Assembly: GCF_004365175.1 (NCBI RefSeq)
Contig: NZ_SOCE01000002.1
Location: 1,364,001-1,428,000, forward strand
Length of the DNA: 64,000 nucleotides
Direction of reading: 5' to 3'
Origin: Kribbella voronezhensis
GTDB taxonomy: Bacteria; Actinomycetota; Actinomycetes; Propionibacteriales; Kribbellaceae
Shown: positions 1 through 64,000 of the stretch, one piece after another
How the letters are laid out: each line of letters begins with the position of its first letter
How positions within the stretch are numbered: position 1 is the stretch's first letter
Notes under the pieces: model-generated
The model's input: only the letters and a program-made list of their open reading frames with translations
Databases searched by the model: none
Told to the model about the DNA's origin: nothing
Translations under genes and position numbers: made by a program

Positions 1-76
1 GGATGTGGCGCTCAAGCTCGCCGCCGAGGCGTCGAAGGTCTGCGATCGCAAGATCGAGGTGCGGCCGTTCCGGTGA
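1..76 (+). CDS. C-terminal fragment of a probable DGPF/YCII-domain protein
   Basis: Only the last 24 codons are in the window; the frame ends ...EVRPFR and stops with TGA at 74-76. The short tail and its position directly before an ECF42-type sigma factor fit a YCII-related (DGPF) protein, the standard partner encoded next to that sigma family. The following gene starts with GTG at 73, so the two overlap by four bases (GTGA) and are probably translationally coupled. The family call rests mainly on context because the body of the protein is outside the window. Confidence 0.6.
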   Translation, partial: DVALKLAAEASKVCDRKIEVRPFR

Positions 77-1305
77 GTGGGCCCGACATCCAGGACGCGA
101 TCACGAGCGCCCACCGCGACGAGTGGGCGCGGGTGATCGCCAGTTTGACCAAACGCTTCGGTGATCTCGACATCGCCGAGGAGGCGGCGGCGGAAGCGTT
201 CGCGACCGCTGTCGAGAAGTGGCCTGCCGACGGCGTGCCGCCCAACCCGGGCGGCTGGCTGACCACGACCGCCAATCGCAAAGCCATCGACCGGCTCAGG
301 CGCGAGAGCAAGCGCGACGACAAGCACAAGGAGGCTCTGGTGTTGACCGACGACGACCCGCCCGAGCCTCTGGGTGCCATCGAGGACGAACGGCTCCGGC
401 TGATCTTCACCTGCTGCCACCCGGCGCTGGCGATGGAGACCCGGATGGCGTTGACGCTGCGGATGGTCGGCGGCCTGACCGTGCCCGAGATCGCCCGCGC
501 CTTCCTGGTGCAGGAATCGGCCATGGGACAGCGGATCACCCGCGCGAAGGCGAAGATCAAGGCGGCCCGGATCCCCTATCGGGTGCCGGCCGCGGAGGAT
601 CTGCCGGCCCGCGTCTCCGGCGTACTGGCTGTGCTGTTCCTGGTGTTCAACGAGGGCTACCTGGCGACCGGGGCCGATACCGATCCCGTGCGTCATGACC
701 TGACCGCCGAGGCGATCCGGCTCACGCGGCTGATCCGGGCGCTCCTGCCGAACGACGGTGAGGTCGCCGGTCTGCTGGCCTTGATGCTGCTGACCGAAGC
801 ACGTCGTACGGCGCGGATCTCGGCGAGCGGCGAACTGATCACGCTCGGCGAGCAGAACCGGGGTGCCTGGGATGCGGCGTTGATCGCCGAGGGTCACCGC
901 CTGGTGCGGGAGCGTCTGGCCGCGGGCGTCGCTCCGGGTCGCTATCAGATTCTCGCGGCGATCAATGCCGTGCACACCTCGGCTCGGGACGTGCGCGATA
1001 CCGACTGGTCGCAGATCCTCGCCTTGTACGACCAACTCGCCCGCCTCGACTCGTCGGCGATCGTCTTGCTGAACCGGGCGATCGCGGTCGCCGAACTCGA
1101 CGGTCCCGAGGTCGCGCTGGCGGACGTCGACCGGCTCGAGGAGAAACTGGCCGGCTATCACGCGTACCACGCGGCGCGCGCCGATCTGCTCCGCCGGCAA
1201 GGGCGCAGCGAGGAGTCGCGGGCGGCGTACGACAAAGCCATCGAACTGGCAGGCAACACCGCCGAAACCGCCTACCTCACCCGCCGCCGCGACCAACTCG
1301 GCTGA
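73..1305 (+). CDS. ECF42-group RNA polymerase sigma factor with C-terminal extension
   Basis: A 410-residue protein. Residues about 1-85 form sigma region 2 (helical, with the GGWLTTTANRKAIDRLRRE stretch before the linker). Residues about 105-165 form region 4, with the HTH around TVPEIARAFLVQESAMGQRI. Residues about 175-290 match the DUF6596 extension (RVSGVLAVLFLVFNEGYLA), followed by a TPR-like helical tail. Ordinary ECF sigmas are near 180 residues; this long C-terminal part defines ECF42. Members lack a classical membrane anti-sigma factor and are encoded with DGPF proteins, and the preceding gene fragment fits that. The GTG start overlaps the upstream stop. Target promoters cannot be read from the sequence. 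Confidence 0.92.
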   Translation: MSGPDIQDAITSAHRDEWARVIASLTKRFGDLDIAEEAAAEAFATAVEKWPADGVPPNPGGWLTTTANRKAIDRLRRESKRDDKHKEALVLTDDDPPEPLGAIEDERLRLIFTCCHPALAMETRMALTLRMVGGLTVPEIARAFLVQESAMGQRITRAKAKIKAARIPYRVPAAEDLPARVSGVLAVLFLVFNEGYLATGADTDPVRHDLTAEAIRLTRLIRALLPNDGEVAGLLALMLLTEARRTARISASGELITLGEQNRGAWDAALIAEGHRLVRERLAAGVAPGRYQILAAINAVHTSARDVRDTDWSQILALYDQLARLDSSAIVLLNRAIAVAELDGPEVALADVDRLEEKLAGYHAYHAARADLLRRQGRSEESRAAYDKAIELAGNTAETAYLTRRRDQLG

Positions 1306-1321
1306 TCCGCACTCCTCGGGG

Positions 1322-2002
1322 CTAGCGAATCGTTCGAAGCCAGGGATGGTCGGCGTCGAGGTCATGGATCATCTGTCGGAGCCAGGTCTGCTGCTCAGGT
1401 GTGAGCAGGGGCCAGGTGCGATGGAGGTCGTAGGTGTCCTTCGTGCGGCGCAGTCTTGCTTTGAAGAGCAGCACGATTTCGGGGTTGAGGTAGCGAATGC
1501 CGTCCGCCGACGTCCAGGTGACCTCTTCGATCGGACCGACATGGTCCGGGAGGAACTTGTTGGTCCAGAGTCCGTCCCGATCGGGAGTGAGCGGGAGGTC
1601 GATCACCCAGGGGGCGTTCCCGTGCTCCCGGACCCAGAGCTGGCTGGCCGGGTGGAAGACCTCCGGATGTTGATGGGTCAGCGGTCGCATGTCTCCCCCG
1701 GCGAGATTCCACAGATGCCATCGCTCCCCCACGTGCTCCCGCAGCGCAGGCACATCACACGCGAGGATCGACACGTCCACGTCGTCATGCCGGCGGCGTA
1801 CTCCGGTGAAGGCGTCGATCGCCAGGCCGCCGACGATCCACCACGGGCGGGTGAAGCCGGCCATGAAAGCGGCGACGCCGGCTGTGTCGAACGGATCCCA
1901 TCGCCCATAAAGGCGAGTCCAGTACTCCGTCTCCGCGGCCTCGGCCGCGGTCGGAATCAGCGGCGCGGGATTCCCGGCGGTTGGGAGGTCGGCTTCAGCC
2001 AT
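1322..2002 (-). CDS. Nucleotidyltransferase, aminoglycoside-adenylyltransferase-like
   Basis: A 226-residue protein starting at ATG 2002 (MAEADLP). It carries the nucleotidyltransferase core WWIVGGLAIDAFTGVRRRHDD followed by VDVSI, in which the GG-x-A and paired Asp motifs bind metal and nucleotide. The rest resembles the aminoglycoside-2''-adenylyltransferase family (ANT(2'')-like, also annotated as AAD domain proteins). Chromosomal actinobacterial members of this family often have no proven resistance role, so the substrate is open. The reading frame stays open far upstream of the start, but that part overlaps the start of the VOC gene on the other strand and shows no family match. It is tail-to-tail with the sigma-factor gene, 16 bp apart. 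Confidence 0.8.
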   Translation of the reverse strand: MAEADLPTAGNPAPLIPTAAEAAETEYWTRLYGRWDPFDTAGVAAFMAGFTRPWWIVGGLAIDAFTGVRRRHDDVDVSILACDVPALREHVGERWHLWNLAGGDMRPLTHQHPEVFHPASQLWVREHGNAPWVIDLPLTPDRDGLWTNKFLPDHVGPIEEVTWTSADGIRYLNPEIVLLFKARLRRTKDTYDLHRTWPLLTPEQQTWLRQMIHDLDADHPWLRTIR

Positions 2003-2119
2003 GCCGGTCAGCTTGCTCGTAGTACGCGCTGACAGCAACGAAATTCCGGGTTTGTCCGTATGAACAGGCGCGGTTGTTATTACGTTGCGTGGTGGCGGGC
2101 TGGCGCCTAGCGTCGGTGG

Positions 2120-4292
<2,173 letters not shown>

Positions 4293-4313
4293 GTTCGGCT
4301 GAGCAGAGCGGGT

Positions 4314-4420
4314 GTGCTAGTGGACAGGGTGCGCTCGTGGACACGGGTGTGCTCGTGGACACGGGTGTGCTCGTGGACACGGGTGTGCTCGTGGACACGG
4401 GTGCGCTCGTTGACTCCGGT
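4314..4420. repeat. Tandem array of an 18-bp unit, six copies
   Basis: The unit GTGCTCGTGGACACGGGT is present as three perfect copies (4349-4402). It is flanked by one copy with a single change (4331-4348), a 17-bp degenerate copy (4314-4330) and a diverged last copy (4403-4420). It lies between two convergent genes, just after the monooxygenase stop. The period is a multiple of three and one frame would read (V/A)LVDTG repeatedly, but that frame is not the frame of the gene before it and has no start or RBS of its own. Probably slippage-generated intergenic sequence. Confidence 0.9.
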
Positions 4421-4422
4421 TG

Positions 4423-4445
4423 CGCCGGAGCACACGGCTCCGGCG
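4423..4445. terminator. Hairpin between convergent genes
   Basis: A perfect 9-bp stem (CGCCGGAGC / GCTCCGGCG) with a 5-nt loop sits between the monooxygenase and the oppositely oriented aldo/keto reductase. It has no T tract, which is common for actinobacterial terminators. It could stop transcription from both sides. Confidence 0.65.
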
Positions 4446-4476
4446 TACCGGCGTACAGGGCTCCGGCTCATGAGGT

Positions 4477-5532
4477 TCAGGCGGCGGCGCGGTCTGTGAG
4501 TGGGCGGCGGCGCTTGGTGGGGTCGGTGAGGGCGGGCGTCTGCCAGAGGCCGTCGGACTGGTAGTGGTGCAGGTCGGTGCCGGGTGGGACGATCTCGTCG
4601 ATGCGGTCCAGGACCTCGTCGTCGAGGGTCAGGTCGGCGCCCTTGAGCAGGCCGTCCAGTTGCTCCATCGTGCGCGGGCCGATGATCACCGACGTCACCG
4701 CCGGGTGCGAGGTGACGAAGGCGAGCGCCAGTTCGGGCAACGTACGACCGATGCCGTCGGCAACTTCCACGAACTGCTCGACCGCGTCGAACTTGGCCGC
4801 GTTGGCCGGCAGCGACGGGTCGAACCGGTGCGGCGTCAACGCGGCGCGCCCGGTTGCCAGGTCGACGGGCTGATCCTTGCGCACCTTGCCGGACAGGAAG
4901 CCCGAGGCGAGCGGGCTCCAGGTGAGCACTCCCATGTTCAGCCGCTGCGCGGTCGGCAGCAGTGAGCGCTCGATGCCGCGGGTGACGAGGGAGTACGGCG
5001 GTTGCTCGGTGCGGAACTTGCCGTACCCGCGGCGCTCCGCCACGTGGTACGCCTCGACGATCTCCTCGGCCGGGAAGGTCGAGCAGCCGAACGCGCGGAT
5101 CTTCCCCTGGCTGACCAGATCGGTCAGCGCCGACAGCGTCTCCTCGATATCGGTGCGGTAGTCGGGCCGGTGGATCTGGTAGAGGTCGATCCAGTCGGTG
5201 CCGAGCCGGCGCAGACTCTGCTCGACCTCGTGCACGATCCACCGCCGCGAGTTGCCGCCGCGGTTCGGGCCCTCCCCCATCGGGAAATGCACCTTGGTGG
5301 CCAGTACGACGTCGTCGCGGCGACCCTGCAGCGCCTTGCCGACGATCTCCTCGCTCTCGCCGGTGGAGTACATGTCGGCGGTGTCGACGAAGTTGATGCC
5401 CTGGTCGAGGGCGGCGTGGATGATCCGGATGCTGTCCTCGTGATCGGGATTGCCGACCGCACCGAACATCATCGCGCCGAGGCAGTGCGCGCTGACCTCG
5501 ATCCCGGTCGCGCCAAGCGTGCGATAACGCAT
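4477..5532 (-). CDS. Aldo/keto reductase
   Basis: A 351-residue NADPH-dependent oxidoreductase of the AKR TIM-barrel family. Visible motifs are MRYRTLGATGIEVSAHCLG at the N-terminus, the catalytic Asp/Tyr in INFVDTADMYSTGESEE, the Lys in DVVLATKVHFP, the His in WIDLYQIHRPD, and the cofactor-binding SVIIGPRTMEQL near the C-terminus. Length is normal for the subfamily. The start is ATG 5532. A MerR-type promoter with a 19-bp spacer lies 31 bp upstream, so expression is probably induced by a small molecule through a MerR-family activator that is not in this window. The WYL regulator is divergently encoded and could also act here. Confidence 0.9.
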   Translation of the reverse strand: MRYRTLGATGIEVSAHCLGAMMFGAVGNPDHEDSIRIIHAALDQGINFVDTADMYSTGESEEIVGKALQGRRDDVVLATKVHFPMGEGPNRGGNSRRWIVHEVEQSLRRLGTDWIDLYQIHRPDYRTDIEETLSALTDLVSQGKIRAFGCSTFPAEEIVEAYHVAERRGYGKFRTEQPPYSLVTRGIERSLLPTAQRLNMGVLTWSPLASGFLSGKVRKDQPVDLATGRAALTPHRFDPSLPANAAKFDAVEQFVEVADGIGRTLPELALAFVTSHPAVTSVIIGPRTMEQLDGLLKGADLTLDDEVLDRIDEIVPPGTDLHHYQSDGLWQTPALTDPTKRRRPLTDRAAA

Positions 5533-5562
5533 CGAAACTCCTCAAGTGGTAGCAGTTCCGCC

Positions 5563-5593
5563 AACCTAGGAGCTAGACCTCGCTCTAGGTCAA
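5563..5593 (-). promoter_or_regulatory. MerR-type promoter with 19-bp spacer upstream of the aldo/keto reductase
   Basis: Reading on the minus strand, a -35 TTGACC (5593-5588) and a -10 TAGGTT (5568-5563) are separated by 19 bp. The spacer and its edges carry a dyad, ACCTAG-N16-CTAGGT. A 19-bp spacer with an internal dyad is the hallmark of MerR-family activated promoters. The predicted transcription start would lie about 20 bp before the ATG at 5532. Confidence 0.7.
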
Positions 5594-5662
5594 CTCTCAC
5601 GAGGCCAAGAGCCTTGGGTTAAGTGCTCAGTGCGTGCGTAGTTTGTTTGGGAGGATGGGGGT

Positions 5663-6607
5663 ATGCGTGCGGACCGGCTGGTGGCGACTTTGTTGTTGAT
5701 GCAGTCGCGGGGGCGGGTGACGGCTGGTGAGCTGGCTCGGGAGCTGGAGATTTCGGTGGCGACCGCGCGGCGCGATCTGGAGGCGTTGTCGACGGCGGGC
5801 ATTCCGGTTTATCCGCAGCCCGGGCGCAATGGTGGCTGGTCGTTGCTGGGTGGGGCGCGGACGGATCTCAGCGGGTTGAGTGCGACCGAGGCGCAGGCGT
5901 TGTTCCTGCTGGTCGGGCCTGCGGCTGCGGTTGCGCCCGAGGCGAAGGCTGCGTTGCGGAAGCTGGTGCGGGCGTTGCCCGACACGTTCCGGGCCGACGC
6001 GGAGGCGGCGGCCGAGGCCGTCGTGATCGATCCGGCGCGCTGGGGTGAGCACGTCAAGGAGCGGCCTGAGATGGTGCGGCGGCTCCAAGAGGCCGTCGTA
6101 CGGCGGGTCAAGGTGCGTCTCTCGTACGCCGGACGCGGGCAGACCGGGTCGGAGCGGCTGGTCGATCCGCTCGGACTCGTGGACAAGGACGACATCTGGT
6201 ACCTGATCGCCGGCACCGAGAAAGGTCAGCGCACCTTCCGGGTCGAGCGGATCACCGAGGCAGTAGTGACCGAACTGCCCGCGGAACGCCCGGCGGACTT
6301 CGATCTGGCGACGGCCTGGACGCGCGTCGTCGAGGAGATGGAGCGCAATCGCTCCCTGCTGACCGCGACGGTCGTGATGCAAGAGCGCTTCCTGTGGGTG
6401 ATGCAGGACCGGCTCGGCCGGCACTGTGAGGTGATCGGCCCCGCGGGCGAGGGCCGGGTCAAGATCGAGGTGACCGCGCCGACTCCGCTGATGATCGCCC
6501 AGCACCTGGCCGGCTGGGGCGGACAGATCGAAGTACTCGATCCGCCGTCCGTGCAGGCGGAGCTGGCGCGCCTCGGTCAGGAACTGGTCGAGCGGTACCG
6601 CGACTGA
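5663..6607 (+). CDS. HTH/WYL-domain transcriptional regulator (YafY type)
   Basis: A 314-residue regulator. The N-terminal winged HTH at about 5-60 (RLVATLLLMQSRGRVTAGEL, then ISVATARRDLEALSTAGIPVY) is followed by the WYL effector-binding domain at about 140-215 (VDPLGLVDKDDIWYLIAGTEKG) and a WCX-type C-terminal domain. The family includes PafB/PafC-like and DeoR-like regulators, often acting on the neighbouring gene. It is divergent from the aldo/keto reductase across 130 bp. ATG 5663 follows the RBS-like GGGAGGA. It could be the local regulator, although the promoter opposite looks MerR-dependent. Confidence 0.88.
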   Translation: MRADRLVATLLLMQSRGRVTAGELARELEISVATARRDLEALSTAGIPVYPQPGRNGGWSLLGGARTDLSGLSATEAQALFLLVGPAAAVAPEAKAALRKLVRALPDTFRADAEAAAEAVVIDPARWGEHVKERPEMVRRLQEAVVRRVKVRLSYAGRGQTGSERLVDPLGLVDKDDIWYLIAGTEKGQRTFRVERITEAVVTELPAERPADFDLATAWTRVVEEMERNRSLLTATVVMQERFLWVMQDRLGRHCEVIGPAGEGRVKIEVTAPTPLMIAQHLAGWGGQIEVLDPPSVQAELARLGQELVERYRD

Positions 6608-6652
6608 GATCCCTGGCGAACAAGGGCCTTTCGAGCACGCACAGAGGTCGGC

Positions 6653-6717
6653 CGGTGACCGTTGGTGGCATTCCTGGCGGCGTGGTCACCGTTTCGTACC
6701 GGAGGGCCTCGGTGACC
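6653..6717 (+). promoter_or_regulatory. Three alternating inverted 8-mers (possible alternative hairpins or operator array)
   Basis: CGGTGACC at 6653-6660, its exact complement GGTCACCG at 6684-6691, and CGGTGACC again at 6710-6717 lie in the 166-bp gap before the LppU-like gene. The middle copy can pair with either the first or the third, giving two mutually exclusive stems. They could equally be three binding sites for one regulator. Confidence 0.5.
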
Positions 6718-6773
6718 GCTTCGCCTGAGTATGGTGCGGTGTTCGATTTGTCCCGTACGAGCACAGGATTCCC

Positions 6774-7757
6774 GTGACCACTACCCCGCCTCAGTCCCCT
6801 CACGATCCCTACGCGGCGCAGCCCGGCGCCGGTGGTGGATACGGTCCCCCGCAAGACCAGTTCCCGCAGTACAGCCAGCCGGCCCCCGGGCCCGGCCAGT
6901 ACGACCAGCCCCAGCAGTTCGGCCAGCCCCAGCAGTTCGGCCAGCCTGGGCAGTTCGGGCACTCCGGGCAGCAGCAGTACGACGCCGCCGGGCAGCAGGG
7001 TTTCGCACCGCAGTATGCACCGCCCGGTCAGCCTGGACACCTTGGTCAGCCGGGGCAGCCGCCGTACGACCAGCCTGGCGTCGGGCCGCAGGGGTTCCCG
7101 CAGCAGGGTGCGCACGAGCAGTTCCAGGGGATGCCCGCCTACCCGCAGGGTGCGGTCCAGTGCCGGTTCTGTGGTGGGATGCCGGCCGTCCAGGCGACCG
7201 TGCGCGGCCACCAGGGATTCCTGATCGTGATGCGGTTCCTGAAGCTGGAAGGCCCGTTCTGCCGCACCTGCGGTATCGCGACCTACCGCAACATGACGGC
7301 GAAGAGCCTGTGGCAGGGCTGGTGGGGCGTCGGCTCGGCGATCATCAACCCGATCACGATGCTGATCAACATCCCGACCCGGCTCAAGTTCAAGCAGTTG
7401 CCGGAGCCGATGCCGGGCGCTCCGGGTCACCCGATGGACCTGGGCAAGCCGCTGTTCCAGCGTCCCGCGGTCCTGGGCTTCCTGTTGCCGATCGCGTTCA
7501 TCGCGCTGCTGATCTACGGCAACCAGGGTTCGCCGTCGTCGGCGAGTGCGGGTGACTGTGTGCAGAACAAGGGCACGGTCAGCAAGCCCGAGGTGAAGGT
7601 CGTCGACTGCGGCTCCAGCGACGCGGAGTACAAGGTCCTCGGCAAGCTCAGCAACTCGACGAACTCCGACGACTGCGAGAAGTTCGACGGCTACACCGTC
7701 GCGTACACCGAGCAGCACGGCTCCTCGAAGTACACGCTCTGCCTCGCCCCGAACTGA
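6774..7757 (+). CDS. Membrane protein with Q/G/P-rich N-terminus, Cys-pair domain and LppU-like C-terminal domain
   Basis: A 327-residue protein starting at GTG 6774. Residues about 1-120 are a low-complexity Q/G/P-rich region with repeats of QFGQPQ type. A four-cysteine segment follows (CRFC ... CRTC, about residues 129-165), probably a zinc-ribbon-like fold. A hydrophobic segment occurs near WWGVGSAIINPITMLI and a clear transmembrane helix at about 238-255 (VLGFLLPIAFIALLIYG). The extracellular C-terminus, about 260-327, has paired cysteines (GDCVQNKG, VVDCGSS, DDCEKF, LCLAPN) as in LppU/SCO3897-like proteins. Its function is unknown. The tail likely sits outside the membrane. Confidence 0.75.
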   Translation: MTTTPPQSPHDPYAAQPGAGGGYGPPQDQFPQYSQPAPGPGQYDQPQQFGQPQQFGQPGQFGHSGQQQYDAAGQQGFAPQYAPPGQPGHLGQPGQPPYDQPGVGPQGFPQQGAHEQFQGMPAYPQGAVQCRFCGGMPAVQATVRGHQGFLIVMRFLKLEGPFCRTCGIATYRNMTAKSLWQGWWGVGSAIINPITMLINIPTRLKFKQLPEPMPGAPGHPMDLGKPLFQRPAVLGFLLPIAFIALLIYGNQGSPSSASAGDCVQNKGTVSKPEVKVVDCGSSDAEYKVLGKLSNSTNSDDCEKFDGYTVAYTEQHGSSKYTLCLAPN

Positions 7758-7764
7758 CAGCCGT

Positions 7765-7798
7765 CCTCCGGACCGACGCTCGGCCGCCGGTCCGGAGG
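7765..7798. terminator. Hairpin terminator between convergent genes
   Basis: A perfect 11-bp stem (CCTCCGGACCG / CGGTCCGGAGG) with a 12-nt loop sits exactly between the stop codons of the LppU-like gene and the XRE regulator. It has no T tract and could serve both directions. Confidence 0.75.
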
Positions 7799-7799
7799 G

Positions 7800-8342
7800 T
7801 CATCGGCCAGACGTGATGCGGGCGTAGTAGGCGCGGGCGTCCTGGGTCCGGCCGGTGCCGAGGACCCGGAGGGCTTCCGCGATGTCGGGGAAGCTCGGCT
7901 CCAACAGCTCGGCTGCGCCCTGCAGCTCGGTGGCCGAGGCGACGTCGCGAAGCAGCGCTTGGATGGACGCGACAGGGTCGGCCGGCACCGGATCGGCCGC
8001 GACCTCGACAGGGTTGCCTTGGGCAACACTCAGCGTCGATGGCTGAGCCGCGCGGATCTCGATCAACCGTCGGTGCTGCTCTTCCTGGGGCAGCTCGTCC
8101 CAGCCACGCTCCCCCACCGCACCCTCGAGCTGGAGCAGTCTCGACAACACGGCCGGATTGCTGATCTTCGCCCGCTGACCGGACATCAGTTGGGAGAGCA
8201 TGGGGGCGGACAACCCGAGGATCGCGGCCAGCTGGGCCTGGGAGAGGTCGAGCCGGTCCAGCAGCCGGCGGAACCTGTCCCTGAGGAACTCGCCGTACCA
8301 CTCGACCTGCAGGTCGAGGTTTCGCGTGTGTACGTCGGTCAC
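7800..8342 (-). CDS. XRE-family helix-turn-helix regulator
   Basis: A 180-residue protein. The GTG start at 8342 is preceded by GGAGG at ideal spacing and is preferred over the ATG further upstream, which would run into the divergent promoter. The HTH is at about residues 22-65 (LDLSQAQLAAILGLSAPMLSQLM). The C-terminal half is helical and of unknown function. It is divergent from the VWA gene, and the 84-bp gap contains an inverted repeat GTTTGCA-N9-TGCAAAC that is the likely operator. I infer that it controls itself and the VWA gene. Confidence 0.82.
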   Translation of the reverse strand: MTDVHTRNLDLQVEWYGEFLRDRFRRLLDRLDLSQAQLAAILGLSAPMLSQLMSGQRAKISNPAVLSRLLQLEGAVGERGWDELPQEEQHRRLIEIRAAQPSTLSVAQGNPVEVAADPVPADPVASIQALLRDVASATELQGAAELLEPSFPDIAEALRVLGTGRTQDARAYYARITSGR

Positions 8343-8360
8343 CGGGCCTCCGCGATTCGT

Positions 8361-8383
8361 GTTTGCAATTTGCAGATGCAAAC
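8361..8383. promoter_or_regulatory. Inverted-repeat operator between the XRE and VWA genes
   Basis: GTTTGCA (8361-8367) and TGCAAAC (8377-8383) form a perfect 7-bp inverted repeat with 9-bp spacing; a third partial TTTGCA half-site (8369-8374, shifted inside) overlaps the centre. It lies 18 bp upstream of the XRE start and 43 bp upstream of the VWA start. Its position and AT-rich character in GC-rich DNA argue for regulator binding. Confidence 0.6.
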
Positions 8384-8426
8384 GCTAGGTTCGTGCTCAG
8401 TCAGCCTCAAAGTTCCTGGAGACGCC

Positions 8427-10364
8427 ATGATACGACGCTTTGCCGCTCTCGCCACCGTGCCGGCCTTGACGTTCGCGTTCTCATTCGCGAATGCTCCCGC
8501 CGCTGCCGCCGAGGGCGAGCTGTCACCGGTGATGGTCGTGCTGGACTCGTCCGGTTCGATGACCGCGCGCGACGCCGGCGGCAGCGGCACCCGGATGGAC
8601 GCGGCCAAGCGCGCTGTCGGTTCGATGGTCGACGGTCTGCCCGCGCAGGCTCAGGTAGGGCTGGAGATCTACGGCGCCGGGACGGGGTCGAGTGGCGCCG
8701 AGAAGGCAGCAGGATGTCGTGACGTCCGGGTCGTCCAGCCGGTCCGGACCGTCGACAAGGCCGCACTCAAGCGCGCGGTCAACGCGACCAAGGCCAGCGG
8801 CTACACACCTATCGGCCAGGCGCTGCGTACTGCGGCCGCGCAACTCCCGAAGGAAGGCCAGCGCTCTGTCGTGCTCGTCTCCGACGGCGAGGACACCTGC
8901 GCTCCGCCCCAGCCTTGTGAGGTCGCCAAGGAGCTCCACCAGCAAGGTGTCGATCTGCATGTGCACGCCATCGGCTTCCGGGTCGACGCGAAGGCCCGCG
9001 CCCAGCTCGCCTGCATCGCACAGAACACCGGCGGCACGTATCACGATGCCACCGATGCCGATTCGCTGCTCGGCATCCTCGGCCGAGTGACCGAAAAGGC
9101 GCTACGGCACTACGAGCCGATCGGCAAGCCGGTCATCGGCACGGCCGATCCGTTCACTGCGCCGACCCTCGTGCCGGGCCAGTACTTGGACACCATCGAC
9201 CCGGTCGAGGAACGCTTCTACGCGGCTGATCTGAAGGCCGGCGAGACAGCGTACTTCGCGGCGACCGCGATCTTCCCCCGCGGCAACCCGCGCGACATCG
9301 AGGTTCTCGACATCAGGATCACCGGCCCCGGCGGCGCGGACTGCTACAGGTCCGAGCGCAACCTCTTCACCCTCGCCAAAGACGGCGGCTCCCTGACCTC
9401 GGTGCTGACCTGGACCGGTCTGACCGCCGGATCGCAGAAGACGAAGGCCTGCAGTGTGCCCGGCAAATACGTCTTCCGGGTCACCCGCGACGCCGACCAA
9501 CGTGGTACCGACCGGGTGCCGCTCGAGATGCAGTTGCGCGTCGAGCCACCCGTGACAGGAAGCCTGGGCGAGCAGGCGCAGCAGAATCTCGTCGACTTCG
9601 CACAGCAGCCGAGCGGCGCGGTGAAGCCGGTCCGCGCCGGCGGTTCGTTCAACGAGGCAACGACGCTCGACGGCTCCGGCCGGTACGGCGAGACGATCTA
9701 CTACGGCGAGGAGCTCTTCTACCGGGTCAAGCTCGACTGGGGCCAGGGTCTTGCGTACCGGGTCACCTTCGGCGGCGTACCGAAGGGTCCGACAGCGAAT
9801 ATCCGGACCGCCCTGTTCAGCCCGGTCCGCGCGGACATCAAGTCCGACACCACGGCCTACACCGGTAACACGCAGATCCTGCCGTCCAACGGCAAGGCCA
9901 TCGCGACGGCCCGAACGGCGTACCTCAACCGGAACGCGGCCGAGCCGACCATCCGGAAGTCGAGTGTGGACGGGTGGTACTACGTCGTCGCCAAACTCGG
10001 GTCGTCGATCGGCGGCAACGGCGACTCACCCACTGGTGTGCCGGTGACGATCGATGTCGCCGTCGTGGGCGAGAAGGTCGCCGGTCCGGAGTACGGCGCG
10101 GCGGGGGACGTCGCGTCCACACCGACGCCGACGCCGACCGCTTCCAGCTCGACGCCCTCTGGTTCGAATACCGACGCCGCCGGCAAGGGCGATGCCATTC
10201 CTGCGACGGATGACTCGTCGTCGGCACTGCCCTGGATCATTGGCGGTGTGGTGCTGGTGCTGGCTGTGGCGGCTGTCGGGGCCGTGCTGGCGGTTCGTCG
10301 GCGCAAGCCGCCGTCACCGCCCACCTACCCGAATGCCGGACCTGGGTGGCCTAACCAGCCTTGA
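8427..10364 (+). CDS. Secreted, membrane-anchored von Willebrand factor A domain protein
   Basis: A 645-residue protein from ATG 8427 (MIRRFAALATVPALTF), with RBS CTGGAGA. A signal peptide spans residues 1-31. The VWA domain (about 38-225) holds the MIDAS motif DSSGSMT, the Thr in GYTPIGQAL and the Asp in VLVSDGEDTC. The middle region is beta-rich with several cysteines. A Pro/Thr/Ser-rich stalk (TPTPTPTASSS) precedes a C-terminal transmembrane helix (LPWIIGGVVLVLAVAAVGAVLAV) and a basic cytosolic tail, i.e. a type I surface protein. It converges on the Ser/Thr kinase gene with a 14-bp overlap. Likely metal-dependent protein adhesion or signalling; the ligand is unknown. Confidence 0.88.
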   Translation: MIRRFAALATVPALTFAFSFANAPAAAAEGELSPVMVVLDSSGSMTARDAGGSGTRMDAAKRAVGSMVDGLPAQAQVGLEIYGAGTGSSGAEKAAGCRDVRVVQPVRTVDKAALKRAVNATKASGYTPIGQALRTAAAQLPKEGQRSVVLVSDGEDTCAPPQPCEVAKELHQQGVDLHVHAIGFRVDAKARAQLACIAQNTGGTYHDATDADSLLGILGRVTEKALRHYEPIGKPVIGTADPFTAPTLVPGQYLDTIDPVEERFYAADLKAGETAYFAATAIFPRGNPRDIEVLDIRITGPGGADCYRSERNLFTLAKDGGSLTSVLTWTGLTAGSQKTKACSVPGKYVFRVTRDADQRGTDRVPLEMQLRVEPPVTGSLGEQAQQNLVDFAQQPSGAVKPVRAGGSFNEATTLDGSGRYGETIYYGEELFYRVKLDWGQGLAYRVTFGGVPKGPTANIRTALFSPVRADIKSDTTAYTGNTQILPSNGKAIATARTAYLNRNAAEPTIRKSSVDGWYYVVAKLGSSIGGNGDSPTGVPVTIDVAVVGEKVAGPEYGAAGDVASTPTPTPTASSSTPSGSNTDAAGKGDAIPATDDSSSALPWIIGGVVLVLAVAAVGAVLAVRRRKPPSPPTYPNAGPGWPNQP

Positions 10365-11610
10365 CCCACCGGTAGGACGATCCTTGCTGACGGCACTCGA
10401 CCCGGGTGCCGTCAGCCGTCGTCTCGATTCCGCCGGCCTCCTGCCAGCCGCATGATCCGCCGAGTGTCACCTGCGGGTTGGGCGCTGGGGTCACCGGACC
10501 GGTGGGGATGGTCTCCGGTGTCACGGACGGTTTGCGCGTCGAGGTGGATGCCGTTGTTGGTGCGCTACCGGGTGACGGTGAGCCGCCGCCGCCCGATCCG
10601 TTGAGGAGCAGTACGGCGACTACGCCGGCCGCCGCCACTCCAGCCACACCCGCCAACACCAGGCGCCGACGACCTGAGTTGCTCGCTGGTCCAACGCGGG
10701 AAGACTCGTGCGTTTGCTCGGGTGGATTGGCGTTGGGTTGTGGCGGTGCGGGTAGGGCTTCGTACGGCGGGGGTAGTGAAGGGAGGTGGTTGAAGACCTC
10801 TATCAGCTCGCCGTCAGTGGTGTGTGCCGGGAGTTGCAGAGGGTCCGCGAGTGCGGGGGCGAGCGCCTTCAATGCCGCGGTTGCCGAGCTCGTTCGTTGA
10901 GCAGGGTCGACGCGGACCAGCCCTTCGACGACATCCCAGACAGTTCGACCGGCGGAGCCTTCGAGCCGTGGAGGCAGAGGACCAGCCGGCGGTGGCTCTT
11001 CGCCGGTCAGCAATTGCCAACCGGTCACGCCTGCCGCATAGAGGTCCTGTGCCACACCGGGCGGTTCGCCGGCGAGTACCTCGGGCGCGACGAAGCCCGG
11101 CGTACCGACGACCGCGCCTTGCTGGGTGAGGCGCGGCTCCCCCAGCAGGAACGCGATCCCGAAATCGCTCAACCGCAGTACCGGCAGGGCGGTGCCAGTT
11201 GCCTCCAGCAACAGGTTCGCGGGCTTGACGTCGCGGTGGACGACTCCTGCGCCGTGGACGTGTTCGAGTGCCGTCAGCACCTGGGCCAGCAGCTCCGCGG
11301 CATAGCGCTCCGGCAAGGCCCCGAAGTCAGCGACCAGATGACTCAGCGAGCCACCACCGACCAGGTCCATGGCTAGGAGAGCCTGATCGTCCTCGGCTGC
11401 CCAGCTGTAGGGGCTGAGCACGTTCGGATGCTCCAGGCGCAGCCCTTGCTCACGGACGAACCGCAGTAGTGCGCCCGCATGCCGCTGACGCAGGACCTTG
11501 GCCGCGCAGAGCCGATCGAGGCGGCGATCCCACGCCCGCCAGACGGTCCCCGCCCCGCCTGAGCCGACAGGATCGATGAGTTCGAACCGGCCGGCGAACA
11601 CATCGGGCAC
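10351..11610 (-). CDS. Transmembrane Ser/Thr protein kinase (Hanks type)
   Basis: A 419-residue protein. The GTG start at 11610 is preceded by GAGGAG. The kinase domain spans about residues 8-270: glycine loop GSGGAGTV (16-23), ATP Lys in CAAKVL (K38), catalytic loop HRDVKPAN with D127, and metal-binding DFG with D149. A Pro-rich juxtamembrane segment leads to one TM helix at about 317-337. The small extracellular tail has two cysteines (about 387 and 406) and no PASTA repeats. Its 3' end overlaps the VWA gene 3' end by 14 bp. The XRE, VWA and kinase genes may form one surface-sensing module; the substrate is unknown. Confidence 0.9.
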   Translation of the reverse strand: MPDVFAGRFELIDPVGSGGAGTVWRAWDRRLDRLCAAKVLRQRHAGALLRFVREQGLRLEHPNVLSPYSWAAEDDQALLAMDLVGGGSLSHLVADFGALPERYAAELLAQVLTALEHVHGAGVVHRDVKPANLLLEATGTALPVLRLSDFGIAFLLGEPRLTQQGAVVGTPGFVAPEVLAGEPPGVAQDLYAAGVTGWQLLTGEEPPPAGPLPPRLEGSAGRTVWDVVEGLVRVDPAQRTSSATAALKALAPALADPLQLPAHTTDGELIEVFNHLPSLPPPYEALPAPPQPNANPPEQTHESSRVGPASNSGRRRLVLAGVAGVAAAGVVAVLLLNGSGGGGSPSPGSAPTTASTSTRKPSVTPETIPTGPVTPAPNPQVTLGGSCGWQEAGGIETTADGTRVECRQQGSSYRWVKAG

Positions 11611-11689
11611 CGGTGGTTCTCCTCTCGCGCGGGACCCGGCATACCTTGCCAGGCTGCCGGATCCGACGCGAGCCGGGGTCCGCCACGGC

Positions 11690-12133
11690 TCAGGTGTAGT
11701 ACCCGTCCACGACAGCGCTCGCCTCGTCGTACAGAGCAGGGCCGTCCTGTACGACGGGCGCGAAGCCGCCACCTGGTTTGAGGCCGTTCAGCTGGTCTCC
11801 GGACAAGGCGTAGACGACCCGGCCGAGGCCCGACCGCTCGATCGCGCCGGTGCACATGCCGCACGGTTGGCAACTGGTGTACATCGTGGTGGTCGCAGCC
11901 ACGTCCGGCGGCAATTCGCGAGCGGCCCACTTGGCGAGCTTGAGCTCCGGATGCGCGCTGATGTCGTTGTCGGTGATGCTGGTGTTCCCCGCCTCGGCGA
12001 CCACCGTCCCGTCGGATCCGACGAGGATCGACCCGAACGGCGGGTTGCCGGACTCACGGGCCGCGGCGGCCATCTCGATCGCCCGCCGCAGAAACCCCTC
12101 TTCGGCCGACGACACGATTGCTTCTGTACTCAC
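11690..12133 (-). CDS. Cytidine/deoxycytidylate-type deaminase, guanine-deaminase-like
   Basis: A 147-residue zinc-dependent deaminase. The motif HPELK (H61, E63) replaces the more common HAE, and PCGMC (C91, C94) completes the zinc site. NPPFGSILV and the C-terminal GYYT fit the CMP/dCMP deaminase superfamily, closest in style to nucleoside/guanine deaminases. The start is GTG 12133, which overlaps the last base of the upstream LLM oxidoreductase stop (TAGTG), so translation is coupled. Base specificity cannot be fixed from sequence alone. Confidence 0.85.
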   Translation of the reverse strand: MSTEAIVSSAEEGFLRRAIEMAAAARESGNPPFGSILVGSDGTVVAEAGNTSITDNDISAHPELKLAKWAARELPPDVAATTTMYTSCQPCGMCTGAIERSGLGRVVYALSGDQLNGLKPGGGFAPVVQDGPALYDEASAVVDGYYT

Positions 12134-12969
12134 TACTTGTCTCCTCTGTGTGCCATGACTGTCGCCAGCGCGTTCCAGGCCGTCTCCGGCCGTTCGGTCT
12201 CTGCTGGATCGCCGATGAACGGATCCAGTACTACGGCCTCGGCGCCGAGTGCCTCCAGCTGATCGAGGTCACCGATCACCTGGTCGATCGATCCCTCACC
12301 AGCGACCCGATCGTTCAACGGCTCCGGAGTGAGCCGGAGCAGGATCCGCGGTGAGAACGCAGGGAGCGCTCTCTGCTCGTTCTCGGCGATCTTCGCCAGT
12401 ACGCCGAGCGCGTCCCGCATCCAGTCCATCGACTGCCGCAGCGGATGCCACGCGTCACCGAGGCGGACGGCCCGCCGCATCCCCGCAGTACTGAGTCCAC
12501 CCACCCAGATCGGGATGTCGCCGCTGCGGTAGTCGGCGTCGTTCGTCCATGCGTCGCGCACGGTTCGCAGCAACTCGTCGGTCAGCTTTCCGCGCTGGGA
12601 GAAATCGACGCCGAGTGCCTCGAACTCCTGTCGCGCCCAGCCGGCTCCGACGCCGAGGACGAACCGGCCGCCACTCAACTGGTTGAGGTTCGCCGCCATC
12701 CGGGCGACCAGCAGCGGATGCCGGTACGGCGCGATCAGCACCGTGGTGCCCAGTTTGATCGTGCCGGTGATGCCGGCCAGCCAGCTGAGCGCGGTGAACG
12801 GTTCGTAGAAGGGAGCCGGGTACTGCTCCGCGACGTCGGGCGTGATCGCGACGTGGTCGGACACCATCAGCAGGTCGTAGCCCAGTCCCTCCACCGTCCG
12901 GGCCCAGTCGCGAAGCCGTCCCGGATCGGTGCCGGGGCCGAAGTTGGGGACGTTCACGCCGATTTCCAC
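12133..12969 (-). CDS. LLM-class F420-dependent oxidoreductase
   Basis: A 278-residue TIM-barrel of the luciferase-like monooxygenase family. Indicators are MEIGVNVPNFGPGTDP at the start, YDLLMVSDHVAI, the GVGAGWARQEFEALGVDF segment around residue 105-125 that is diagnostic of actinobacterial F420-dependent members, and IPIWVGG. Such enzymes transfer hydride to or from F420. The start is ATG 12969. It is the first gene of a two-gene operon with the deaminase and is divergent from the AsnC-type regulator over 93 bp, which may control it. Confidence 0.88.
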   Translation of the reverse strand: MEIGVNVPNFGPGTDPGRLRDWARTVEGLGYDLLMVSDHVAITPDVAEQYPAPFYEPFTALSWLAGITGTIKLGTTVLIAPYRHPLLVARMAANLNQLSGGRFVLGVGAGWARQEFEALGVDFSQRGKLTDELLRTVRDAWTNDADYRSGDIPIWVGGLSTAGMRRAVRLGDAWHPLRQSMDWMRDALGVLAKIAENEQRALPAFSPRILLRLTPEPLNDRVAGEGSIDQVIGDLDQLEALGAEAVVLDPFIGDPAETERPETAWNALATVMAHRGDK

Positions 12970-13062
12970 CCCGCCAGGCTATCCAGCCGAAAGGGTCTCA
13001 CAGAAGGGAATCCTCGCGGTATCGGCGCCGCACGGCCGTGGAATCGCCGGTATCTTGACCAG

Positions 13063-13521
13063 ATGACCGAGACTCTCGATCCGACCGACTGGGCCATCCT
13101 GGTCGAGGTGCAGCGCGACGGGCGGATCTCGCTGACCGAACTCGGCCGCCGGGTGAACCTGAGCGCCTCGGCGGCCACCGAGCGGGTGAGGCGACTCGAA
13201 GCGGCCGGGATCATCAGTGGCTATCGCGCGGATGTGGACCTGGCGAAGGTCGGGTTCCCCGTGCTGGCCGTCGTTCGGCTGAAGTACCCCGGCAACAAGC
13301 ACGAGCCGCTGCGGAAGTTGCTCGCCGAACGGTTCGAGATCCTCGAGTGTCTGCGGACGACCGGGGACGACTGCTACACGCTGAAGGTGGCGGCCGAGTC
13401 GATGGCGCACCTGGAGGAACTGGTAAACGAGTTGACCGAGTTCGGGACGACGACTACCAATCTGGTGTACAGCCAGACGCAGCCCTACCGGGGGCCGCAA
13501 CGGCCGCCCCCGGAGGTTTGA
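13063..13521 (+). CDS. Lrp/AsnC-family transcriptional regulator
   Basis: A 152-residue regulator from ATG 13063; the frame is open further upstream but that part has no family signature. The N-terminal HTH (about 5-60: LDPTDWAILVEVQRDGRISLTELGRRVNLSASAATERVRRLEAAGII) is followed by the RAM ligand-binding domain (about 70-145, with the conserved GDDCYTLKV). The family usually senses an amino acid and forms octamers. It is divergent from the LLM oxidoreductase and overlaps the next gene by one base (TGATG), indicating coupled translation with that gene of unknown function. Confidence 0.9.
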   Translation: MTETLDPTDWAILVEVQRDGRISLTELGRRVNLSASAATERVRRLEAAGIISGYRADVDLAKVGFPVLAVVRLKYPGNKHEPLRKLLAERFEILECLRTTGDDCYTLKVAAESMAHLEELVNELTEFGTTTTNLVYSQTQPYRGPQRPPPEV

Positions 13522-14372
13522 TGCACGTCCTCGGCATCGAGGTGTCCCCCGAACTCTTCACATCCTGGATCGATTGGCTCGCTCCGGACCGGCAGCCGTT
13601 CTACGTGACGCGGCAGCAGGCGGCCGCGTGGTCGTTGCCGCTCGATCCGACCAAGCCCGACAAGCAACTGCGTGACACCTACCAGATCTACAACCTCGAC
13701 AGCCGGTTGAAGTCCGTGTGGCTCGACGAGGCAACCTTCATGGCGTTGCCGCGGAAGATCCGTGCCGCGTTGGTGCGCGCGCAGGTGACGCACGAGCGCT
13801 CCGAAGTACCGACTGTTCGAGCCTGGCGAGAGGTGCTCGGGCCGGAGATCGCGCGGCAGGCGGACGGACACCGGTTCGTCTGGTGGAAGTCCGTACTGCG
13901 TGACTTCGCGACCGAGGTGCTGCCCCGGGTCGTCGGCGAAGACCTCGGGCCGAGCCGGCATCGCGACGTACCGAAGGCTGTCTGGTCGGGTGTCGCTCGG
14001 GTGCTTCCCGCTGCGCTTGAACTGGCCGGGACCTTCGCGAACGGGAGTGGGCCGAACTGTTTCGGCACGGTGATGGCGGCGGCCGGCGTCGAGGGTGCTG
14101 CTGAGGAATGGATGCAGCGGCAACCGTTCGACGAGTGGCTGGATCAGCACACCACGCGCGGCGGGCGCGACGAAGTACCGGGCACTGTCCTGGTCTGGCG
14201 CGACAGTGACCGCGCGGTCCAGCACGCAGCGGTCACTCTCGGCGCCGGCTGGAGCTTCCACAAACCCAACCAGTCCTGGATGGGCCCGCGCGAAGTCCGC
14301 CCCACCAAGGAACTTCTCGCCTACTGCCGCTCCCCCGGCCGCCGCCTGACCCGCCACACCATCACCCGCTGA
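13521..14372 (+). CDS. Uncharacterised protein with possible papain-like (NlpC/P60-type) C-terminal fold
   Basis: A 283-residue protein that I do not recognise as a named family. The C-terminal third has the pattern of a circular papain-like fold: NCFGTVM (C180), then VLVWRD, QHAAVTL (H235) and KPNQSW (N250/Q251), which would give a Cys-His-polar triad. The N-terminal 170 residues are helical and W-rich with no motif I can name. There is no signal peptide, so it is cytosolic, unlike cell-wall NlpC enzymes. ATG 13521 overlaps the AsnC stop. The fold call is inference from spacing of three motifs. Confidence 0.6.
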   Translation: MHVLGIEVSPELFTSWIDWLAPDRQPFYVTRQQAAAWSLPLDPTKPDKQLRDTYQIYNLDSRLKSVWLDEATFMALPRKIRAALVRAQVTHERSEVPTVRAWREVLGPEIARQADGHRFVWWKSVLRDFATEVLPRVVGEDLGPSRHRDVPKAVWSGVARVLPAALELAGTFANGSGPNCFGTVMAAAGVEGAAEEWMQRQPFDEWLDQHTTRGGRDEVPGTVLVWRDSDRAVQHAAVTLGAGWSFHKPNQSWMGPREVRPTKELLAYCRSPGRRLTRHTITR

Positions 14373-14388
14373 GTACTACCGTCACCGC

Positions 14389-14697
14389 ATGGAGTTCTCG
14401 GAGATGGTTCAGTCAGCTCGGGAAGTGCGGCAGAAGTACGCCGGGTTCGAGGAGCGGCGGTACGGCCGGAGCTGGACGCGGGAGGAGCTGATGCTGGGCT
14501 TCCTCGGCGATGTCGGGGATCTCGCGAAGCTTGTCCAGGGCAAGGAAGGCGTGCGGCCGCGAGACGATCTCGACGAGGCGTTCGCCCATGAGCTGGCCGA
14601 TTGCCTGTGGTCGGTGATCGTGCTCGCGGACGCCTATCAGGTTGACCTGGAGAGCGCGTTCTCGCGCACGATGAGGGAGCTGAAGGGTCAGCTCTGA
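14389..14697 (+). CDS. MazG-like nucleotide pyrophosphohydrolase
   Basis: A small, 102-residue all-alpha protein. The motif order MLGFLGDVGDLAKLVQ (about 37-52) and HELADCLWSVIVLADAY (about 68-84) corresponds to the ExxE...ExxD metal-binding helices of MazG and dUTPase-like enzymes, with D in place of the first Glu. Such enzymes hydrolyse non-canonical or excess NTPs to NMP and PPi. It starts 16 bp after the papain-fold candidate and probably shares its operon. Its 3' end overlaps the OsmC gene on the other strand by 10 bp. Confidence 0.78.
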   Translation: MEFSEMVQSAREVRQKYAGFEERRYGRSWTREELMLGFLGDVGDLAKLVQGKEGVRPRDDLDEAFAHELADCLWSVIVLADAYQVDLESAFSRTMRELKGQL

Positions 14698-15143
14698 GGC
14701 GGGTCGACGACGGTGGTGTGGACCGGCGTGCCGAGTTCTACTGTGCGGCTCACCGTGCACAGGCGGTCGTGGGACATCTTGACCGCTCGGGGCAGGGCCT
14801 CGCGGGCCTTGTCGCCGGCTTCGCCCTCGGGGAAGCGGATGGTGAACTCGACGGCGAGGTTCTCCATCCGGTTGCCCTGCTCGGGGTCCCGGATCTTGTC
14901 GCCGCGCACGACCGCGCTGAACTCGGTCGGCTCCGCGCGCCGGCTGACCACGACGTCGACGTCGATCGCGGAACAGGCGCCGATCGCGGCGAGCAGCAGC
15001 TCCACCGGGGTGAAGTCGGTGTCGGTCTCACCACCTGAGCCGACCGACAGCGTGCCGCCGCGGACGTTGTGGACCAGGTACTTGCTGTTCTCGGTGCGCT
15101 CGAAGTGCACCGAGCGAAGGGTGTCGTCGCCCATGTCCGTCAC
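14688..15143 (-). CDS. OsmC-family peroxiredoxin-like protein
   Basis: A 151-residue protein with the two family cysteines: C57 in LLAAIGACSAIDVD, and C129 in SHDRLCTVSRT. In OsmC and Ohr proteins these reduce organic hydroperoxides; this subgroup (with DFTPVELLLAAIG) is a generic OsmC-like protein. The start is either GTG 15143 or ATG 15134, three codons later; neither has a strong RBS. It is convergent with the MazG-like gene and overlaps it by 10 bp. Confidence 0.87.
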   Translation of the reverse strand: MTDMGDDTLRSVHFERTENSKYLVHNVRGGTLSVGSGGETDTDFTPVELLLAAIGACSAIDVDVVVSRRAEPTEFSAVVRGDKIRDPEQGNRMENLAVEFTIRFPEGEAGDKAREALPRAVKMSHDRLCTVSRTVELGTPVHTTVVDPPQS

Positions 15144-15165
15144 AATCTGTTGCTGGTAGCAACTG

Positions 15166-15816
15166 TCAGAGGCTGCTCAGCGCCGTGGCGATCGGTGTGT
15201 CGCCGGCGATGAGCTCCAGGGTCCGGCCGATCGAGGCCGGGGTTTCGCAGAGTCCGGCAAGAACGGCGGCCACGTCGTCGCGGCTGACGCTGCCGCGGCC
15301 GGTCTTGTCGGCGAGCAGGACCAGTCCGGTGCCGGGATCGTTGGTGAGCGCTCCCGGGCGCAGGATGGTCCAGTCCAGGTCGCGGCCGCGCAGGTCGTCC
15401 TCGGCCGCCTTCTTCGCCCGCAGGTAGATCGTGAAGGTGTCGTCCGGATCGAGTTCGTCGGCACGGTCCGCGCCCATCGAGCTGACCTGAAGATGACGCC
15501 GTACGCCGGCGCGCTCAGCCGCCTCGGCGAACAACACCGCCGCGCCACGATCCACGGTCTCCTTGCGCTCGGTGCCACTCCCGGGGCCGGCGCCGGCGGA
15601 AAAGATCGCGACGTCCGCACCGGCCAGCACCTCGGCGACCGCAGCGACGTCGGTCTTCTCCAGATCCAGTACTGCGGCTGAGCCACCCACTGCGGTGAGA
15701 TCGACCTGGTGGTCCGGGTTCCGCACCAGCCCGACCACCTCGTGCCCGGCACCCGCCAGCACCTTGGTCAACCTCAGCGCGATCTGCCCGTGTCCACCCG
15801 CAATGACGACTCGCAT
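15166..15816 (-). CDS. NAD(P)-binding SDR/atypical short-chain dehydrogenase
   Basis: A 216-residue protein with an N-terminal Rossmann GGHGQIALRL (about 7-16), nucleotide-binding LVRNPDH, the VSSMGADRAD segment in place of the classic active-site strand, and YLRAKKAAEDDLRGRDLDWTILRPG, the usual YxxxK plus RPG of NmrA/YwnB-like atypical SDRs. These act as NAD(P)H-dependent reductases or redox sensors. It lies upstream of the OsmC gene on the same strand with a 22-bp gap, so a joint stress-related role is possible. Confidence 0.85.
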   Translation of the reverse strand: MRVVIAGGHGQIALRLTKVLAGAGHEVVGLVRNPDHQVDLTAVGGSAAVLDLEKTDVAAVAEVLAGADVAIFSAGAGPGSGTERKETVDRGAAVLFAEAAERAGVRRHLQVSSMGADRADELDPDDTFTIYLRAKKAAEDDLRGRDLDWTILRPGALTNDPGTGLVLLADKTGRGSVSRDDVAAVLAGLCETPASIGRTLELIAGDTPIATALSSL

Positions 15817-15933
15817 ACCCCGAGCCTAACCGCCCACAGCCCCCACACCAGGAACCCATCACGGCCCGTTCCTCCAGCAGCACGCGAAGGCGGGTGTCCA
15901 GACTGTTCTTTCAGGTGGCGAGGTGGGAGGTGT

Positions 15934-17814
15934 TCAGTCTTCGTGGCGGAGGATGGGGCGGAGGGTGTCGAGGACGGTGGGGTCTTCGATGGTGGAGGGG
16001 ATCTGGACTTCGCGGCCGTCGGCGATTCCGCGCATGGTTTTGCGGAGGATCTTGCCGGAGCGGGTCTTCGGCAGCGCGTCGACGACGGAGACTTCGCGGA
16101 AGGCGGCGACCGGGCCGATATCGCGGCGTACGGCGGCGACGAGTTCTGCTTGCAGCGCTTCCGATGAGATCTCAACGCCGGCCTTCAGCACGACGAAACC
16201 CCGTGGAAGCTGGCCCTTCAGCGCATCGTGAACGCCGATGACCGCGCACTCGGCGACCGCGGGATGCGCCGCGAGGACCGCCTCCATGCTGCCGGTCGAC
16301 AACCGGTGTCCGGCGACATTGATGACGTCGTCGGTGCGGCCCATCACGAAGATGTAGCCGTCGGCATCGATGTAGCCGCCGTCGCCGGTCAGGTAGTACC
16401 CGTCGTACTGGCTGAGATAGCTGAGGATGTACCGGGCGTCGTCGCCCCACAGCGTCGGCAGTGCGCCGGGCGGAAGCGGTAGCTTGATCGCGATCGCGCC
16501 CTCCTCCCCCGCCGGCAGCACGGTTCCGTCCGCGTCGAGGATCTGCACGTTCCAGCCAGGCAGTGGAACTGTTGCCGACCCAGGCTTGGTCGGCAGCGCT
16601 TCGAGCCCCCGCGGATTCGCCGCGATCGGCCAGCCGGTCTCCGTCTGCCACCAGTGATCGACCACCGGTACGCCGAGTTTGTCGTGCGCCCAGTGATAGG
16701 TCTCCGGATCGAGCCGCTCACCGGCAAGGAAGAGCGTGCTGAACGCACCGAGGTCGTACTTCGCCAGCTCGGCCGCGTCGGGGTCGACCTTCTTGATCGC
16801 CCGGAGCGCGGTCGGAGCGGTGAAGAGCGCTTTCACGTGATGCTCGGAGATCACTCGCCAGAAGGCGCCCGCGTCCGGCGTACCGACCGGTTTGCCCTCG
16901 TAGAGAACCGTGGTCGCACCCACGAGCAGCGGCGCGTAGACGATGTAGGAGTGGCCGACGACCCAGCCGACATCGGAGGCGGTCCACCACACGTCGCCGG
17001 GACCGATGTCGTAAACGGCGCGCATCGACCAGGCCAGCGCTACCGCGTGGCCGCCGTTGTCGCGTACGACGCCCTTCGGCTTACCGGTCGTGCCGGACGT
17101 GTACAGCACATAGAGCGGATCGGTCGCGGCGACCGGCACGGGATCGACCGGGCGCGCGTCCGAGATCAGCGTTTCCCAGTCGAGATCGCGCTCTCCGAGT
17201 TTCCCGGGCGCGTTCTCGCGCTGCAGCAGAATGGTGTGGTCGGGCTGGTGGCCGGCCAGTTCGAGCGCGCTGTCGACGATCGGCTTGTACTCGACGACGC
17301 GGGTCGGCTCGATCCCGCAGGACGCGGCGACGATCACCTTGGGAGTGGCGTCGTCGATCCTCGCGGCGAGTTCCTTCGGCGCGAATCCGCCGAACACGAC
17401 CGAGTGGATCGCCCCCAGTCGGGCACACGCCAGCATCGCGATGACCGCTTCGGGAATCATCGGCATGTAGACGATGACCCGATCACCCTTGCCGACGCCG
17501 ACCGACCTGAGCGCGCCCGCGAACACCGCGACCCGGTCGCGCAGTTCGGCGTACGTGAAGGTGCGAGTCGTACCGGTGACGGGAGAGTCGTAGATCAGCG
17601 CAGAGCGCTCTCCGGCGCCGCTCTCCACGTGCCGGTCGAGCGCGTTGTACGACGTATTGAGCTCGCCGTCGGAGAACCATCGGTAGAGCGGCGCGGCCGA
17701 ATCGTCGAGACCGCGGATCGGAGAGCGCGTCCAGCTGATCGCCGAGGCGGCCTCCAGCCAGAACCCGTCCGGATCCGCCAGGCTGCGGCGGTAGCTGTCT
17801 TCGTACGCACCCAT
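15934..17814 (-). CDS. prpE: Propionyl-CoA synthetase (acyl-CoA ligase, PrpE type)
   Basis: A 626-residue AMP-forming ligase. It has an ACAS_N segment (YRRSLADPDGFWLEAA), the P-loop-like YTSGTTGKPKGVVR, the adenylate motif WWQTETGWPI, YYLTGDGGYIDADGYIFVMGRTDDVINVAGHRLSTG, and the catalytic, acetylation-sensitive Lys in PKTRSGKILRKTMR near residue 597. Length and N-terminus fit PrpE (about 628 residues) better than acetyl-CoA synthetase (about 650). It activates propionate or similar short acids in the cytosol. It is monocistronic on the minus strand and divergent from the PLP enzyme over 113 bp. Acetate or acrylate use cannot be excluded. Confidence 0.85.
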   Translation of the reverse strand: MGAYEDSYRRSLADPDGFWLEAASAISWTRSPIRGLDDSAAPLYRWFSDGELNTSYNALDRHVESGAGERSALIYDSPVTGTTRTFTYAELRDRVAVFAGALRSVGVGKGDRVIVYMPMIPEAVIAMLACARLGAIHSVVFGGFAPKELAARIDDATPKVIVAASCGIEPTRVVEYKPIVDSALELAGHQPDHTILLQRENAPGKLGERDLDWETLISDARPVDPVPVAATDPLYVLYTSGTTGKPKGVVRDNGGHAVALAWSMRAVYDIGPGDVWWTASDVGWVVGHSYIVYAPLLVGATTVLYEGKPVGTPDAGAFWRVISEHHVKALFTAPTALRAIKKVDPDAAELAKYDLGAFSTLFLAGERLDPETYHWAHDKLGVPVVDHWWQTETGWPIAANPRGLEALPTKPGSATVPLPGWNVQILDADGTVLPAGEEGAIAIKLPLPPGALPTLWGDDARYILSYLSQYDGYYLTGDGGYIDADGYIFVMGRTDDVINVAGHRLSTGSMEAVLAAHPAVAECAVIGVHDALKGQLPRGFVVLKAGVEISSEALQAELVAAVRRDIGPVAAFREVSVVDALPKTRSGKILRKTMRGIADGREVQIPSTIEDPTVLDTLRPILRHED

Positions 17815-17927
17815 TCGCGTGCCTCCATCGACCGAAGCTGCTCTGCAGTCTTGCCTATCACCGTGGATGGCAACAGTCCCCTCAGGCGCGTGGCGGCCGG
17901 CGGTAAGGAGTGTGCGAGAGTTGAAGC

Positions 17928-18848
17928 ATGACGGTTTCGCGTGACGAGGTGCTGGCCGCCGCCCGGCGGATCGATGGGCGGGTACGCCGTACGCCGGTGC
18001 TCCAGGTGTCGCCGACGTTGGCCTTCAAGCTCGAACTCGTGCAGCACGTCGGGTCCTTCAAGCCACGCGGCGCCTTCAACCGGCTGCTGAGCGCCAAGGA
18101 ACAGGGCGCTCTCACCGGCCAGGGCATCGTCACCGCTTCGGGTGGCAACGCCGGACTCGCCGCCGCGTACGCCGCGCGCGAACTCGGCGTACCGGCTCGC
18201 ATCTTCGTACCGCGGACCGCGCCCGCTCCCAAGGTCGCCCGGCTGCGCACGCTGGACGCCGACGTGGTGCAGGTCGGGAACGAGTACGCCGAGGCGCACG
18301 AGGCCGCGGTGGCGGCGAGCGAGGAGTCGGGTGCGCTGCTTCTGCACGCGTACGACCAGCCAGAGGTCGTCGCCGGGCAGGGCACGCTCGGACTGGAACT
18401 CCTCGAACAGCTCGGCGGGTTCGACACGGTGCTGGTGGCCGTCGGTGGCGGTGGGCTGATCGCCGGCGTCGCTACCGCGTTGGAGGAGCGGGCTCGGGTG
18501 ATCGGCGTCGAGCCTGAGCTGGCCCCGACGTTGCATCGCGCGCTGGAGGCCGGCGAGCCGGTCGACGTCCAGGTCGGTGGGGTGGCGGCGGACTCTCTCG
18601 GGGCGCGGCGGCTCGGGGCGCTGGCCTTCGACGCGGCGCGGCGGTACGACTTCGGGTCGGTACTGATCGCCGAGGACGCGATTGTTGCTGCTCGCAACGA
18701 ACTGTGGCAGGACTACCGCCTCGCCGTCGAGCACGGTGCGGCCGTCGCCTATGCCGCCTTGACGACCGGCGCGTACGAGCCTGCGGCGGACGAGCGGGTT
18801 GTCGTCATCGTCTGCGGAGCCAACACGGACCCCGCAACGCTCGGCTGA
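17928..18848 (+). CDS. Threonine/serine dehydratase-like PLP enzyme
   Basis: A 306-residue fold-type II PLP enzyme. The Schiff-base lysine is K44 in GSFKPRGAF. The substrate loop is TASGGNAGLAAAYAA and the phosphate-binding glycine loop VAVGGGGLIAG is near residue 170. It lacks the regulatory ACT domain of IlvA, so it is a catabolic-type threonine/serine dehydratase or serine racemase relative. Residue 1 is ATG 17928 with a weak RBS. It is convergent with the rhomboid gene, separated by 10 bp. Confidence 0.87.
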   Translation: MTVSRDEVLAAARRIDGRVRRTPVLQVSPTLAFKLELVQHVGSFKPRGAFNRLLSAKEQGALTGQGIVTASGGNAGLAAAYAARELGVPARIFVPRTAPAPKVARLRTLDADVVQVGNEYAEAHEAAVAASEESGALLLHAYDQPEVVAGQGTLGLELLEQLGGFDTVLVAVGGGGLIAGVATALEERARVIGVEPELAPTLHRALEAGEPVDVQVGGVAADSLGARRLGALAFDAARRYDFGSVLIAEDAIVAARNELWQDYRLAVEHGAAVAYAALTTGAYEPAADERVVVIVCGANTDPATLG

Positions 18849-18858
18849 CCCCGCGGAA

Positions 18859-19476
18859 TCAGACGACTGGGCGTTTGGCGGGTTTGCGGTCGTCGGCGAG
18901 AACCCATGCGGCCAGGATGCCGGCGATCCCGCCGAACAGGTGGCCCTGCCAGGAGATGCCGTCCTGCGGAAGCAGGCCGCCGAGCAACGCGCTGCCCCAG
19001 ACGATCACGACGACGACGCCGATCGCGACCTGGCCGAGGCGCCGGTTGAAGATGCCGCGCGCGATCAGATACGCGGCGTACCCGAAGACGAGGCCGCTCG
19101 CGCCGATCGTGATCGTGTGCGGCGGTGAGATCAGCCAGGTGCCGAATCCGCCGATCGTCGTGACGATCGCGGTCACCGAGAACAGCCGCAGCGCGCCGCT
19201 GACCGCGATGATCGCGCCCAGCGTGACGAGCGGCAGCGTGTTCGAGATCAGGTGACCGAAGCCGAGGTGCAGGAACGGCGCGGTGAGGATGCCGAAGAGC
19301 CCGTCCGGTTCGCGGGCGATGATCCCGTACCGGTCGAGGCGGCCGTGCAACGCCGTGTCGACGACCTCGCTGAGCCACATCAGCCCGACGAGTACGACCA
19401 GCAGCTTGATCCCGCTGCTGATCCGGGCGGCGTCGACGGCGCTGCCCTTCCTCCGGGCCGGAGTCTGGAAGCTCAT
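18859..19476 (-). CDS. Rhomboid-family intramembrane serine protease
   Basis: A 205-residue protein with six predicted membrane segments. The catalytic Ser is S127 in TIGASGLVFGY and the His is H179 in WQGHLFGGIAG. The conserved HLISN (H75, N79) that stabilises the oxyanion is present. It cleaves transmembrane substrates within the bilayer; natural substrates are unknown. The N-terminus is short and basic. It is divergent from the Cmx-type exporter gene. Confidence 0.92.
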   Translation of the reverse strand: MSFQTPARRKGSAVDAARISSGIKLLVVLVGLMWLSEVVDTALHGRLDRYGIIAREPDGLFGILTAPFLHLGFGHLISNTLPLVTLGAIIAVSGALRLFSVTAIVTTIGGFGTWLISPPHTITIGASGLVFGYAAYLIARGIFNRRLGQVAIGVVVVIVWGSALLGGLLPQDGISWQGHLFGGIAGILAAWVLADDRKPAKRPVV

Positions 19477-19756
19477 GTCTCAACGATGCCCGATCCGGCC
19501 AACCCCCGGCACCTCGGCCAGCGTTTCCGCCGATCGCTGGCGTGAGTTTGTCCACAGGTCTGAGACACGACCGGCACGACCGGGCGATCGTGCGTCACAA
19601 TGGGTGTTCCGCAGGTGGCGCGGCGTGACCGTGGTGGCTGGGGGCCGGGTTCGCGCCGGGGATCGCGGGCCGAAGGAGGAATCGACAAGGGGAACCGGGA
19701 GGGGCGGGCCGCGCCTGCGCAGACCGCCGTACGACCGGATTTTGGGGGGAATCGCG
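19477..19756. other. 280-bp divergent intergenic region without a gene
   Basis: It separates the rhomboid gene (minus) and the MFS exporter gene (plus) and must hold both promoters. A strong AAGGAGGA at about 19673-19680 is followed by no ATG, GTG or TTG at a usable distance. The frame of the exporter is open through most of the region but has no family match before ATG 19757. I looked for a chloramphenicol-type attenuator leader peptide and saw none that is convincing. Confidence 0.5.
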
Positions 19757-20974
19757 ATGCCGATCGCCGTGTACGTCCTGGGGCTGGCCATCTTCGCCCA
19801 GGGCACGTCCGAGCTCATGCTGGCCGGCCTGCTGCCCGACATCGCCATCGATCTCCAGGTGTCGATCCCGGCCGCGGGTCTGCTGATCTCCGCCTTCGCC
19901 CTCGGCATGCTGGTCGGCGCGCCGGTGCTGGCGGTGGTGACGTTGCGCTGGCCCCGGCGTACGGCGCTGCTCCTGTTCCTCGCGATCTTCGCGTTGACCC
20001 ACGTGGCCGGTGCGCTGACACCGAACTACGACGTGCTGCTGGCGACCCGGGTGGTAGGTGCGTTCGTGTACGCCGGGTTCTGGGCGGTCGCCGCCGTCAC
20101 CGCGGTGGGCCTCGTCCCCCGCAACAGCCGGGCCAAGGCGATGAGCGTGGTGGCCGGCGGTCTCACGATCGCCACCATCGTCGGTCTGCCCGCCGGGACC
20201 GTGATCGGACAGCACCTCGGCTGGCGCGCGGCGTTCTGGGCCGTCGCCGGATTGTCGCTGCTGGCGATGGCGGGCGTGCTGGTGACGATCCCCGGCGGCA
20301 GCCCCGACCCGGACAGCGCTCCGCACCTGCGCTCGGAGATCCGGGCGATGGCCAACCCACGGCTGTGGCTGTCCTACGCGACGACCGCGCTGGTCACCGC
20401 CGCGATCCTGGTCATCTTCAGCTACTTCGCTCCCCTGCTGACCGAGGCGACAGGCCTGCGACCAGGTGCCGTTCCCGCCGTGCTGGCCCTGTACGGGGTG
20501 GGCTCATTGATCGGGATCACGATCGGCGGCCGTACGGCGGACGCCACTCCGTTCCGCACCTTGTCGGTCGGGATCGGCGGGCTGGTCGTGCTCTCGGCCG
20601 CGCTCGCGCTGTGGGCCGGGACCCCGGTGGTGGCGATCGTGACGATCTTCCTGCTCGGCGGCTTCGGCTTCGCGGTCAACCCGGCGCTGAACGCCCGGGT
20701 GTTCAGCCTGTCCGGGCAGGCGCCGACCTTCGCGACGGCGATCAACTTCTCCTCGTTCAACGTCGGCATCACCATCGGCCCGTGGCTCGGCGGCCTGGCG
20801 ATCGACGCCGGCGCCGGCTACCCCGCGCTCGGCTGGATCGCCGTCGCGCTCGCTTCGGTTGCCCTCGGCACCGTGGTACTGGCCGCCCTTCTCCCGACCC
20901 GGCCCCTCCACCCGAGCGACCCGATCCGCACGGCCCCAGTACCAACCACTGCCGTCATCGATCAAGAGACCTGA
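19757..20974 (+). CDS. MFS drug exporter, Cmx/CmrA chloramphenicol-efflux type
   Basis: A 405-residue DHA1-type major facilitator with 12 membrane helices. The N-terminus MPIAVYVLGLAIFAQGTSEL, LVGAPVLAVVTLRWPRR (motif A region) and RVVGAFVYAGFWAV match the Cmx/CmrA group, which exports chloramphenicol and florfenicol by proton antiport. ATG 19757 follows a GGGGGGA RBS. Resistance is a prediction; many actinomycete chromosomal members have not been tested. It is convergent with the APC permease (10-bp gap). Confidence 0.85.
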   Translation: MPIAVYVLGLAIFAQGTSELMLAGLLPDIAIDLQVSIPAAGLLISAFALGMLVGAPVLAVVTLRWPRRTALLLFLAIFALTHVAGALTPNYDVLLATRVVGAFVYAGFWAVAAVTAVGLVPRNSRAKAMSVVAGGLTIATIVGLPAGTVIGQHLGWRAAFWAVAGLSLLAMAGVLVTIPGGSPDPDSAPHLRSEIRAMANPRLWLSYATTALVTAAILVIFSYFAPLLTEATGLRPGAVPAVLALYGVGSLIGITIGGRTADATPFRTLSVGIGGLVVLSAALALWAGTPVVAIVTIFLLGGFGFAVNPALNARVFSLSGQAPTFATAINFSSFNVGITIGPWLGGLAIDAGAGYPALGWIAVALASVALGTVVLAALLPTRPLHPSDPIRTAPVPTTAVIDQET

Positions 20975-20984
20975 CGCCCTGCGG

Positions 20985-22397
20985 TCAATTGACCGGGCCG
21001 CTGGAGTCGAAGTGGCTCGGGTCGAAGTCGGCGGTGCGGTTGAAGACGTATTTGTTGAGCAGCCAGGTGATGGCCCAGAGGCCGACGCCGACGAGCATCA
21101 GCCAGCCGGCGATCTCGTAGTCGGCCGATGCACGGCCCGACAGTGGGCTGGCCAGGTAGACGCAGAGCACGACACCCAGCACCGGCAACACAGTCGGCGC
21201 GTGGAAGTGCTTGTGCTCGACGTGGTCGCGGCGCAGTACGAGCACGGCCACGTTGACGATCGCGAATACGCACAGCAGTAGGAACGCCGTCGTCCCGCCG
21301 AGCGCCGCCAGGTCGGCGTACCCGATCAGGAAGAACGCGAGCAGGGTGGTGAACAGGATCGCCACCCACGGCGTACGGCGCTTGTGCAGCACCCGTCCGA
21401 GCGGGCCAGGCAGGACCTTCTCGTGGGACATGCCGTAGAGCAGCCGGCTCGCCATCAGCATGTTGATCAAGGCGGAATTGGCGACCGCGAACATCGTGAT
21501 CCAGGCGAAGACCTGGAGCGGGAAACCGGGCGCGCCGGCCTGGATCACCTTGAGCAGCGGGGTCGCGCCCTTGTTCAGCTCGTCCGGCGGCACGAGGGCG
21601 ACGGCCGAGATCGCGACCAGGATGTAGATGACGCCGGTGATGCTCAGCCCGAGCAGCATGATCTTGGGGAAGATCTTGACCGGGTCCTTGGTCTCCTCGG
21701 CCATGTTCACCGAGTCCTCGAAGCCGACCATCGCGAAGAACGCGAGTGCCGTCGCCGCGGTGACCGCGCTGAACGGGGACTCGCCGTCCGGCGTACTGAA
21801 GTCGGTCAGCCGGGACGTGTCGCCGTCGCCGCCGGCCAGCGCCCAGGCGCCGACGCCGATCACGATCAGCAGGCCGCTCAGCTCGATCAGGGTCAGTACG
21901 ACGTTGGCCTTGACGCTCTCGCCGACGCCACGAAGGTTGACCAGGGCAATCAAGGCCATGAAGGCCAGTGCGGTGAGCATCAGGATCGATCCGTGCGAGG
22001 AGTCGATCTGCACCGCCTTGAAGAAGTTCTCCGAGAACGCCTTCGACGCACTCGACGCCGAGGTCAGCCCGGAGCACATCACCGCGAAGGTGAGCAGGAA
22101 GGTGAGGAAGTGGATCCCGAACGCCTTGTGCGTGTAGACCGCCGCGCCACCGGCCTTCGGGTACTTCGTGACGAGCTCCAGGTAGCTCGTTGCCGTCAGC
22201 ATCGCGACCACGAAGGCGCACAGGAACGGCAGCCACACGGCCCCGCCGACCTCACCGGCGACCTTGCCGGTCAACGCGTACACCCCGGTGCCGAGGATGT
22301 CGCCGACGACGAACAGCAGCAACAGCCCAGGGCCCATCACCCGCTTCAGTTCGGGGCGGTCCTCGGTCGTAGTTGCTGCACTCGAGCTCTCGCTCAT
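20985..22397 (-). CDS. APC-family amino acid permease
   Basis: A 470-residue transporter starting at ATG 22397, preceded by AGGAGG. It has about 12 membrane helices. The first helix carries the family GVYALTGKVAGEVGGAVWLPFL segment with the G-x-G substrate-binding break (GDILGTGVYALTG). The frame stays open far upstream, but that region lies on the divergent DUF389 gene. It probably imports an amino acid or polyamine by proton symport; specificity is open. Its start is only 27 bp from the start of the divergent DUF389 gene. Confidence 0.88.
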   Translation of the reverse strand: MSESSSAATTTEDRPELKRVMGPGLLLLFVVGDILGTGVYALTGKVAGEVGGAVWLPFLCAFVVAMLTATSYLELVTKYPKAGGAAVYTHKAFGIHFLTFLLTFAVMCSGLTSASSASKAFSENFFKAVQIDSSHGSILMLTALAFMALIALVNLRGVGESVKANVVLTLIELSGLLIVIGVGAWALAGGDGDTSRLTDFSTPDGESPFSAVTAATALAFFAMVGFEDSVNMAEETKDPVKIFPKIMLLGLSITGVIYILVAISAVALVPPDELNKGATPLLKVIQAGAPGFPLQVFAWITMFAVANSALINMLMASRLLYGMSHEKVLPGPLGRVLHKRRTPWVAILFTTLLAFFLIGYADLAALGGTTAFLLLCVFAIVNVAVLVLRRDHVEHKHFHAPTVLPVLGVVLCVYLASPLSGRASADYEIAGWLMLVGVGLWAITWLLNKYVFNRTADFDPSHFDSSGPVN

Positions 22398-22424
22398 CCT
22401 GCCTCCTGCGACGATGGGGCGGTG

Positions 22425-23414
22425 ATGCATCTTCGTCTCATCGTGCCATCGGACCGGTCGACCCGCGTGCTGAACGCGCTCGTGGACGATGCCCGGGTGA
22501 CCAGCATCGTGCTGCTGCCCGGCGCTGCGCACCGACCGGCCGGCGACGTCCTGGAATGCGACGTCACCCGGGAGGCGACCTCCGACGTCCTGTCCTGGTT
22601 GAAGATCCAAGGCCTGTACGACGAAGGGTCGGTCGCGGTGACCGAGGTCGGCGCCACGCCGTCGCGCAACGCCAGAGCCGCCGAGGAGGCCGCGCCCGGC
22701 GCACCCGACGACGCGGTGATCTGGGACGCCGTCGTGGACCAGGCGTACAACGAGACGAGCGGTTCCTGGGTCTACTACACGTTCCTGACCCTGGCCACGA
22801 TGATCGCGTCCGTTGCCGTCGTCACCGATTCGTCGATCCTGGTGGTGGGCGCGATGGTGGTCGGCCCGGAGTTCGGCGTGGTCGCCGCCCTGGCGGTCGG
22901 TCTCGCCCTGCGCAGACACGGACTGAGCATCCGGGCAGTAGTGCTGCTGCTCAAGGGATTCCTGCTGGCCATCGCCGTCACAGCGCTCGCGGCGTTGCTC
23001 GCGAGGGCCGTCGGCTGGGTCGACACCGCGGCTGTGACCGCGGCCCGGCCGTTGACGGGCTTCATCTGGCGACCCGATCGATGGTCGGCGGTCGTCGCCG
23101 TACTGGCCGGCTGTGCGGGAGTGCTGTCGCAAACAGCCGGCCGCGCTAACGCACTGGTCGGCGTCTTCATCTCGGTCACGACCGTCCCGGCCGCGGGAGA
23201 CCTGGCGTTGTCGATGGCGCTGTGGGCACCCGGCCAGATCGGCGGGGCCGCCGCTCAGCTCGGGATCAACCTGGCCGGGATGACAATCGCGGGGGTGGTC
23301 ACGCTGATCCTGCAACGGCTGATCTGGCGTGCCTACCTGGCGCGGCGGCATCCGCCGAGCGCGAATCCCGCACAATTCGGTCAGGAGGACGGATGCTCGA
23401 ATCGGTCGGCGTAG
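22425..23414 (+). CDS. DUF389 (TIGR00341-like) membrane protein
   Basis: A 329-residue protein: an N-terminal soluble domain of about 100 residues (MHLRLIVPSDRSTRVLNAL) and about six membrane helices from residue 125 onwards. The family signature is YYTFLTLATMIASVAVVTDSSILVVGAMVVGPEFG. The function is unknown; homologues are sometimes called TIGR00341 hydrophobic domain proteins. ATG 22425 is used; an in-frame GTG sits one codon earlier. The promoter must overlap the divergent permease gene. The downstream regulator gene begins inside its last 22 bases. Confidence 0.87.
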   Translation: MHLRLIVPSDRSTRVLNALVDDARVTSIVLLPGAAHRPAGDVLECDVTREATSDVLSWLKIQGLYDEGSVAVTEVGATPSRNARAAEEAAPGAPDDAVIWDAVVDQAYNETSGSWVYYTFLTLATMIASVAVVTDSSILVVGAMVVGPEFGVVAALAVGLALRRHGLSIRAVVLLLKGFLLAIAVTALAALLARAVGWVDTAAVTAARPLTGFIWRPDRWSAVVAVLAGCAGVLSQTAGRANALVGVFISVTTVPAAGDLALSMALWAPGQIGGAAAQLGINLAGMTIAGVVTLILQRLIWRAYLARRHPPSANPAQFGQEDGCSNRSA

Positions 23415-24340
23415 AACCGCCCGATGAAGCGGCGTACCGGGCGTTGCTCTCAGCGCCGGGCTGCAGCGTCGCGGACCTTGCCAAGCGGCTCGCACGCGAC
23501 GAACAAGACGTGTGGGCCACGGTAGGACGGCTGGAGAAGCTCGGCCTGCTCACGACCACCACCGAGCAACCCGTGCGCCTGCTGCCGACGCGACCGGACG
23601 TCGCCGTCGACGCACTGGTCGCCGTACGCCGTGCCGAACTCGACCGGGTGCGCGCCGAAGCGCGGGTACTCGTCTCGGAGTTGCGCGCCGAGGAACGCCA
23701 CCGGCCGGAGAACCTGGTCGAGGTGATCGTCGGCCAGGAAGCGATCGCGGCCCGCTTCGCCCAACTGCTCGACAAGACCCGCGAGCAACTGCTCGTCCTC
23801 GACCGGCCGCCGTACGCCGCCGAGATCGAGAAGTCCGACGCCAGCGTGCGCGACCTGCTGCGCGAAGGCGTGGTCATCCGCGGCATCTACTCCCCCGACT
23901 CGCTGGACGTGCCGGGCGGGATCGACGAGGCGTACAGCGCGGCCGATGCCGGTGAGAGCTCTCGAGTGCATCCGCGGGTGCCGATGAAGCTCGCGGTGTT
24001 CGACCGTACGGCGGCGTTGCTGCCGCTCGCCGTGGAGGAGTTGGTCGACAGCGCGCTCGTGGTTCACCCGTCCGCTTTGCTGGATGCGTTGACCGAGATG
24101 TTCTGGCTGCTGTGGGACCAGGCCGTGCCAGTGGTGCCGGCCAGTCTCGACCCACTCGAGGCGCGGCTGATGACACTGCTCGCGGCCGGGTTCAAGGACG
24201 ACGCGATCGCGCGTCACCTCGCACTGAGCAGCCGCACGGTCGGCCGCCGCGTCGCCGAACTGATGGACACCCTCGGCGCCCGCACCCGCTTCCAAGCCGG
24301 CATCCACGCCCAGCGCCGCCATCTCCTCGACGACGCCTAG
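23393..24340 (+). CDS. LuxR-type regulator with TrmB-like N-terminal domain
   Basis: A 315-residue protein from ATG 23393, preceded by AGGAGGA. The N-terminal winged helix (about 15-60: YRALLSAPGCSVADLAKRLARDEQDVWATVGRLEKLGLL) resembles TrmB. The middle has a PLD-like sensor region (LLREGVVIRGIYSPDSL, about 155-175). The C-terminus is a LuxR HTH (about 255-310: LLAAGFKDDAIARHLALSSRTVGRRVAELMDTLGARTRFQAG). This TrmB-plus-LuxR arrangement is a common actinobacterial orphan regulator. It overlaps the DUF389 gene by 22 bp and is probably co-transcribed with it. Confidence 0.88.
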   Translation: MLESVGVEPPDEAAYRALLSAPGCSVADLAKRLARDEQDVWATVGRLEKLGLLTTTTEQPVRLLPTRPDVAVDALVAVRRAELDRVRAEARVLVSELRAEERHRPENLVEVIVGQEAIAARFAQLLDKTREQLLVLDRPPYAAEIEKSDASVRDLLREGVVIRGIYSPDSLDVPGGIDEAYSAADAGESSRVHPRVPMKLAVFDRTAALLPLAVEELVDSALVVHPSALLDALTEMFWLLWDQAVPVVPASLDPLEARLMTLLAAGFKDDAIARHLALSSRTVGRRVAELMDTLGARTRFQAGIHAQRRHLLDDA

Positions 24341-24348
24341 GCAAGGGA

Positions 24349-24978
24349 TCAGCAGGCGGCGAGCATGCCTTGCAGCGCGGTCTTCTCGGCGGACTGCAGC
24401 GAGAGGTGGTAGGTGTACTTCACCCAGATCCACTCGCGGGCATAGATGCAGTGGACCGACGCGTTCGGCGGTTGCCACGAAGCGGGGTCCTGGTCGCCCT
24501 TGGAGCGGTTGCTCGAGGCGGAGACCGCGATCAGTTGCGCGATGGTGAGGTTGTTCGCGAGCTCTTCGCGCTTGGCCGTGGTCCACGTGTTCGCACCGGA
24601 CTTCCAGGCCTCGGCCAGCGGGACGATGTGGTCGATGTCGACCGCGGAGTCGTCGGTGAGGTAGACGGCGTCGTACACGCTGTACCACTTGCCGGCGGTC
24701 GGCTCGCAGTTGCTGTCGACGGTGACTCCGGTGCCGTCCCGTTTCAGTACTTCGTCCCGGGTGTCGCAGGTGCCGGAGACCGTGTGCCAATGCGGAAACA
24801 GGTCGCGGCTGTAGCCGGTGGTGGAGCCTTCGGCTTTCACTGTCAGACTCGCGAGCTGCGTCGCCGCAGTACTGGCCGAGGGCGGCGTGGGTGGATAGGC
24901 CAGTGCCGGACCGGCACCGAGAACCATCGTGGTGAGTGTGGCGAGAGCGGTAAGCGTGCACACGAACAGACGACGCAT
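24349..24978 (-). CDS. Secreted HNH-family endonuclease
   Basis: A 209-residue protein with a Sec signal peptide (residues 1-27, cut after ALA). The nuclease core of the DUF1524/GmrSD-type HNH group is DIDHIVPLAEAWKSGA with H117, then SSNRSKGDQDPASW with N157 and K160. Four conserved cysteines suggest disulfides outside the cell. Such nucleases degrade extracellular DNA, perhaps for nutrient recovery or competition. ATG 24978. No immunity gene is adjacent, which fits a scavenging rather than a toxin role, by inference. Confidence 0.9.
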   Translation of the reverse strand: MRRLFVCTLTALATLTTMVLGAGPALAYPPTPPSASTAATQLASLTVKAEGSTTGYSRDLFPHWHTVSGTCDTRDEVLKRDGTGVTVDSNCEPTAGKWYSVYDAVYLTDDSAVDIDHIVPLAEAWKSGANTWTTAKREELANNLTIAQLIAVSASSNRSKGDQDPASWQPPNASVHCIYAREWIWVKYTYHLSLQSAEKTALQGMLAAC

Positions 24979-25086
24979 CTTCAGGCCTCCGAGGTTGGGC
25001 GGTGCCCCCCTGACGAACTGCGCTGCCTAAGCCTTCCCCGCCGGGCCGGTGCCGAAAACCACTGACCGGTGAATGCCTGGTGAAGG

Positions 25087-25854
25087 TCAGTCGTGTTCCA
25101 CCACGGTCAGCGTCCAGCCTGCGCTCGACCGTTCGAGTTCGGCGTTCCAGCGCTCCGAGATCAGTTTGTGGAGCGCTTTCGGTGTTCCCGGATCCTTGCC
25201 GGACTCCAGCAGGTGCCGGGCGACCAGGCCGCGCGTGTGTTTCGCGTTGTGGGAGACCACGGATCGCACTCCCCCGCGTTCGCGGACGACGGAGACCGCG
25301 ACCCACTTGGCCGCGTGGTCCCCGGTCGGCCGCCACGCCGCCGCGTAGGTCGACGACCGGCAGTCGACGATCATCGAGCCGGCCGCCGCGGCGTCGAGCG
25401 ACGCCGACAGCGGATCGCGCCATACCGATGCGAGCGGCCCCAGCCCGGGCAGCGTCGTACCCATCGACAGCCGGTACGGCGGTACGCGATCCGCCATCCG
25501 CAAGGCACCCCAGGCCGCGGACACCACCAGCAACCGCGCCCCGGCCCGCCGCTTGGAGCCGGGCGGCAACGTGGCATACCCGAGCGCGTCGTACAGCACA
25601 CCGGAGTACAACTCGGACACCGGCACGGCGGGCTCGGTCCGCCACCGGACGTTCCGCTCGACCTCCTGCGACAGCGAGGGCCCGACCCCCAGTACCCCGT
25701 ACGCGTCGCTCGAGGCGCTCACCTTGGCCAGCAAGTCCAGCACGGTCTCGCGGACCTCGTTGAGCTCCGGGAACGACAGCGTCGGCAGGTCGACCGCCTT
25801 GCCGCGGGAGCGACCCGTCTTGCCTTCGGACGGCGGCAGCAGAATCAGTGTCAC
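25087..25854 (-). CDS. yaaA: YaaA-family (DUF328) peroxide-stress protein
   Basis: A 255-residue protein. The GTG start at 25854 is preferred because it gives the family N-terminus TLILLPPSEGKTGRSRG. YaaA proteins bind DNA and limit Fenton damage by lowering free intracellular iron during peroxide stress in enterobacteria. The core segments FPELNEVRETVLDLL, YSGVLYDALGYATLPP and the C-terminal region with VVSHNAKHTRGLVARHLL are present. It overlaps the stop of the aldo/keto reductase gene by four bases (GTGA), so it is translated from the same mRNA. Confidence 0.88.
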   Translation of the reverse strand: MTLILLPPSEGKTGRSRGKAVDLPTLSFPELNEVRETVLDLLAKVSASSDAYGVLGVGPSLSQEVERNVRWRTEPAVPVSELYSGVLYDALGYATLPPGSKRRAGARLLVVSAAWGALRMADRVPPYRLSMGTTLPGLGPLASVWRDPLSASLDAAAAGSMIVDCRSSTYAAAWRPTGDHAAKWVAVSVVRERGGVRSVVSHNAKHTRGLVARHLLESGKDPGTPKALHKLISERWNAELERSSAGWTLTVVEHD

Positions 25855-26795
25855 GTCAGTTCGTCCAGCGCGGCCAGATCCTGCGCGGTCGGACTCCACA
25901 GCCCGGCCGCGACGTTCTGCTCGACCTGCTCCGGGCTGGTGGCACCGGCGATCACCGACGCGACAGCCGGCTGAGCGGCCAGCCCACCGATGGCGACGTC
26001 GATCAGGGTGAGATCCCGCTCGGCCGCGAACGTCTCCAGCGCCTCGATCCGGTCGAAGTCGGCCTCGCTCAGCAACTCCGGCCGCGACGCCAGCCGGCTG
26101 CCCTCCGGAGCGGCCTGGCCTCGCTTGTACTTGCCCGTCAGCAGCCCGGACGCGAGCGGGAAGAACGGCAGTACACCGATGCCGAGGTGCTCGCAGGCCG
26201 GGATCAGCTCGTCCTCGACGTCGCGCTCGAGCAGGGAGTACTGGTTCTGCGCACTGATGAAGTGCTCGGAGCCGGCCGTCCGGGCGGTCCAGTCGGCGTC
26301 CACCACCTGCCAGCCGGCGAACTGCGAACTGCCGAGGTAGCGAACCTTGCCTTCGGCAACGAGCTCGGAGAGCGCGGCCAGGGTCTCCTCGATCGGCGTG
26401 ACCGGGTCGGGGAAGTGCAACTGGTACAGGTCGATCCAGTCCGTCCCGAGCCGCCGCAAGCTCGACTCGACCGCCTTGCGGATGTACCGCCGCGAGCCGC
26501 GCACGCCCCAGTCCGGACCGTTCGCACCGTGCATGTCGCCGCCGAACTTGGTCGCGATCACCACGTCACCGCGCCGCTTCCCGAGCGCCTGGCCGAGCAG
26601 TTCCTCGCTCGAGCCGTGCTCACCGGCATAGATGTCGGCAGTGTCGAAAAGGGTGATGCCCGCGTCGACCGCCGCGTTCACCACCGCGTCCGCCCGGTCC
26701 GCGCCCAGCCTGCGGCCGAGGTTGTTGCAACCCAGCCCGACCACGCTGACGGTCAGGCCGGAGTCGCCGAGCTGCCGGTACTCCATGTCGGTCAT
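25851..26795 (-). CDS. Aldo/keto reductase
   Basis: About 314 residues, taken from ATG 26795; ATG 26786 three codons on is an alternative, and a TTG two codons earlier is less likely. AKR motifs are YRQLGDSGLTVSVVGLGCNNLG, Asp/Tyr in ITLFDTADIYAGEHGSSEE, Lys in VVIATKFGGD, His in LYQLHFPDP and the cofactor segment SVIAGATSPEQVEQN. It is one of two AKRs in the window; they are not close copies. It is co-transcribed with yaaA, which would fit detoxification of reactive carbonyls under oxidative stress, an inference. Confidence 0.9.
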   Translation of the reverse strand: MTDMEYRQLGDSGLTVSVVGLGCNNLGRRLGADRADAVVNAAVDAGITLFDTADIYAGEHGSSEELLGQALGKRRGDVVIATKFGGDMHGANGPDWGVRGSRRYIRKAVESSLRRLGTDWIDLYQLHFPDPVTPIEETLAALSELVAEGKVRYLGSSQFAGWQVVDADWTARTAGSEHFISAQNQYSLLERDVEDELIPACEHLGIGVLPFFPLASGLLTGKYKRGQAAPEGSRLASRPELLSEADFDRIEALETFAAERDLTLIDVAIGGLAAQPAVASVIAGATSPEQVEQNVAAGLWSPTAQDLAALDELT

Positions 26796-26852
26796 GGGCA
26801 AACCTTATCGATGCCGCTGCCGTCGTCGACGATCACCGCATAGAGTGCGAGC

Positions 26853-29312
26853 ATGCCGAGCCTTACCGTCGACGGCGCCCGCACCCGGGCCGCCGCGCTC
26901 ACCGTCCATTCGTACGACGTCGATCTCGACCTGACCCGCGGGGACCGCACCTTCGGTTCCACCACCAGGATCGTGTTCTCGGCGACCAGCCAGTCCAGCT
27001 ACCTGGACGTCAAACCGGGCGAGCTGCTGTCGGTGACGCTGAACGGCGAGGCCGTCGACGTCGCCGGTCTGGACGACGGACGGCTTCCGCTGACCGGCCT
27101 GACCGCGGAGAACGAGGTGGTCGTGGTCGCGTCGATGCTCTACTCCAACGACGGCGAGGGCCTGCACCGCAGTGTGGACGCGGCCGACGGTCTCACCTAT
27201 CTGTACGCGATGTCGTTCCTGGACGCCGCGCCCCGGATCTTCGCGTGCTTCGACCAGCCCGATCTCAAGGCGCCGTACAAGGTCAAGGTGACCGCGCCGC
27301 CGGAGTGGATCGTGCTCGGCAACGGCGCCGCCACCCAGGTGTCACCCGGCCGCTGGGAGCTGGCCGAGACCAAGCCGCTCTCGACGTACTTCGTCACGCT
27401 GGTCGCCGGGCCCTACCACCAGCTCCTCGACTCCCACGACGGCATCCCGCTCGGGCTGGTCTCGCGCCAGTCCCTCGCGGAGGCGCTCGACCGCGAGGCC
27501 GAGGACATCTTCACCGTCAGCAAGCAGGCCTTCGACGAGTTCCACCGGCTGTTCGGGTACCGCTACCCGTTCGGCGAGTACCACCAGGCGTTCGTCCCGG
27601 AGTTCAACGCCGGCGCGATGGAGAACCCGGGCTGCGTGACGTTCCGCGACTCGATGGTCTTCCGCTCCGCGGTCACCGACCAGGAACGCAGCGGCCGGGC
27701 CCGAACCGTCGTCCACGAGATGGCGCACCAGTGGTTCGGCGACACCGTGACGATGCAGTGGTGGAACGACCTGTGGCTGAACGAGTCGTTCGCCGAGTAC
27801 ATGGCGCACCGGGTCTCGACCGCGGCGACGAGCTACACCGACAACTGGATCGACTTCGCCTACATCCGCAAGTGGTGGGGGCTGCAGGCCGACCAGCGCT
27901 CGTCGACGCACCCGATCGCCGCCGACGCGGTCAAGGACGCACTCGCCTCACTGGACGACTTCGACGGCATCTCCTACGCCAAGGGCGCGGCCGCGCTGAA
28001 GCAGCTCGCCGCCTACCTCGGTGACGACATCTTCCTGGCCGGTGTCCGCGCGCACATCACCTCCAACGAGTTCGGCAACGCGACGTTCGCCGACCTGGTC
28101 GCGAAGTGGACCGAGGCGGGCGCCGTCGGCCTCGAGGCCTGGGCCCAGAACTGGCTCCGTACGCCGGGCGTCGACACCATCAGCGCCGAGCGGACCCCGA
28201 CCGGCGTGAAACTGCGCCGGGTCGCGCCGGCCGCCTATCCGGCGAACCGCCCGCACAAGCTCACAGTCGGCGGCTTCGACGAGTCCGGCCAGGCGGTCTC
28301 GGTGCCGGTGCTGCTCGACGCCGACGAGGTCGACGTCGACCTGGACCCGACTGTGGCCGTGATCGTCCCGGACGCCGCCGACGACACCTGGGCCAAGATC
28401 CGGCTGGACGCCGACAGCCTCGGCCGGCTGACCGCCGTCCTGCCGAAGATCAGGGACGGCGTGACGCGGGCCGTCATCCTGAACAGCCTCCGGGACGCGA
28501 TCGCGGACGCCGAACTCGATCCGCAACTCGGCTTCGAGGTCGTGCTCGCTGCCCTGCCCCACGAAGACAGCGACATCGCCGTCAACACGATGGTCTCGTG
28601 GTGCGTGAACCGGCTGCTCGGCGGCTACCTCCCGTACGAACCGCAGCGCGGGCAGCTCGCGGAGGTTCTCGCGACCCGCGTCGGTTCGACCTCGGCCGGG
28701 AGCAGCCTGCAGCTCGCCGTGGTCCGCGGGCTGGTCAAGGTCTCGGCCGACGTGGACCAGCTGAAGGGCTGGCTCGACGGCACCGGCGTACCGGACGGTC
28801 TCGCGGTCGATGCCGAACTGCGGTGGGACATCACCCTGCAGCTGGCCCGGCTCGGCGCGATCGGCGACGCGGAGATCGACGCCGAACTCGAGCGCGACCA
28901 TTCCTCCGAGGGCAAGGTGCACGCCACCGAGTGCCGGGCCGCGCTGCCGACGCCCGAGGCGAAAGAACGCGCCTGGGCCCTGATCGCGACCGACCCCGAC
29001 GTGGCGAACTACGACCTGTACGCCGCGGCGACGGGCTTCTGGCACCCGAGTCAGGCCGAGGTCACCGCGCCGTACGTCGAGCGGTACTTCGCCGAGATCG
29101 CCGGTACCGAGAAGCTCCGGTCGGGCTGGGTGGTGGCCCGCAGCGCGCTGCTCGCGTTCCCCCAGTTCGCGGTCGAGGAATCGGTGGTCCGGCTGGCCGA
29201 GGACCTGGTGGCCGACGAGTCCGTCGCGGCCGGGATCAGGCGGGCCGTCAGCGACGAGGCCGATGACCTGAAGCGCGCGCTCGCGGTGCGTTCGGCGTAC
29301 CCGCAGAACTGA
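26853..29312 (+). CDS. pepN: Aminopeptidase N (M1 zinc metallopeptidase)
   Basis: An 819-residue enzyme. The substrate N-terminus recognition motif GAMEN is at 254-258. The zinc site is HEMAH-x18-E with H288, H292 and E311 (catalytic E289). The ERAP1-like C-terminal domain covers about 510-815. It has no signal peptide, so it is cytosolic, and removes N-terminal residues from peptides. Length is normal for actinobacterial PepN. It is followed by a hairpin terminator at 29320-29367. Confidence 0.96.
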   Translation: MPSLTVDGARTRAAALTVHSYDVDLDLTRGDRTFGSTTRIVFSATSQSSYLDVKPGELLSVTLNGEAVDVAGLDDGRLPLTGLTAENEVVVVASMLYSNDGEGLHRSVDAADGLTYLYAMSFLDAAPRIFACFDQPDLKAPYKVKVTAPPEWIVLGNGAATQVSPGRWELAETKPLSTYFVTLVAGPYHQLLDSHDGIPLGLVSRQSLAEALDREAEDIFTVSKQAFDEFHRLFGYRYPFGEYHQAFVPEFNAGAMENPGCVTFRDSMVFRSAVTDQERSGRARTVVHEMAHQWFGDTVTMQWWNDLWLNESFAEYMAHRVSTAATSYTDNWIDFAYIRKWWGLQADQRSSTHPIAADAVKDALASLDDFDGISYAKGAAALKQLAAYLGDDIFLAGVRAHITSNEFGNATFADLVAKWTEAGAVGLEAWAQNWLRTPGVDTISAERTPTGVKLRRVAPAAYPANRPHKLTVGGFDESGQAVSVPVLLDADEVDVDLDPTVAVIVPDAADDTWAKIRLDADSLGRLTAVLPKIRDGVTRAVILNSLRDAIADAELDPQLGFEVVLAALPHEDSDIAVNTMVSWCVNRLLGGYLPYEPQRGQLAEVLATRVGSTSAGSSLQLAVVRGLVKVSADVDQLKGWLDGTGVPDGLAVDAELRWDITLQLARLGAIGDAEIDAELERDHSSEGKVHATECRAALPTPEAKERAWALIATDPDVANYDLYAAATGFWHPSQAEVTAPYVERYFAEIAGTEKLRSGWVVARSALLAFPQFAVEESVVRLAEDLVADESVAAGIRRAVSDEADDLKRALAVRSAYPQN

Positions 29313-29319
29313 TCGGTTT

Positions 29320-29367
29320 CCGCCCGGACGTCACTGATCGCTGCCTGATCAGGGGTCGTCCGGGCGG
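29320..29367 (+). terminator. Hairpin terminator after pepN
   Basis: A perfect 11-bp stem (CCGCCCGGACG / CGTCCGGGCGG) begins 8 bp after the pepN stop. The 26-nt loop itself can form a small TGATC/GATCA stem. There is no U tract. Confidence 0.65.
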
Positions 29368-29416
29368 GGCCGTTCGCGCTTGTGGGGACGGACCTGCTGT
29401 CGAGGTCACGGCCTGT

Positions 29417-29443
29417 TGTGACTAGTGTGACTGGTGTGACGAC
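29417..29443. promoter_or_regulatory. Three 9-bp direct repeats (TGTGAC core) upstream of sepH
   Basis: TGTGACTAG, TGTGACTGG and TGTGACGAC follow one another without gap at 29417-29443, and a fourth TGTGAC occurs about 50 bp downstream (near 29476), in TTGTGACATAACCTCCACAA, which is itself a TTGTG-N10-CACAA dyad. Phased 9-bp repeats in a promoter region suggest cooperative regulator binding; the protein is unknown. Confidence 0.4.
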
Positions 29444-29579
29444 AAGGACCCTCCTGAGCAGGCAAGATAGACCGTTGTGACATAACCTCCACAATGACCG
29501 GCGGGCACGGCGCGCCGGTCTTGGTGGAGGCGTGGGTGTCGGGAGAGACTGTCAAGAACCGCACAGGAGAACACAGGCA

Positions 29580-31334
29580 ATGCGCGAGGCGAAGCTCGTT
29601 GGGCTGAGCCAGGATGGCACCAAGCTCATCCTGGCTGTGGCCGAGACGGGTGAGGAGTTCGCCGTACCGGTCGACGACCGGTTGCGTGCGGCCCTGCGCG
29701 GCGACCGTGCCCGACTCGGCCAGCTGGAGATTCAAATGGAGAGCGCGCTCCGCCCACGAGACATCCAGGCTCGGATCCGAGCCGGTGAAAGTCCCGAGGC
29801 GGTCGCTGCCGTCGCCCAGATGCCGATCGAACGCGTGATGGCGTTCGCCGGCCCCGTCCTGGCCGAGCGCGACCACGTCGCGAGCCTCGCCCAGCGCGCC
29901 TCCGTCCGGCGCCGGGGCGGCGGCGATGCCCCGACCCGCAATCTGGGCGCCTGGGTGACCGAGCGGCTGCGGATCCGCGGTGTCGACCCGGCCACGGCCG
30001 AGTGGGACGCGTGGCGCCGCGACGACGGCCGCTGGGCCGTCCGCGTCTCGTACTTCGTCGACGCCGGTGAGGGTGACTCCGGTGACGAGAAGATCGCGAT
30101 GTTCGCCTACGACGCGCCGGGGCGGTACGCCGTACCGGATGACGACGAGGCGCGGTGGCTGGTCGGTGAGCAGGCGCAGGTGATCGCGCCGCAGCCGACC
30201 TCGGAGCGCCGGCTCACCGCGGTCGCCGACTTCGATCTCAGCCTGGCGCCGGATCACGGAGCCGACAGCTACGAAGCCGGCTTCGAAGACACGATCAGCC
30301 TGCCGCGCGGGCGTGCCCACCAGTCGGACCGGGACGCGAACCGCGACACCGGCCGCGGCTTCGGACGCGACCTCGCGCCGGAGTACGGGCACGAGCCGGG
30401 GCGGGAATTCGGTCGCGGGCCCGGCCGTGATGCCAGCCGGGACGTGCCGCGGTCAGGTGACGGCGAGCGCGGGCCGCGGCGGGTGCACTCGGTGCCCAGC
30501 CCGGACGACGAGCCGACGCTGATCGACGTACCGATCGAGCCGCCGCCGGCTGTGCGCCCCGCAGTACGGGCTGTCGAGCGGCCGGCCCAACCTCCCGCCG
30601 AGGCGTCTCCGCCCGCGCCGCTGGAAGAGCGCGCGGCCGCCCCCGAGAACCGCTTCACCGAACGCCGGATCGCGCCGGAACGCTCCGCCCCCCACCGCCT
30701 GACCGAGGCTCAGCGTGCGGCAGCGGCACCGCAGCAACGCCTGACCGAGGCGCAACGCGCAGCCTCGGCACCACAGCAACGGCAGACGGAGGCTCAGCGT
30801 GCTGCCGAGGCCGGACCCCAGCAACGGCTGACTGAAGCTCAGCGTGCGGCTCAGTCGGCGCCGCAGCAGCGACTGACCGAGGCTCAGCGTGCGGTCGAGT
30901 CGGCTGAGGAAGGGCGCGGGGGGCCGCGTCCGGCGGATCCGCGGCAGGCGCTACCTGGCGACCCGCGGGAGATGGCGGCGCGCGCGGGCGGTAGCGCCCC
31001 GGCGGACCGCTCCGACCGTCCCCGACCCGCCGACCCGCGCGAGACAGCAGCCCGCTCAGGCGGAACGTCCAACCAGCCCGACGCGGGTCGATCAGACGCT
31101 GACCAGCTCGGCGCAGGCCGGTCCGAGGCGGCCGGGCTCGGTTCCGCGCAGCCCGGCGCGGCCGGTGTTTCCCGCGAGACTGCTGACCGGAGTGGATCCG
31201 GCGTGGCTGATGCGGGTGAGCAGGCGGCTCCGGCTGCTGAGGCGGAGCCGAAGAAGAAGCCGGCCAAGCGTGCGTCGAAGCGCGCGAGCGTGCCGAGCTG
31301 GGACGAGATCATGTTCGGCAAGAAAGCCGACTGA
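29580..31334 (+). CDS. sepH: Septation protein SepH
   Basis: A 584-residue protein from ATG 29580, preceded by ACAGGAGAACAC. The N-terminal DUF3071 domain (about 1-200: MREAKLVGLSQDGTKLILAV, LRPRDIQARIRAGESPEAVA) holds the predicted HTH that activates FtsZ bundling in Streptomyces SepH. The rest is disordered: a GRD-rich basic part (about 255-300), Pro/Ala-rich stretches, a run of five QQRLTEAQRA-type repeats (nucleotides 30693-30893), and a conserved Lys-rich C-terminus ending RASVPSWDEIMFGKK. It acts at the division septum with FtsZ. A strong terminator follows. Confidence 0.94.
   Translation: MREAKLVGLSQDGTKLILAVAETGEEFAVPVDDRLRAALRGDRARLGQLEIQMESALRPRDIQARIRAGESPEAVAAVAQMPIERVMAFAGPVLAERDHVASLAQRASVRRRGGGDAPTRNLGAWVTERLRIRGVDPATAEWDAWRRDDGRWAVRVSYFVDAGEGDSGDEKIAMFAYDAPGRYAVPDDDEARWLVGEQAQVIAPQPTSERRLTAVADFDLSLAPDHGADSYEAGFEDTISLPRGRAHQSDRDANRDTGRGFGRDLAPEYGHEPGREFGRGPGRDASRDVPRSGDGERGPRRVHSVPSPDDEPTLIDVPIEPPPAVRPAVRAVERPAQPPAEASPPAPLEERAAAPENRFTERRIAPERSAPHRLTEAQRAAAAPQQRLTEAQRAASAPQQRQTEAQRAAEAGPQQRLTEAQRAAQSAPQQRLTEAQRAVESAEEGRGGPRPADPRQALPGDPREMAARAGGSAPADRSDRPRPADPRETAARSGGTSNQPDAGRSDADQLGAGRSEAAGLGSAQPGAAGVSRETADRSGSGVADAGEQAAPAAEAEPKKKPAKRASKRASVPSWDEIMFGKKAD
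30693..30893 (+). repeat. In-frame repeat inside sepH, five copies of a 14-15 residue unit
   Basis: Five successive units of RLTEAQRAA-x(2-4)-PQQ encode a Gln/Ala/Arg-rich helix-prone segment with a two-heptad period. DNA copies differ at many wobble positions, so the repeat is old or selected at the protein level rather than fresh slippage. Confidence 0.85.
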
Positions 31335-31353
31335 ACCACCGAAGCTGTCGATG

Positions 31354-31391
31354 GAAGGGCTGCTCGCCACCGAGCAGCCCTTCGGTCTTTT
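31354..31391 (+). terminator. Strong intrinsic terminator after sepH
   Basis: A perfect 13-bp stem (GAAGGGCTGCTCG / CGAGCAGCCCTTC, loop CCAC) is followed by GGTCTTTT, the clearest rho-independent terminator in the window. Confidence 0.9.
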
Positions 31392-31462
31392 CGCGCCTAC
31401 CGAGATTGTGGACAGCTGTCTCAGATGCCGGGCGGGGTTTGGCAGCACGTGGTGTCTCTGCC

Positions 31463-31513
31463 ATGATCTTGCGCATGCGTTACTCGCTGTGTTGTTGCTG
31501 TTGTTGTCGCTGA
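31463..31513 (+). CDS. Poly-cysteine leader peptide
   Basis: A 16-codon ORF, MILRMRYSLCCCCCCR, with six consecutive Cys codons (TGT or TGC, 31490-31507), then CGC and TGA. A second in-frame ATG at 31475 would give a 12-residue version. There is no RBS, so it could be leaderless. An 8-bp perfect stem starts at the base after its stop. Poly-Cys leader ORFs are known in mycobacteria, where ribosome stalling at Cys codons under cysteine limitation controls the downstream gene. By analogy this would regulate the gene at 31596 in response to cysteinyl-tRNA supply. The mechanism here is inferred; the ORF and hairpin are directly visible. Confidence 0.75.
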   Translation: MILRMRYSLCCCCCCR

Positions 31514-31535
31514 CGCGCGCCGTCTGAGGCGCGCG
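31514..31535 (+). promoter_or_regulatory. Attenuator-like hairpin directly after the poly-Cys leader
   Basis: CGCGCGCC (31514-31521) pairs perfectly with GGCGCGCG (31528-31535) around a 6-nt loop. A ribosome paused on the Cys codons would cover or free the 5' arm. The trailing GCCCTTTTCCC gives a weak U tract, so either termination or sequestration is possible. Confidence 0.65.
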
Positions 31536-31595
31536 AGGCCCTGCCCTTTTCCCAGGCCCGCCCGCCGACACCAGCCACCACAGGATCTGCCTTCC

Positions 31596-32012
31596 ATGAA
31601 TCTCCAGGCTTTCGCCGACCTGCTCGCGTCCCACGGACTCCGCCTGCTGCCGGGTTCGGCCGCGGTACCGGTCGACGTCCTCGTGCAGTTGCCCGACGCA
31701 ACGATCGTCCGGTTCACCGCCCGCGGCACGACACTCCGGCTCCGGCAGTTCGCGCCCGACGCCCTCACCTCGATCGTGATCGCCGCCGAATGCGGCTGCG
31801 GTGACCACCACCCGCAGACCGGCCCGAACCGCGTCACCCTGAGCGCGTACGCCGTACCGCTGGCCGAGCGCGTGCTCGACGGTGAACTCCTCTTCGGCTG
31901 GAGCCGCCACGAAGCCGGCACCCTTCGCCTCGCCGACGCCGCCGGCCACTTCTTCGCTCTGCTGGACACCCTCCCCACCACCAACACCCGCACCCTCGTC
32001 GGCGTTGCCTGA
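31596..32012 (+). CDS. Uncharacterised protein downstream of the poly-Cys leader
   Basis: A 138-residue soluble protein that I cannot assign to a family. It begins MNLQAFADLLASHGLRLLPG, has a beta-rich middle, and carries a compact CGCGDHH motif (C66, C68, H71, H72) that could bind a metal. A region WSRHEAGTLRLADAAGHFF is near the C-terminus. It has no signal peptide or membrane segment. The only regulatory context is the poly-Cys leader and hairpin 61 bp upstream, suggesting a role tied to cysteine or sulfur status. ATG 31596 has a weak RBS (AGGATCT). Confidence 0.7.
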   Translation: MNLQAFADLLASHGLRLLPGSAAVPVDVLVQLPDATIVRFTARGTTLRLRQFAPDALTSIVIAAECGCGDHHPQTGPNRVTLSAYAVPLAERVLDGELLFGWSRHEAGTLRLADAAGHFFALLDTLPTTNTRTLVGVA

Positions 32013-32110
32013 GCCGCCATCGGACCCGCCTGGCGCGGGACCTAAGCCTCTGTGAGCCGTGACGGTCGCGATCCAGCATCGCTGGTGACGGCTATCTTCG
32101 GAGGTGGGCA

Positions 32111-33796
32111 ATGTTCGCGACGCGTCCGCACGCGACAGTGGTGCTCGGGTTCGTATCCGTATTACTGGCTGCTACCGCCGGTTCCGCTGTGGCCGGCCCA
32201 CCCACACCGCCGAGGCCGGAGACAGTGGTCTCGTTGTCGGAGGGACCGTGGCCGCCGACCGCCGGGGTCCTCGCTGCGGATCCGTCCGAGGTCGCAGCCC
32301 CGGGCATCACGGCCGCCCGTACGGCGACGCAATGCCCAGCGGCGCCGTACGGCGTGAACCACTACGCACCCGGCACCGGCAAGACGGTGGCGCTCACCTT
32401 CGACGACGGCCCTGGAGTGACGACGGCGGCGATCCTGTCCATCCTGCAGCAGAACGGCGTGCCGGCTACGTTCTTCAACCTCGGCGTGAACTCCACGGTT
32501 CGGCCGACGCTGGTGCGCTCGGAGGCGGTGACAGGACAAGTCCTGGGCAACCACACCTGGTCCCATCCAAGGATGCCGACGCTCAGCTCTACGGCTCAGG
32601 CGAGCGAGCTGGACCGGGCCAGCGCGGAGCAGACCCTCCTGACCGGCATCGCTCCCTGCGTGTTCCGGCCGCCGTACGGCGAATACAACGCGACGACCCT
32701 CAGCTTGGCCCAGCAGCGCCACATGGCCGTGTGGAACTGGTCGGTGGACACCGAGGACTGGAAGGCGGGCACCTCCACCTCGTCGTACTGGGTCGATCGG
32801 ATCGTCACGCGCGCTACCGCCGGCGGCCTGCAGCACCCGGTCGTGCTCATGCACAACCCTCCGGCCGGCATTCCGGCCACCGTGTCGGCATTGCCTCGGA
32901 TCATCGCCTACTACCGTTCGCAGGGATACAAGTTCGTCGATCTGCGCGGCGGCAGCGGGATGCGCGCGCCGACGCCTGCCGCGGCTGCGACATCGGACGG
33001 CCTGCACCTGTTTGTCCGCAGTACGACCGGTAGCGTCAGTGAGCGGACCTTGCGTGGGTCCGTCTGGAGTGGCTGGACGTCGCTCGGCGGCGCGGTTGTC
33101 GGCGGCCCGGCAGCAGCAGCGACCGGATCGGCGACGACGGCGGTTGCTGCGATCGGCACCGACAACTCCGTCTACCTCAACAGCGTGAGCGACCCCGGCA
33201 CGAGCAGCGCCTGGGCCAACCTCGGCGGTTTCGCGACCAGCCGGCCGGCTTTCGTGACGACGCCCGGCCTCGGCGAGATCGTGGTCATTCGCGGGGCTGA
33301 CGGCCAGGCCTACTTGCGGCAGCGCACGGGCACTCAGTGGGGCAACTGGCAGTCGCTGGGTGGCCTGCTCGCTCCGGTGGCGCCAGCGGCCGCCGTGACA
33401 GCGAACGGTGCGCTGACTGTCGCCGTCGTGGGCGCCGACAACGCGATGTGGGTCAGGACCCGATCGTCGGCCGGTGTCTGGTCGATCTGGCATCCGGTCA
33501 GCGGCGCGATCGATGCCGACCTCGCCTTGTCCACGACCGCGGACCGGACCAGGCTGGTTGCCGTGGTCCGCGGATCGGGTAACCAGGCCGGCTTCGTCTC
33601 GGTGAGCAACCCGGACGTGACTTCCTGGACCGGCTGGGGCAACCTCGGCGGCATCCTGGCCTCGGGGCCGGCTGTCACGGTCAACGGTTCTGCCCTCGAG
33701 GTGTTCGCGGTCGGCACCGACAACCGCATCTACCGGAACTCCGCCACCGACGGAACCCAGGTCACCGGCTGGACCGGCTGGCGGCTGGTGCCCTGA
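32111..33796 (+). CDS. Secreted polysaccharide deacetylase with C-terminal beta-propeller-like domain
   Basis: A 561-residue protein. A signal peptide spans residues 1-28. The NodB (CE4) domain is at about 88-275: TFDDGP with the catalytic and metal Asp (D98, D99), NHTWSHP (H148, H152), RPPYGEYN, and LMHN near 258. A C-terminal region of about 280 residues has repeated GxWSGW-type blades (SGWTSLGGAVVG, GNWQSLGGLLAP, TGWGNLGGILAS), resembling PLL-like lectin propellers that bind glycans. It deacetylates chitin, xylan or peptidoglycan outside the cell. ATG 32111 follows GGAGGTGGGC. A 14-bp hairpin terminates the gene. Confidence 0.9.
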   Translation: MFATRPHATVVLGFVSVLLAATAGSAVAGPPTPPRPETVVSLSEGPWPPTAGVLAADPSEVAAPGITAARTATQCPAAPYGVNHYAPGTGKTVALTFDDGPGVTTAAILSILQQNGVPATFFNLGVNSTVRPTLVRSEAVTGQVLGNHTWSHPRMPTLSSTAQASELDRASAEQTLLTGIAPCVFRPPYGEYNATTLSLAQQRHMAVWNWSVDTEDWKAGTSTSSYWVDRIVTRATAGGLQHPVVLMHNPPAGIPATVSALPRIIAYYRSQGYKFVDLRGGSGMRAPTPAAAATSDGLHLFVRSTTGSVSERTLRGSVWSGWTSLGGAVVGGPAAAATGSATTAVAAIGTDNSVYLNSVSDPGTSSAWANLGGFATSRPAFVTTPGLGEIVVIRGADGQAYLRQRTGTQWGNWQSLGGLLAPVAPAAAVTANGALTVAVVGADNAMWVRTRSSAGVWSIWHPVSGAIDADLALSTTADRTRLVAVVRGSGNQAGFVSVSNPDVTSWTGWGNLGGILASGPAVTVNGSALEVFAVGTDNRIYRNSATDGTQVTGWTGWRLVP

Positions 33797-33802
33797 CAGC
33801 CA

Positions 33803-33839
33803 GCCGTACCGGACGGGCGCGTGGTCCGTCCGGTACGGC
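33803..33839 (+). terminator. Strong hairpin after the deacetylase gene
   Basis: A perfect 14-bp stem (GCCGTACCGGACGG / CCGTCCGGTACGGC) with a 9-nt loop, without a T tract, insulates the following regulated promoter. Confidence 0.8.
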
Positions 33840-33865
33840 GTCCTTGTCAGGGCACCACCACACCC

Positions 33866-33895
33866 TTGAATAAGTAACACGCATGGTTTAACTTA
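33866..33895 (+). promoter_or_regulatory. Regulated promoter-operator of the beta-helix lyase gene (site 1)
   Basis: -35 TTGAAT (33866-33871), a 16-bp spacer AAGTAACACGCATGGT, and -10 TTAACT (33888-33893). The spacer plus -10 form a 25-bp imperfect dyad centred on GCATG (TAAGTAACAC / GTTTAACTTA). The same spacer and -10 recur before the ABC importer at 47572-47601. The predicted transcription start is about 33900; the ATG is at 33936. Confidence 0.8.
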
Positions 33896-33935
33896 GCCGC
33901 GACTGCGCTCCGGCCCGCCACCTGGAGGTTTCGCG

Positions 33936-36900
33936 ATGACCGCACGACGTTTGCTCGTTGGGCTGCTTCCCGCACTGCTACTGGCCGGCGCGCTTGCCGG
34001 AGCTCCTCCCGCCCGTGCCGCGACGATGTATCCGAGCGGGGTCGGTGCCGACCTGGGAGCGACACCGACGACTCTCGGCGTCAAGCCGGCGGCCGGCGAG
34101 GATCCGGTCGGCCTCCGCACCGGTACCGAGCAGGGCCGCACCTACTGGCGTACGAATCAGGCCGCCAACACCGGCTACTTCTCGTTCGATGTCGACCGCA
34201 CGTACGTCGAAGAGCTGGCCACGGACGACGTCGTCGTCAGCGTCACCTACCTCGACACCGGAACGGGCACGCTGCAACTCCGGTACGACGCGGCCACCGA
34301 TCCCGCCGCCCACGCGGACGACGTCCAACTCAAGAACACCGGCCAATGGAAGATCGGCACCTTCGCCCTGAAGGACATCGGGTTCACCGACCGCCTCGGT
34401 GGCGCGGACCTGCGGCTGCAGGGCAGTGCCGACATCACGATCGCCGCCTTGCGGATCAGCACCTTCGGCGCCTCGGTTGAGCTCGGCGCGACGACGATCC
34501 AGAACGGCATCTCTCCACGCGACGGCGATCGTCCGGGCATCGTCACCGGAGTACAGGACGGGCGTCCGTACTGGCAGACCGACCGGACCACACCGGCGCC
34601 GGGCACGAACTTCCTGTACATGAACGTCGCCGACAACTACCTGTACGACAATCACGGCCTGGTGCTGGTCAGCGTCGACTACTTCGACGAGGGCAACGGC
34701 CAGTTCGGTCTGCACTACGACTCCCCCGGTGAGACGATCCCGGAGAAGTTCAAGAACTCCGAGGTCGTGACCTACGGCGACACCAAGACCTGGAAGACCT
34801 ACACCTTCGCGCTGCCCGACGCGGTGATGACGAACCGGTCGAACGGCTCCGACTTCCGGATCCACACCGGCGACGGTGCCGTCGAGCTCAAGGTCGCGGC
34901 CGTGCGCGTCGCCAAGGTCGCGACCGTGCTCGACGTGACCGAGGGCCTGGTCACCCTGATCAATCAGGCAGCGCTCGTTCAGAAGGCAGCCCGCGAAGGC
35001 ACGCGCGACGGGCAGTACCCGGTCGGCAGCCGCGCCGCCTTCCTCCAGGCGATCGACGAGGCCCGTGCCGTCGCAGCCACGCCCGGCGTCACCGACGTCC
35101 AGGTCAAGGCCGCCCTGCAGACCCTGCAGACGAGACTCGACGCGTTCACCGCCTCCGCTGTCGACACGAACTTCGCAACCACCGGTACGGCGAGCGCCAG
35201 CGGCGGCAGCTCAGCGGCCAACGCGAACGACGGCAATCACCAGACCGCGTGGACGAGCGGCGCCGGTGAGTCCTGGCTGCAACTCGATCTGAAGCAACGC
35301 CGCGCGGTGAACGATGTCCGAGTCGAGTGGGGGCAAAGCTCCTCCCCCGACTACACCGTCCAGGTCTCCAACGACGGCAGCACCTTCACCACCGTCGGCC
35401 GCACCGGCTCGCCCGGCGCCAACCAGTTCAGCCGCACCCGCTTCGCGACCACCAAGGCTCGCTACGTCCGCGTGGCGATGACCGGCGCCGACAACTTCGT
35501 CGTCAAGGAGCTCCAGCTTCGCCTGACCCCCACGGTCACGCCGACCCCGACCCTGGTGCACACCGTGAACCCGACCGAGGACGCGGTGGTCGCCGACTTC
35601 GACGCCACCCGGTACGGCGCGGACCGCAGCGGCCGGACGGATTCGACCAAGGCCATCCAGAACGCGCTCTACGCCTGCGAGGACGCCGGTGGCGGCACGG
35701 TCTGGCTCCCGGCCGGCAAGTATCTGGTCAAGGACACGCTCGAGGTCCACGCGTTCTGCACCTTGCGCGGCGACCATCGCGACCCGGACACCCACGCCAG
35801 GTCCAAGGACGACTACGGCACCGTCGTGATCGCCGATGTTGCTTCCGGCAACGATGGACCGGTGCTGTTCCGGGTCGGCGGCTCGGCCGGAGTGATCGGC
35901 GTGACGACCTACTACCCGCACCAGAACGCGACCCAGCCGATCCCGTACAACTCCACGTTCGAGATCCCCGGGCATGCCTGGATCGGCAACGAGAACTACA
36001 TGATGTCGACCATCTCCGACGTCACCATGCTGAACTCCTACCGCGGCATCGGCATCAGCACCTTCCCCAACGACCACGGCAACACCTCCGCCACGGTGCA
36101 CGAGTCGGCGACCGTCCGGAACGTCCGCGGAACCGTCCTCTTCGAAGGCGCCCGCGCCTACAACGGCTCGGACGTCGGCACCTGGGAGAACCTCACCCTC
36201 AGCAACTCCTACTGGGCTGAGGCTCCGGCGGCCTACCAGTCACCGGCGCGCGCCACGCTCGACGCGTGGACCAGAGCCAACGCCACCGGCCTCGCGCTGG
36301 GTGATCTCGAGTGGGACCAGTTCTCCAAGATCACGCTCTCTGATTTCCGGATCGGTATCCACGTGATCGCCGGCCAGCGCGCGCAGTTCACCGGCAGCTT
36401 CCTGCAGCCGGACATCCGGCGTACCGACATCGGGCTCAAGGTCGACGTGATGGACGACCGGTGGGGACTCACGCTCGCCGGCGGCCACATCGAAGGCAGC
36501 ACCCAGGCGATCCAGAACAACTCCCCCGGCTACGTGAAGATCACCGGCACAGACCTGCAGGGAGCGCTCTCCGGCATCGTCCACCAGATGTCCGGCGCCG
36601 CCCCCACCTACCACCAGAAGCCCTTACCCGGTCCGGCCCGCAGAAGCCTGTACGTCGCGGTCGCGCCGCACGGCGTCGGCTACCTTCCCGCGGCCGACGC
36701 GACCAGCGCAGTACAGAAGGCGCTCGACAAGGCCGGGCGGGACGGCGGCGGCATCGTCTACCTGCCGGCCGGCTGGTACCGGATCCGCACGCACCTCACC
36801 GTTCCTGCGAGGGTCGAGTTGCGCGGTTCCTCCGCAGTACCGAACCGCGACCAGGGTGGCGCCAGCGCCGGCACCGTACTGCAAGCCTTCGAAGGACGTG

Positions 36901-37811
36901 GCACCACCGCACCGGATACGGCGACCGCTTTGGTGACACTCAACGGCGACAAGGCCGGGCTCCGGGGGCTGCGGGTGTTCTACCCGGAGAACAACCCCGG
37001 TTCCGCCGACGGCGTGATGCCTTACCCGTACGCCGTCCGCGGTAAGGGCGCCCAGACCTACGTCATCAACGCGGGCTTCCCGAACGCGTGGAACGGCGTC
37101 GACTTCACCACCTACCGCAACGACGACTTCGTGGTCCGCAAGCTCGCTGGTGCCTTCTTCGATCACGCGATCGCGGTCGGCCGCAGTACCGGCGGACGGA
37201 TCGAGGGCGTGCTTTCCAACGGGAACGCCGTCACGCGAGTCGGCTACCAGCAGCCGTACTGGATGAACGAGGGCAACATCTTCGACCTCGTCATCGACAA
37301 GTACATGCGCAAGACCGCCAAGATCGTCACCGTCGACGGCGCCACCGGGCTGACCGTGTTCAACGTGTTCGCCTACGGCTTCCACGACGGTCTGGTCGTG
37401 AACGACGGCCAGGTGGACGCGTTCAACCTCGGCACCGACAACCTGGGCGACGGCGGGTACACCGTCAAGGTGACCAAGGGCGACGTCGAGGTGACCAACC
37501 TCGCCCGCTACAACGGCGCCACCAGCACCGGGCCGGTCACGCTGCACAACGTCATGGTGATCAACGTGGTTCAGAAAGCCATCTCGGTGGCCGCCTCCCC
37601 CGCCACCGCGGGCACGGTCGCGATCGCGGGCAACGAGTCCGAGCCGGGCACCTACGAGGTTGGCGCGCAGGTGACCGTGACGGCGACGCCAACATCGGAT
37701 AGCGTTTTCCAGAACTGGACCGTGAACGGCGAGGTCGTGGCCACCACACCGGCGTACACGTTCACCGTCGCCGCGGACCAGATTCTGACCGCGAACTTCA
37801 GCCCGGGCTGA
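33936..37811 (+). CDS. Large secreted beta-helix polysaccharide lyase/hydrolase with F5/8C domain
   Basis: A 1291-residue protein. A signal peptide (about 1-29) is followed by two related beta-sandwich units (about 40-190 and 190-330), a FIVAR-like helical linker (about 335-405), and an F5/8-type C (discoidin, CBM32-like) domain (about 410-530; TASASGGSSAANANDGNHQTAW). Two pectate-lyase-superfamily beta-helices each start with the YGADRSGRTDSTKAIQNAL / AADATSAVQKALDKAG pattern (about 550 and 915), as in GH55-like folds. A C-terminal Ig-like repeat (about 1210-1290) ends the protein. It likely attacks a plant or microbial polysaccharide extracellularly. The operator suggests induction together with the importer. 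The substrate is unknown. Confidence 0.85.
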   Translation: MTARRLLVGLLPALLLAGALAGAPPARAATMYPSGVGADLGATPTTLGVKPAAGEDPVGLRTGTEQGRTYWRTNQAANTGYFSFDVDRTYVEELATDDVVVSVTYLDTGTGTLQLRYDAATDPAAHADDVQLKNTGQWKIGTFALKDIGFTDRLGGADLRLQGSADITIAALRISTFGASVELGATTIQNGISPRDGDRPGIVTGVQDGRPYWQTDRTTPAPGTNFLYMNVADNYLYDNHGLVLVSVDYFDEGNGQFGLHYDSPGETIPEKFKNSEVVTYGDTKTWKTYTFALPDAVMTNRSNGSDFRIHTGDGAVELKVAAVRVAKVATVLDVTEGLVTLINQAALVQKAAREGTRDGQYPVGSRAAFLQAIDEARAVAATPGVTDVQVKAALQTLQTRLDAFTASAVDTNFATTGTASASGGSSAANANDGNHQTAWTSGAGESWLQLDLKQRRAVNDVRVEWGQSSSPDYTVQVSNDGSTFTTVGRTGSPGANQFSRTRFATTKARYVRVAMTGADNFVVKELQLRLTPTVTPTPTLVHTVNPTEDAVVADFDATRYGADRSGRTDSTKAIQNALYACEDAGGGTVWLPAGKYLVKDTLEVHAFCTLRGDHRDPDTHARSKDDYGTVVIADVASGNDGPVLFRVGGSAGVIGVTTYYPHQNATQPIPYNSTFEIPGHAWIGNENYMMSTISDVTMLNSYRGIGISTFPNDHGNTSATVHESATVRNVRGTVLFEGARAYNGSDVGTWENLTLSNSYWAEAPAAYQSPARATLDAWTRANATGLALGDLEWDQFSKITLSDFRIGIHVIAGQRAQFTGSFLQPDIRRTDIGLKVDVMDDRWGLTLAGGHIEGSTQAIQNNSPGYVKITGTDLQGALSGIVHQMSGAAPTYHQKPLPGPARRSLYVAVAPHGVGYLPAADATSAVQKALDKAGRDGGGIVYLPAGWYRIRTHLTVPARVELRGSSAVPNRDQGGASAGTVLQAFEGRGTTAPDTATALVTLNGDKAGLRGLRVFYPENNPGSADGVMPYPYAVRGKGAQTYVINAGFPNAWNGVDFTTYRNDDFVVRKLAGAFFDHAIAVGRSTGGRIEGVLSNGNAVTRVGYQQPYWMNEGNIFDLVIDKYMRKTAKIVTVDGATGLTVFNVFAYGFHDGLVVNDGQVDAFNLGTDNLGDGGYTVKVTKGDVEVTNLARYNGATSTGPVTLHNVMVINVVQKAISVAASPATAGTVAIAGNESEPGTYEVGAQVTVTATPTSDSVFQNWTVNGEVVATTPAYTFTVAADQILTANFSPG

Positions 37812-37833
37812 CAGCACGGGACGAAAGGGCGAG

Positions 37834-38928
37834 ATGTCTGACTCGACGAACCCCCATCAGGTCGCGATCGTGGGCTGCGGCATCATCGGCCGCACCCACG
37901 CCGACACCGTCGCCGCCCGGCCGGACGCCGAAGTGACCGCACTGGTCGACGGCGACCCGGCCGCGCGGCAGGCACTGGCCACTCGGCTCAAAGAGGCCGG
38001 CCAACCGGAGCCGAAGGTGTACGACGACCTGGCGGCGGCGCTGGCCGGATCGGACATCTCGCTCGTCGCCATCTGTACGCCGAGCGGCACCCACGCCGCG
38101 ATCGCCGAGCAGGCGCTCAACGCGAAGCTGCACGTCGTGATCGAGAAGCCGCTCGACGTCGACCTGATCCGGGCCCGCCGCCTCGGCGCGGCGGCCACCC
38201 GGGCAGCCGGCCACGGCGTCATCTCCTCGGTCATCAGCCAGCACCGCTTCGACCCGGGAAGCGCTCTCGTCGCGGACGCCGTCCGGGCCGGGCGGTTCGG
38301 GACGATGACGTCCGCGGTCGCCTCCGTCGCCTGGTGGCGAAGCGACGAGTACTACGCGTCCGCCGGCTGGCGTGGCACCTGGGCGCAGGACGGCGGCGGC
38401 GCGCTGATGAACCAAGGTGTCCACACGGTCGACCTGCTGCTGTGGTTCATGGGCCGGCCGGTAAACATCCAGGCTCAGGCGATCCGCGCGGCCCACCACG
38501 CGATCGAGGTCGAGGACACCGTGGTCGCCACGCTCTCTTTTGAGTCCGGTGCCGTCGCCACCCTGCACGCGACCACGGCCGCGTTCCCCGGCGGCCGGAC
38601 CCGCGTCTCGGTGCACGGCACCGCGGGCGGCGCCGAGCTCGAGGACGACGTACTGCGTCGCTTCAACGTCGACGGCGGCTCCGACGACGTGACGGTCGAC
38701 GCGGAACCGCCGGGCGGCCACGTCGCGCAATACGAGGACATCTTCGATGCCATCGGCAACGGTCGGCAGCCGGGCATCACCGTCCACGACGCCATCGACG
38801 CACTCGCCACCGTGCGCGCGGTCTACGTCGCCTCCACCCTGCAGCGGCCGGTCAAGTTCGCCGATGTTCTCGAAGGCCGCTACGACGACGTCGAGGTCAG
38901 CCGAGGCATCGGCCTACCGCCCCGCTGA
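37834..38928 (+). CDS. Gfo/Idh/MocA-family oxidoreductase
   Basis: A 364-residue NAD(P)-dependent sugar dehydrogenase type. The N-terminal Rossmann VAIVGCGIIGRTHA, EKPLDVDL with the conserved Lys of the EKP motif (near 108), and the C-terminal domain with GGGALMNQGVHTVDLLLW (catalytic His in VHTVDL) are present. It starts 22 bp after the beta-helix gene, so it is almost certainly in the same transcript and probably oxidises or reduces the sugar released or imported. Its end overlaps the GNAT gene (minus strand) by 15 bp. Confidence 0.9.
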   Translation: MSDSTNPHQVAIVGCGIIGRTHADTVAARPDAEVTALVDGDPAARQALATRLKEAGQPEPKVYDDLAAALAGSDISLVAICTPSGTHAAIAEQALNAKLHVVIEKPLDVDLIRARRLGAAATRAAGHGVISSVISQHRFDPGSALVADAVRAGRFGTMTSAVASVAWWRSDEYYASAGWRGTWAQDGGGALMNQGVHTVDLLLWFMGRPVNIQAQAIRAAHHAIEVEDTVVATLSFESGAVATLHATTAAFPGGRTRVSVHGTAGGAELEDDVLRRFNVDGGSDDVTVDAEPPGGHVAQYEDIFDAIGNGRQPGITVHDAIDALATVRAVYVASTLQRPVKFADVLEGRYDDVEVSRGIGLPPR

Positions 38929-39477
38929 CGTCTCGCCGGGCTCACGCTTGTTGAGAATGCGCTGGTAGAGATTGTGATCGCGCCAGGCGCCGTTGATGTG
39001 CAGGTACTCCGGAGCGAACCCGAACTGCGTGAAACCGTTCTTCTGCAGGACGCGCTGCGAGGCCTCGTTGTCGACGAGCGTGCTGGCCGCGATCCGGTGC
39101 AGCAACAGCTCGGTGTCGGCGAGCTCGCAGACGGCGGCGACGCCGGCCGACGCCAGACCACGGCCGACCTCGGCGGCGTCGACCCAGTAGCCGAGATCGG
39201 CATTGCGCCAAGGACCGCGCACGATGTTCGACAGTGTCATCGTGCCGATCACCCGGTCACTGGTGGCCAGCACCCACGGCACGATCAGGTCGTTGTCGAG
39301 CGCGGCCTGGAACCGGGCGGCCTGGAAGGCAGGCTCGTACCACTCGTCCTTGCGCACCGGCTCCCACGGACGTAGTTGCTCACGGCACCTGTACTGCGCG
39401 GCGCAGAAGGACTCGGCATCGGAGGGGCGCACCAGCCGGAGTTCGACGTCGGCGGTGAGCTGGCGGGTCAGATTCAT
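38914..39477 (-). CDS. GNAT-family N-acetyltransferase, RimJ-like
   Basis: A 187-residue protein with the RimI/RimJ layout: LTADVELRLVRPSDAESFCAAQ, then IGTMTLSNIVRGPWRNADLGYWVDAAEVGRGLASAGVAAVCELA (acetyl-CoA binding Q/RxxGxA-like segment) and LLHRIAASTLVDNEASQRVLQKNGFTQFGFAPEYLHINGAWRDHNLYQ. It acetylates a protein N-terminus, antibiotic or sugar amine; the substrate is unknown. It overlaps the ROK gene by four bases (ATGA), so it ends the sugar operon. Confidence 0.88.
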   Translation of the reverse strand: MNLTRQLTADVELRLVRPSDAESFCAAQYRCREQLRPWEPVRKDEWYEPAFQAARFQAALDNDLIVPWVLATSDRVIGTMTLSNIVRGPWRNADLGYWVDAAEVGRGLASAGVAAVCELADTELLLHRIAASTLVDNEASQRVLQKNGFTQFGFAPEYLHINGAWRDHNLYQRILNKREPGETSAGR

Positions 39478-40748
39478 TTGGGTAGCCTACGAGCCTGGCT
39501 CGAGCCGCCCACGCGGGGTGTGAACGCGTCGTGGAAGATCGTCGAGGCGGCGCCGACCGCGGCCGCGTCGGCCTGCAGCATCGATTCCTCCACCGCGACC
39601 GTCCGGGTGCCTTTCGCGATCGGGTGCGAGTTCACCGCCCGGTCGATCTCGGCAACGAACACGCCGGCGATTTCCTTGGCGAACGCAGGCCCACCCAGAA
39701 CGATCAGATCGATGTCCAGCAGATCGACCAGGCCGACCGCACCCTGCGCAATCACCGATGCGACTTGGGTGACCGCCTTTTCGGCCGCCTCGTCGCCGGC
39801 CGCGGCCGCTTGGCAAACCGCCTTGTACCGTTTCGCCTCGTCGGTGGCGTGCGGATCGGTTTCGACATAGCCGAATCCCTGCGCAATCACCGGCAACGAC
39901 GCGGTCGGGTTGCATTCGGCCATCATCCGCGGGCCGTTCTGCGGGTCCCATTCGCCCATTTTCAGCGCGCACAACTGACCGAACTCACCGGCGTTCGCGG
40001 TCAGGCCGCGGTAGATCGAGCCGTTCAGGATCAGCCCGCTGCCGACGCCGGTGCCGAGATAGAGGTAGGCGAAGTCCCGGGCCCGGGCCGACCGGCCGAT
40101 CCAGCGTTCGCCGATCGCCGCCGCCGTACCGTCCTTCTCCACCAGCACCGGGTGATTCAGCTTCTGCTGAAGCAGTTGACGGATCTTCAGACCGCGCCAG
40201 GCCGGCTGCAGCGGCAGGTCCAGCAAGGTGCCGTCGGCGTTGATCGGACCGGGGACCGCGACACCGACCCCGAGCATCGAGGCGGGATCGACCTGGCTGA
40301 TGCTCAGCGCGGCGGTGACCGTGGCCGCGGCCAGATCCACCAGCCTGCCCGCGTCCAGGTCGGCGGCCAGGTCGACGGTCTCGCGCCGGACGATCGTGCC
40401 GTCGAGGTCGACGACGGCGACCGTCAGCAACTCCGGGTCGATGTGGATGCCGACGGCGTGGGCCGCGTTCGAGCGCAACCGCACCGGAGTACGGGGTTTG
40501 CCGAGTCGTTCGGCGCGTTCCTGGGCCTCTTCCACCAGCAGGCCCTGCTGCAGCAGGATGCGCAGGATCCGCGACACCGATTGCTGGGTCAGCCCGGTCC
40601 GGCGGGAGATCTCGGTCCGGCTGATGATGCCGGCCAGCCGGATCGTCTCGATGATCACGGCCTCGTTGAAGGAGCCCAGGTCGTACTGGTTCGCGCCGGA
40701 TCGGGTCTGCTCCTCGAGCGCCACGGCGTCACTGTCGGACGTGACCAT
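39474..40748 (-). CDS. ROK-family transcriptional regulator
   Basis: A 424-residue repressor. The N-terminal MarR-like winged HTH is at about 30-90 (IIETIRLAGIISRTEISRRTGLTQQSVSRILRILLQQGLL), followed by a sugar-kinase fold with VGVAVPGPIN, a GTGVGSGLILNG phosphate/sugar loop, and ANAGEFGQL. The zinc-site cysteine pattern of NagC-type ROKs is degenerate here (GEFGQLCALKMGEWDPQNGPRMMAECNPTASL), so sugar binding may differ. Its place between the dehydratase and GNAT genes makes it the best candidate for binding the dyad operators at 33871-33895 and 47572-47597. That assignment is inference. Confidence 0.9.
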   Translation of the reverse strand: MVTSDSDAVALEEQTRSGANQYDLGSFNEAVIIETIRLAGIISRTEISRRTGLTQQSVSRILRILLQQGLLVEEAQERAERLGKPRTPVRLRSNAAHAVGIHIDPELLTVAVVDLDGTIVRRETVDLAADLDAGRLVDLAAATVTAALSISQVDPASMLGVGVAVPGPINADGTLLDLPLQPAWRGLKIRQLLQQKLNHPVLVEKDGTAAAIGERWIGRSARARDFAYLYLGTGVGSGLILNGSIYRGLTANAGEFGQLCALKMGEWDPQNGPRMMAECNPTASLPVIAQGFGYVETDPHATDEAKRYKAVCQAAAAGDEAAEKAVTQVASVIAQGAVGLVDLLDIDLIVLGGPAFAKEIAGVFVAEIDRAVNSHPIAKGTRTVAVEESMLQADAAAVGAASTIFHDAFTPRVGGSSQARRLPK

Positions 40749-40877
40749 CGCCTGCCTCCTGTCCTTCCCCTCGCCCGTTCACCTTTCACCCCGGTCCGAG
40801 CTAGCCGCGATCGTACCCCGCGGCGTCAGCCGGTCCGGTGAGGTCTTCGAGGTTCGCGGTCGTCGTCTTCAGCTCCT

Positions 40878-42143
40878 TCACGGCGCTTCCAGAGCGCCGT
40901 CGATGCGCCGGACGCCGGCCGCCCACTCGTCGTGGCCGGACAGTTGCGCGGGATAACGCGCCGCCGCCTCCAGATCGATGTCGATCCCCCAGCCGGGCGC
41001 CTCGTTCGGCGTCAGCCACCCGTCGACGATCCGGAGCGTGCCGGGGAAGACCTCGTGCGTCGCCTCGTCGTAGATGTGGCCCTCTTGGATGCCGAAGGCA
41101 ACGGAACTGACGTCGAGGGCAACGTTGGCGGCGGCACCGATCGGCGAGGTGTCCCCCGGCCCGTGCCACGCGGTACGGACCCCGCACAGCTCGGCCAGGT
41201 CGGCCACCTTGCGGGCCGGCGTCAGTCCGCCGATGTCGGAGATGTGTGAGCGGATGAAGTCGACCCCGCCGTCACGCACCAGCCGTACCGCGTCACCCAT
41301 CGAGGTGGTCAGCTCACCAACGGCCAACGGCACCGGCGAAGCGGCCCGTACTTCGGGCAGCCGGTCCCAGTGTTCGGGCGGCAGCACGTCCTCGAGGAAG
41401 AACAGCCGGTACGGCTCGAGCGACCGGGCCAGCACGACGGCCTCCTTCGGCGTCAGTCGCGAGTGCACGTCGTGCAGCAACTCGATGTTGTCCGGGAGCG
41501 ACTGACGAGCCGCGGCGAACAGGTCGGGCGTCGTACGGAGGTAGTCGCGTGCCGACCAGCCGTTGCGGTACGGCGCGCCGGGGTACAGCGTGGCGAGCTG
41601 AGGCGCGCCGTACCCGCCACCGCCGGGCGTCGACACCTGCAGCCGGATGTGGCGCCAGCCCTGCGCGACAAACTCCTTCGCCTGTTCGAGCGTCTGGTCG
41701 ATGGTGATCCCACCGGCATGGATGTAGGTGTCGGCGGCGGCCCGGACCTTGCCGCCGAGCAGCTCGTAGACCGGCATCCCGGCCCGCTTGCCCGCGATGT
41801 CCCACAGCGCCTGGTCGATCCCGGAGATCGCGTTGTTGGTCACCGGACCACCACGCCAGTAGCCGGAGAAGCCGGCCAGCCGGACCAGATCGCCGATGTC
41901 GCCGGGGTACCGGCCGGTCAGCAGCCGGGCCAGGTGCTCGTCGACGAACGTCTGCACCGCCTTCCAGCGCTGCGTGAAGGTCGCGCACCCCAGGCCGTAG
42001 AGCCCGGGCTCGGTGGTGTCGATCTTCACCACGACCAGCGGAATCCCTTGCGGTGCGGTCACGATCGCCCGCACGGACCGGATCCGGATCTCGTCGCGGA
42101 CCGGCCAGGGCTGGGCGAAGGTGGCGGGCGTCTCCTGGGTCAT
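40878..42143 (-). CDS. Enolase-superfamily acid-sugar dehydratase, ManD/RspA type
   Basis: A 421-residue member of the mannonate-dehydratase subgroup. Metal ligands are in LLHDVHSRLTP, FFLEDVLPP and PLAVGELTTS. Catalytic His residues are in HDVH and WHGPGDTSP, and FGIQE is the usual C-terminal strand. The subgroup contains true D-mannonate dehydratases, D-gluconate dehydratases and low-activity RspA-like proteins; sequence alone does not separate them. The gene overlaps the upstream epimerase stop by one base (TGATG). It likely dehydrates an aldonic acid made from the imported sugar. Confidence 0.85.
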   Translation of the reverse strand: MTQETPATFAQPWPVRDEIRIRSVRAIVTAPQGIPLVVVKIDTTEPGLYGLGCATFTQRWKAVQTFVDEHLARLLTGRYPGDIGDLVRLAGFSGYWRGGPVTNNAISGIDQALWDIAGKRAGMPVYELLGGKVRAAADTYIHAGGITIDQTLEQAKEFVAQGWRHIRLQVSTPGGGGYGAPQLATLYPGAPYRNGWSARDYLRTTPDLFAAARQSLPDNIELLHDVHSRLTPKEAVVLARSLEPYRLFFLEDVLPPEHWDRLPEVRAASPVPLAVGELTTSMGDAVRLVRDGGVDFIRSHISDIGGLTPARKVADLAELCGVRTAWHGPGDTSPIGAAANVALDVSSVAFGIQEGHIYDEATHEVFPGTLRIVDGWLTPNEAPGWGIDIDLEAAARYPAQLSGHDEWAAGVRRIDGALEAP

Positions 42144-43048
42144 CAGGTCTCCAATCGATCGGTGGGAAGGTCGAGCTCGTACCGCGCCTGGAACCCGAGC
42201 ACGGTCCGGACGGCGGTCAGGTCGATCGGCACCTCGCGCCCGACGAACCGCCGCAGCCGCGGTACCCCCGGCGCGAAGGCGTCCAGCAAGGCCTCGGTCT
42301 CGTACGGCGCGTTGGTGGTCGGTGCGGCCACGAAGAACTTGTGCGCCCCGGACAGCGGCGCCGTCAGCCCGAGTTCGATCGCATACGCCGCGTCGCGGGT
42401 GTCCAGGTACGACCAGCCTTCCCGTACGCCGAACGCTGGATCCTCCCGGACGTGCTCGGCCTGCCGGGTCAGCACGTCGGCCGAGTTCACGTGCGGGAAG
42501 CGGAACGCCACCACGTCGATCCCCCAGTGCCGCCAGGCCATCCGGGCGGTGTTCTCGTCGTTCTGCTTGGACAGCGAGTACCAGTCCGCCACATCCGAGG
42601 GGATGTTCTCGTCCAGCGGGAAATACGCCGGCAGCGGTCCGTGCGGGTTCATCGGTACGCCGTACGCGTTGATGCTGCTGGCGATCACGGCCCGCTTGAT
42701 CCCGAGCGCGCCGGCCTGCGCGAGCACGTTGAAGGTGGAGATCACGTTGCCCGTGTACACGTCGTACGGCGTACCGGCGTCGCGGTGCGCCAACGCGGCC
42801 AGGTGCACCACGAACTCCACGTCCGCCAGCGCCTCCGCGACGTCGTCCTCCGACCGGGTGTCACCGATGACCACCCGGTCGGCCTTCAACGACGAATCCT
42901 CGACAATCGTCAGCGCGGTCACCAGCGCACCCAACTCGCTCAGGTGGCCGGTGGCGACCGAACCGATCCGCCCCACCGCACCCGTCACCAACACCCGCCG
43001 CCCCGCTAGTGGTGAAGCCACTTGGACCGTCGCGGCCCAGCCCCGCAC
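42143..43048 (-). CDS. NAD-dependent epimerase/dehydrogenase, uronate-dehydrogenase-like
   Basis: About 301 residues as drawn from GTG 43048; an alternative GTG 43021 (VASPLAGRRVLVTG) is at least as likely, as the first nine codons may be insertion-sequence DNA. It is an extended SDR with the Rossmann VTGAVGRIGSVATGHL, D-T in IGDTRSE, and the active-site Y157 and K161 in WYSLSKQNDE. The arrangement fits uronate dehydrogenases (uronate to aldarolactone) or UDP-sugar-independent epimerases. It has no recognisable RBS at either start. The TnpB element sits just upstream and separates it from the ABC permease genes, which may have cost the gene its normal translation signal. Confidence 0.8.
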   Translation of the reverse strand: MRGWAATVQVASPLAGRRVLVTGAVGRIGSVATGHLSELGALVTALTIVEDSSLKADRVVIGDTRSEDDVAEALADVEFVVHLAALAHRDAGTPYDVYTGNVISTFNVLAQAGALGIKRAVIASSINAYGVPMNPHGPLPAYFPLDENIPSDVADWYSLSKQNDENTARMAWRHWGIDVVAFRFPHVNSADVLTRQAEHVREDPAFGVREGWSYLDTRDAAYAIELGLTAPLSGAHKFFVAAPTTNAPYETEALLDAFAPGVPRLRRFVGREVPIDLTAVRTVLGFQARYELDLPTDRLET

Positions 43049-43125
43049 GTCAGCTCGGAGTGAGACCGCGACTTCCTCCCTTCGAAGATCGGGGACTGTC
43101 GGTCCCGCCTGATTGGATCCGGAAC

Positions 43126-44241
43126 ATGTCCCGGTTCAGGATGTATCCGACGACCGTGCAGCAAGCTGCACTGCTGCTGCAATGCAGCCACGCCCGGTTT
43201 GTCTGGAACCTCGCTCTGGAGCAATGGTCGATGTGGAGGCGTGACAAGGCCTTCACACCCGGATTTGCGGAGAAGGGCCGGCAGTTGACCGAGGCGCGAG
43301 CCGAGTTCGAATGGTTGCGGGCCGGTTCCCAGACTGTTCAGCAGCAGGCCTTGCGGGACTTCGACCACGCAGTCCGCAGCTTCTTCAAAGGAACGCATGG
43401 ACGCCCGACCTGGCGCAAGGCCGGCTGCCATGAAGGGTTCCGTATCGTCGGCCCTCAGGCGTCTCGTGTCGTCAAGCAGAACCGGAAGTGGGCTGCGGTC
43501 AATGTGCCGAAAGTCGGCTGGGTCCGGTTCCGGACGTCCCGTAGCGTGCCGCATGCCAAGTCGTACCGGGTGACCCGCAGCCGGGACGGTCGCTGGCACA
43601 TCGCCTTCGCCGTCATTCCGCCACCGCTCCGTGCGCCGGGTACAGGTGGAGTTGTCGGTGTGGACCGTGGCATCACCGTATCGGCGGCATTGAGTACCGG
43701 CGAGCTGCTGATCTGCCCCCGGCTGTCGGACCGGGAGTCCGAACGGCTCAAGCAGCTGCAACGTCGCCTGTGCCGATGCCGACGCGGCTCCAATCGGCAG
43801 AAGCGATACAAGTCGGCGATCGCGAAGCTCTACACCCGCGCACGAGACCGCCGCAAGGATTGGGTGGAGAAGACCAGCACCGACATCGAGCGACCGGGAC
43901 AGTATTTGCCGAATCGCCGCCGTGCAAAAGCCGGGCTCAATCGTGCCATCCTGGCCAGCGGCTGGGGGGACCTCGTGAAGAGGCTCGAGGACAAGGCTGC
44001 CGGACGGGTCGAGAAGGTCAACCCCGCGTACACGTCGCAGACCTGCAGCGTTTGCGGGCACCGTGCGCCGGAGAACCGCAAGAGCCAAGCGGTCTTCCGG
44101 TGCGCCGCCTGCAAACATCAAAGCAATGCGGATGTGAATGCGGCGATGAACATCGCGGCCGGACGGGCCGTCAGCGCACGCCGAGAGACGCGGGTACCGG
44201 TCTCGCTGAAGCGTGAACCTCAACTCGCTGCCTCCAGGTAG
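43126..44241 (+). CDS. tnpB: TnpB (OrfB) RNA-guided nuclease homologue lacking RuvC-II
   Basis: A 371-residue protein. The WED-like N-terminus (FRMYPTTVQQAALLLQCSHARFVWN) is intact. RuvC-I Asp is D180 in VVGVDRGITV. The zinc ribbon has C307, C310, C326 and C329. RuvC-III Asp is D336 in NADVNAAMNI. The segment that normally carries RuvC-II (about 25-30 residues around V-E-D-L) is absent: TSTDIERPGQ runs straight into NRRRAKAGLN. The frame is intact, so this is a clean deletion. Without the Glu it should not cut DNA, though guide-directed binding might remain. A neighbouring omega RNA is expected at the 3' end. Confidence 0.9.
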   Translation: MSRFRMYPTTVQQAALLLQCSHARFVWNLALEQWSMWRRDKAFTPGFAEKGRQLTEARAEFEWLRAGSQTVQQQALRDFDHAVRSFFKGTHGRPTWRKAGCHEGFRIVGPQASRVVKQNRKWAAVNVPKVGWVRFRTSRSVPHAKSYRVTRSRDGRWHIAFAVIPPPLRAPGTGGVVGVDRGITVSAALSTGELLICPRLSDRESERLKQLQRRLCRCRRGSNRQKRYKSAIAKLYTRARDRRKDWVEKTSTDIERPGQYLPNRRRAKAGLNRAILASGWGDLVKRLEDKAAGRVEKVNPAYTSQTCSVCGHRAPENRKSQAVFRCAACKHQSNADVNAAMNIAAGRAVSARRETRVPVSLKREPQLAASR

Positions 44242-44281
44242 TAGTTGGAATCCCCGGCCACCATGGCGGGGAGGACGTCAA
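44150..44281 (+). ncRNA. Predicted omega (right-end) RNA of the TnpB element
   Basis: In tnpB elements the guide RNA scaffold overlaps the 3' end of tnpB and ends at the right element boundary, with the guide taken from flanking DNA. Here the right-end hairpin (44252-44271) would be the 3'-most scaffold stem, and the guide would begin at 44282 in the permease gene. The 5' limit is a guess; expression is not visible from sequence. Confidence 0.4.
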
Positions 44282-45168
44282 TCTTTGATCCCTCCTGACA
44301 TTCCTACCCCGCGCAGGAACTGTTTCTGGAATATCAAGAAGAGCACTACCGGGATGAGGACCGCCAGGAACAACGCGCTCATCTGCAGGGAGAGGTCGGT
44401 GGTCTTGGCCACTCTGGGCAGGGCGACCGAGATCGGCTGGAGCTTCGGGTCGGGCAGGACCAGGAGCGGCCAGAGGTAGTCCTTCCAGGATCCGATCACC
44501 GTGAGCAGGGCGACCACACCGATGATCGGCTTGGACATCGGGACGATCAGGGCGGTGAAGAGGCGGAGGTTGCTCGCGCCGTCGATCCGCGCCGCCTCGA
44601 TCAGCTCGCGCGGGATCGCGTCGAAGTACCGCTTCATCACCAGGATGTTGAACGCCCCGGCCGCTTGTGGGAGCCAGACCGCCCAGAAGGTGTTCTGCAG
44701 GTTCCAGCCGAACACGGGCATCTTGAGGATGGTCAGGTAGAGCGGGACCAGCGAGATCACGCCGGGCAGGAACAACGTGGCGAGCACGGCACCGGTGATC
44801 AGCGGGCCCCACTTCGGGCGCAGCACGCTCAGCACGAAGGCGCCCGTCGTACAGACGAACAGCGTCGAGAGCAGTGAGCCGATCGCGATGATCGCGGTGT
44901 TGCCCAGGTACGAACCGATCTGCACCTGGGTCCACGCGTCCGGCACGTTGTGCCACTGGATGCCGCTCGGCCACAGCTCCATCGGTCCGCGGATGATGTC
45001 CTGGCTGGTCGACAGCCCGGACTTCACCAGCCAGAGCAGCGGCCCGACCCCGGCGATCACCACTCCGATGAACAGCAACACCTGGATGACGGGCAGTGCG
45101 TACTGGACCAGCGGCCGGCGCCGGTCCATGGCCGAGATGATGCCGCGCTCCTGCGCTTCCGCCGTCAT
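44278..45168 (-). CDS. Sugar ABC importer permease 2 (MalG type)
   Basis: A 296-residue inner-membrane protein with six helices and the EAA loop IPRELIEAARIDGASNLRLF (coupling helix to the ATPase). ATG 45168 overlaps the upstream permease stop by four bases. The last three bases, TGA, and part of the final Asp codon lie inside the insertion-element right end (TCAA), so the native C-terminus may have been altered; the tail reads GMSGGIKD instead of the usual GAVKG-like ending. The ATPase is not in the window; such importers often share MsiK. Confidence 0.9.
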   Translation of the reverse strand: MTAEAQERGIISAMDRRRPLVQYALPVIQVLLFIGVVIAGVGPLLWLVKSGLSTSQDIIRGPMELWPSGIQWHNVPDAWTQVQIGSYLGNTAIIAIGSLLSTLFVCTTGAFVLSVLRPKWGPLITGAVLATLFLPGVISLVPLYLTILKMPVFGWNLQNTFWAVWLPQAAGAFNILVMKRYFDAIPRELIEAARIDGASNLRLFTALIVPMSKPIIGVVALLTVIGSWKDYLWPLLVLPDPKLQPISVALPRVAKTTDLSLQMSALFLAVLIPVVLFLIFQKQFLRGVGMSGGIKD

Positions 45169-46103
45169 GTCGTACTCCAACGTCTGGTCAGGAGGTGGTA
45201 GACGACCGACAGCACGCACAGCACCAGTGCCAGCAGCACGCTGAGCGCCGTGGCCGCGCCGAAGTCGCCGTTGATGAACGCGTACCGGTAGATCAGCAGC
45301 AGGATCGTCGTCGTCGCGTTGTCCGGGCCGCCACCGGTGAACAGGAACGGCTCGGTGAACACCTGGAACGTCCCGATCAGCTGCAGCAGCATCATGATCA
45401 GGATGATTCCGCGGATCTGCGGGATCGTGACATGCCAGACCCGCCGCCAGATCCCGGCCCCGTCCAGCTCGGCCGCCTCGTACAACTCGTTCCGTACGCC
45501 GGTGAGCGCGGCCAGGTAGATGATCGAGGTGGCCCCGGCGCCGGCCCAGGTCGCCTCCAGCACGATCGCCGGCATCGCCAGGTGCGGCGAGTTCAGCCAG
45601 GCGTACGGACCGAGCCCGACCCAGCCGAGGATCGCGTTGAAGACGCCGGAGCCGGGATCGTAGAAGTACTTCCACAACAAGATCGCGACCACCGGCGGTA
45701 CGACGGCCGGCAGGTAGGAGATCACGTTGTAGAGCCAGCCGGTCTTGCGCAACTCGCTGATGAACACCGCCAGGAACAGCGGCACCGGGAAACCGAAGAC
45801 GAGGGCCAGCAACGCGAAGTACAGGGTGTTGATCGTTGCTTGCGGCAACTGTGGGTCGGTCAGCACGTAGCTGAAGTTCGCCATCCCGACCCATTCGGGG
45901 GTGGTGACCAGGTTGTTCTTCTGGAAGGACAGCACCAGCCCGCGCACGATCGGGCCCCAGGAGAAGTACAGGAAGGTCAGGACCAGCGGCAGGGCGAAGA
46001 CGACCGCGCTGAGACCGCCGGAGCGCAGCCAGTTGGCCGGGCTCCGACGGGACCGCTCAGTCTCCGAGGTGGCGATGGTGGCGGATCTTGTCAGCAGAGC
46101 CAT
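45165..46103 (-). CDS. Sugar ABC importer permease 1 (MalF type)
   Basis: A 312-residue protein with an N-terminal cytosolic stretch of about 30 residues and six membrane helices. The EAA loop is VRNELYEAAELDGAGIWRRVWHVTIPQI. It pairs with the next gene to form the channel. ATG 46103 lies 5 bp after the stop of the binding-protein gene. Length is normal for the CUT1 family that imports oligosaccharides. Confidence 0.92.
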   Translation of the reverse strand: MALLTRSATIATSETERSRRSPANWLRSGGLSAVVFALPLVLTFLYFSWGPIVRGLVLSFQKNNLVTTPEWVGMANFSYVLTDPQLPQATINTLYFALLALVFGFPVPLFLAVFISELRKTGWLYNVISYLPAVVPPVVAILLWKYFYDPGSGVFNAILGWVGLGPYAWLNSPHLAMPAIVLEATWAGAGATSIIYLAALTGVRNELYEAAELDGAGIWRRVWHVTIPQIRGIILIMMLLQLIGTFQVFTEPFLFTGGGPDNATTTILLLIYRYAFINGDFGAATALSVLLALVLCVLSVVYHLLTRRWSTT

Positions 46104-46108
46104 GACGG

Positions 46109-47488
46109 CTACCGGCCCAGGCGGGCGTCGATCTTCGCAGCGGCGTCGGTGAGTAACTTGTCGATGTCCGCGTCCTTCTTCGTCAGTACCTGCTGCACCA
46201 CCGGGTCGAGCAGGGCATAGACCTCCTGCCCCTTGTTCGACGGCTCCGGCAGCAGCTTGAGCGTTTTGGTCGACTCGATGTAGCCCTTGAACTGCTCGAC
46301 CGGCACGTTGTTGTACGGCTCGCGCCACTTGTTGTACTGGTCGTAGGTCTCCTGGCTCAGCGGAGTCACGCCGGGCCGCCCGACGAAGCCCTTGTCGGCG
46401 ATCGCGTTCTTGGCGTCCTGTACGGCGAGCGCCTGGCTGGTGTACTTGTCGAACTCCTGCGACTTGATCCACTTCAGCGCGGCCACGATCTCGTTCTTGC
46501 TCGACTTCGGGTTGATCATCTTGATCGAGCCACCGGTGAGGGTGCCGTACGGGCCACCGTCCTGCGGCAGCGCGCCCTCGCCGAAGTCGGCGGGCTTCAT
46601 GCCGAAGTTCTTCACGCACATGTCGTAGGCGTCCGGCGCCTGCATGATCATGCCGATCTTGCCGGCGGCGAAGTCCTGGCGCGCCTCCTCCTGGTTGTAG
46701 AGGAAGTTCGTGCCCATCGTGTTGTCGGTCCAGCGCATGTCCTTCAGCAACTGCAGCGCCTTCTTGGCCGGCGCGTCGTTGAAGGTGCTCTTCTTCCCGT
46801 CGTCGCTCTGGACCGTGCCGCCCATGCTGTAGGTCATGGTGGTGAGCATCCAGCCGCCGGTGTTGTCCTTGGTCAGCTGCGCGTAGCCGGCCCTACCGGT
46901 CTTCTCGGTGATCTGCTTCGCGTACTGCCGGACCTCGTCCCAGCTCGTCGGCGGCTTGTCCGGATCCAGCCCGGCCTGCTTGAACAGCGCCCGGTTGTAC
47001 GCGAGCCCGACCGAGAAGGCCTCGAACGGTACGCCGTAGATCCGGCCCTTGTCGTCCTGGACCAGCTTCAGCGTCTCCGGGTTCAGGTCCTTGGTCAGGT
47101 CGACCAGCTTCAGCTCGTCGGTGATGTCGGGGAGCTGCTTGTTCGGGATCATGTTCAGCGGCTCGGTGAAGCTGATGCTCATCACCGTCGGGAGCGAGCC
47201 ACCCGCCACCTGAGCCTGGAAGGTCTGCGCGTCCCACGACGTCTCGGTCGACTTCACCGTGATGTTCGGGTGCTCGGCCATGAACTTCTTCACGTTCCGG
47301 TCGAACGCGGCCACATCGGCCGGCTTGTCCGGCTTCGGCCGGTTCCCGACCGTGATGGTCACCGGTGCGTTCTCGTCGATCGCCCCGGCGCTGTTCGCCG
47401 CCGGGGTACTGCCGTCCGCACAGGCCGCCGCCGCCAGCAGCACTGCCGCCGAAGTCAGGGCTACGGCGCACCTAGCCGTTCTCTTCAT
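46109..47488 (-). CDS. Sugar-binding lipoprotein of the ABC importer
   Basis: A 459-residue CUT1-type solute-binding protein. The signal peptide ends in the lipobox LAAAAC (Cys near residue 24), so it is lipid-anchored outside the membrane. Mature-domain hallmarks are YGVPFEAFSVGLAYNRALFKQAGL and GKIGMIMQAPDAYDM. ATG 47488 follows GAGGAG. It heads the operon SBP-permease-permease and, beyond the insertion, epimerase-dehydratase-ROK-GNAT. The promoter-operator 84 bp upstream matches that of the beta-helix gene. Confidence 0.93.
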   Translation of the reverse strand: MKRTARCAVALTSAAVLLAAAACADGSTPAANSAGAIDENAPVTITVGNRPKPDKPADVAAFDRNVKKFMAEHPNITVKSTETSWDAQTFQAQVAGGSLPTVMSISFTEPLNMIPNKQLPDITDELKLVDLTKDLNPETLKLVQDDKGRIYGVPFEAFSVGLAYNRALFKQAGLDPDKPPTSWDEVRQYAKQITEKTGRAGYAQLTKDNTGGWMLTTMTYSMGGTVQSDDGKKSTFNDAPAKKALQLLKDMRWTDNTMGTNFLYNQEEARQDFAAGKIGMIMQAPDAYDMCVKNFGMKPADFGEGALPQDGGPYGTLTGGSIKMINPKSSKNEIVAALKWIKSQEFDKYTSQALAVQDAKNAIADKGFVGRPGVTPLSQETYDQYNKWREPYNNVPVEQFKGYIESTKTLKLLPEPSNKGQEVYALLDPVVQQVLTKKDADIDKLLTDAAAKIDARLGR

Positions 47489-47571
47489 CGGAACTCCTCG
47501 AAATCTCCGCCGATCACCCCGCCACCGGGCGGTCTGGGGTGTGGTGCGGGCCACACAAGGCCAATTCCGGG

Positions 47572-47601
47572 TAAGTTAAACCATGCGTGTTACTTTATCA
47601 A
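47572..47601 (-). promoter_or_regulatory. Regulated promoter-operator of the sugar importer operon (site 2)
   Basis: On the minus strand, -35 TTGATA (47601-47596), a 16-bp spacer AAGTAACACGCATGGT identical to site 1, and -10 TTAACT (47579-47574). The dyad and its orientation relative to the gene are the same as before the beta-helix gene 13.7 kb away. Confidence 0.82.
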
Positions 47602-47680
47602 TGCCGAGTTCGGCCAGAGCGATCCGCAACGCGGCCGCGACATCTTCAGTCGTCGCCGGTCGACTCCGCCATGCCACGAT

Positions 47681-48538
47681 TCAAGCCGGTATGAGCACGT
47701 CGAGTGCGGTGAGGCTGTGGTGACCGGCCGGGAGGAGCGGGAGGCGGACCGCAGGTGTTGGGATCAGGCCTTGGGCGTGGAGAGCTGCCTTGATGACCGT
47801 GGGGTTCGGCTCGGCGAACAGAGCTCGGGACAAGCGGGCCAGGCGGTGGCCAAGAGCGCGGGCCGTGGCGACGTCGCCGGTGTGCCAGGCGTCGATCAGG
47901 GCGACGAACTGTTCAGTGGCAAGGTGAGCCGAGGCAAGGATTCCGCCCTGCGCGCCGAGGGCGAGCAGCGGGGAGATGAAGAGATCGTCACCGCCCAGTA
48001 CTGCGAAGTGCGGCGGTAGGGCGGCCATCAGTTCGATGGCGTCCTCGGTGATGCCGGCCGCGTACTTCACGCCCACCACGCCGGGCAAGGAGCCCAGCCG
48101 CGTCAGCGCGGAAGCCGACAGGGCCTGCCCCGTGCGGTAGGGCACGTGGTAGATGACGAGCGGGACGGGACTGTTGGCGGCGAGTTGGGTGAGGTAGGCG
48201 ATTGTTCCCGCTTCGCCCGGGCGCACGAAGGGAGGCACCACTGTCAGCGCCGCATGCACCTCTCCCCTGCCCCGCAGGTCTTCGAGGGCTTGTGGAGTGC
48301 CGGCGCCGACGATCAGCTTCGCGTCGTGCTCACGGCAGACGATGGCCGCAACGTCGACGACTGCCTGGCGCTCGGCTTCGGTGAGCGAGCTGGGTTCACC
48401 GGTGGTGCCGAGCGCGACCAGGCCGCTCGCGCCGGCTTCGAGCATCCGCCTCGCGAGAGCCTCGAGTGAGTCGAGTGCGACGGCTCCCCCAGCGTCGAAC
48501 GGAGTGATCAGCGGGATGAACAGGCCAGTCAGGGTCAT
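47681..48538 (-). CDS. DapA/NAL-family aldolase (dihydrodipicolinate-synthase-like)
   Basis: A 285-residue TIM barrel. The Schiff-base lysine is K158 in VVGVKYAAG; the general-acid Tyr is in VIYHVPYRTG (Y130), and GTTGEPSSLT is the carboxylate-binding loop. The family includes DapA, N-acetylneuraminate lyase and keto-deoxy-sugar-acid aldolases or dehydratases. Because the neighbouring operon makes an acid-sugar dehydratase, a keto-deoxy-acid substrate is possible, but this gene has its own promoter with the LysR gene and may be separate. It is divergent from that LysR gene over 72 bp. Confidence 0.85.
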   Translation of the reverse strand: MTLTGLFIPLITPFDAGGAVALDSLEALARRMLEAGASGLVALGTTGEPSSLTEAERQAVVDVAAIVCREHDAKLIVGAGTPQALEDLRGRGEVHAALTVVPPFVRPGEAGTIAYLTQLAANSPVPLVIYHVPYRTGQALSASALTRLGSLPGVVGVKYAAGITEDAIELMAALPPHFAVLGGDDLFISPLLALGAQGGILASAHLATEQFVALIDAWHTGDVATARALGHRLARLSRALFAEPNPTVIKAALHAQGLIPTPAVRLPLLPAGHHSLTALDVLIPA

Positions 48539-48577
48539 GTACGCAACCCTCGACTGCCGACACCGGCAAGGTCTAGT

Positions 48578-48606
48578 TCAGCTTTCTGATCAGAACCGTA
48601 AGCTGA
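48578..48606. promoter_or_regulatory. LysR-type operator between the aldolase and lysR genes
   Basis: An outer inverted repeat TCAGCTT (48578-48584) / AAGCTGA (48600-48606) surrounds a perfect 12-bp palindrome TTCTGATCAGAA (48584-48595). It lies directly upstream of the lysR ATG at 48611 and about 40 bp from the aldolase start, as expected for an autoregulated LysR target site. Confidence 0.65.
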
Positions 48607-48610
48607 CCTT

Positions 48611-49498
48611 ATGCTCGATGTCCGGCGGCTCCGGCTGCTCCGCGATCTGTCCCAGCTCGGGACGATCGCGGCGGTGGCGAAGATCCACACCTACACGCCG
48701 TCGGCGGTCTCCCAGCAGCTGGCCGCGCTCGAACGTGAAGCCGGGGTCGCACTCCTGGAGAGGTCAGGTCGGCGGGTCGTGCTCACACCGGCGGGCGCAG
48801 TGCTGGCGAAGCACGCGGAGACCGTCCTGTCCGCGCTCGAAGAAGCGGGCGCTGCCGTGGCTGCGGCCGGCAACGAATTGTCCGGACCCTTGCACATCGG
48901 TGCCTTTCCGACCGCAGTGCGGACTCTGCTGCCGGAAGCGTTGGTGACGCTGGGCCGCGATCATCCGCGTCTCGAGCTGATGGTGACCGAGCTGGATCCG
49001 GCCGACGCTCCTGAGGCGTTGCGGGAGCGTCGGTTGGACGTGGCTCTCATACACGACTACGACGTGTTGCCCACTGCGGGCGGGCAGGGTCTCGAGGAGT
49101 CGCCGCTGTTGGAGGAGACGGTGTTCCTCGCAGTACGGGCCGGGAGCGGGTTCGCCGGGATACATAGTGCTGCGGACGCCGCGTGGATCGCGGGAACTCC
49201 CGGGACGGTCTGCCATGCAGTGACCCTGCAGCTTTGCCACACGGCCGGATTCAGCCCGCGCATCCGGCACTACGCCGACGACTTCGCCGCAGTACTCGCG
49301 CTGGTGGCGGCCGGTCAGGGAGTCTCACTGGTCCCTCAACTGGCAGCGGCCGACCCACCTTCCGGCGTACGGCTGCTCCCCCTCGGTGCCCGGCGAAGGA
49401 CTCGCATCGCGCATCGGTCCGGAGCCGCCGGTCATCCGGCCGTCATCGCCTTCACCGAGGCGGTTCGCGCCTCCACCGCCGGCTACCTCGCGCACTGA
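48611..49498 (+). CDS. LysR-family transcriptional regulator
   Basis: A 295-residue regulator. The N-terminal winged HTH is at about 1-60 (LRLLRDLSQLGTIAAVAKIHTYTPSAVSQQLAALEREAGVALLERSGRRV). The PBP2-like effector domain covers about 90-290. It has a T-rich linker and normal length. It is divergent from the DapA-like gene and probably regulates it via the palindromic region between them; the effector is unknown. Confidence 0.9.
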   Translation: MLDVRRLRLLRDLSQLGTIAAVAKIHTYTPSAVSQQLAALEREAGVALLERSGRRVVLTPAGAVLAKHAETVLSALEEAGAAVAAAGNELSGPLHIGAFPTAVRTLLPEALVTLGRDHPRLELMVTELDPADAPEALRERRLDVALIHDYDVLPTAGGQGLEESPLLEETVFLAVRAGSGFAGIHSAADAAWIAGTPGTVCHAVTLQLCHTAGFSPRIRHYADDFAAVLALVAAGQGVSLVPQLAAADPPSGVRLLPLGARRRTRIAHRSGAAGHPAVIAFTEAVRASTAGYLAH

Positions 49499-49574
49499 TC
49501 GCAACAAATCGCCGTATGCCTGCATCGAGGGGGTATGACCGGGTCGCCGGCCCGGCTGAGTGGAGGTAGAGCGA

Positions 49575-50405
49575 ATGGCTGCGGTGGATGGCGTCGATGT
49601 CGCCGGGTTCTGGGAGAACGGGTGGACGATCGTCCGTGGGGTGTACTCGAAAGACGATGTGAACAGGCTGCGGGAGGCGGCGCACTGGTCGCGCAAGCAC
49701 TTCGGCGGCGACCTGCTGGCGAACCCGAGACTGCGCGAGGTGCTGACCGACGGGAACTTCGTCCGGATCGCCCGGCAGCTCCTCGACGACGACAAGATCG
49801 TGTACGCCGGCGACAGCGCCTTCACGGTGAACGGCGTCCAGCGCGGGTTCCACAAGGACAACGCCGACCGGGTCGACCCGAACGCTCCCGACTGGAACGG
49901 GCGCTACACGATCCTGCGGTTCGGGGTCTACCTGCAGGATCACTACCGGCACACCGGAGGCCTCAACCTGCGGCATCAGTCGCACAACACGCCGGACCTG
50001 AACGTGGGCGAGAACAAGTACGTCCGGACGCGCGTCGGCGATGTCGCCGTGTGGAGTCTGCGGACCACGCACAGCGGGAACGGCACCTTGCTCAGGTTCC
50101 CGAAGTCGAAGGCGCCGCTGCCGCACGAGCACAGCAAATACCCGAAGTGGCGGATCGCGAGCAAGGACGGCGACCGGATCGCGCTCTTCGCGGCGCTCGG
50201 CCTGGACGACGCCCACATGAGCCGGTACGTCGACTACCTCAAGACCCGCAAGTACATGTGCGACATCTGGAGCAAGACCCAGTACGACCAGGCAGCCCTG
50301 TCCGCGGCGGAACAGGCCGGCCTGATCGTCCGCAACGTTCCCACCGAGATCGCCGACGACCCGGCCGTCGGCAAGAACGTCGACTACGTGGCGCTGCCCT
50401 ACTGA
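49575..50405 (+). CDS. Phytanoyl-CoA dioxygenase (PhyH)-like Fe(II)/2-oxoglutarate oxygenase
   Basis: A 276-residue protein from ATG 49575, with GGAGG 9 nt upstream. The double-stranded beta-helix has the H-x-D iron motif in GFHKDNADRV (about residues 91-100) and the distal His plus 2-oxoglutarate Arg in WSLRTTHSGNGTLLRF. The family hydroxylates fatty acyls, ectoine, mitomycin-type products and others. The substrate is not clear; it has no ACP or biosynthetic neighbours. It is followed after 65 bp by a VOC gene with its own RBS. Confidence 0.8.
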   Translation: MAAVDGVDVAGFWENGWTIVRGVYSKDDVNRLREAAHWSRKHFGGDLLANPRLREVLTDGNFVRIARQLLDDDKIVYAGDSAFTVNGVQRGFHKDNADRVDPNAPDWNGRYTILRFGVYLQDHYRHTGGLNLRHQSHNTPDLNVGENKYVRTRVGDVAVWSLRTTHSGNGTLLRFPKSKAPLPHEHSKYPKWRIASKDGDRIALFAALGLDDAHMSRYVDYLKTRKYMCDIWSKTQYDQAALSAAEQAGLIVRNVPTEIADDPAVGKNVDYVALPY

Positions 50406-50470
50406 TTGTCGAGGTTCGCCGTACGGGTACGACCTTCGAGGTGACAGCGTCATCGACTACAGGAGGAACC

Positions 50471-50854
50471 ATGGCGGACGCGGTAGTGCACTTCGAGATC
50501 ATCGGCGAGGACCCAGGGCGGCTGCGGGAGTACTACGGTTCGCTGTTCGGCTGGCAGTTCGCGGTCGGTGACACCGTTGCCGGATTCGTCTCGGAGGCCG
50601 GCAACTACGGCTTCGTCGACGGCAGTACGACGGGCGACGGCGCCGGCCTCAACGGCGGCGTCGGCGGCGGTGCCGGGTTCGCGCCGAAGGCACTCTTCTA
50701 CGTCGGGGTCGACGACGTGGAAGCCGCGCTGCGCCAAGCCGAAGAGCTCGGCGGAACTCGGCTCTTCGGCCCCGAAGGCAAGCCCGGCTCCTTGGTCGTC
50801 GGCCAGTTCACCGACCCCGAAGGCAACCTGATCGGCGTCGCCGGTCCGGTGTGA
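50471..50854 (+). CDS. VOC-family (glyoxalase-like) protein
   Basis: A 127-residue single-module VOC protein from ATG 50471 with a strong AGGAGG 6 nt upstream. It has the N-terminal metal ligand region VVHFEIIGEDPGRLREYYGSLFGWQF and the C-terminal QFTDPEGNLIGV. This subgroup resembles Streptomyces CFP32/27 kDa antigen-like proteins. The function is unknown, possibly carbonyl detoxification. It may be in one transcript with the PhyH-like gene. Confidence 0.85.
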   Translation: MADAVVHFEIIGEDPGRLREYYGSLFGWQFAVGDTVAGFVSEAGNYGFVDGSTTGDGAGLNGGVGGGAGFAPKALFYVGVDDVEAALRQAEELGGTRLFGPEGKPGSLVVGQFTDPEGNLIGVAGPV

Positions 50855-50905
50855 GTGGTAGCAGCGGGGGTGGAGAGGTCGGAGGGAAGCCTCTCCATCC
50901 GCCGG

Positions 50906-51988
50906 CTATCCGAAGCCGCGGACCCGGAACTGCATCACGCGGTACGGCCAGCCCGCGTCGGTGTTCCACTGGCTGACGGACAGATGCAGGTCGCTGAGCG
51001 TCGAGCCGGGGATGACGTAACCGCCGTACAGCTGGGCCACGTGATTGCCGTTCTCCTGTCCCCAGGCGCCGCCGTAGATCAGGGTCTGCCGGTACGCCGT
51101 GTAGAGGTTCGACGTCGGCGTGTCCATGATCATCCCGTCGATCCGGTAGTCGCCGGCGTTGAACCAGGTCAGCACCCACTTCCCGCCGAGCGGCCGCAGG
51201 CTCATCTCACCGAAGCTCCCGGACAGGATCGGCGTCGCCGGGTTGCCCCAGTTCCAGGCACCGTCGCGGTATCCCCACGGCTCGTACGCCGCCGGGTTGG
51301 CCACCTGGTCGCTGCGGACCCGCTTGAGGATGATCGGCTTGTCCCGCTGGAACCCGGTCGAGTAGACGTACACGTACCCGTCGTTCCCGAGGCCCCAGGT
51401 GAGCAACTGGAACAGGCCGCCGTCGAGATCGCCCGGGAACTTCGCGCCGGTGTGGTACCAGCTCGCGCCGGAGTTGTCGGATCGCCAGATCTCCGTCCAC
51501 ACGACGTTGCCCAGCCCCTTGTTCACCATGGCGTGCAGATACATCGATCCGCCGATGGTGATCACGTCCGACGGCAACACGGTGGAGAACGTCGGGTTGT
51601 CGTGCGGGTAGTCCCACAACTGCTGTGCCGCGGCTCCCCCGACCGCTCCCGACCAGGTCACGCCGGAGGCGAGGTCCGTCGTGGTCGACCACAACGCGAC
51701 CGGCGACCGCCACCAGCCGCCACCGACCGTCGGGTTCTCGAAGGTGTCGCCGAACATGAACAGCAACCGCCCGTCCGGCGTCCGGGCCGGAATCCCCAGA
51801 TCGGTCGCCTGCATCCGGAACCGGTCGGTCAACCCGGGCCCGGTCAGATCCTTGACCTTGGTCGTCGTCACCGCTTGTACGGCGCGCGTCGTCGCGCCGG
51901 CCAGCGTGGGCGCCGCGAACAACGCTCCAGCACCAGCCACGGCAGCCTTCAGGAAGGTGGAACGTCTGATCATCGGCTCGGACGGCAT
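50906..51988 (-). CDS. Secreted DUF4185 protein (five-bladed propeller type)
   Basis: A 360-residue protein exported by the Tat pathway: the N-terminus has RRSTFLK and an AGA-rich h-region, with predicted cleavage near residue 33. The mature part matches DUF4185 (RMQATDLGIPARTPDGRLLFMFGDTFENPTVGGGWWRSPVALWSTT), a beta-propeller family linked to glycan hydrolysis, with GH183 endo-D-arabinanases and related glycosidases among neighbours in sequence space. It carries no obvious anchoring. A LacI-type palindrome lies 34 bp upstream of ATG 51988, consistent with sugar induction. Confidence 0.8.
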   Translation of the reverse strand: MPSEPMIRRSTFLKAAVAGAGALFAAPTLAGATTRAVQAVTTTKVKDLTGPGLTDRFRMQATDLGIPARTPDGRLLFMFGDTFENPTVGGGWWRSPVALWSTTTDLASGVTWSGAVGGAAAQQLWDYPHDNPTFSTVLPSDVITIGGSMYLHAMVNKGLGNVVWTEIWRSDNSGASWYHTGAKFPGDLDGGLFQLLTWGLGNDGYVYVYSTGFQRDKPIILKRVRSDQVANPAAYEPWGYRDGAWNWGNPATPILSGSFGEMSLRPLGGKWVLTWFNAGDYRIDGMIMDTPTSNLYTAYRQTLIYGGAWGQENGNHVAQLYGGYVIPGSTLSDLHLSVSQWNTDAGWPYRVMQFRVRGFG

Positions 51989-52021
51989 GGTGACTCCTCA
52001 GCAGCGGGGCGGAGCAGATCT

Positions 52022-52037
52022 GGGAAATCGATTGCCC
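52022..52037. promoter_or_regulatory. LacI-type palindromic operator upstream of the DUF4185 gene
   Basis: GGGAAATCGATTGCCC is a 16-bp palindrome with a central CG (one mismatch pair), the usual architecture for LacI-family operators. It is 34 bp upstream of the gene start. No LacI regulator is in the window. Confidence 0.6.
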
Positions 52038-52165
52038 ATCGACCTTCCCGCAGCCACTGACCGAAGTCAAGGACTCATTTCGCCGATCCTGAAAAGGCTT
52101 GTCACTGCCCCGGCGCAGTGCCGAAACTGACTGCGTGCCCGGGTCGCCAGACGAAGGGAGCGGAC

Positions 52166-52186
52166 GTGGCCAACAGGGATATGTGA
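52166..52186 (+). CDS. Micro-ORF 1 (MANRDM)
   Basis: GTG start, six codons, TGA. An AAGGGAG sequence serves as RBS. An in-frame GTG at 52118 could extend it to a 22-residue peptide. It is the first of three similar units; see the array finding. Confidence 0.35.
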   Translation: MANRDM

Positions 52187-52221
52187 GGTTGTCGACGCCC
52201 GCTACGGCGAAGGGAGGACCG

Positions 52222-52242
52222 ATGGCCGGCAAGGAGCAGTGA
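52222..52242 (+). CDS. Micro-ORF 2 (MAGKEQ)
   Basis: ATG start, six codons, TGA. The RBS AGGGAGG lies about 5 nt upstream. It is highly similar to micro-ORF 3 at DNA and peptide level. Confidence 0.4.
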   Translation: MAGKEQ

Positions 52243-52284
52243 GGTAATTATCTGCCGACTCCGTGAGACGAAGGGGGCGCCTGC

Positions 52285-52305
52285 ATGGCTGGCAAGGACC
52301 AGTGA
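52285..52305 (+). CDS. Micro-ORF 3 (MAGKDQ)
   Basis: ATG start, six codons, TGA, preceded by AAGGGGG. It differs from micro-ORF 2 by one synonymous change (GCC to GCT) and one conservative one (GAG to GAC). An in-frame stop sits seven codons upstream, so it cannot be the end of a longer ORF. Confidence 0.4.
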   Translation: MAGKDQ

Positions 52306-52311
52306 AACCGG

Positions 52312-52347
52312 TTGTCGCGGGCACCCGTCCCCAACCGCCCGCGACAA
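52312..52347. terminator. Hairpin between the micro-ORFs and sseA
   Basis: A perfect 11-bp stem (TTGTCGCGGGC / GCCCGCGACAA) with a 14-nt loop lies 3 bp from the sseA stop on the opposite strand and 7 bp after the last micro-ORF stop, so it could terminate either transcript. Confidence 0.7.
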
Positions 52348-52350
52348 TCC

Positions 52351-53184
52351 TCAGTCGGTCCCCGTGGCGATCGGGCGGGTGGGGTCGGTGATCCATTCCG
52401 ACCAGGAGCCGACGTAGACCGGCGCTTCGATGCCGGCGATCTGCAGCGCGAGCGCCTCGTGCGCGGCGGTCACCCCGGACCCGCAGTACACGCCGACCTC
52501 GCTCGAGGCATCCACGTCGAGGTCCGCGAAGCGCTTGCGTAGTTCGTCGGCGGAGAGGAAGTGGCCGTCTGCGGTGACGTTCGCGGTCGTCGGCGCGTTG
52601 ACGGCACCCGGGATGTGACCGGCCACCTTGTCCATCGGCTCGACCTCGCCGGCGAAGCGCTCCGGTGCGCGGGCGTCGAGGAGCACTCCGGTCGATGCCA
52701 GCGCGGCGGCACCTTCGGCGTCCAGCATCGGGATGTGGCCGGGTGAAGCGACGAAGGTTCCGGCCGCGTCGGCGGGGACCGTCGTACTGACCTCTCCCCC
52801 GGCTGCCTGCCAGGCCGCGAAACCGCCGTCGAGGACGCGGACGTCGCGCACCCCGAAGTACCGGAAGATCCACCAGGCGCGGGCCGCGGCCATCGAGTTC
52901 GCGGCGTCGTAGACAACGACGGTTGTGTCCGGTCCGACGCCCGCCCGGCGTAGTGCGGCTTCGACGATGGTTGCCTCAGGCAACGGGTGGCGTCCGCCGG
53001 GGCCGGGTGGGCCGGCCAGCTCGGTGTCGAGGTCGACGAAATGGGCGCCGGGCAGGTGGCCCGCGTCGTACGCGTCCCGGCCGGGCGGCCCCATCAGGTT
53101 CCACGTCACGTCGATGACCACCGGGCGATCGGTACCCGAGTCGTTGGCCGAGCGCAACGATTCGGCAGTGATCAGCGGGTTCAT
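52351..53184 (-). CDS. sseA: 3-mercaptopyruvate/thiosulfate sulfurtransferase
   Basis: A 277-residue double-rhodanese enzyme: an inactive N-terminal domain (about 1-135; PGRDAYDAGHLPGAHFVDLDTELAGP) and a catalytic C-terminal domain (about 150-277) with the Cys loop YCGSGVTA (C234). The CG(S/T)GVT loop fits mercaptopyruvate sulfurtransferase better than thiosulfate-specific rhodanese. It transfers sulfur to cyanide or thiols in the cytosol. ATG 53184 overlaps the thymidine kinase stop by four bases. Confidence 0.88.
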   Translation of the reverse strand: MNPLITAESLRSANDSGTDRPVVIDVTWNLMGPPGRDAYDAGHLPGAHFVDLDTELAGPPGPGGRHPLPEATIVEAALRRAGVGPDTTVVVYDAANSMAAARAWWIFRYFGVRDVRVLDGGFAAWQAAGGEVSTTVPADAAGTFVASPGHIPMLDAEGAAALASTGVLLDARAPERFAGEVEPMDKVAGHIPGAVNAPTTANVTADGHFLSADELRKRFADLDVDASSEVGVYCGSGVTAAHEALALQIAGIEAPVYVGSWSEWITDPTRPIATGTD

Positions 53185-53837
53185 ACGGCGCCTCCGAACG
53201 GCAGGACCTCGGGTGACAGCGTGGCACGTGCACGGGCGGCGGTCAGGCGACGCCGGTGATGGCGACGGCACAGTACTTCGTACGCCGTCTCGACCACGTT
53301 GTCGGGATCTTCCATGTCGCCGACCACGAGCTGCTCGCCCTCGGTCACCATCTCGCCCGCGACCGTCCGGGCGTTGTGGGTGGCGCGTTCGCCGCACCAG
53401 CACAGGGCCTCGACCTGCAGCAGCTCCATCCGGTCGGCCAGCTCGACCAGCCGCGCGGATCCTGGGAACAGCATCGCGCGGAAGTCGGTGAGGATGCCGA
53501 AGCAGAACACGTCGATCTGCAACTCGTCCACGAGCCGGGCGAGCTGCTCGACCTGCTCGGGCTGATAGAACTGCGCCTCGTCACAGACCACGTAGTCGAT
53601 CCGGCCGCCGTGGGTCAGCTCCCCGACGACGTATTGCCAGAAGTCGAAGTCCGGCCGGACCTCGATGGCGGCCGCCTCCAGCCCGAGCCGCGACGACAAC
53701 CGCGACTCCCCGGCCCGGTCGTGGCTGGTGAAGATCCGGCCCAACCGCCCCCGCGCCTTGTGGTTGTGATCCATCTGCAAGGCGAGCGTCGACTTGCCGC
53801 AGTCCATCGTCCCGGTGAAATAGAGCAGGTCAGCCAC
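53181..53837 (-). CDS. tdk: Thymidine kinase
   Basis: A 218-residue type II thymidine kinase for dTMP salvage. The P-loop is TGTMDCGKSTLAL (about 8-20). The catalytic Glu is in VVCDEAQFY. The zinc-binding C-terminal part has CWCGERATHNAR and a later CRRHH. The start is GTG 53837 (VADLLYF); the frame continues upstream without a family match. It is translationally coupled to sseA by an ATGA overlap, an unusual pairing with no known functional link. Confidence 0.93.
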   Translation of the reverse strand: MADLLYFTGTMDCGKSTLALQMDHNHKARGRLGRIFTSHDRAGESRLSSRLGLEAAAIEVRPDFDFWQYVVGELTHGGRIDYVVCDEAQFYQPEQVEQLARLVDELQIDVFCFGILTDFRAMLFPGSARLVELADRMELLQVEALCWCGERATHNARTVAGEMVTEGEQLVVGDMEDPDNVVETAYEVLCRRHHRRRLTAARARATLSPEVLPFGGAV

Positions 53838-53926
53838 AGGCCCCCATCCTGCCAAGTCCCTCAACCATCAGTGACTCCGGGGTGCGTCGGCTTTCGTTCT
53901 GAGCTGTCGCCGGGTTCTACTTGGTC

Positions 53927-55573
53927 GTGCGCAAAGGTGTGGTTGTCGGTCTGGTCTGGTGGCTTGCTCTCGTGGGGGGTGTGGTGCCGGCTCTCGCGGC
54001 GCCGGGGCGGGTCGAGGCGGGGTTGCGGGCGTACTTCGTGATCACGGCGCCGAAGCAGACCGCCAAGGTGGTCAGCGGGGTGAGCGCCAACGGCGGCACT
54101 GTCTACGCGGCGTACGACGGGATCGGCGTACTGGTCGTGCACTCGGCGAACGCGGAGTTCGCCGGCCGGATGCGCACGGTCGCCGGGGTCGAGAAGGTCG
54201 GCGCCACCCGTACGTCGGACCTGCCGCCGGCCGCCGCGAATCCGCAGCTCCCGCCCGCGCCGGTGGAGTCTCCCGACGCCTCACCCGAGGTCGCGCGGCC
54301 GGACATGACCCAGATCGGCGCGGACAAGGCCTGGGCGGTGAACCCCGGCTCGAAGAGCATCACCGTCGGCGTCCTCGACACCGGTGTCGACGACCAGCAT
54401 CCCGACCTGAAGGCCAACTTCGACGCGAGCAGGTCGGCGTCCTGCGCCTACGGGAAGGTCGACACCCGGCCGGGCGCGTGGCGGCCGGTCGGTGAGCACG
54501 GCACCCACGTCGCGGGCACCATCGCCGCGGCCAAGGACGGCAAGGGCATGGTCGGGGTCGCGCCGGGCGTGAAGGTGTCGTCCATCCGCGTCGCCGAGGC
54601 GGGCAGCCAGCTGTTCTTCCCGGAGAACACCGTCTGCGCCTTCGTCTTCGCCGGCCAGAAGGGCGTCTCGGTCACCAACAACAGCTACTACGTCGACCCG
54701 TGGCTGTTCGCGTGCCCGTCGGATCCCGACCAGGCCGCGATCGCCGAGGCGGTCAAGCGCGCGGTCGCCTTCGCCGATTCGAAGGGGGTCGTCAACGTCG
54801 CCGCCGCCGGCAACGACAACTACAACCTGGCCGAGAAGGCCAGCGACGACTCCAGCCCCGACGATTCGACCCCCGGCCTGCGATCCGTCACCAACGACTG
54901 CCTGAGCCTGCCGACCGAGCTGCCCGGCGTCATCGTGGCAGCGGCCGTCGACGCGGAGAACCTGAAGGCGACCTTCTCCAACTACGGCCCGGACAAGATC
55001 ACCGTCGCCGCCCCCGGTGTCGACGTCTACTCGACCGTCCCTGGTGGCGGCTACCAAACCCTGGACGGTACGTCGATGGCCTCGCCGCACGTCGCCGGTG
55101 TCCTCGCGCTGATCCGGAGCGCGAACCCCAAGCTCACCCCCGAGCAAGTGCGCGCCAAGCTGAGCGCCGAGGCCAACGACCTGCCCTGCCCCGCTTCGAA
55201 CGGCGGCGAGTGCACCGGGTCGACGGCGGACAACTCGTACTACGGCGAAGGCCTCGTCGACGCGGCCGAGGCGGTCGGCGCCGCGAGCGCGGACACCCCG
55301 ACAGCCGGCGTGACCATCACCAAGCCGGCCGAACAACTCGGCTTCGGTGGTATCCCCGCGATTCCGCTGCTGCTGAAGGGCATGAGCAGCAAGGGCGAGA
55401 TCAGCTACACGGCGACCGGTCTGCCGCCGGGCCTGAGCATCGACAGCGAGCGCGGCTGGATCACCGGCGTACTGGCGCCGGGCTCCGGCCGGTACAAGGT
55501 GACCGTGACAGCGCGCGACGCCGACGCGAAGACCGCCCAGGCCGTCTTCTACTGGAACGTCTGGAGCTTCTAG
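53927..55573 (+). CDS. Secreted subtilisin-like serine protease (S8)
   Basis: About 548 residues from GTG 53927; TTG 53921 is an alternative. A signal peptide is followed by a propeptide region (about 28-125). The catalytic triad is D151 in GVLDTGVDDQHPD, H191 in EHGTHVAGT and S383 in GTSMASPHVAG, with oxyanion Asn near 296 (AAAGNDN). Extra cysteines suggest disulfides. The C-terminal 90 residues resemble a putative Ig/cadherin-like (He_PIG) domain: LPPGLSIDSERGWITGVLAPGSGRYKVTVTARD. It is an extracellular protease. Its end overlaps the next gene by four bases on the opposite strand. Confidence 0.93.
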   Translation: MRKGVVVGLVWWLALVGGVVPALAAPGRVEAGLRAYFVITAPKQTAKVVSGVSANGGTVYAAYDGIGVLVVHSANAEFAGRMRTVAGVEKVGATRTSDLPPAAANPQLPPAPVESPDASPEVARPDMTQIGADKAWAVNPGSKSITVGVLDTGVDDQHPDLKANFDASRSASCAYGKVDTRPGAWRPVGEHGTHVAGTIAAAKDGKGMVGVAPGVKVSSIRVAEAGSQLFFPENTVCAFVFAGQKGVSVTNNSYYVDPWLFACPSDPDQAAIAEAVKRAVAFADSKGVVNVAAAGNDNYNLAEKASDDSSPDDSTPGLRSVTNDCLSLPTELPGVIVAAAVDAENLKATFSNYGPDKITVAAPGVDVYSTVPGGGYQTLDGTSMASPHVAGVLALIRSANPKLTPEQVRAKLSAEANDLPCPASNGGECTGSTADNSYYGEGLVDAAEAVGAASADTPTAGVTITKPAEQLGFGGIPAIPLLLKGMSSKGEISYTATGLPPGLSIDSERGWITGVLAPGSGRYKVTVTARDADAKTAQAVFYWNVWSF

Positions 55574-56694
55574 CGCCCCTCGTCGACCAGCAGCGGGATC
55601 AGCATCTCGTCCTCGGTGAGCGAACCGTGCAGGCCGATCAGGCCGGCCTCGTTCGGATAGCGACGGCTGGCGACCAGCGCGACCGGTCCGAGCGACGCGA
55701 CCACGACATCGCCGATGCGGGGCGCGACCCGATCCTCGACCGCCCCGAACCAGCCCCGGCCGACAGCGTCTTCGCGGCTCAGCACGAGCGCGTCGTCACC
55801 GAGCCGTTCGCGGTACGTCGACAAGACGTCGGCGGCGGCACCGTCGACGCAGTACAGGTGGCGGAATCGCGATTCGCCGCCGATCAGCTGGATGCCGTCG
55901 GTGAGTTCGGGCTCGGCGTCGAGATCGACCCGGTTCGCGGGGGCGACGTCGACCATGCCGTGGTCGGCGACGACCAGCAGTACGGCATCACGCGGAAGGG
56001 CAGCGCGCACTTGCGAGGCGAAGGCGTCTGCGGCGGCGAGCTCCTTGCGCCATTGCCATGACGCGCTGCCTTGCCCGTGACCGGTGTAGTCGAGTTGGGA
56101 GTCGTACACGTAGACCAGCGACGACTTTCCTTCCCGGCTGGCGAATCTGGTCGCGTCCAGCCGGTCCTCGACGGTGTCGGCGCCGCGGTGAGCGCTCCCC
56201 CGGAACGCGGCCGCCGTGAGGCCGGAGTTGTCGAAGCGTGCCTTGCTGACGTTGCGGGTGGCGACGCCGGCGGCCGCGACCCGTTCGAAAACTGTCTGAT
56301 GTGGTTGCCAGCGGCGGGGATCGACCGGGGCATCCCACGACAGGGCGTTCAGCAGTGCGCCCGTCTCGGGCACGATCGAGGTGTAGCCGACGATGCCGTG
56401 GGCGCCCGGCGGCAGGCCGGTCCCGAAGCTGCTCAGGCTGACGCCGGTGGTAGACGGCACTCCCGCGGTCAAGCTGCGGCCTGCTAGCGAAGACAGGTAG
56501 GGAGCGACGTCGGCGTTGCGCCGGAGAAGGTTCCAGCCGAGGCCGTCGAGCAGCAGTACGGCGTACCGGGGTGCGGGTGGCAGGCCGAGCAGGTTCTGCT
56601 CGTTCGGGACCGACAGTGCGCCCGCTACCGAAGGGAGCACGTCCGCCAGGGATCCGCCGCCGTAGGCCGGCAGCACCGGGGTCGGGTCGGACAC
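55570..56694 (-). CDS. Alkaline-phosphatase-superfamily phosphodiesterase/nucleotide pyrophosphatase
   Basis: A 374-residue protein of the type I phosphodiesterase/NPP family. The metal-binding Asp is in AVLLLDGLGWNLL, the nucleophile Thr in PSTTGVSLSSFGTGLPPGAHGIVGY, and further metal ligands in DYTGHGQGS and VADHGMVDV. It has no signal peptide. It hydrolyses phosphodiester or pyrophosphate bonds; the natural substrate is unknown. It is 3 bp downstream of the DUF5998 gene, the usual partner in actinobacteria. Confidence 0.9.
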   Translation of the reverse strand: MSDPTPVLPAYGGGSLADVLPSVAGALSVPNEQNLLGLPPAPRYAVLLLDGLGWNLLRRNADVAPYLSSLAGRSLTAGVPSTTGVSLSSFGTGLPPGAHGIVGYTSIVPETGALLNALSWDAPVDPRRWQPHQTVFERVAAAGVATRNVSKARFDNSGLTAAAFRGSAHRGADTVEDRLDATRFASREGKSSLVYVYDSQLDYTGHGQGSASWQWRKELAAADAFASQVRAALPRDAVLLVVADHGMVDVAPANRVDLDAEPELTDGIQLIGGESRFRHLYCVDGAAADVLSTYRERLGDDALVLSREDAVGRGWFGAVEDRVAPRIGDVVVASLGPVALVASRRYPNEAGLIGLHGSLTEDEMLIPLLVDEGR

Positions 56695-56697
56695 GGC

Positions 56698-57312
56698 CTA
56701 CCTGCTGGTCGCGGACGACAGGGCCGCCGCGAAGTCGAGCACCTGCTGGATCCCGGCCGGGCCGTCGGCCGCGGCACTGATCCGCAGCGAGATGTCATCG
56801 GCGGCCACCGAACCGGTGTACCCGTGGTCGGCCTCGCAATTCGGGTCGGCGCAGACGGCCGGCTCGAGATCGATCCGGTTCACCATGCCCCAGCCGATCG
56901 TCAGCACGACCTCGCCGCCGGCCGAGCCCGGGTCCTTGCGGACGGAGGCATAGCCGGCTGGATTCGGCACCACGCGGTTGACCACCACCGCGTTCACCCG
57001 GTCGAGCGGGATCGCCTCGGTCGAGGTGGACGCGTACGGCGCCTGGATCAGGTCGTCCGCGGCGTGCTCGTCGGTGTGCCCGACGATCAGCCGGCTCGGC
57101 GTCAGCGCCAGGATGGTGATGTGCCGCCGGACCTCGTCGCGGTCGAACGTCGGCTCGTGTTGCAGCACGAACGCCCGGATCGGCTCGCCGGCGATCGCCA
57201 CCGCGAGGGAGTCCGCCACGACATCTGGGTAGTAGCCGCACCGGTCGATCGCGTCGCGCAGTTCAGGCGAGGCGTCCGCGAGCTCCGGGACCGGCGCATT
57301 CAGGTCACGCAT
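56698..57312 (-). CDS. DUF5998 family protein
   Basis: A 204-residue protein conserved in actinobacteria. The sequence pattern RAFVLQHEPTFDRDEVRRHITILALTPSRLIVGHTDEH is characteristic, with a C-terminal Cys pair (CADPNCEADHGYTG, about residues 153-158) that may bind metal. It has no signal peptide or membrane segment. It is encoded immediately upstream of the phosphodiesterase-like gene and probably works with it; the function is unknown. Confidence 0.82.
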   Translation of the reverse strand: MRDLNAPVPELADASPELRDAIDRCGYYPDVVADSLAVAIAGEPIRAFVLQHEPTFDRDEVRRHITILALTPSRLIVGHTDEHAADDLIQAPYASTSTEAIPLDRVNAVVVNRVVPNPAGYASVRKDPGSAGGEVVLTIGWGMVNRIDLEPAVCADPNCEADHGYTGSVAADDISLRISAAADGPAGIQQVLDFAAALSSATSR

Positions 57313-57334
57313 GGGCTCATCCTTGCACGACGGC

Positions 57335-57377
57335 GCCCTGGCCCCGGACCGCCCTGTGGACGAACCGGAGCCAGGGC
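57335..57377 (-). terminator. Hairpin after the ABC exporter operon
   Basis: A 12-bp stem interrupted by one mismatch (GCCCTGGC-C-CCGG / CCGG-A-GCCAGGGC) lies between the permease stop at 57385 and the DUF5998 gene on the same strand. There is no U tract. Confidence 0.55.
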
Positions 57378-57384
57378 CGGCCTT

Positions 57385-59307
57385 TCAGCCGACGCTGGCC
57401 TTCCGTAGTACGGGAGCGCCGGCGGCGCCGGCCACTGCTACCAGGACCACTCCGACGACGACCTGACCGACAAGCAGCAGCAACCCGGAGTTGCCTTGCG
57501 TGAGCGGATGGCCTCCGCTGAAGACGAGTCCGCAGAAGGCACCGAAGCCGACCACCGGCAGCCCGACTCCGACCACCGGTACGACGGCGGCAAGGCGAGC
57601 CGACCTCTCGATGACCTTCAGCGGTACGCCGGAGCGCCGCAGCGCCTTGGCCGGGCCGGCCTGGTCGAGCGCGGTCCCGACAGCACCGGCCGCCGTGGAG
57701 GCTGCTCCGGTGATGAAGACCAGTCCCAGCAGCAGCGCGACGCCGAGACGCATATCGAGCAGCATCCCCGCCTCGTGCTCGTCCTTCTCGGAATCCGTCA
57801 GCGGCACCACATCCGGCACCACGCTGTAGAGGACCGTGCGAACCTTCTCGCGATCCGCGGCGCCGGGTACGACGATGGTCACCGCCTGATCCTGCGAGGT
57901 CACCTGTCCCTTGATCCCCGCCGCGTCGAGCTTCGTGCGCGCATCCTTGACCACGGCAACTGTTCGACCCTGGTCCGGGTAGAGCTTGAACGCCGTGTCG
58001 GTCCCGTCGCCGGAGATGCCGTACGGCATGAACAACGCGAGGAAGCCGGTCACGAACCCGCTCAGCACCAGCGCGGCAACCGGCCGGAACGCTCCCTTCG
58101 GGTCGTCGACGAGTCGCCGGCCGGCCAGCAGTCCGACGGGGCCGTTCGCCGTACGAGCCAAGATCTTGCCGATCACCTGAACCGCCCAGGGGCCGACGAT
58201 TCGTACGGCGAGCGCAGCCATTCCGACCCCGATCACGATCGGCAGCAGGGCTCCCCCGGTGCCGACGATGCCCAGCATCACGGGGCCGATCACCAGCAGG
58301 CCGAGGCGCAGCGCGCTGGTTGCCTTGCGCGTCTGCCCGCGAACGACGCCGAGCGGCGTGATGCTGACCCGGCCCAGACCGATGAGCGCGCTGATCACCG
58401 AGAGAAGCGGTACTGCGGCCAGTACGACAAGGACGACCCACCAGCTCGCGGTCAGATCGTGCAGGTACCACTGACCTCCGCCGATCGGGATCCGGGCGAT
58501 CAGCGGACTCAGCACGGTGTACCCGATCAAACCGGCGACTGCACCGGCGAACCCGATCACGGCCTGCTCGACAGCACTCAGCCGGAGTACTTGGCTTCTG
58601 GTCGCGCCGGCCAGGCGAAGAGCCGCGAGCCTGCGTTCGCGGCGCTTGGCTGCCACCCCGGCGGCTTGGCCGACGAGGCTGAGCAGTGGAAAGAGGACGA
58701 GCGCGACGCCGAAGGCGACGAGTGCGAGCAGAATCGCGATCCGCTCCGGGAAGGCCGAGCCGTGCCAGCTCGCCAGGTACTTCGGGTGGTACTTCTCGCC
58801 CAAGCCCGGCAGGTCCGGGGTGGCTCCCCGGACGATCACCAGCTCGTCCTTGGAGGACAACCCGTCCGCCGAGATCACGCCGGTCGGCTTGGCGATACCG
58901 AACCGCTTGCTCAGATCGTTGCCGGCACCACCCGACCACAGCTTGGCGACAGCCTGCGAGACGAAGACCTCGCCCGGTTTCGGAGCATGCGGCAGACCCG
59001 GTGGAGGCGCGAGCCGGGCGTTGCGCTGCTCGTCGGTGACGGCGAGGTCGTACCGCAGTACGGGCTTGCCCGCGACCATGTCCTTCACCTCGTGGGTCAC
59101 GCCGACCGCCGTCTTCGCGTCCGCGTCGTCCGTCGTGCGCCAGCCGATCCGGTCGGCCCTGTGGGTGAGGCCGAGCGTTCCGGCGATCAGGAAGGTGAGC
59201 AGCAGGGCGACCACCGCGGTCGCTCCCAGCGCCGCGAGATTCGCAGCGCGGCCGCCGGGACCCGGACGGCGCACGAAGCGCAGCCCGAGATCGGTCATCG
59301 GATTCAT
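57385..59307 (-). CDS. ABC exporter permease of the MacB/FtsX type
   Basis: A 640-residue membrane protein with two FtsX-like units: one N-terminal TM, a periplasmic-type extracellular loop (about 45-190), a four-TM block (about 195-330), then a second TM block, a loop (about 430-510) and C-terminal TM helices. Such double-FtsX permeases export lipids, peptides or antibiotics, or transmit energy across the membrane, working with the ATPase encoded directly upstream (4-bp overlap). Confidence 0.88.
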   Translation of the reverse strand: MNPMTDLGLRFVRRPGPGGRAANLAALGATAVVALLLTFLIAGTLGLTHRADRIGWRTTDDADAKTAVGVTHEVKDMVAGKPVLRYDLAVTDEQRNARLAPPPGLPHAPKPGEVFVSQAVAKLWSGGAGNDLSKRFGIAKPTGVISADGLSSKDELVIVRGATPDLPGLGEKYHPKYLASWHGSAFPERIAILLALVAFGVALVLFPLLSLVGQAAGVAAKRRERRLAALRLAGATRSQVLRLSAVEQAVIGFAGAVAGLIGYTVLSPLIARIPIGGGQWYLHDLTASWWVVLVVLAAVPLLSVISALIGLGRVSITPLGVVRGQTRKATSALRLGLLVIGPVMLGIVGTGGALLPIVIGVGMAALAVRIVGPWAVQVIGKILARTANGPVGLLAGRRLVDDPKGAFRPVAALVLSGFVTGFLALFMPYGISGDGTDTAFKLYPDQGRTVAVVKDARTKLDAAGIKGQVTSQDQAVTIVVPGAADREKVRTVLYSVVPDVVPLTDSEKDEHEAGMLLDMRLGVALLLGLVFITGAASTAAGAVGTALDQAGPAKALRRSGVPLKVIERSARLAAVVPVVGVGLPVVGFGAFCGLVFSGGHPLTQGNSGLLLLVGQVVVGVVLVAVAGAAGAPVLRKASVG

Positions 59308-60026
59308 CGGTCGCTCACCCGGCCGTCGACGATCCGTACGACGCGGTGGCAGCGGGCGGCTACAGCGTCGTCGTGAGTGACGACGACCACCGCCGCGCCT
59401 CGATGGGTGGCCGCGCCGACCAGCAGATCGATCACCTGTGCTCCGGTCGCCGCGTCGAGGGCACCGGTCGGCTCGTCCGCGAACACAGCCTGCGGCTCGC
59501 CGACGAGCGCACGCGCGATGGCGACGCGTTGGGCCTGGCCGCCGGACAGTTCACCGGGCCTGCGGTTGACCTCGTTCGCCAGGCCTACTTGGGCCAGTAC
59601 TGCGCGGGCTCGGCCGATCGCGTCCCGCCGGGAGACGCCGTCGACCATCAGGGGCAGCGCGACGTTCTCGTCCGCGGGGAGCTCGGCGAGCAACTGGTTG
59701 TCCTGGAAGACGAAGCCGAGGCGGCGACGTCGCAGTACGGTCCTGGCCGCGTCGTTCAGTTGGTCGACGCGGTCGCCGCCGAGCCAGACCTCGCCCTGGT
59801 CCGGGCTGAGGATGCCGGCCAGGACGTGCAGCAGGGTGGTCTTGCCGTTGCCGCTCGGCCCCATCACGGCGAGGGCTTCGCCGGCTCGGACCGCGACGTC
59901 GACACCGGCCAGGCCGACGACCTCGCCGTAGAACTTGACCAGGCCGCGACCGGCGAGGACGGTGCCCTCGCCGGGGACCTGCTGGACGGGCTGCTGGTAC
60001 GTGGTGTGGGGACTCGGGTAGCTCAT
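59304..60026 (-). CDS. ABC transporter ATPase (LolD/MacB type)
   Basis: A 240-residue ATPase. Walker A is GPSGNGKTT (56-64; K62) with Asn where most have Ser, Q-loop FQDNQLL, signature LSGGQAQRVAIARALV, and Walker B AVFADEPTGALD followed by the H-loop VVVVTHDD. The EPTGALD variant is typical of the MacB/LolD class. It has an unusual extra N-terminal stretch of about 20 residues before the domain. An 8-bp inverted repeat ATCCGAAG/CTTCGGAT sits right at the start region (60027-60058), which may control translation. Confidence 0.9.
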   Translation of the reverse strand: MSYPSPHTTYQQPVQQVPGEGTVLAGRGLVKFYGEVVGLAGVDVAVRAGEALAVMGPSGNGKTTLLHVLAGILSPDQGEVWLGGDRVDQLNDAARTVLRRRRLGFVFQDNQLLAELPADENVALPLMVDGVSRRDAIGRARAVLAQVGLANEVNRRPGELSGGQAQRVAIARALVGEPQAVFADEPTGALDAATGAQVIDLLVGAATHRGAAVVVVTHDDAVAARCHRVVRIVDGRVSDR

Positions 60027-60058
60027 ATCCGAAGGCTTTCGCGGATGGCGCTTCGGAT
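60027..60058. promoter_or_regulatory. Inverted repeat abutting the ABC ATPase start
   Basis: ATCCGAAG (60027-60034) and CTTCGGAT (60051-60058) with 16 bp between lie immediately upstream of the ATG at 60026. It could be an operator or an mRNA stem that hides the start; no RBS is visible between the stem and the ATG. Confidence 0.45.
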
Positions 60059-60122
60059 CGTCGGCCCGCGGTCCGGTTCTCCTACCGTCTTTCAGTGGTC
60101 TTGCGGCGGGGCCGCGTAGTAC

Positions 60123-61169
60123 TCAGGTCGTACGTCCTTCGCCGAACGCCGAGGGGTAGGCGTCGCGATAGCTGGGCAGTCGGCCGGCCGGTGTGTCCAC
60201 CGACTCGGCAGCGAGTACGCCGTGGACGATGGCTCGCGCCAGCGCCTGGGCGCCGGCGGCGAAGACGGTCTCGAGCTGGATCAGCGCGGCCGGATCGGTG
60301 ACGGACAGCCGGGGTATGCCGATGGTCGTCGAGACGGCGAAGATGGCGTCACCGTCGACGAGGGTGTGGATGGGATCGATGGCGCGGGCCAGTCCGTCGT
60401 GGGCGACCATGGCCATCCGTTTGGCGGCCGCCTTGTCGAGCGGGACGTCGGTGGCGATGACGGCGATCACCGTGTTCATGCCGGGCAGGGGGCCTGCCGG
60501 GCCTTCTGGGGGCGGCTCGGTCGGGGTCTGGAGCCGGCCGAACTCGTTGTCGACGGCGAAGCGTTCGCCGTACAGGCGGCCCTGGCTGTCGACGGTCGAG
60601 CCGACCGCGTTGACGACCACCAGCGCGCCGACGGTGGTCCCGTCGTCGAACCGGACGCTCGCCGATCCGACGCCGCCTTTGAGTCGGCCGGTGCGGGCTC
60701 CGGCGCCGGCACCGTAGTTGCCCTGCGCAACTACTTCGTCGGTGGCTGCCTCGATCGCCCGTCGCCCCCAGTCGGCCGTCGGCCTGGCTTGGAAGCCGCC
60801 GCCTCTGCCGAGATCGAAGAGCACCGCGGTGGGCACGATCGGTACGACGTCGTGCTCGCCGGCGCCGACTCGGACGCCTTGGCCTTGTTCTTCGAGCCAG
60901 CCCATCACGCCACCGGCCGCGTCGAGGCCGTACGCGCTGCCGCCGGTGAGGACGATGGCGTTCACGCCGGGGTTGGAGTTGACCGGATCGAGCAGGTCGG
61001 TCTCCCGGGTGCCCGGTGCTCCCCCGCGGACGTCGACACCGGCGATCGCCGTACCGGGGAAGTGGAGGACTGTCGTACCGGTCAGGTACGGCGCGTCGGT
61101 GCGCTCCACCTGACCGACCCGCACGCCGGGAACATCGGTGATCGCGTTGTGGGGACCAGGTTTTGGCAT
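60123..61169 (-). CDS. P1-family peptidase (DmpA/S58 type)
   Basis: A 348-residue Ntn-fold hydrolase of the DmpA/beta-aminopeptidase family. The N-terminal ITDVPGVRVGQVERTDAPY and the GGSAYGLDAAGGVMGWLEEQG are typical. The autocleavage region in the middle (GALVVVNAVGSTVDS) carries the nucleophile Ser/Thr at the N-terminus of the beta subunit, as in DmpA, though the exact residue is unclear. It cleaves N-terminal beta-amino acids or D-amino acids from peptides. It lies 96 bp upstream of the ABC exporter genes on the same strand. Confidence 0.85.
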   Translation of the reverse strand: MPKPGPHNAITDVPGVRVGQVERTDAPYLTGTTVLHFPGTAIAGVDVRGGAPGTRETDLLDPVNSNPGVNAIVLTGGSAYGLDAAGGVMGWLEEQGQGVRVGAGEHDVVPIVPTAVLFDLGRGGGFQARPTADWGRRAIEAATDEVVAQGNYGAGAGARTGRLKGGVGSASVRFDDGTTVGALVVVNAVGSTVDSQGRLYGERFAVDNEFGRLQTPTEPPPEGPAGPLPGMNTVIAVIATDVPLDKAAAKRMAMVAHDGLARAIDPIHTLVDGDAIFAVSTTIGIPRLSVTDPAALIQLETVFAAGAQALARAIVHGVLAAESVDTPAGRLPSYRDAYPSAFGEGRTT

Positions 61170-61219
61170 GGGTCCTGTCTAGCAGAAACCCGGTTGCGGG
61201 CGAGATTAGTTTGGAACGC

Positions 61220-61738
61220 ATGGACGCTGATGTGCTCTGTGGGTTGCTGGCCGAACCGTCGAGGCTGCGGACGTACTCCGCGGTCGTCCTCGGCGCGCGC
61301 GGACCGGAGGAGATCGCGGGCTCGACCGGGCTGCCGCTGCCGGTTGTCCTGAAGTCGGTGCAGCGGTTGAGCAAGAACGGTCTGCTCAGCTCTGCCGCGG
61401 ACGGCCTGGTTGCCGACGAGACGGCGTTCAAGGACGCTGTCCGGTCGAGCCGGCCGGAGCCCGAACCGCTCGACGCCGACCCCGCGCGCGACGCTGTACT
61501 GCGCGCCTTTCTCCGCGACGGTCGCCTGGTGATCATGCCGACCGTCTACAGCAAGACGCTGATCGTCCTCGAGTACCTCGTCCAGTCGTTCGAACCGGGT
61601 CGCACCTACGCCGAACCCGAGGTCAACGCGATCCTCAACACCTTCCACCCCGACCACGCCACCCTCCGCCGCCAACTCGTCGACGCCGGTCTCCTCACCC
61701 GCACCACCAACCACTACACCCGTCCGCACACCTCGTAG
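61220..61738 (+). CDS. DUF2087 domain protein, ArsR-like helix-turn-helix
   Basis: A 172-residue protein from ATG 61220. Residues 1-75 look like a winged HTH (LLAEPSRLRTYSAVVLGARGPEEIAGSTGLPLPVVLKSVQRLSKNGLL). The C-terminal 80 residues match DUF2087 (LRAFLRDGRLVIMPTVYSKTLIVLEYLVQSFEPGRTYAEPEVNAIL). This is a common actinobacterial regulator-like family of unknown function. It has no operon partner and is convergent with the acyl-CoA synthetase. Confidence 0.87.
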   Translation: MDADVLCGLLAEPSRLRTYSAVVLGARGPEEIAGSTGLPLPVVLKSVQRLSKNGLLSSAADGLVADETAFKDAVRSSRPEPEPLDADPARDAVLRAFLRDGRLVIMPTVYSKTLIVLEYLVQSFEPGRTYAEPEVNAILNTFHPDHATLRRQLVDAGLLTRTTNHYTRPHTS

Positions 61739-61754
61739 CTGGTCCAAGAGCACG

Positions 61755-64000
61755 TCAGGTCAAACGACGGGCTGGAGTGTCTTGTCGTGGCTTTTCGTTG
61801 GGCGCTATCCGAATGGAGGTGTCGAGGACGGTGGCGGAGTCGGCTGAGACGAGGACCGAGCGCAGGTCGAGGCGGACGACCTCTTCGAGTTCGAGGGTGA
61901 GCCGGGCGACGCGGTGCAGGAGGTTCTCGATCGCGGCGATGTCGACGGGGTCCGAGCCGCGGTAGCCGTACAGCAGCGGCGCGGCGCGCACCTCGCGGAC
62001 CATCTCGGCCGCGTCGGCCGTCGTCAGCGGCGGCATCCGGTACGCGCGATCGCCGAGCAGATCCGTCGCCACCCCGGACAGCCCGAACGACACCACCGGA
62101 CCGAACGACACGTCCTCCTGCGCCGAGATCACCACCGGCACCCCCGGCGGCGCCATCTTCTGGACGACGAACTGCGCGCGCCCCGGATCCGACGCGACCC
62201 CGAAGGTGCTCGTCATCTCCGCCCACGCCTTGCGCATGTCGTCCTCGTCGTGGATGTGCCGCCAGATGTCGGCGAGGTCGGGCCGCATCCGCCATTGATC
62301 AGCGGTCGCCTTCAAGATCACCTCGAAGCCGAGATCCGCGGCCCGCGCGACCGCCTCGTCCGCCGACAGCACCGGGAACGCCGGCAACACGCTGATGCCG
62401 TAGAAACTGAGCAGCCGCTGCCGATCCTCATCCCCCAGCTCGGCCCCGCTCGGATACCGCTGCAGGAACTCCGTCACGAACGCCTCGGCACCGGACGTGT
62501 CGATATCCGGCAGGTCCGGGATGCTGCTGTCGGCGCGACGCCGCCACTCGGCGTACTGCGTGACCTTCGCGAGCGCGCCGACGGCGTACTGGGGTGAGGA
62601 GTACGACGGGATCGAGCCGCGCGCGGCGCCGCCGTACTCGTCGGGGACGCGCAGTTGCTCGGGGACGCTGCGGGAGGCGAGGAAGGTGGAGACGACCGGC
62701 TTGTCGGAGCCGGCGGCGGCCGCTGCCAGGACCTGAGCGACTTCGGCTCCGTTCGACTGGACCGGCGGGGTGAAGATGACGACGACCGAGTGCACGCGGT
62801 CGTCGGCGAACACCTCGCTGAGCGCGGCGCCGAAGTCGGCGGCGGTCGCCTCGGCGCTGAGTGTGCGCGGCTCCCCCGCTACGTCGAGGCCGGTGCTGGC
62901 GACCGTGTCGAGAGCGAGCAGCGTCAGCGCGTCGGAGTTGCTCACGATCGCGACCCGGCGCCCCTTCGGCAGCGGCTGGTGGGCCATCAACTGGGCGACG
63001 TCGAACAACTCGCCGTTGGTGTCCACGCCGATCAGCCCGCTCTGCCGGAACAGCGAGTCGACGGTTGCTGGCGGCAACGAACTGCGGCGGACCGTGTGCC
63101 CGAGCGGGACGCCCTGGGTGGCCCGGCCGGACTTCAGCGCGATCACCGGCTTGCGCCCGGCCAGCCGGCGGGCGACCCGACTGAACTTGCGCGGGTTGCC
63201 GAGGGACTCCAGGTAGAGCAGGACGACCTCGGTCGCCTCGTCGGAGTACCAGTACTGCATCAGGTCGTTGCCGGAGACATCCGCCCGGTTGCCGGCGGAG
63301 ACGAAGCTCGACAGGCCGAGGCCACGGCCCGTCATGTCCGCGAGGATCGAGACCCCCAATGCGCCCGACTGGCAGAAGAAGGCGACGCGGCCGCGGCTCG
63401 GCATCACCGGCGAAAGGGTCGCGTTCAAGCTGACGCCTGGCGCGGTGTTGATGACGCCGAGCGCGTTCGGCCCGATCACGCGCATCCCGTACGACCGGGC
63501 GAGGCCGACCAGTTGCCGCTGGCGCTTGCGGCCCTCGTCGCCGATCTCGGCGAAGCCGCTCGACACCACCACCAGCCCGCGAACGCCTTTGGCGGCACAG
63601 TCCAGCACCACATCGACCGCCATCTCGGCCCGGACGGCCACGACGGCGAGGTCGACCTTCTCGCTGACCTCCCGAATCGTCCGGTACGCCGGTACGCCCT
63701 CGATCTCGTCCTCGGTCGTCTCCGCGTTCACCGCATACAGCCGGCCCGGGAAGCCGCTGTCGCGCATGTTGCGCAGGAGCGCGTTGCCGATCGTGCCCTC
63801 ACGCCGGCTCGCCCCGATCACCGCGACACTCGCCGGTGTCAGCAACCGGGCGATCGAGAGCGCCTCGGACCGCTGCTCGCGAGCCTGCATGACCCCGAAC
63901 GACGTGTCGGTCGGCGCGATGTCGAACTCGACCACGATCACGCCGTCCTCGAACTCGCGGGCCACCTTGTAGCCGGCCTCGGTGAAAACCGTGATCATCT
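61755..64000 (-). CDS. GNAT-fused acyl-CoA synthetase (NDP-forming), 5' end beyond the window
   Basis: A partial ORF of 748 codons that reaches the window edge; the true N-terminus lies beyond. The first about 45 visible residues (VFTEAGYKVAREFEDGVIVVEFDI) are the end of a GNAT domain, then an acyl-CoA synthetase NDP-forming CoA-binding domain (LLTPASVAVIGASRREGTIG), a succinyl-CoA-ligase-like domain and a C-terminal ATP-grasp (VILKATADQWRMRPDLADIWRHI). In actinobacteria this fusion is a cAMP- or amino-acid-responsive lysine acetyltransferase (Pat-like) or acetate-CoA ligase; the visible part cannot settle which. The stop is at 61755. Confidence 0.85.
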   Translation of the reverse strand, partial: MITVFTEAGYKVAREFEDGVIVVEFDIAPTDTSFGVMQAREQRSEALSIARLLTPASVAVIGASRREGTIGNALLRNMRDSGFPGRLYAVNAETTEDEIEGVPAYRTIREVSEKVDLAVVAVRAEMAVDVVLDCAAKGVRGLVVVSSGFAEIGDEGRKRQRQLVGLARSYGMRVIGPNALGVINTAPGVSLNATLSPVMPSRGRVAFFCQSGALGVSILADMTGRGLGLSSFVSAGNRADVSGNDLMQYWYSDEATEVVLLYLESLGNPRKFSRVARRLAGRKPVIALKSGRATQGVPLGHTVRRSSLPPATVDSLFRQSGLIGVDTNGELFDVAQLMAHQPLPKGRRVAIVSNSDALTLLALDTVASTGLDVAGEPRTLSAEATAADFGAALSEVFADDRVHSVVVIFTPPVQSNGAEVAQVLAAAAAGSDKPVVSTFLASRSVPEQLRVPDEYGGAARGSIPSYSSPQYAVGALAKVTQYAEWRRRADSSIPDLPDIDTSGAEAFVTEFLQRYPSGAELGDEDRQRLLSFYGISVLPAFPVLSADEAVARAADLGFEVILKATADQWRMRPDLADIWRHIHDEDDMRKAWAEMTSTFGVASDPGRAQFVVQKMAPPGVPVVISAQEDVSFGPVVSFGLSGVATDLLGDRAYRMPPLTTADAAEMVREVRAAPLLYGYRGSDPVDIAAIENLLHRVARLTLELEEVVRLDLRSVLVSADSATVLDTSIRIAPNEKPRQDTPARRLT

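Follow-up and report, generated by a model that had tools for sequence, protein, structure and literature searches.

The locus considered here raises the question of why a very short reading frame rich in cysteine codons should stand immediately ahead of a gene without a named family in the actinobacterium Kribbella voronezhensis. A preliminary description of the window (the whole stretch of 64,000 nt that was analyzed), made from its letters alone, had proposed that a poly-cysteine leader peptide and an adjacent hairpin place this gene under the control of cysteine. The pieces from which the proposal was built are found in the DNA: a frame with six Cys codons at 31463-31513, which reads MILRMRYSLCCCCCCR* and has its stop codon at 31511-31513; a perfect 8-bp hairpin, CGCGCGCC-GTCTGA-GGCGCGCG, directly after this stop, with 60 nt from there to the ATG of the gene; and the 138-codon gene itself, with its CGCGDHH motif. 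Their positions, along with those of the other features of the locus, are given in Table 1.

Table 1. Features of the leader locus and its surroundings, by position in the window.
Feature	Position	Strand	Remark
DUF3071 gene (sepH), upstream neighbor	29532..31334	+	DUF3071 family match
Intrinsic terminator of the upstream gene (sepH), ahead of the leader unit	31354..31383	+	13 pairs, tail GGTCTTTTCG
Imperfect palindrome GGACAGCTGTCTCAGAT, candidate regulator site	31410..31426	+	about 65 nt before the leader start
Promoter: -35 TTGGCA (31439-31444), 17 nt, -10 CATGAT (31462-31467)	31439..31467	+	consensus-based prediction
Leader ORF MRYSLCCCCCCR	31475..31513	+	probably leaderless; in-frame ATG at 31463 judged part of the -10 box
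P1, 5' strand, within the Cys codons	31497..31506	+	predicted long-range helix
Hairpin P2, CGCGCGCC/GGCGCGCG	31514..31535	+	8 perfect pairs, directly 3' of the leader stop
P1, 3' strand CGACACCAGC	31566..31575	+	6 nt ahead of the Shine-Dalgarno site
Shine-Dalgarno AGGA of the regulated gene	31582..31585	+	AGGA 10-20 nt before the start in 35 of 35 distinct sequences
Regulated gene, 138 aa, no named family	31596..32012	+	best-conserved part DG-x4-GW-x3-EAG
Rhodanese-type sulfurtransferase, beside thymidine kinase	52348..53184	-	54% identity to the relatives' neighbor

While the leader frame lies where it had been placed, its start at 31463 has to be moved, in all probability to the second in-frame ATG at 31475, which gives a leader of 12 codons, the second half of them Cys. 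The mRNA is probably leaderless, because the first ATG falls within a sigma-70-like -10 box; the second ATG sits 7 nt past this box, which is the spacing expected of a leaderless transcript. The promoter to which the box belongs, TTGGCA-N17-CATGAT, is the single promoter-like site in 31300-32200 (shuffle mean 0.0 over 50 shuffles). Its -10-like hexamer is kept 7 nt before the second ATG in 32 of 33 Kribbella upstream regions, as CATGAT in 27, CATCAT in four and AATGAT in one, with L181 as the exception, and its -35 element is less constant, TTGGCA being present at the same spacing in 9/33 regions. The first ATG is absent from five of these regions (the four with CATCAT and, as the fifth, L181) and the second is always kept; the former thus being inconstant and the latter retained, we name the leader MRYSLCCCCCCR.

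Two further elements precede the leader. The terminator listed in Table 1 is the sole terminator-like site in 31300-32200 and lies upstream of the leader, just past the DUF3071 gene, which we take to be sepH. The claim that this terminator isolates the leader and its gene as a separate unit does not hold generally, because five loci (L012, L014, L017, L020 and L024) have the conserved promoter region starting immediately after the sepH stop codon. The imperfect palindrome, with the form GGACA-NN-TGTCY in the window, is a candidate site for a DNA-binding regulator: it gives one match with at most two mismatches, as against a shuffle mean of 0.11. The form GGAC-N4-GTYC is present in 17 of 33 Kribbella sequences (the window copy, ending in GTCT, is not among the 17), and GGACA-N3-TGTCC was recognized by eye in three loci of the Actinopolymorpha family (L028, L029 and L053). 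Searching the genome with a 22-base pattern, allowing up to three mismatches, returned the palindrome's own site with none and five other sites with three each.

The association between leader and gene is retained far beyond K. voronezhensis. Homologues of the gene, which the preliminary description had called an orphan, are present in 30 of 39 related genomes, 35 of 394 genomes of the class and 48 of 293 genomes of the order. These 48 comprise 38 genomes of the genus Kribbella, eight of the Actinopolymorpha family (f4) and two further ones of the same order (f3), and reading all their upstream regions revealed a Cys-codon leader ahead of the gene in 38/38, 8/8 and 2/2, respectively. In every one of them it is a short frame that opens with ATG, contains adjacent Cys codons and stops 58-100 nt ahead of the gene (the distance in L176 being measured to the start of the match), and the Cys run, which it had been proposed to look for together with the homologous gene in relatives, is conserved. 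The named loci, which come from Kribbella species, one record titled Streptomyces sp. SID13031 and Actinopolymorpha rutila, and several of which represent the same genomes, agree in having the leader (23/23). The record titled Streptomyces sp. SID13031 (L042, NZ_JAAGLV010000005.1) has the locus in the form typical of Kribbella.

Another family of the class (f21), in which 33 genomes have the gene, displays a second type of leader in 27 of the 28 loci examined. This is a different, GTG-started frame, VT[LHMIF]..., with two to six Cys (for example VTLRLQHGRAPHWAWQVVCRPGACPCCPSPRAH), whose GTG follows a conserved CATAAT by 6-7 nt and whose end is separated from the gene by about 160-490 nt; in the one remaining locus, L085, four Cys codons lie within a longer frame. 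Overall, a Cys-codon leader precedes the gene in 75 of 76 genomes or loci examined. Three consecutive Cys codons in an ATG-started frame no more than 200 nt upstream were found for 22/22 scored copies of the gene and for 0/246 other called genes, a comparison that covers the window and the 23 named loci; the L037 copy was not called, and of 247 initial control negatives one was removed because it proved to be the L032 copy of the gene, whose called start lay ahead of the leader. In the 8.03-Mb genome from which the window comes, a search for five successive Cys codons gave 11 hits, two of them overlapping, and thus 10 places, of which only the present leader falls in a short ATG-started frame. 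The observation is thus not a product of chance. A sample of the phylum had the gene in 2/396 genomes, namely its own and a weak match in G824 (E 3.2e-4), and says little about spread, because other f21 or Kribbella genomes are absent among its matches.

Both the gaps and the codon choice bear signs of translation. The leader changes its length in frame, with gaps of 3, 6 or 9 nt, and the spacer following it also has gaps of 1 and 2 nt. Its Cys codons are mostly TGT (TGT:TGC of 148:35 in the 35 distinct leaders and 90:14 in 26 f21 leaders), the opposite of the bias in 37 genes of the window (13:71), although, as the sequences are related, neither the codon nor the gap counts are independent.

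The adjacent hairpin (P2) of the preliminary description is likewise real and kept in relatives, but it is not a terminator and instead sits inside a longer pairing between the Cys codons and the stretch before the Shine-Dalgarno site (P1). A terminator role for P2 was rejected for the window since it has no U-tract, and scanning 31300-32200 found no intrinsic terminator or U-tract hairpin in the window's 82-nt gap between leader and gene. Among 27 Kribbella sequences counted, P2 is fully paired in eight and has one mismatched pair in 19, and in L181 it displays a compensatory change from G-C to A-U. In most of the 35 distinct leaders (L016 having been folded from a longer, wrong start), the predicted folds join the Cys codons to the pre-Shine-Dalgarno stretch around at least one hairpin. 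The RNAalifold consensus of 28 Kribbella sequences has the same form, with zero pairs changed on both sides. When P1 and P2 were laid on 27 Kribbella sequences, five further ones included, 95.6% of the cells were paired, as against 19-50% in slid controls, and their covariation score was reached by one of 500 shuffles; the compensatory cells number two, both in L181, and 34/500 shuffles reach two. For six f4 sequences, the Shine-Dalgarno site itself is the partner of the codons preceding the Cys run, and the bases ahead of this site are the partner of the Cys codons. Here, 94.7% of cells are paired (slid controls, 26-63%), and the single compensatory pair, in L185, is matched by 160/500 shuffles, so that these counts do not stand out. 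The potential to form P1 and P2 is thus conserved, and the covariation support for them is thin.

Other measures of pairing vary between sequences. The duplex energies between leader and tail are below the shuffle mean in 35/35, that of the window being matched by 48 of 200 shuffles, and the cognate leader-tail pairing is the best in its column for four of seven representatives. The whole-leader fold has a z-score of -1.5 in the window, compared with -3.0 in Actinopolymorpha rutila. The f21 leaders have an arrangement of their own: in 25 of 26 loci, the last codons (CCCTCGC...) can pair over 7-15 bp with a GAGGG site that follows at a distance of 55-81 nt, this being a raw count from a longest-match search that allowed G-U; the multiple alignment misplaces the GAGGG site in five loci. 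Rfam gave no match in the window, and a further scan gave four, each far below its gathering score.

We consider it reasonably probable that the locus is a cysteine-responsive translational attenuator, like the poly-Cys leaders of mycobacteria, with a base stem resembling that of the LEU element. Transcription would start at the A of the ATG at 31475, and a ribosome would load directly on the leaderless 12-codon frame. With Cys-tRNA plentiful, the ribosome would run through the leader and leave, upon which the leader RNA could close: the Cys codons would pair 5' of the Shine-Dalgarno sequence (P1) around P2 and mask part of the ribosome site. Under a shortage of cysteine, the ribosome would stay on the Cys codons, P1 would be blocked, and the 138-aa gene would be translated. 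The association with such a leader accordingly suggests a gene whose expression rises as the cell's cysteine becomes scarce.

Simulating a stalled ribosome moved the predictions in the direction expected of this attenuator on average. The mean accessibility of the Kribbella Shine-Dalgarno sites rose from 0.25 in the free RNA to 0.31 with a stall at the third Cys codon, and that of the AGGA in the window from 0.11 to about 0.25. Placing the stall at the first Cys codon lowered the mean energy for opening the ribosome site from 6.9 to 4.9 kcal/mol in 28 Kribbella sequences and from 13.7 to 8.4 kcal/mol in seven others, the values with a ribosome at the stop codon being 6.0 and 11.5, respectively. 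A drop of at least 1 kcal/mol was seen on stalling at the first Cys codon in 16/28 Kribbella sequences and 6/7 others, and also with the ribosome at the stop codon in 11/28 and 5/7; the window's own sequence showed no drop in opening energy on stalling (4.4 to 4.6). Relative to a synonymous-codon null, the drop lay above the null mean in only 20/35 sequences (mean 2.6 versus 2.0). Thus, the modeled unmasking of the Shine-Dalgarno site is strong in Actinopolymorpha and hardly beats the null overall, and we retain this model as the likeliest rather than as an established one.

The principal competitor shares the leader and the cysteine signal and places control at transcription: a fast ribosome would allow Rho or a non-canonical terminator to stop RNA polymerase before the gene, and a stalled one would prevent it. 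The f21 loci lend it weight, for pairing of the Kribbella type with the Shine-Dalgarno site is unlikely there, because of the gap of about 160-490 nt between leader and gene; this long gap would fit transcriptional control better, and the leader end pairs with its downstream site in nearly all these loci. Rho was also proposed for terminator-less cys leaders in the available part of PMC1262725, and the Shine-Dalgarno model, as just noted, scarcely exceeded its synonymous-codon null. However, several cysteine genes of M. smegmatis are termed translation-attenuation regulated in the portion at hand of PMC13236596, the scan of the window's 82-nt gap found it free of a U-tract hairpin, and the conserved Kribbella pairing stops just before the Shine-Dalgarno site. 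On account of the last two of these, we infer translational attenuation to be the likeliest in Kribbella and Actinopolymorpha, and regard the transcriptional version as unlikely, if still to be reckoned with.

A different objection concerns the signal, and hence overlaps with both the translational and the transcriptional explanations: the leader might sense a general slow-down of translation, or the loss of Cys-tRNA under thiol-oxidative conditions, and not the supply of cysteine as such. Some Cys runs are indeed interrupted by Arg, Ser, Gln or His (CCRCCC, CCSCCC, CCCCCQCCH), and the f21 leader of L077 has only two Cys codons; yet these interruptions vary, and Cys is the one residue common to the leaders of all four families examined, which makes this a rather improbable reading. 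Still less credible is that the Cys-rich peptide itself functions, for instance by binding metals or thiols, with the gene merely co-transcribed. While the peptide is conserved alongside the gene, its length, number of Cys and flanking residues vary widely, the f21 peptide is unrelated outside the Cys residues, and neither the TGT bias nor the pairing with the pre-gene region is needed for a peptide function. An open frame without function that arose by chance is refuted by conservation, given its near-universal presence ahead of the gene and its absence from the 246 control genes. Among the points against the translational attenuator itself is that the gene it would regulate is not a known sulfur gene.

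A wider and more tentative proposal may be made: that this uncharacterized actinobacterial family is a dedicated part of the response to cysteine starvation. As the Cys-codon leaders ahead of it come in two unrelated sequences and RNA layouts over four families, selection would be keeping cysteine control and not one particular RNA, and the switch of Kribbella and Actinopolymorpha would be the cysteine counterpart of the LEU element, with its sensing codons doubling as the antisense of the region before the ribosome site.

Several known systems provide points of comparison. A run of regulatory codons in the leader is a feature of the classical transcription attenuators of the trp and his type; this is common to the present locus, but the terminator hairpin with a U-tract was not found in the window. 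Closer parallels are the poly-Cys sORFs of mycobacteria, which, in the sections available of PMC4633059, are leaderless, translated and upstream of cysA2, Rv0485 and nirA, and which have been reported as cysteine-responsive attenuators (Canestrari et al. 2020, as cited in the available text of PMC13236596, PMC9094748 and PMC9031893). Like these, the present leader is a short, apparently leaderless frame with consecutive Cys codons at its end, just upstream of a gene with which it is conserved. It differs in that it belongs to another order, its target is not a known cysteine or sulfate gene but an uncharacterized family, and f21 has a second type, started by GTG. Leaders with Cys runs ahead of cysteine genes had been predicted in 2005 for cys operons in Mycobacterium and P. 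acnes and for cbs in B. longum (PMC1262725, in its available part). These candidates also have Cys codons near the stop and no terminator was found for them; in contrast to our locus they lie upstream of known cysteine genes, and for the mycobacterial regions that study found no conserved hairpins that might act as terminators, with its available text describing no further conserved structure there. For actinobacterial leuA, the same available part describes the LEU element, whose sensing codons pair with the Shine-Dalgarno box (PMC1262725). The likeness to it lies in the base stem; here, the codons are for cysteine and not leucine, the Kribbella helix stops 6 nt before the AGGA, and the gene is another one.

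Among the titles and abstracts seen, none named such a leader in these genera, the family having no name by which to search, and no cysteine-dependent leader was found in the available text of PMC8079986 and PMC11133741. As far as the accessible parts of the compared papers go, they describe neither this gene family as a target nor how widely it occurs, and we likewise did not find in them the GTG-started type of leader or Cys codons joined to a base stem of the LEU kind. The locus presents a new target for an already known kind of switch and, if the proposal is true, takes attenuation by cysteine to a gene outside the known sulfur genes. How an uncharacterized gene is regulated often gives the best hint of what it does, and here regulation ties a family to cysteine codons: this points to cysteine limitation or thiol stress for a phenotype of the protein, and the leader is a compact RNA open to study by compensatory mutations.

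The protein itself offers few direct clues. For that of the window, neither Pfam nor NCBIfam yielded a family at E up to 1, and relatives gave only weak matches that we did not adopt, namely DUF6527 for L026 (E 0.15, below the cut-off) and SufA for 2 of 21 members (best E 0.031). The CGCGDHH motif, a candidate metal site, is kept in the Kribbella rows and partly in f4; it is not the core of the family, because the f21 rows are without it. The AlphaFold model has a mean pLDDT of 85 and is low around residues 61-80 and at the C-terminus. A Foldseek search of the PDB returned no match with E <= 0.001, a sequence profile none in the PDB with E <= 1, and the best VIA-align Z was 5.7, to actin capping protein, a level common for unrelated folds; such a missing match does not show a new fold. 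A link to the divisome through a SepX/GlpR match in L077 was discarded, as the matched stretch (1501-1935, minus strand) is the neighboring sepX and the homologue occupies 173-607 on the minus strand. An FA_desaturase match fell on the same sepX stretch of L077 and not on the homologue, and the SepX proteins, judged by eye, contain no domain of this kind.

The neighborhoods differ among the families. In most loci of Kribbella and f4, the next called gene upstream is the one we take to be sepH, which lies a few genes off in L101 and L104. In f21, where sepX takes the upstream place in several loci, a sepX-like gene (the name being from NCBIfam) adjoins the homologue in L108, L113, L115 and L117, with one intervening called frame in L113 and two in L114. 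Two different cell-division genes therefore stand beside the same rare family, a sepX-like one in f21 and sepH in the other families. Convergent with the gene and directly downstream of it in L053 and L100-L104 (five loci of the Actinopolymorpha family and one other) is a rhodanese-type sulfurtransferase. In the window, its counterpart is parted from the gene by about 20 kb (32013-52347), perhaps a lineage-specific insertion, in which a polysaccharide deacetylase and a large pectate-lyase-like protein are encoded; the stretches examined in the named Kribbella loci L031-L052 contained no such sulfurtransferase. A helper role in the supply of sulfur or thiols is probable for the product of the gene, the two grounds for this being its control and the sulfurtransferase neighbor in relatives.

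The same genome also has a sulfate-assimilation operon, sulfite reductase-cysH-cysD-cysN-like, in which a family match (PF01507) covers only the cysH/cysD-like genes, the others being named by eye. Upstream of it lies another short frame, MLAAQSTHLVGRIHVDLGRMRSAICCPSMF, in which two Cys codons are adjacent (L123:2718-2810, G000:C2); it differs from the present leader and resembles leader peptides of Streptomyces. Finally, one genome carries a second, apparently broken homologue of the regulated gene (G018:C1:4109385-4109670, two partial matches), about 9 kb from the intact copy.
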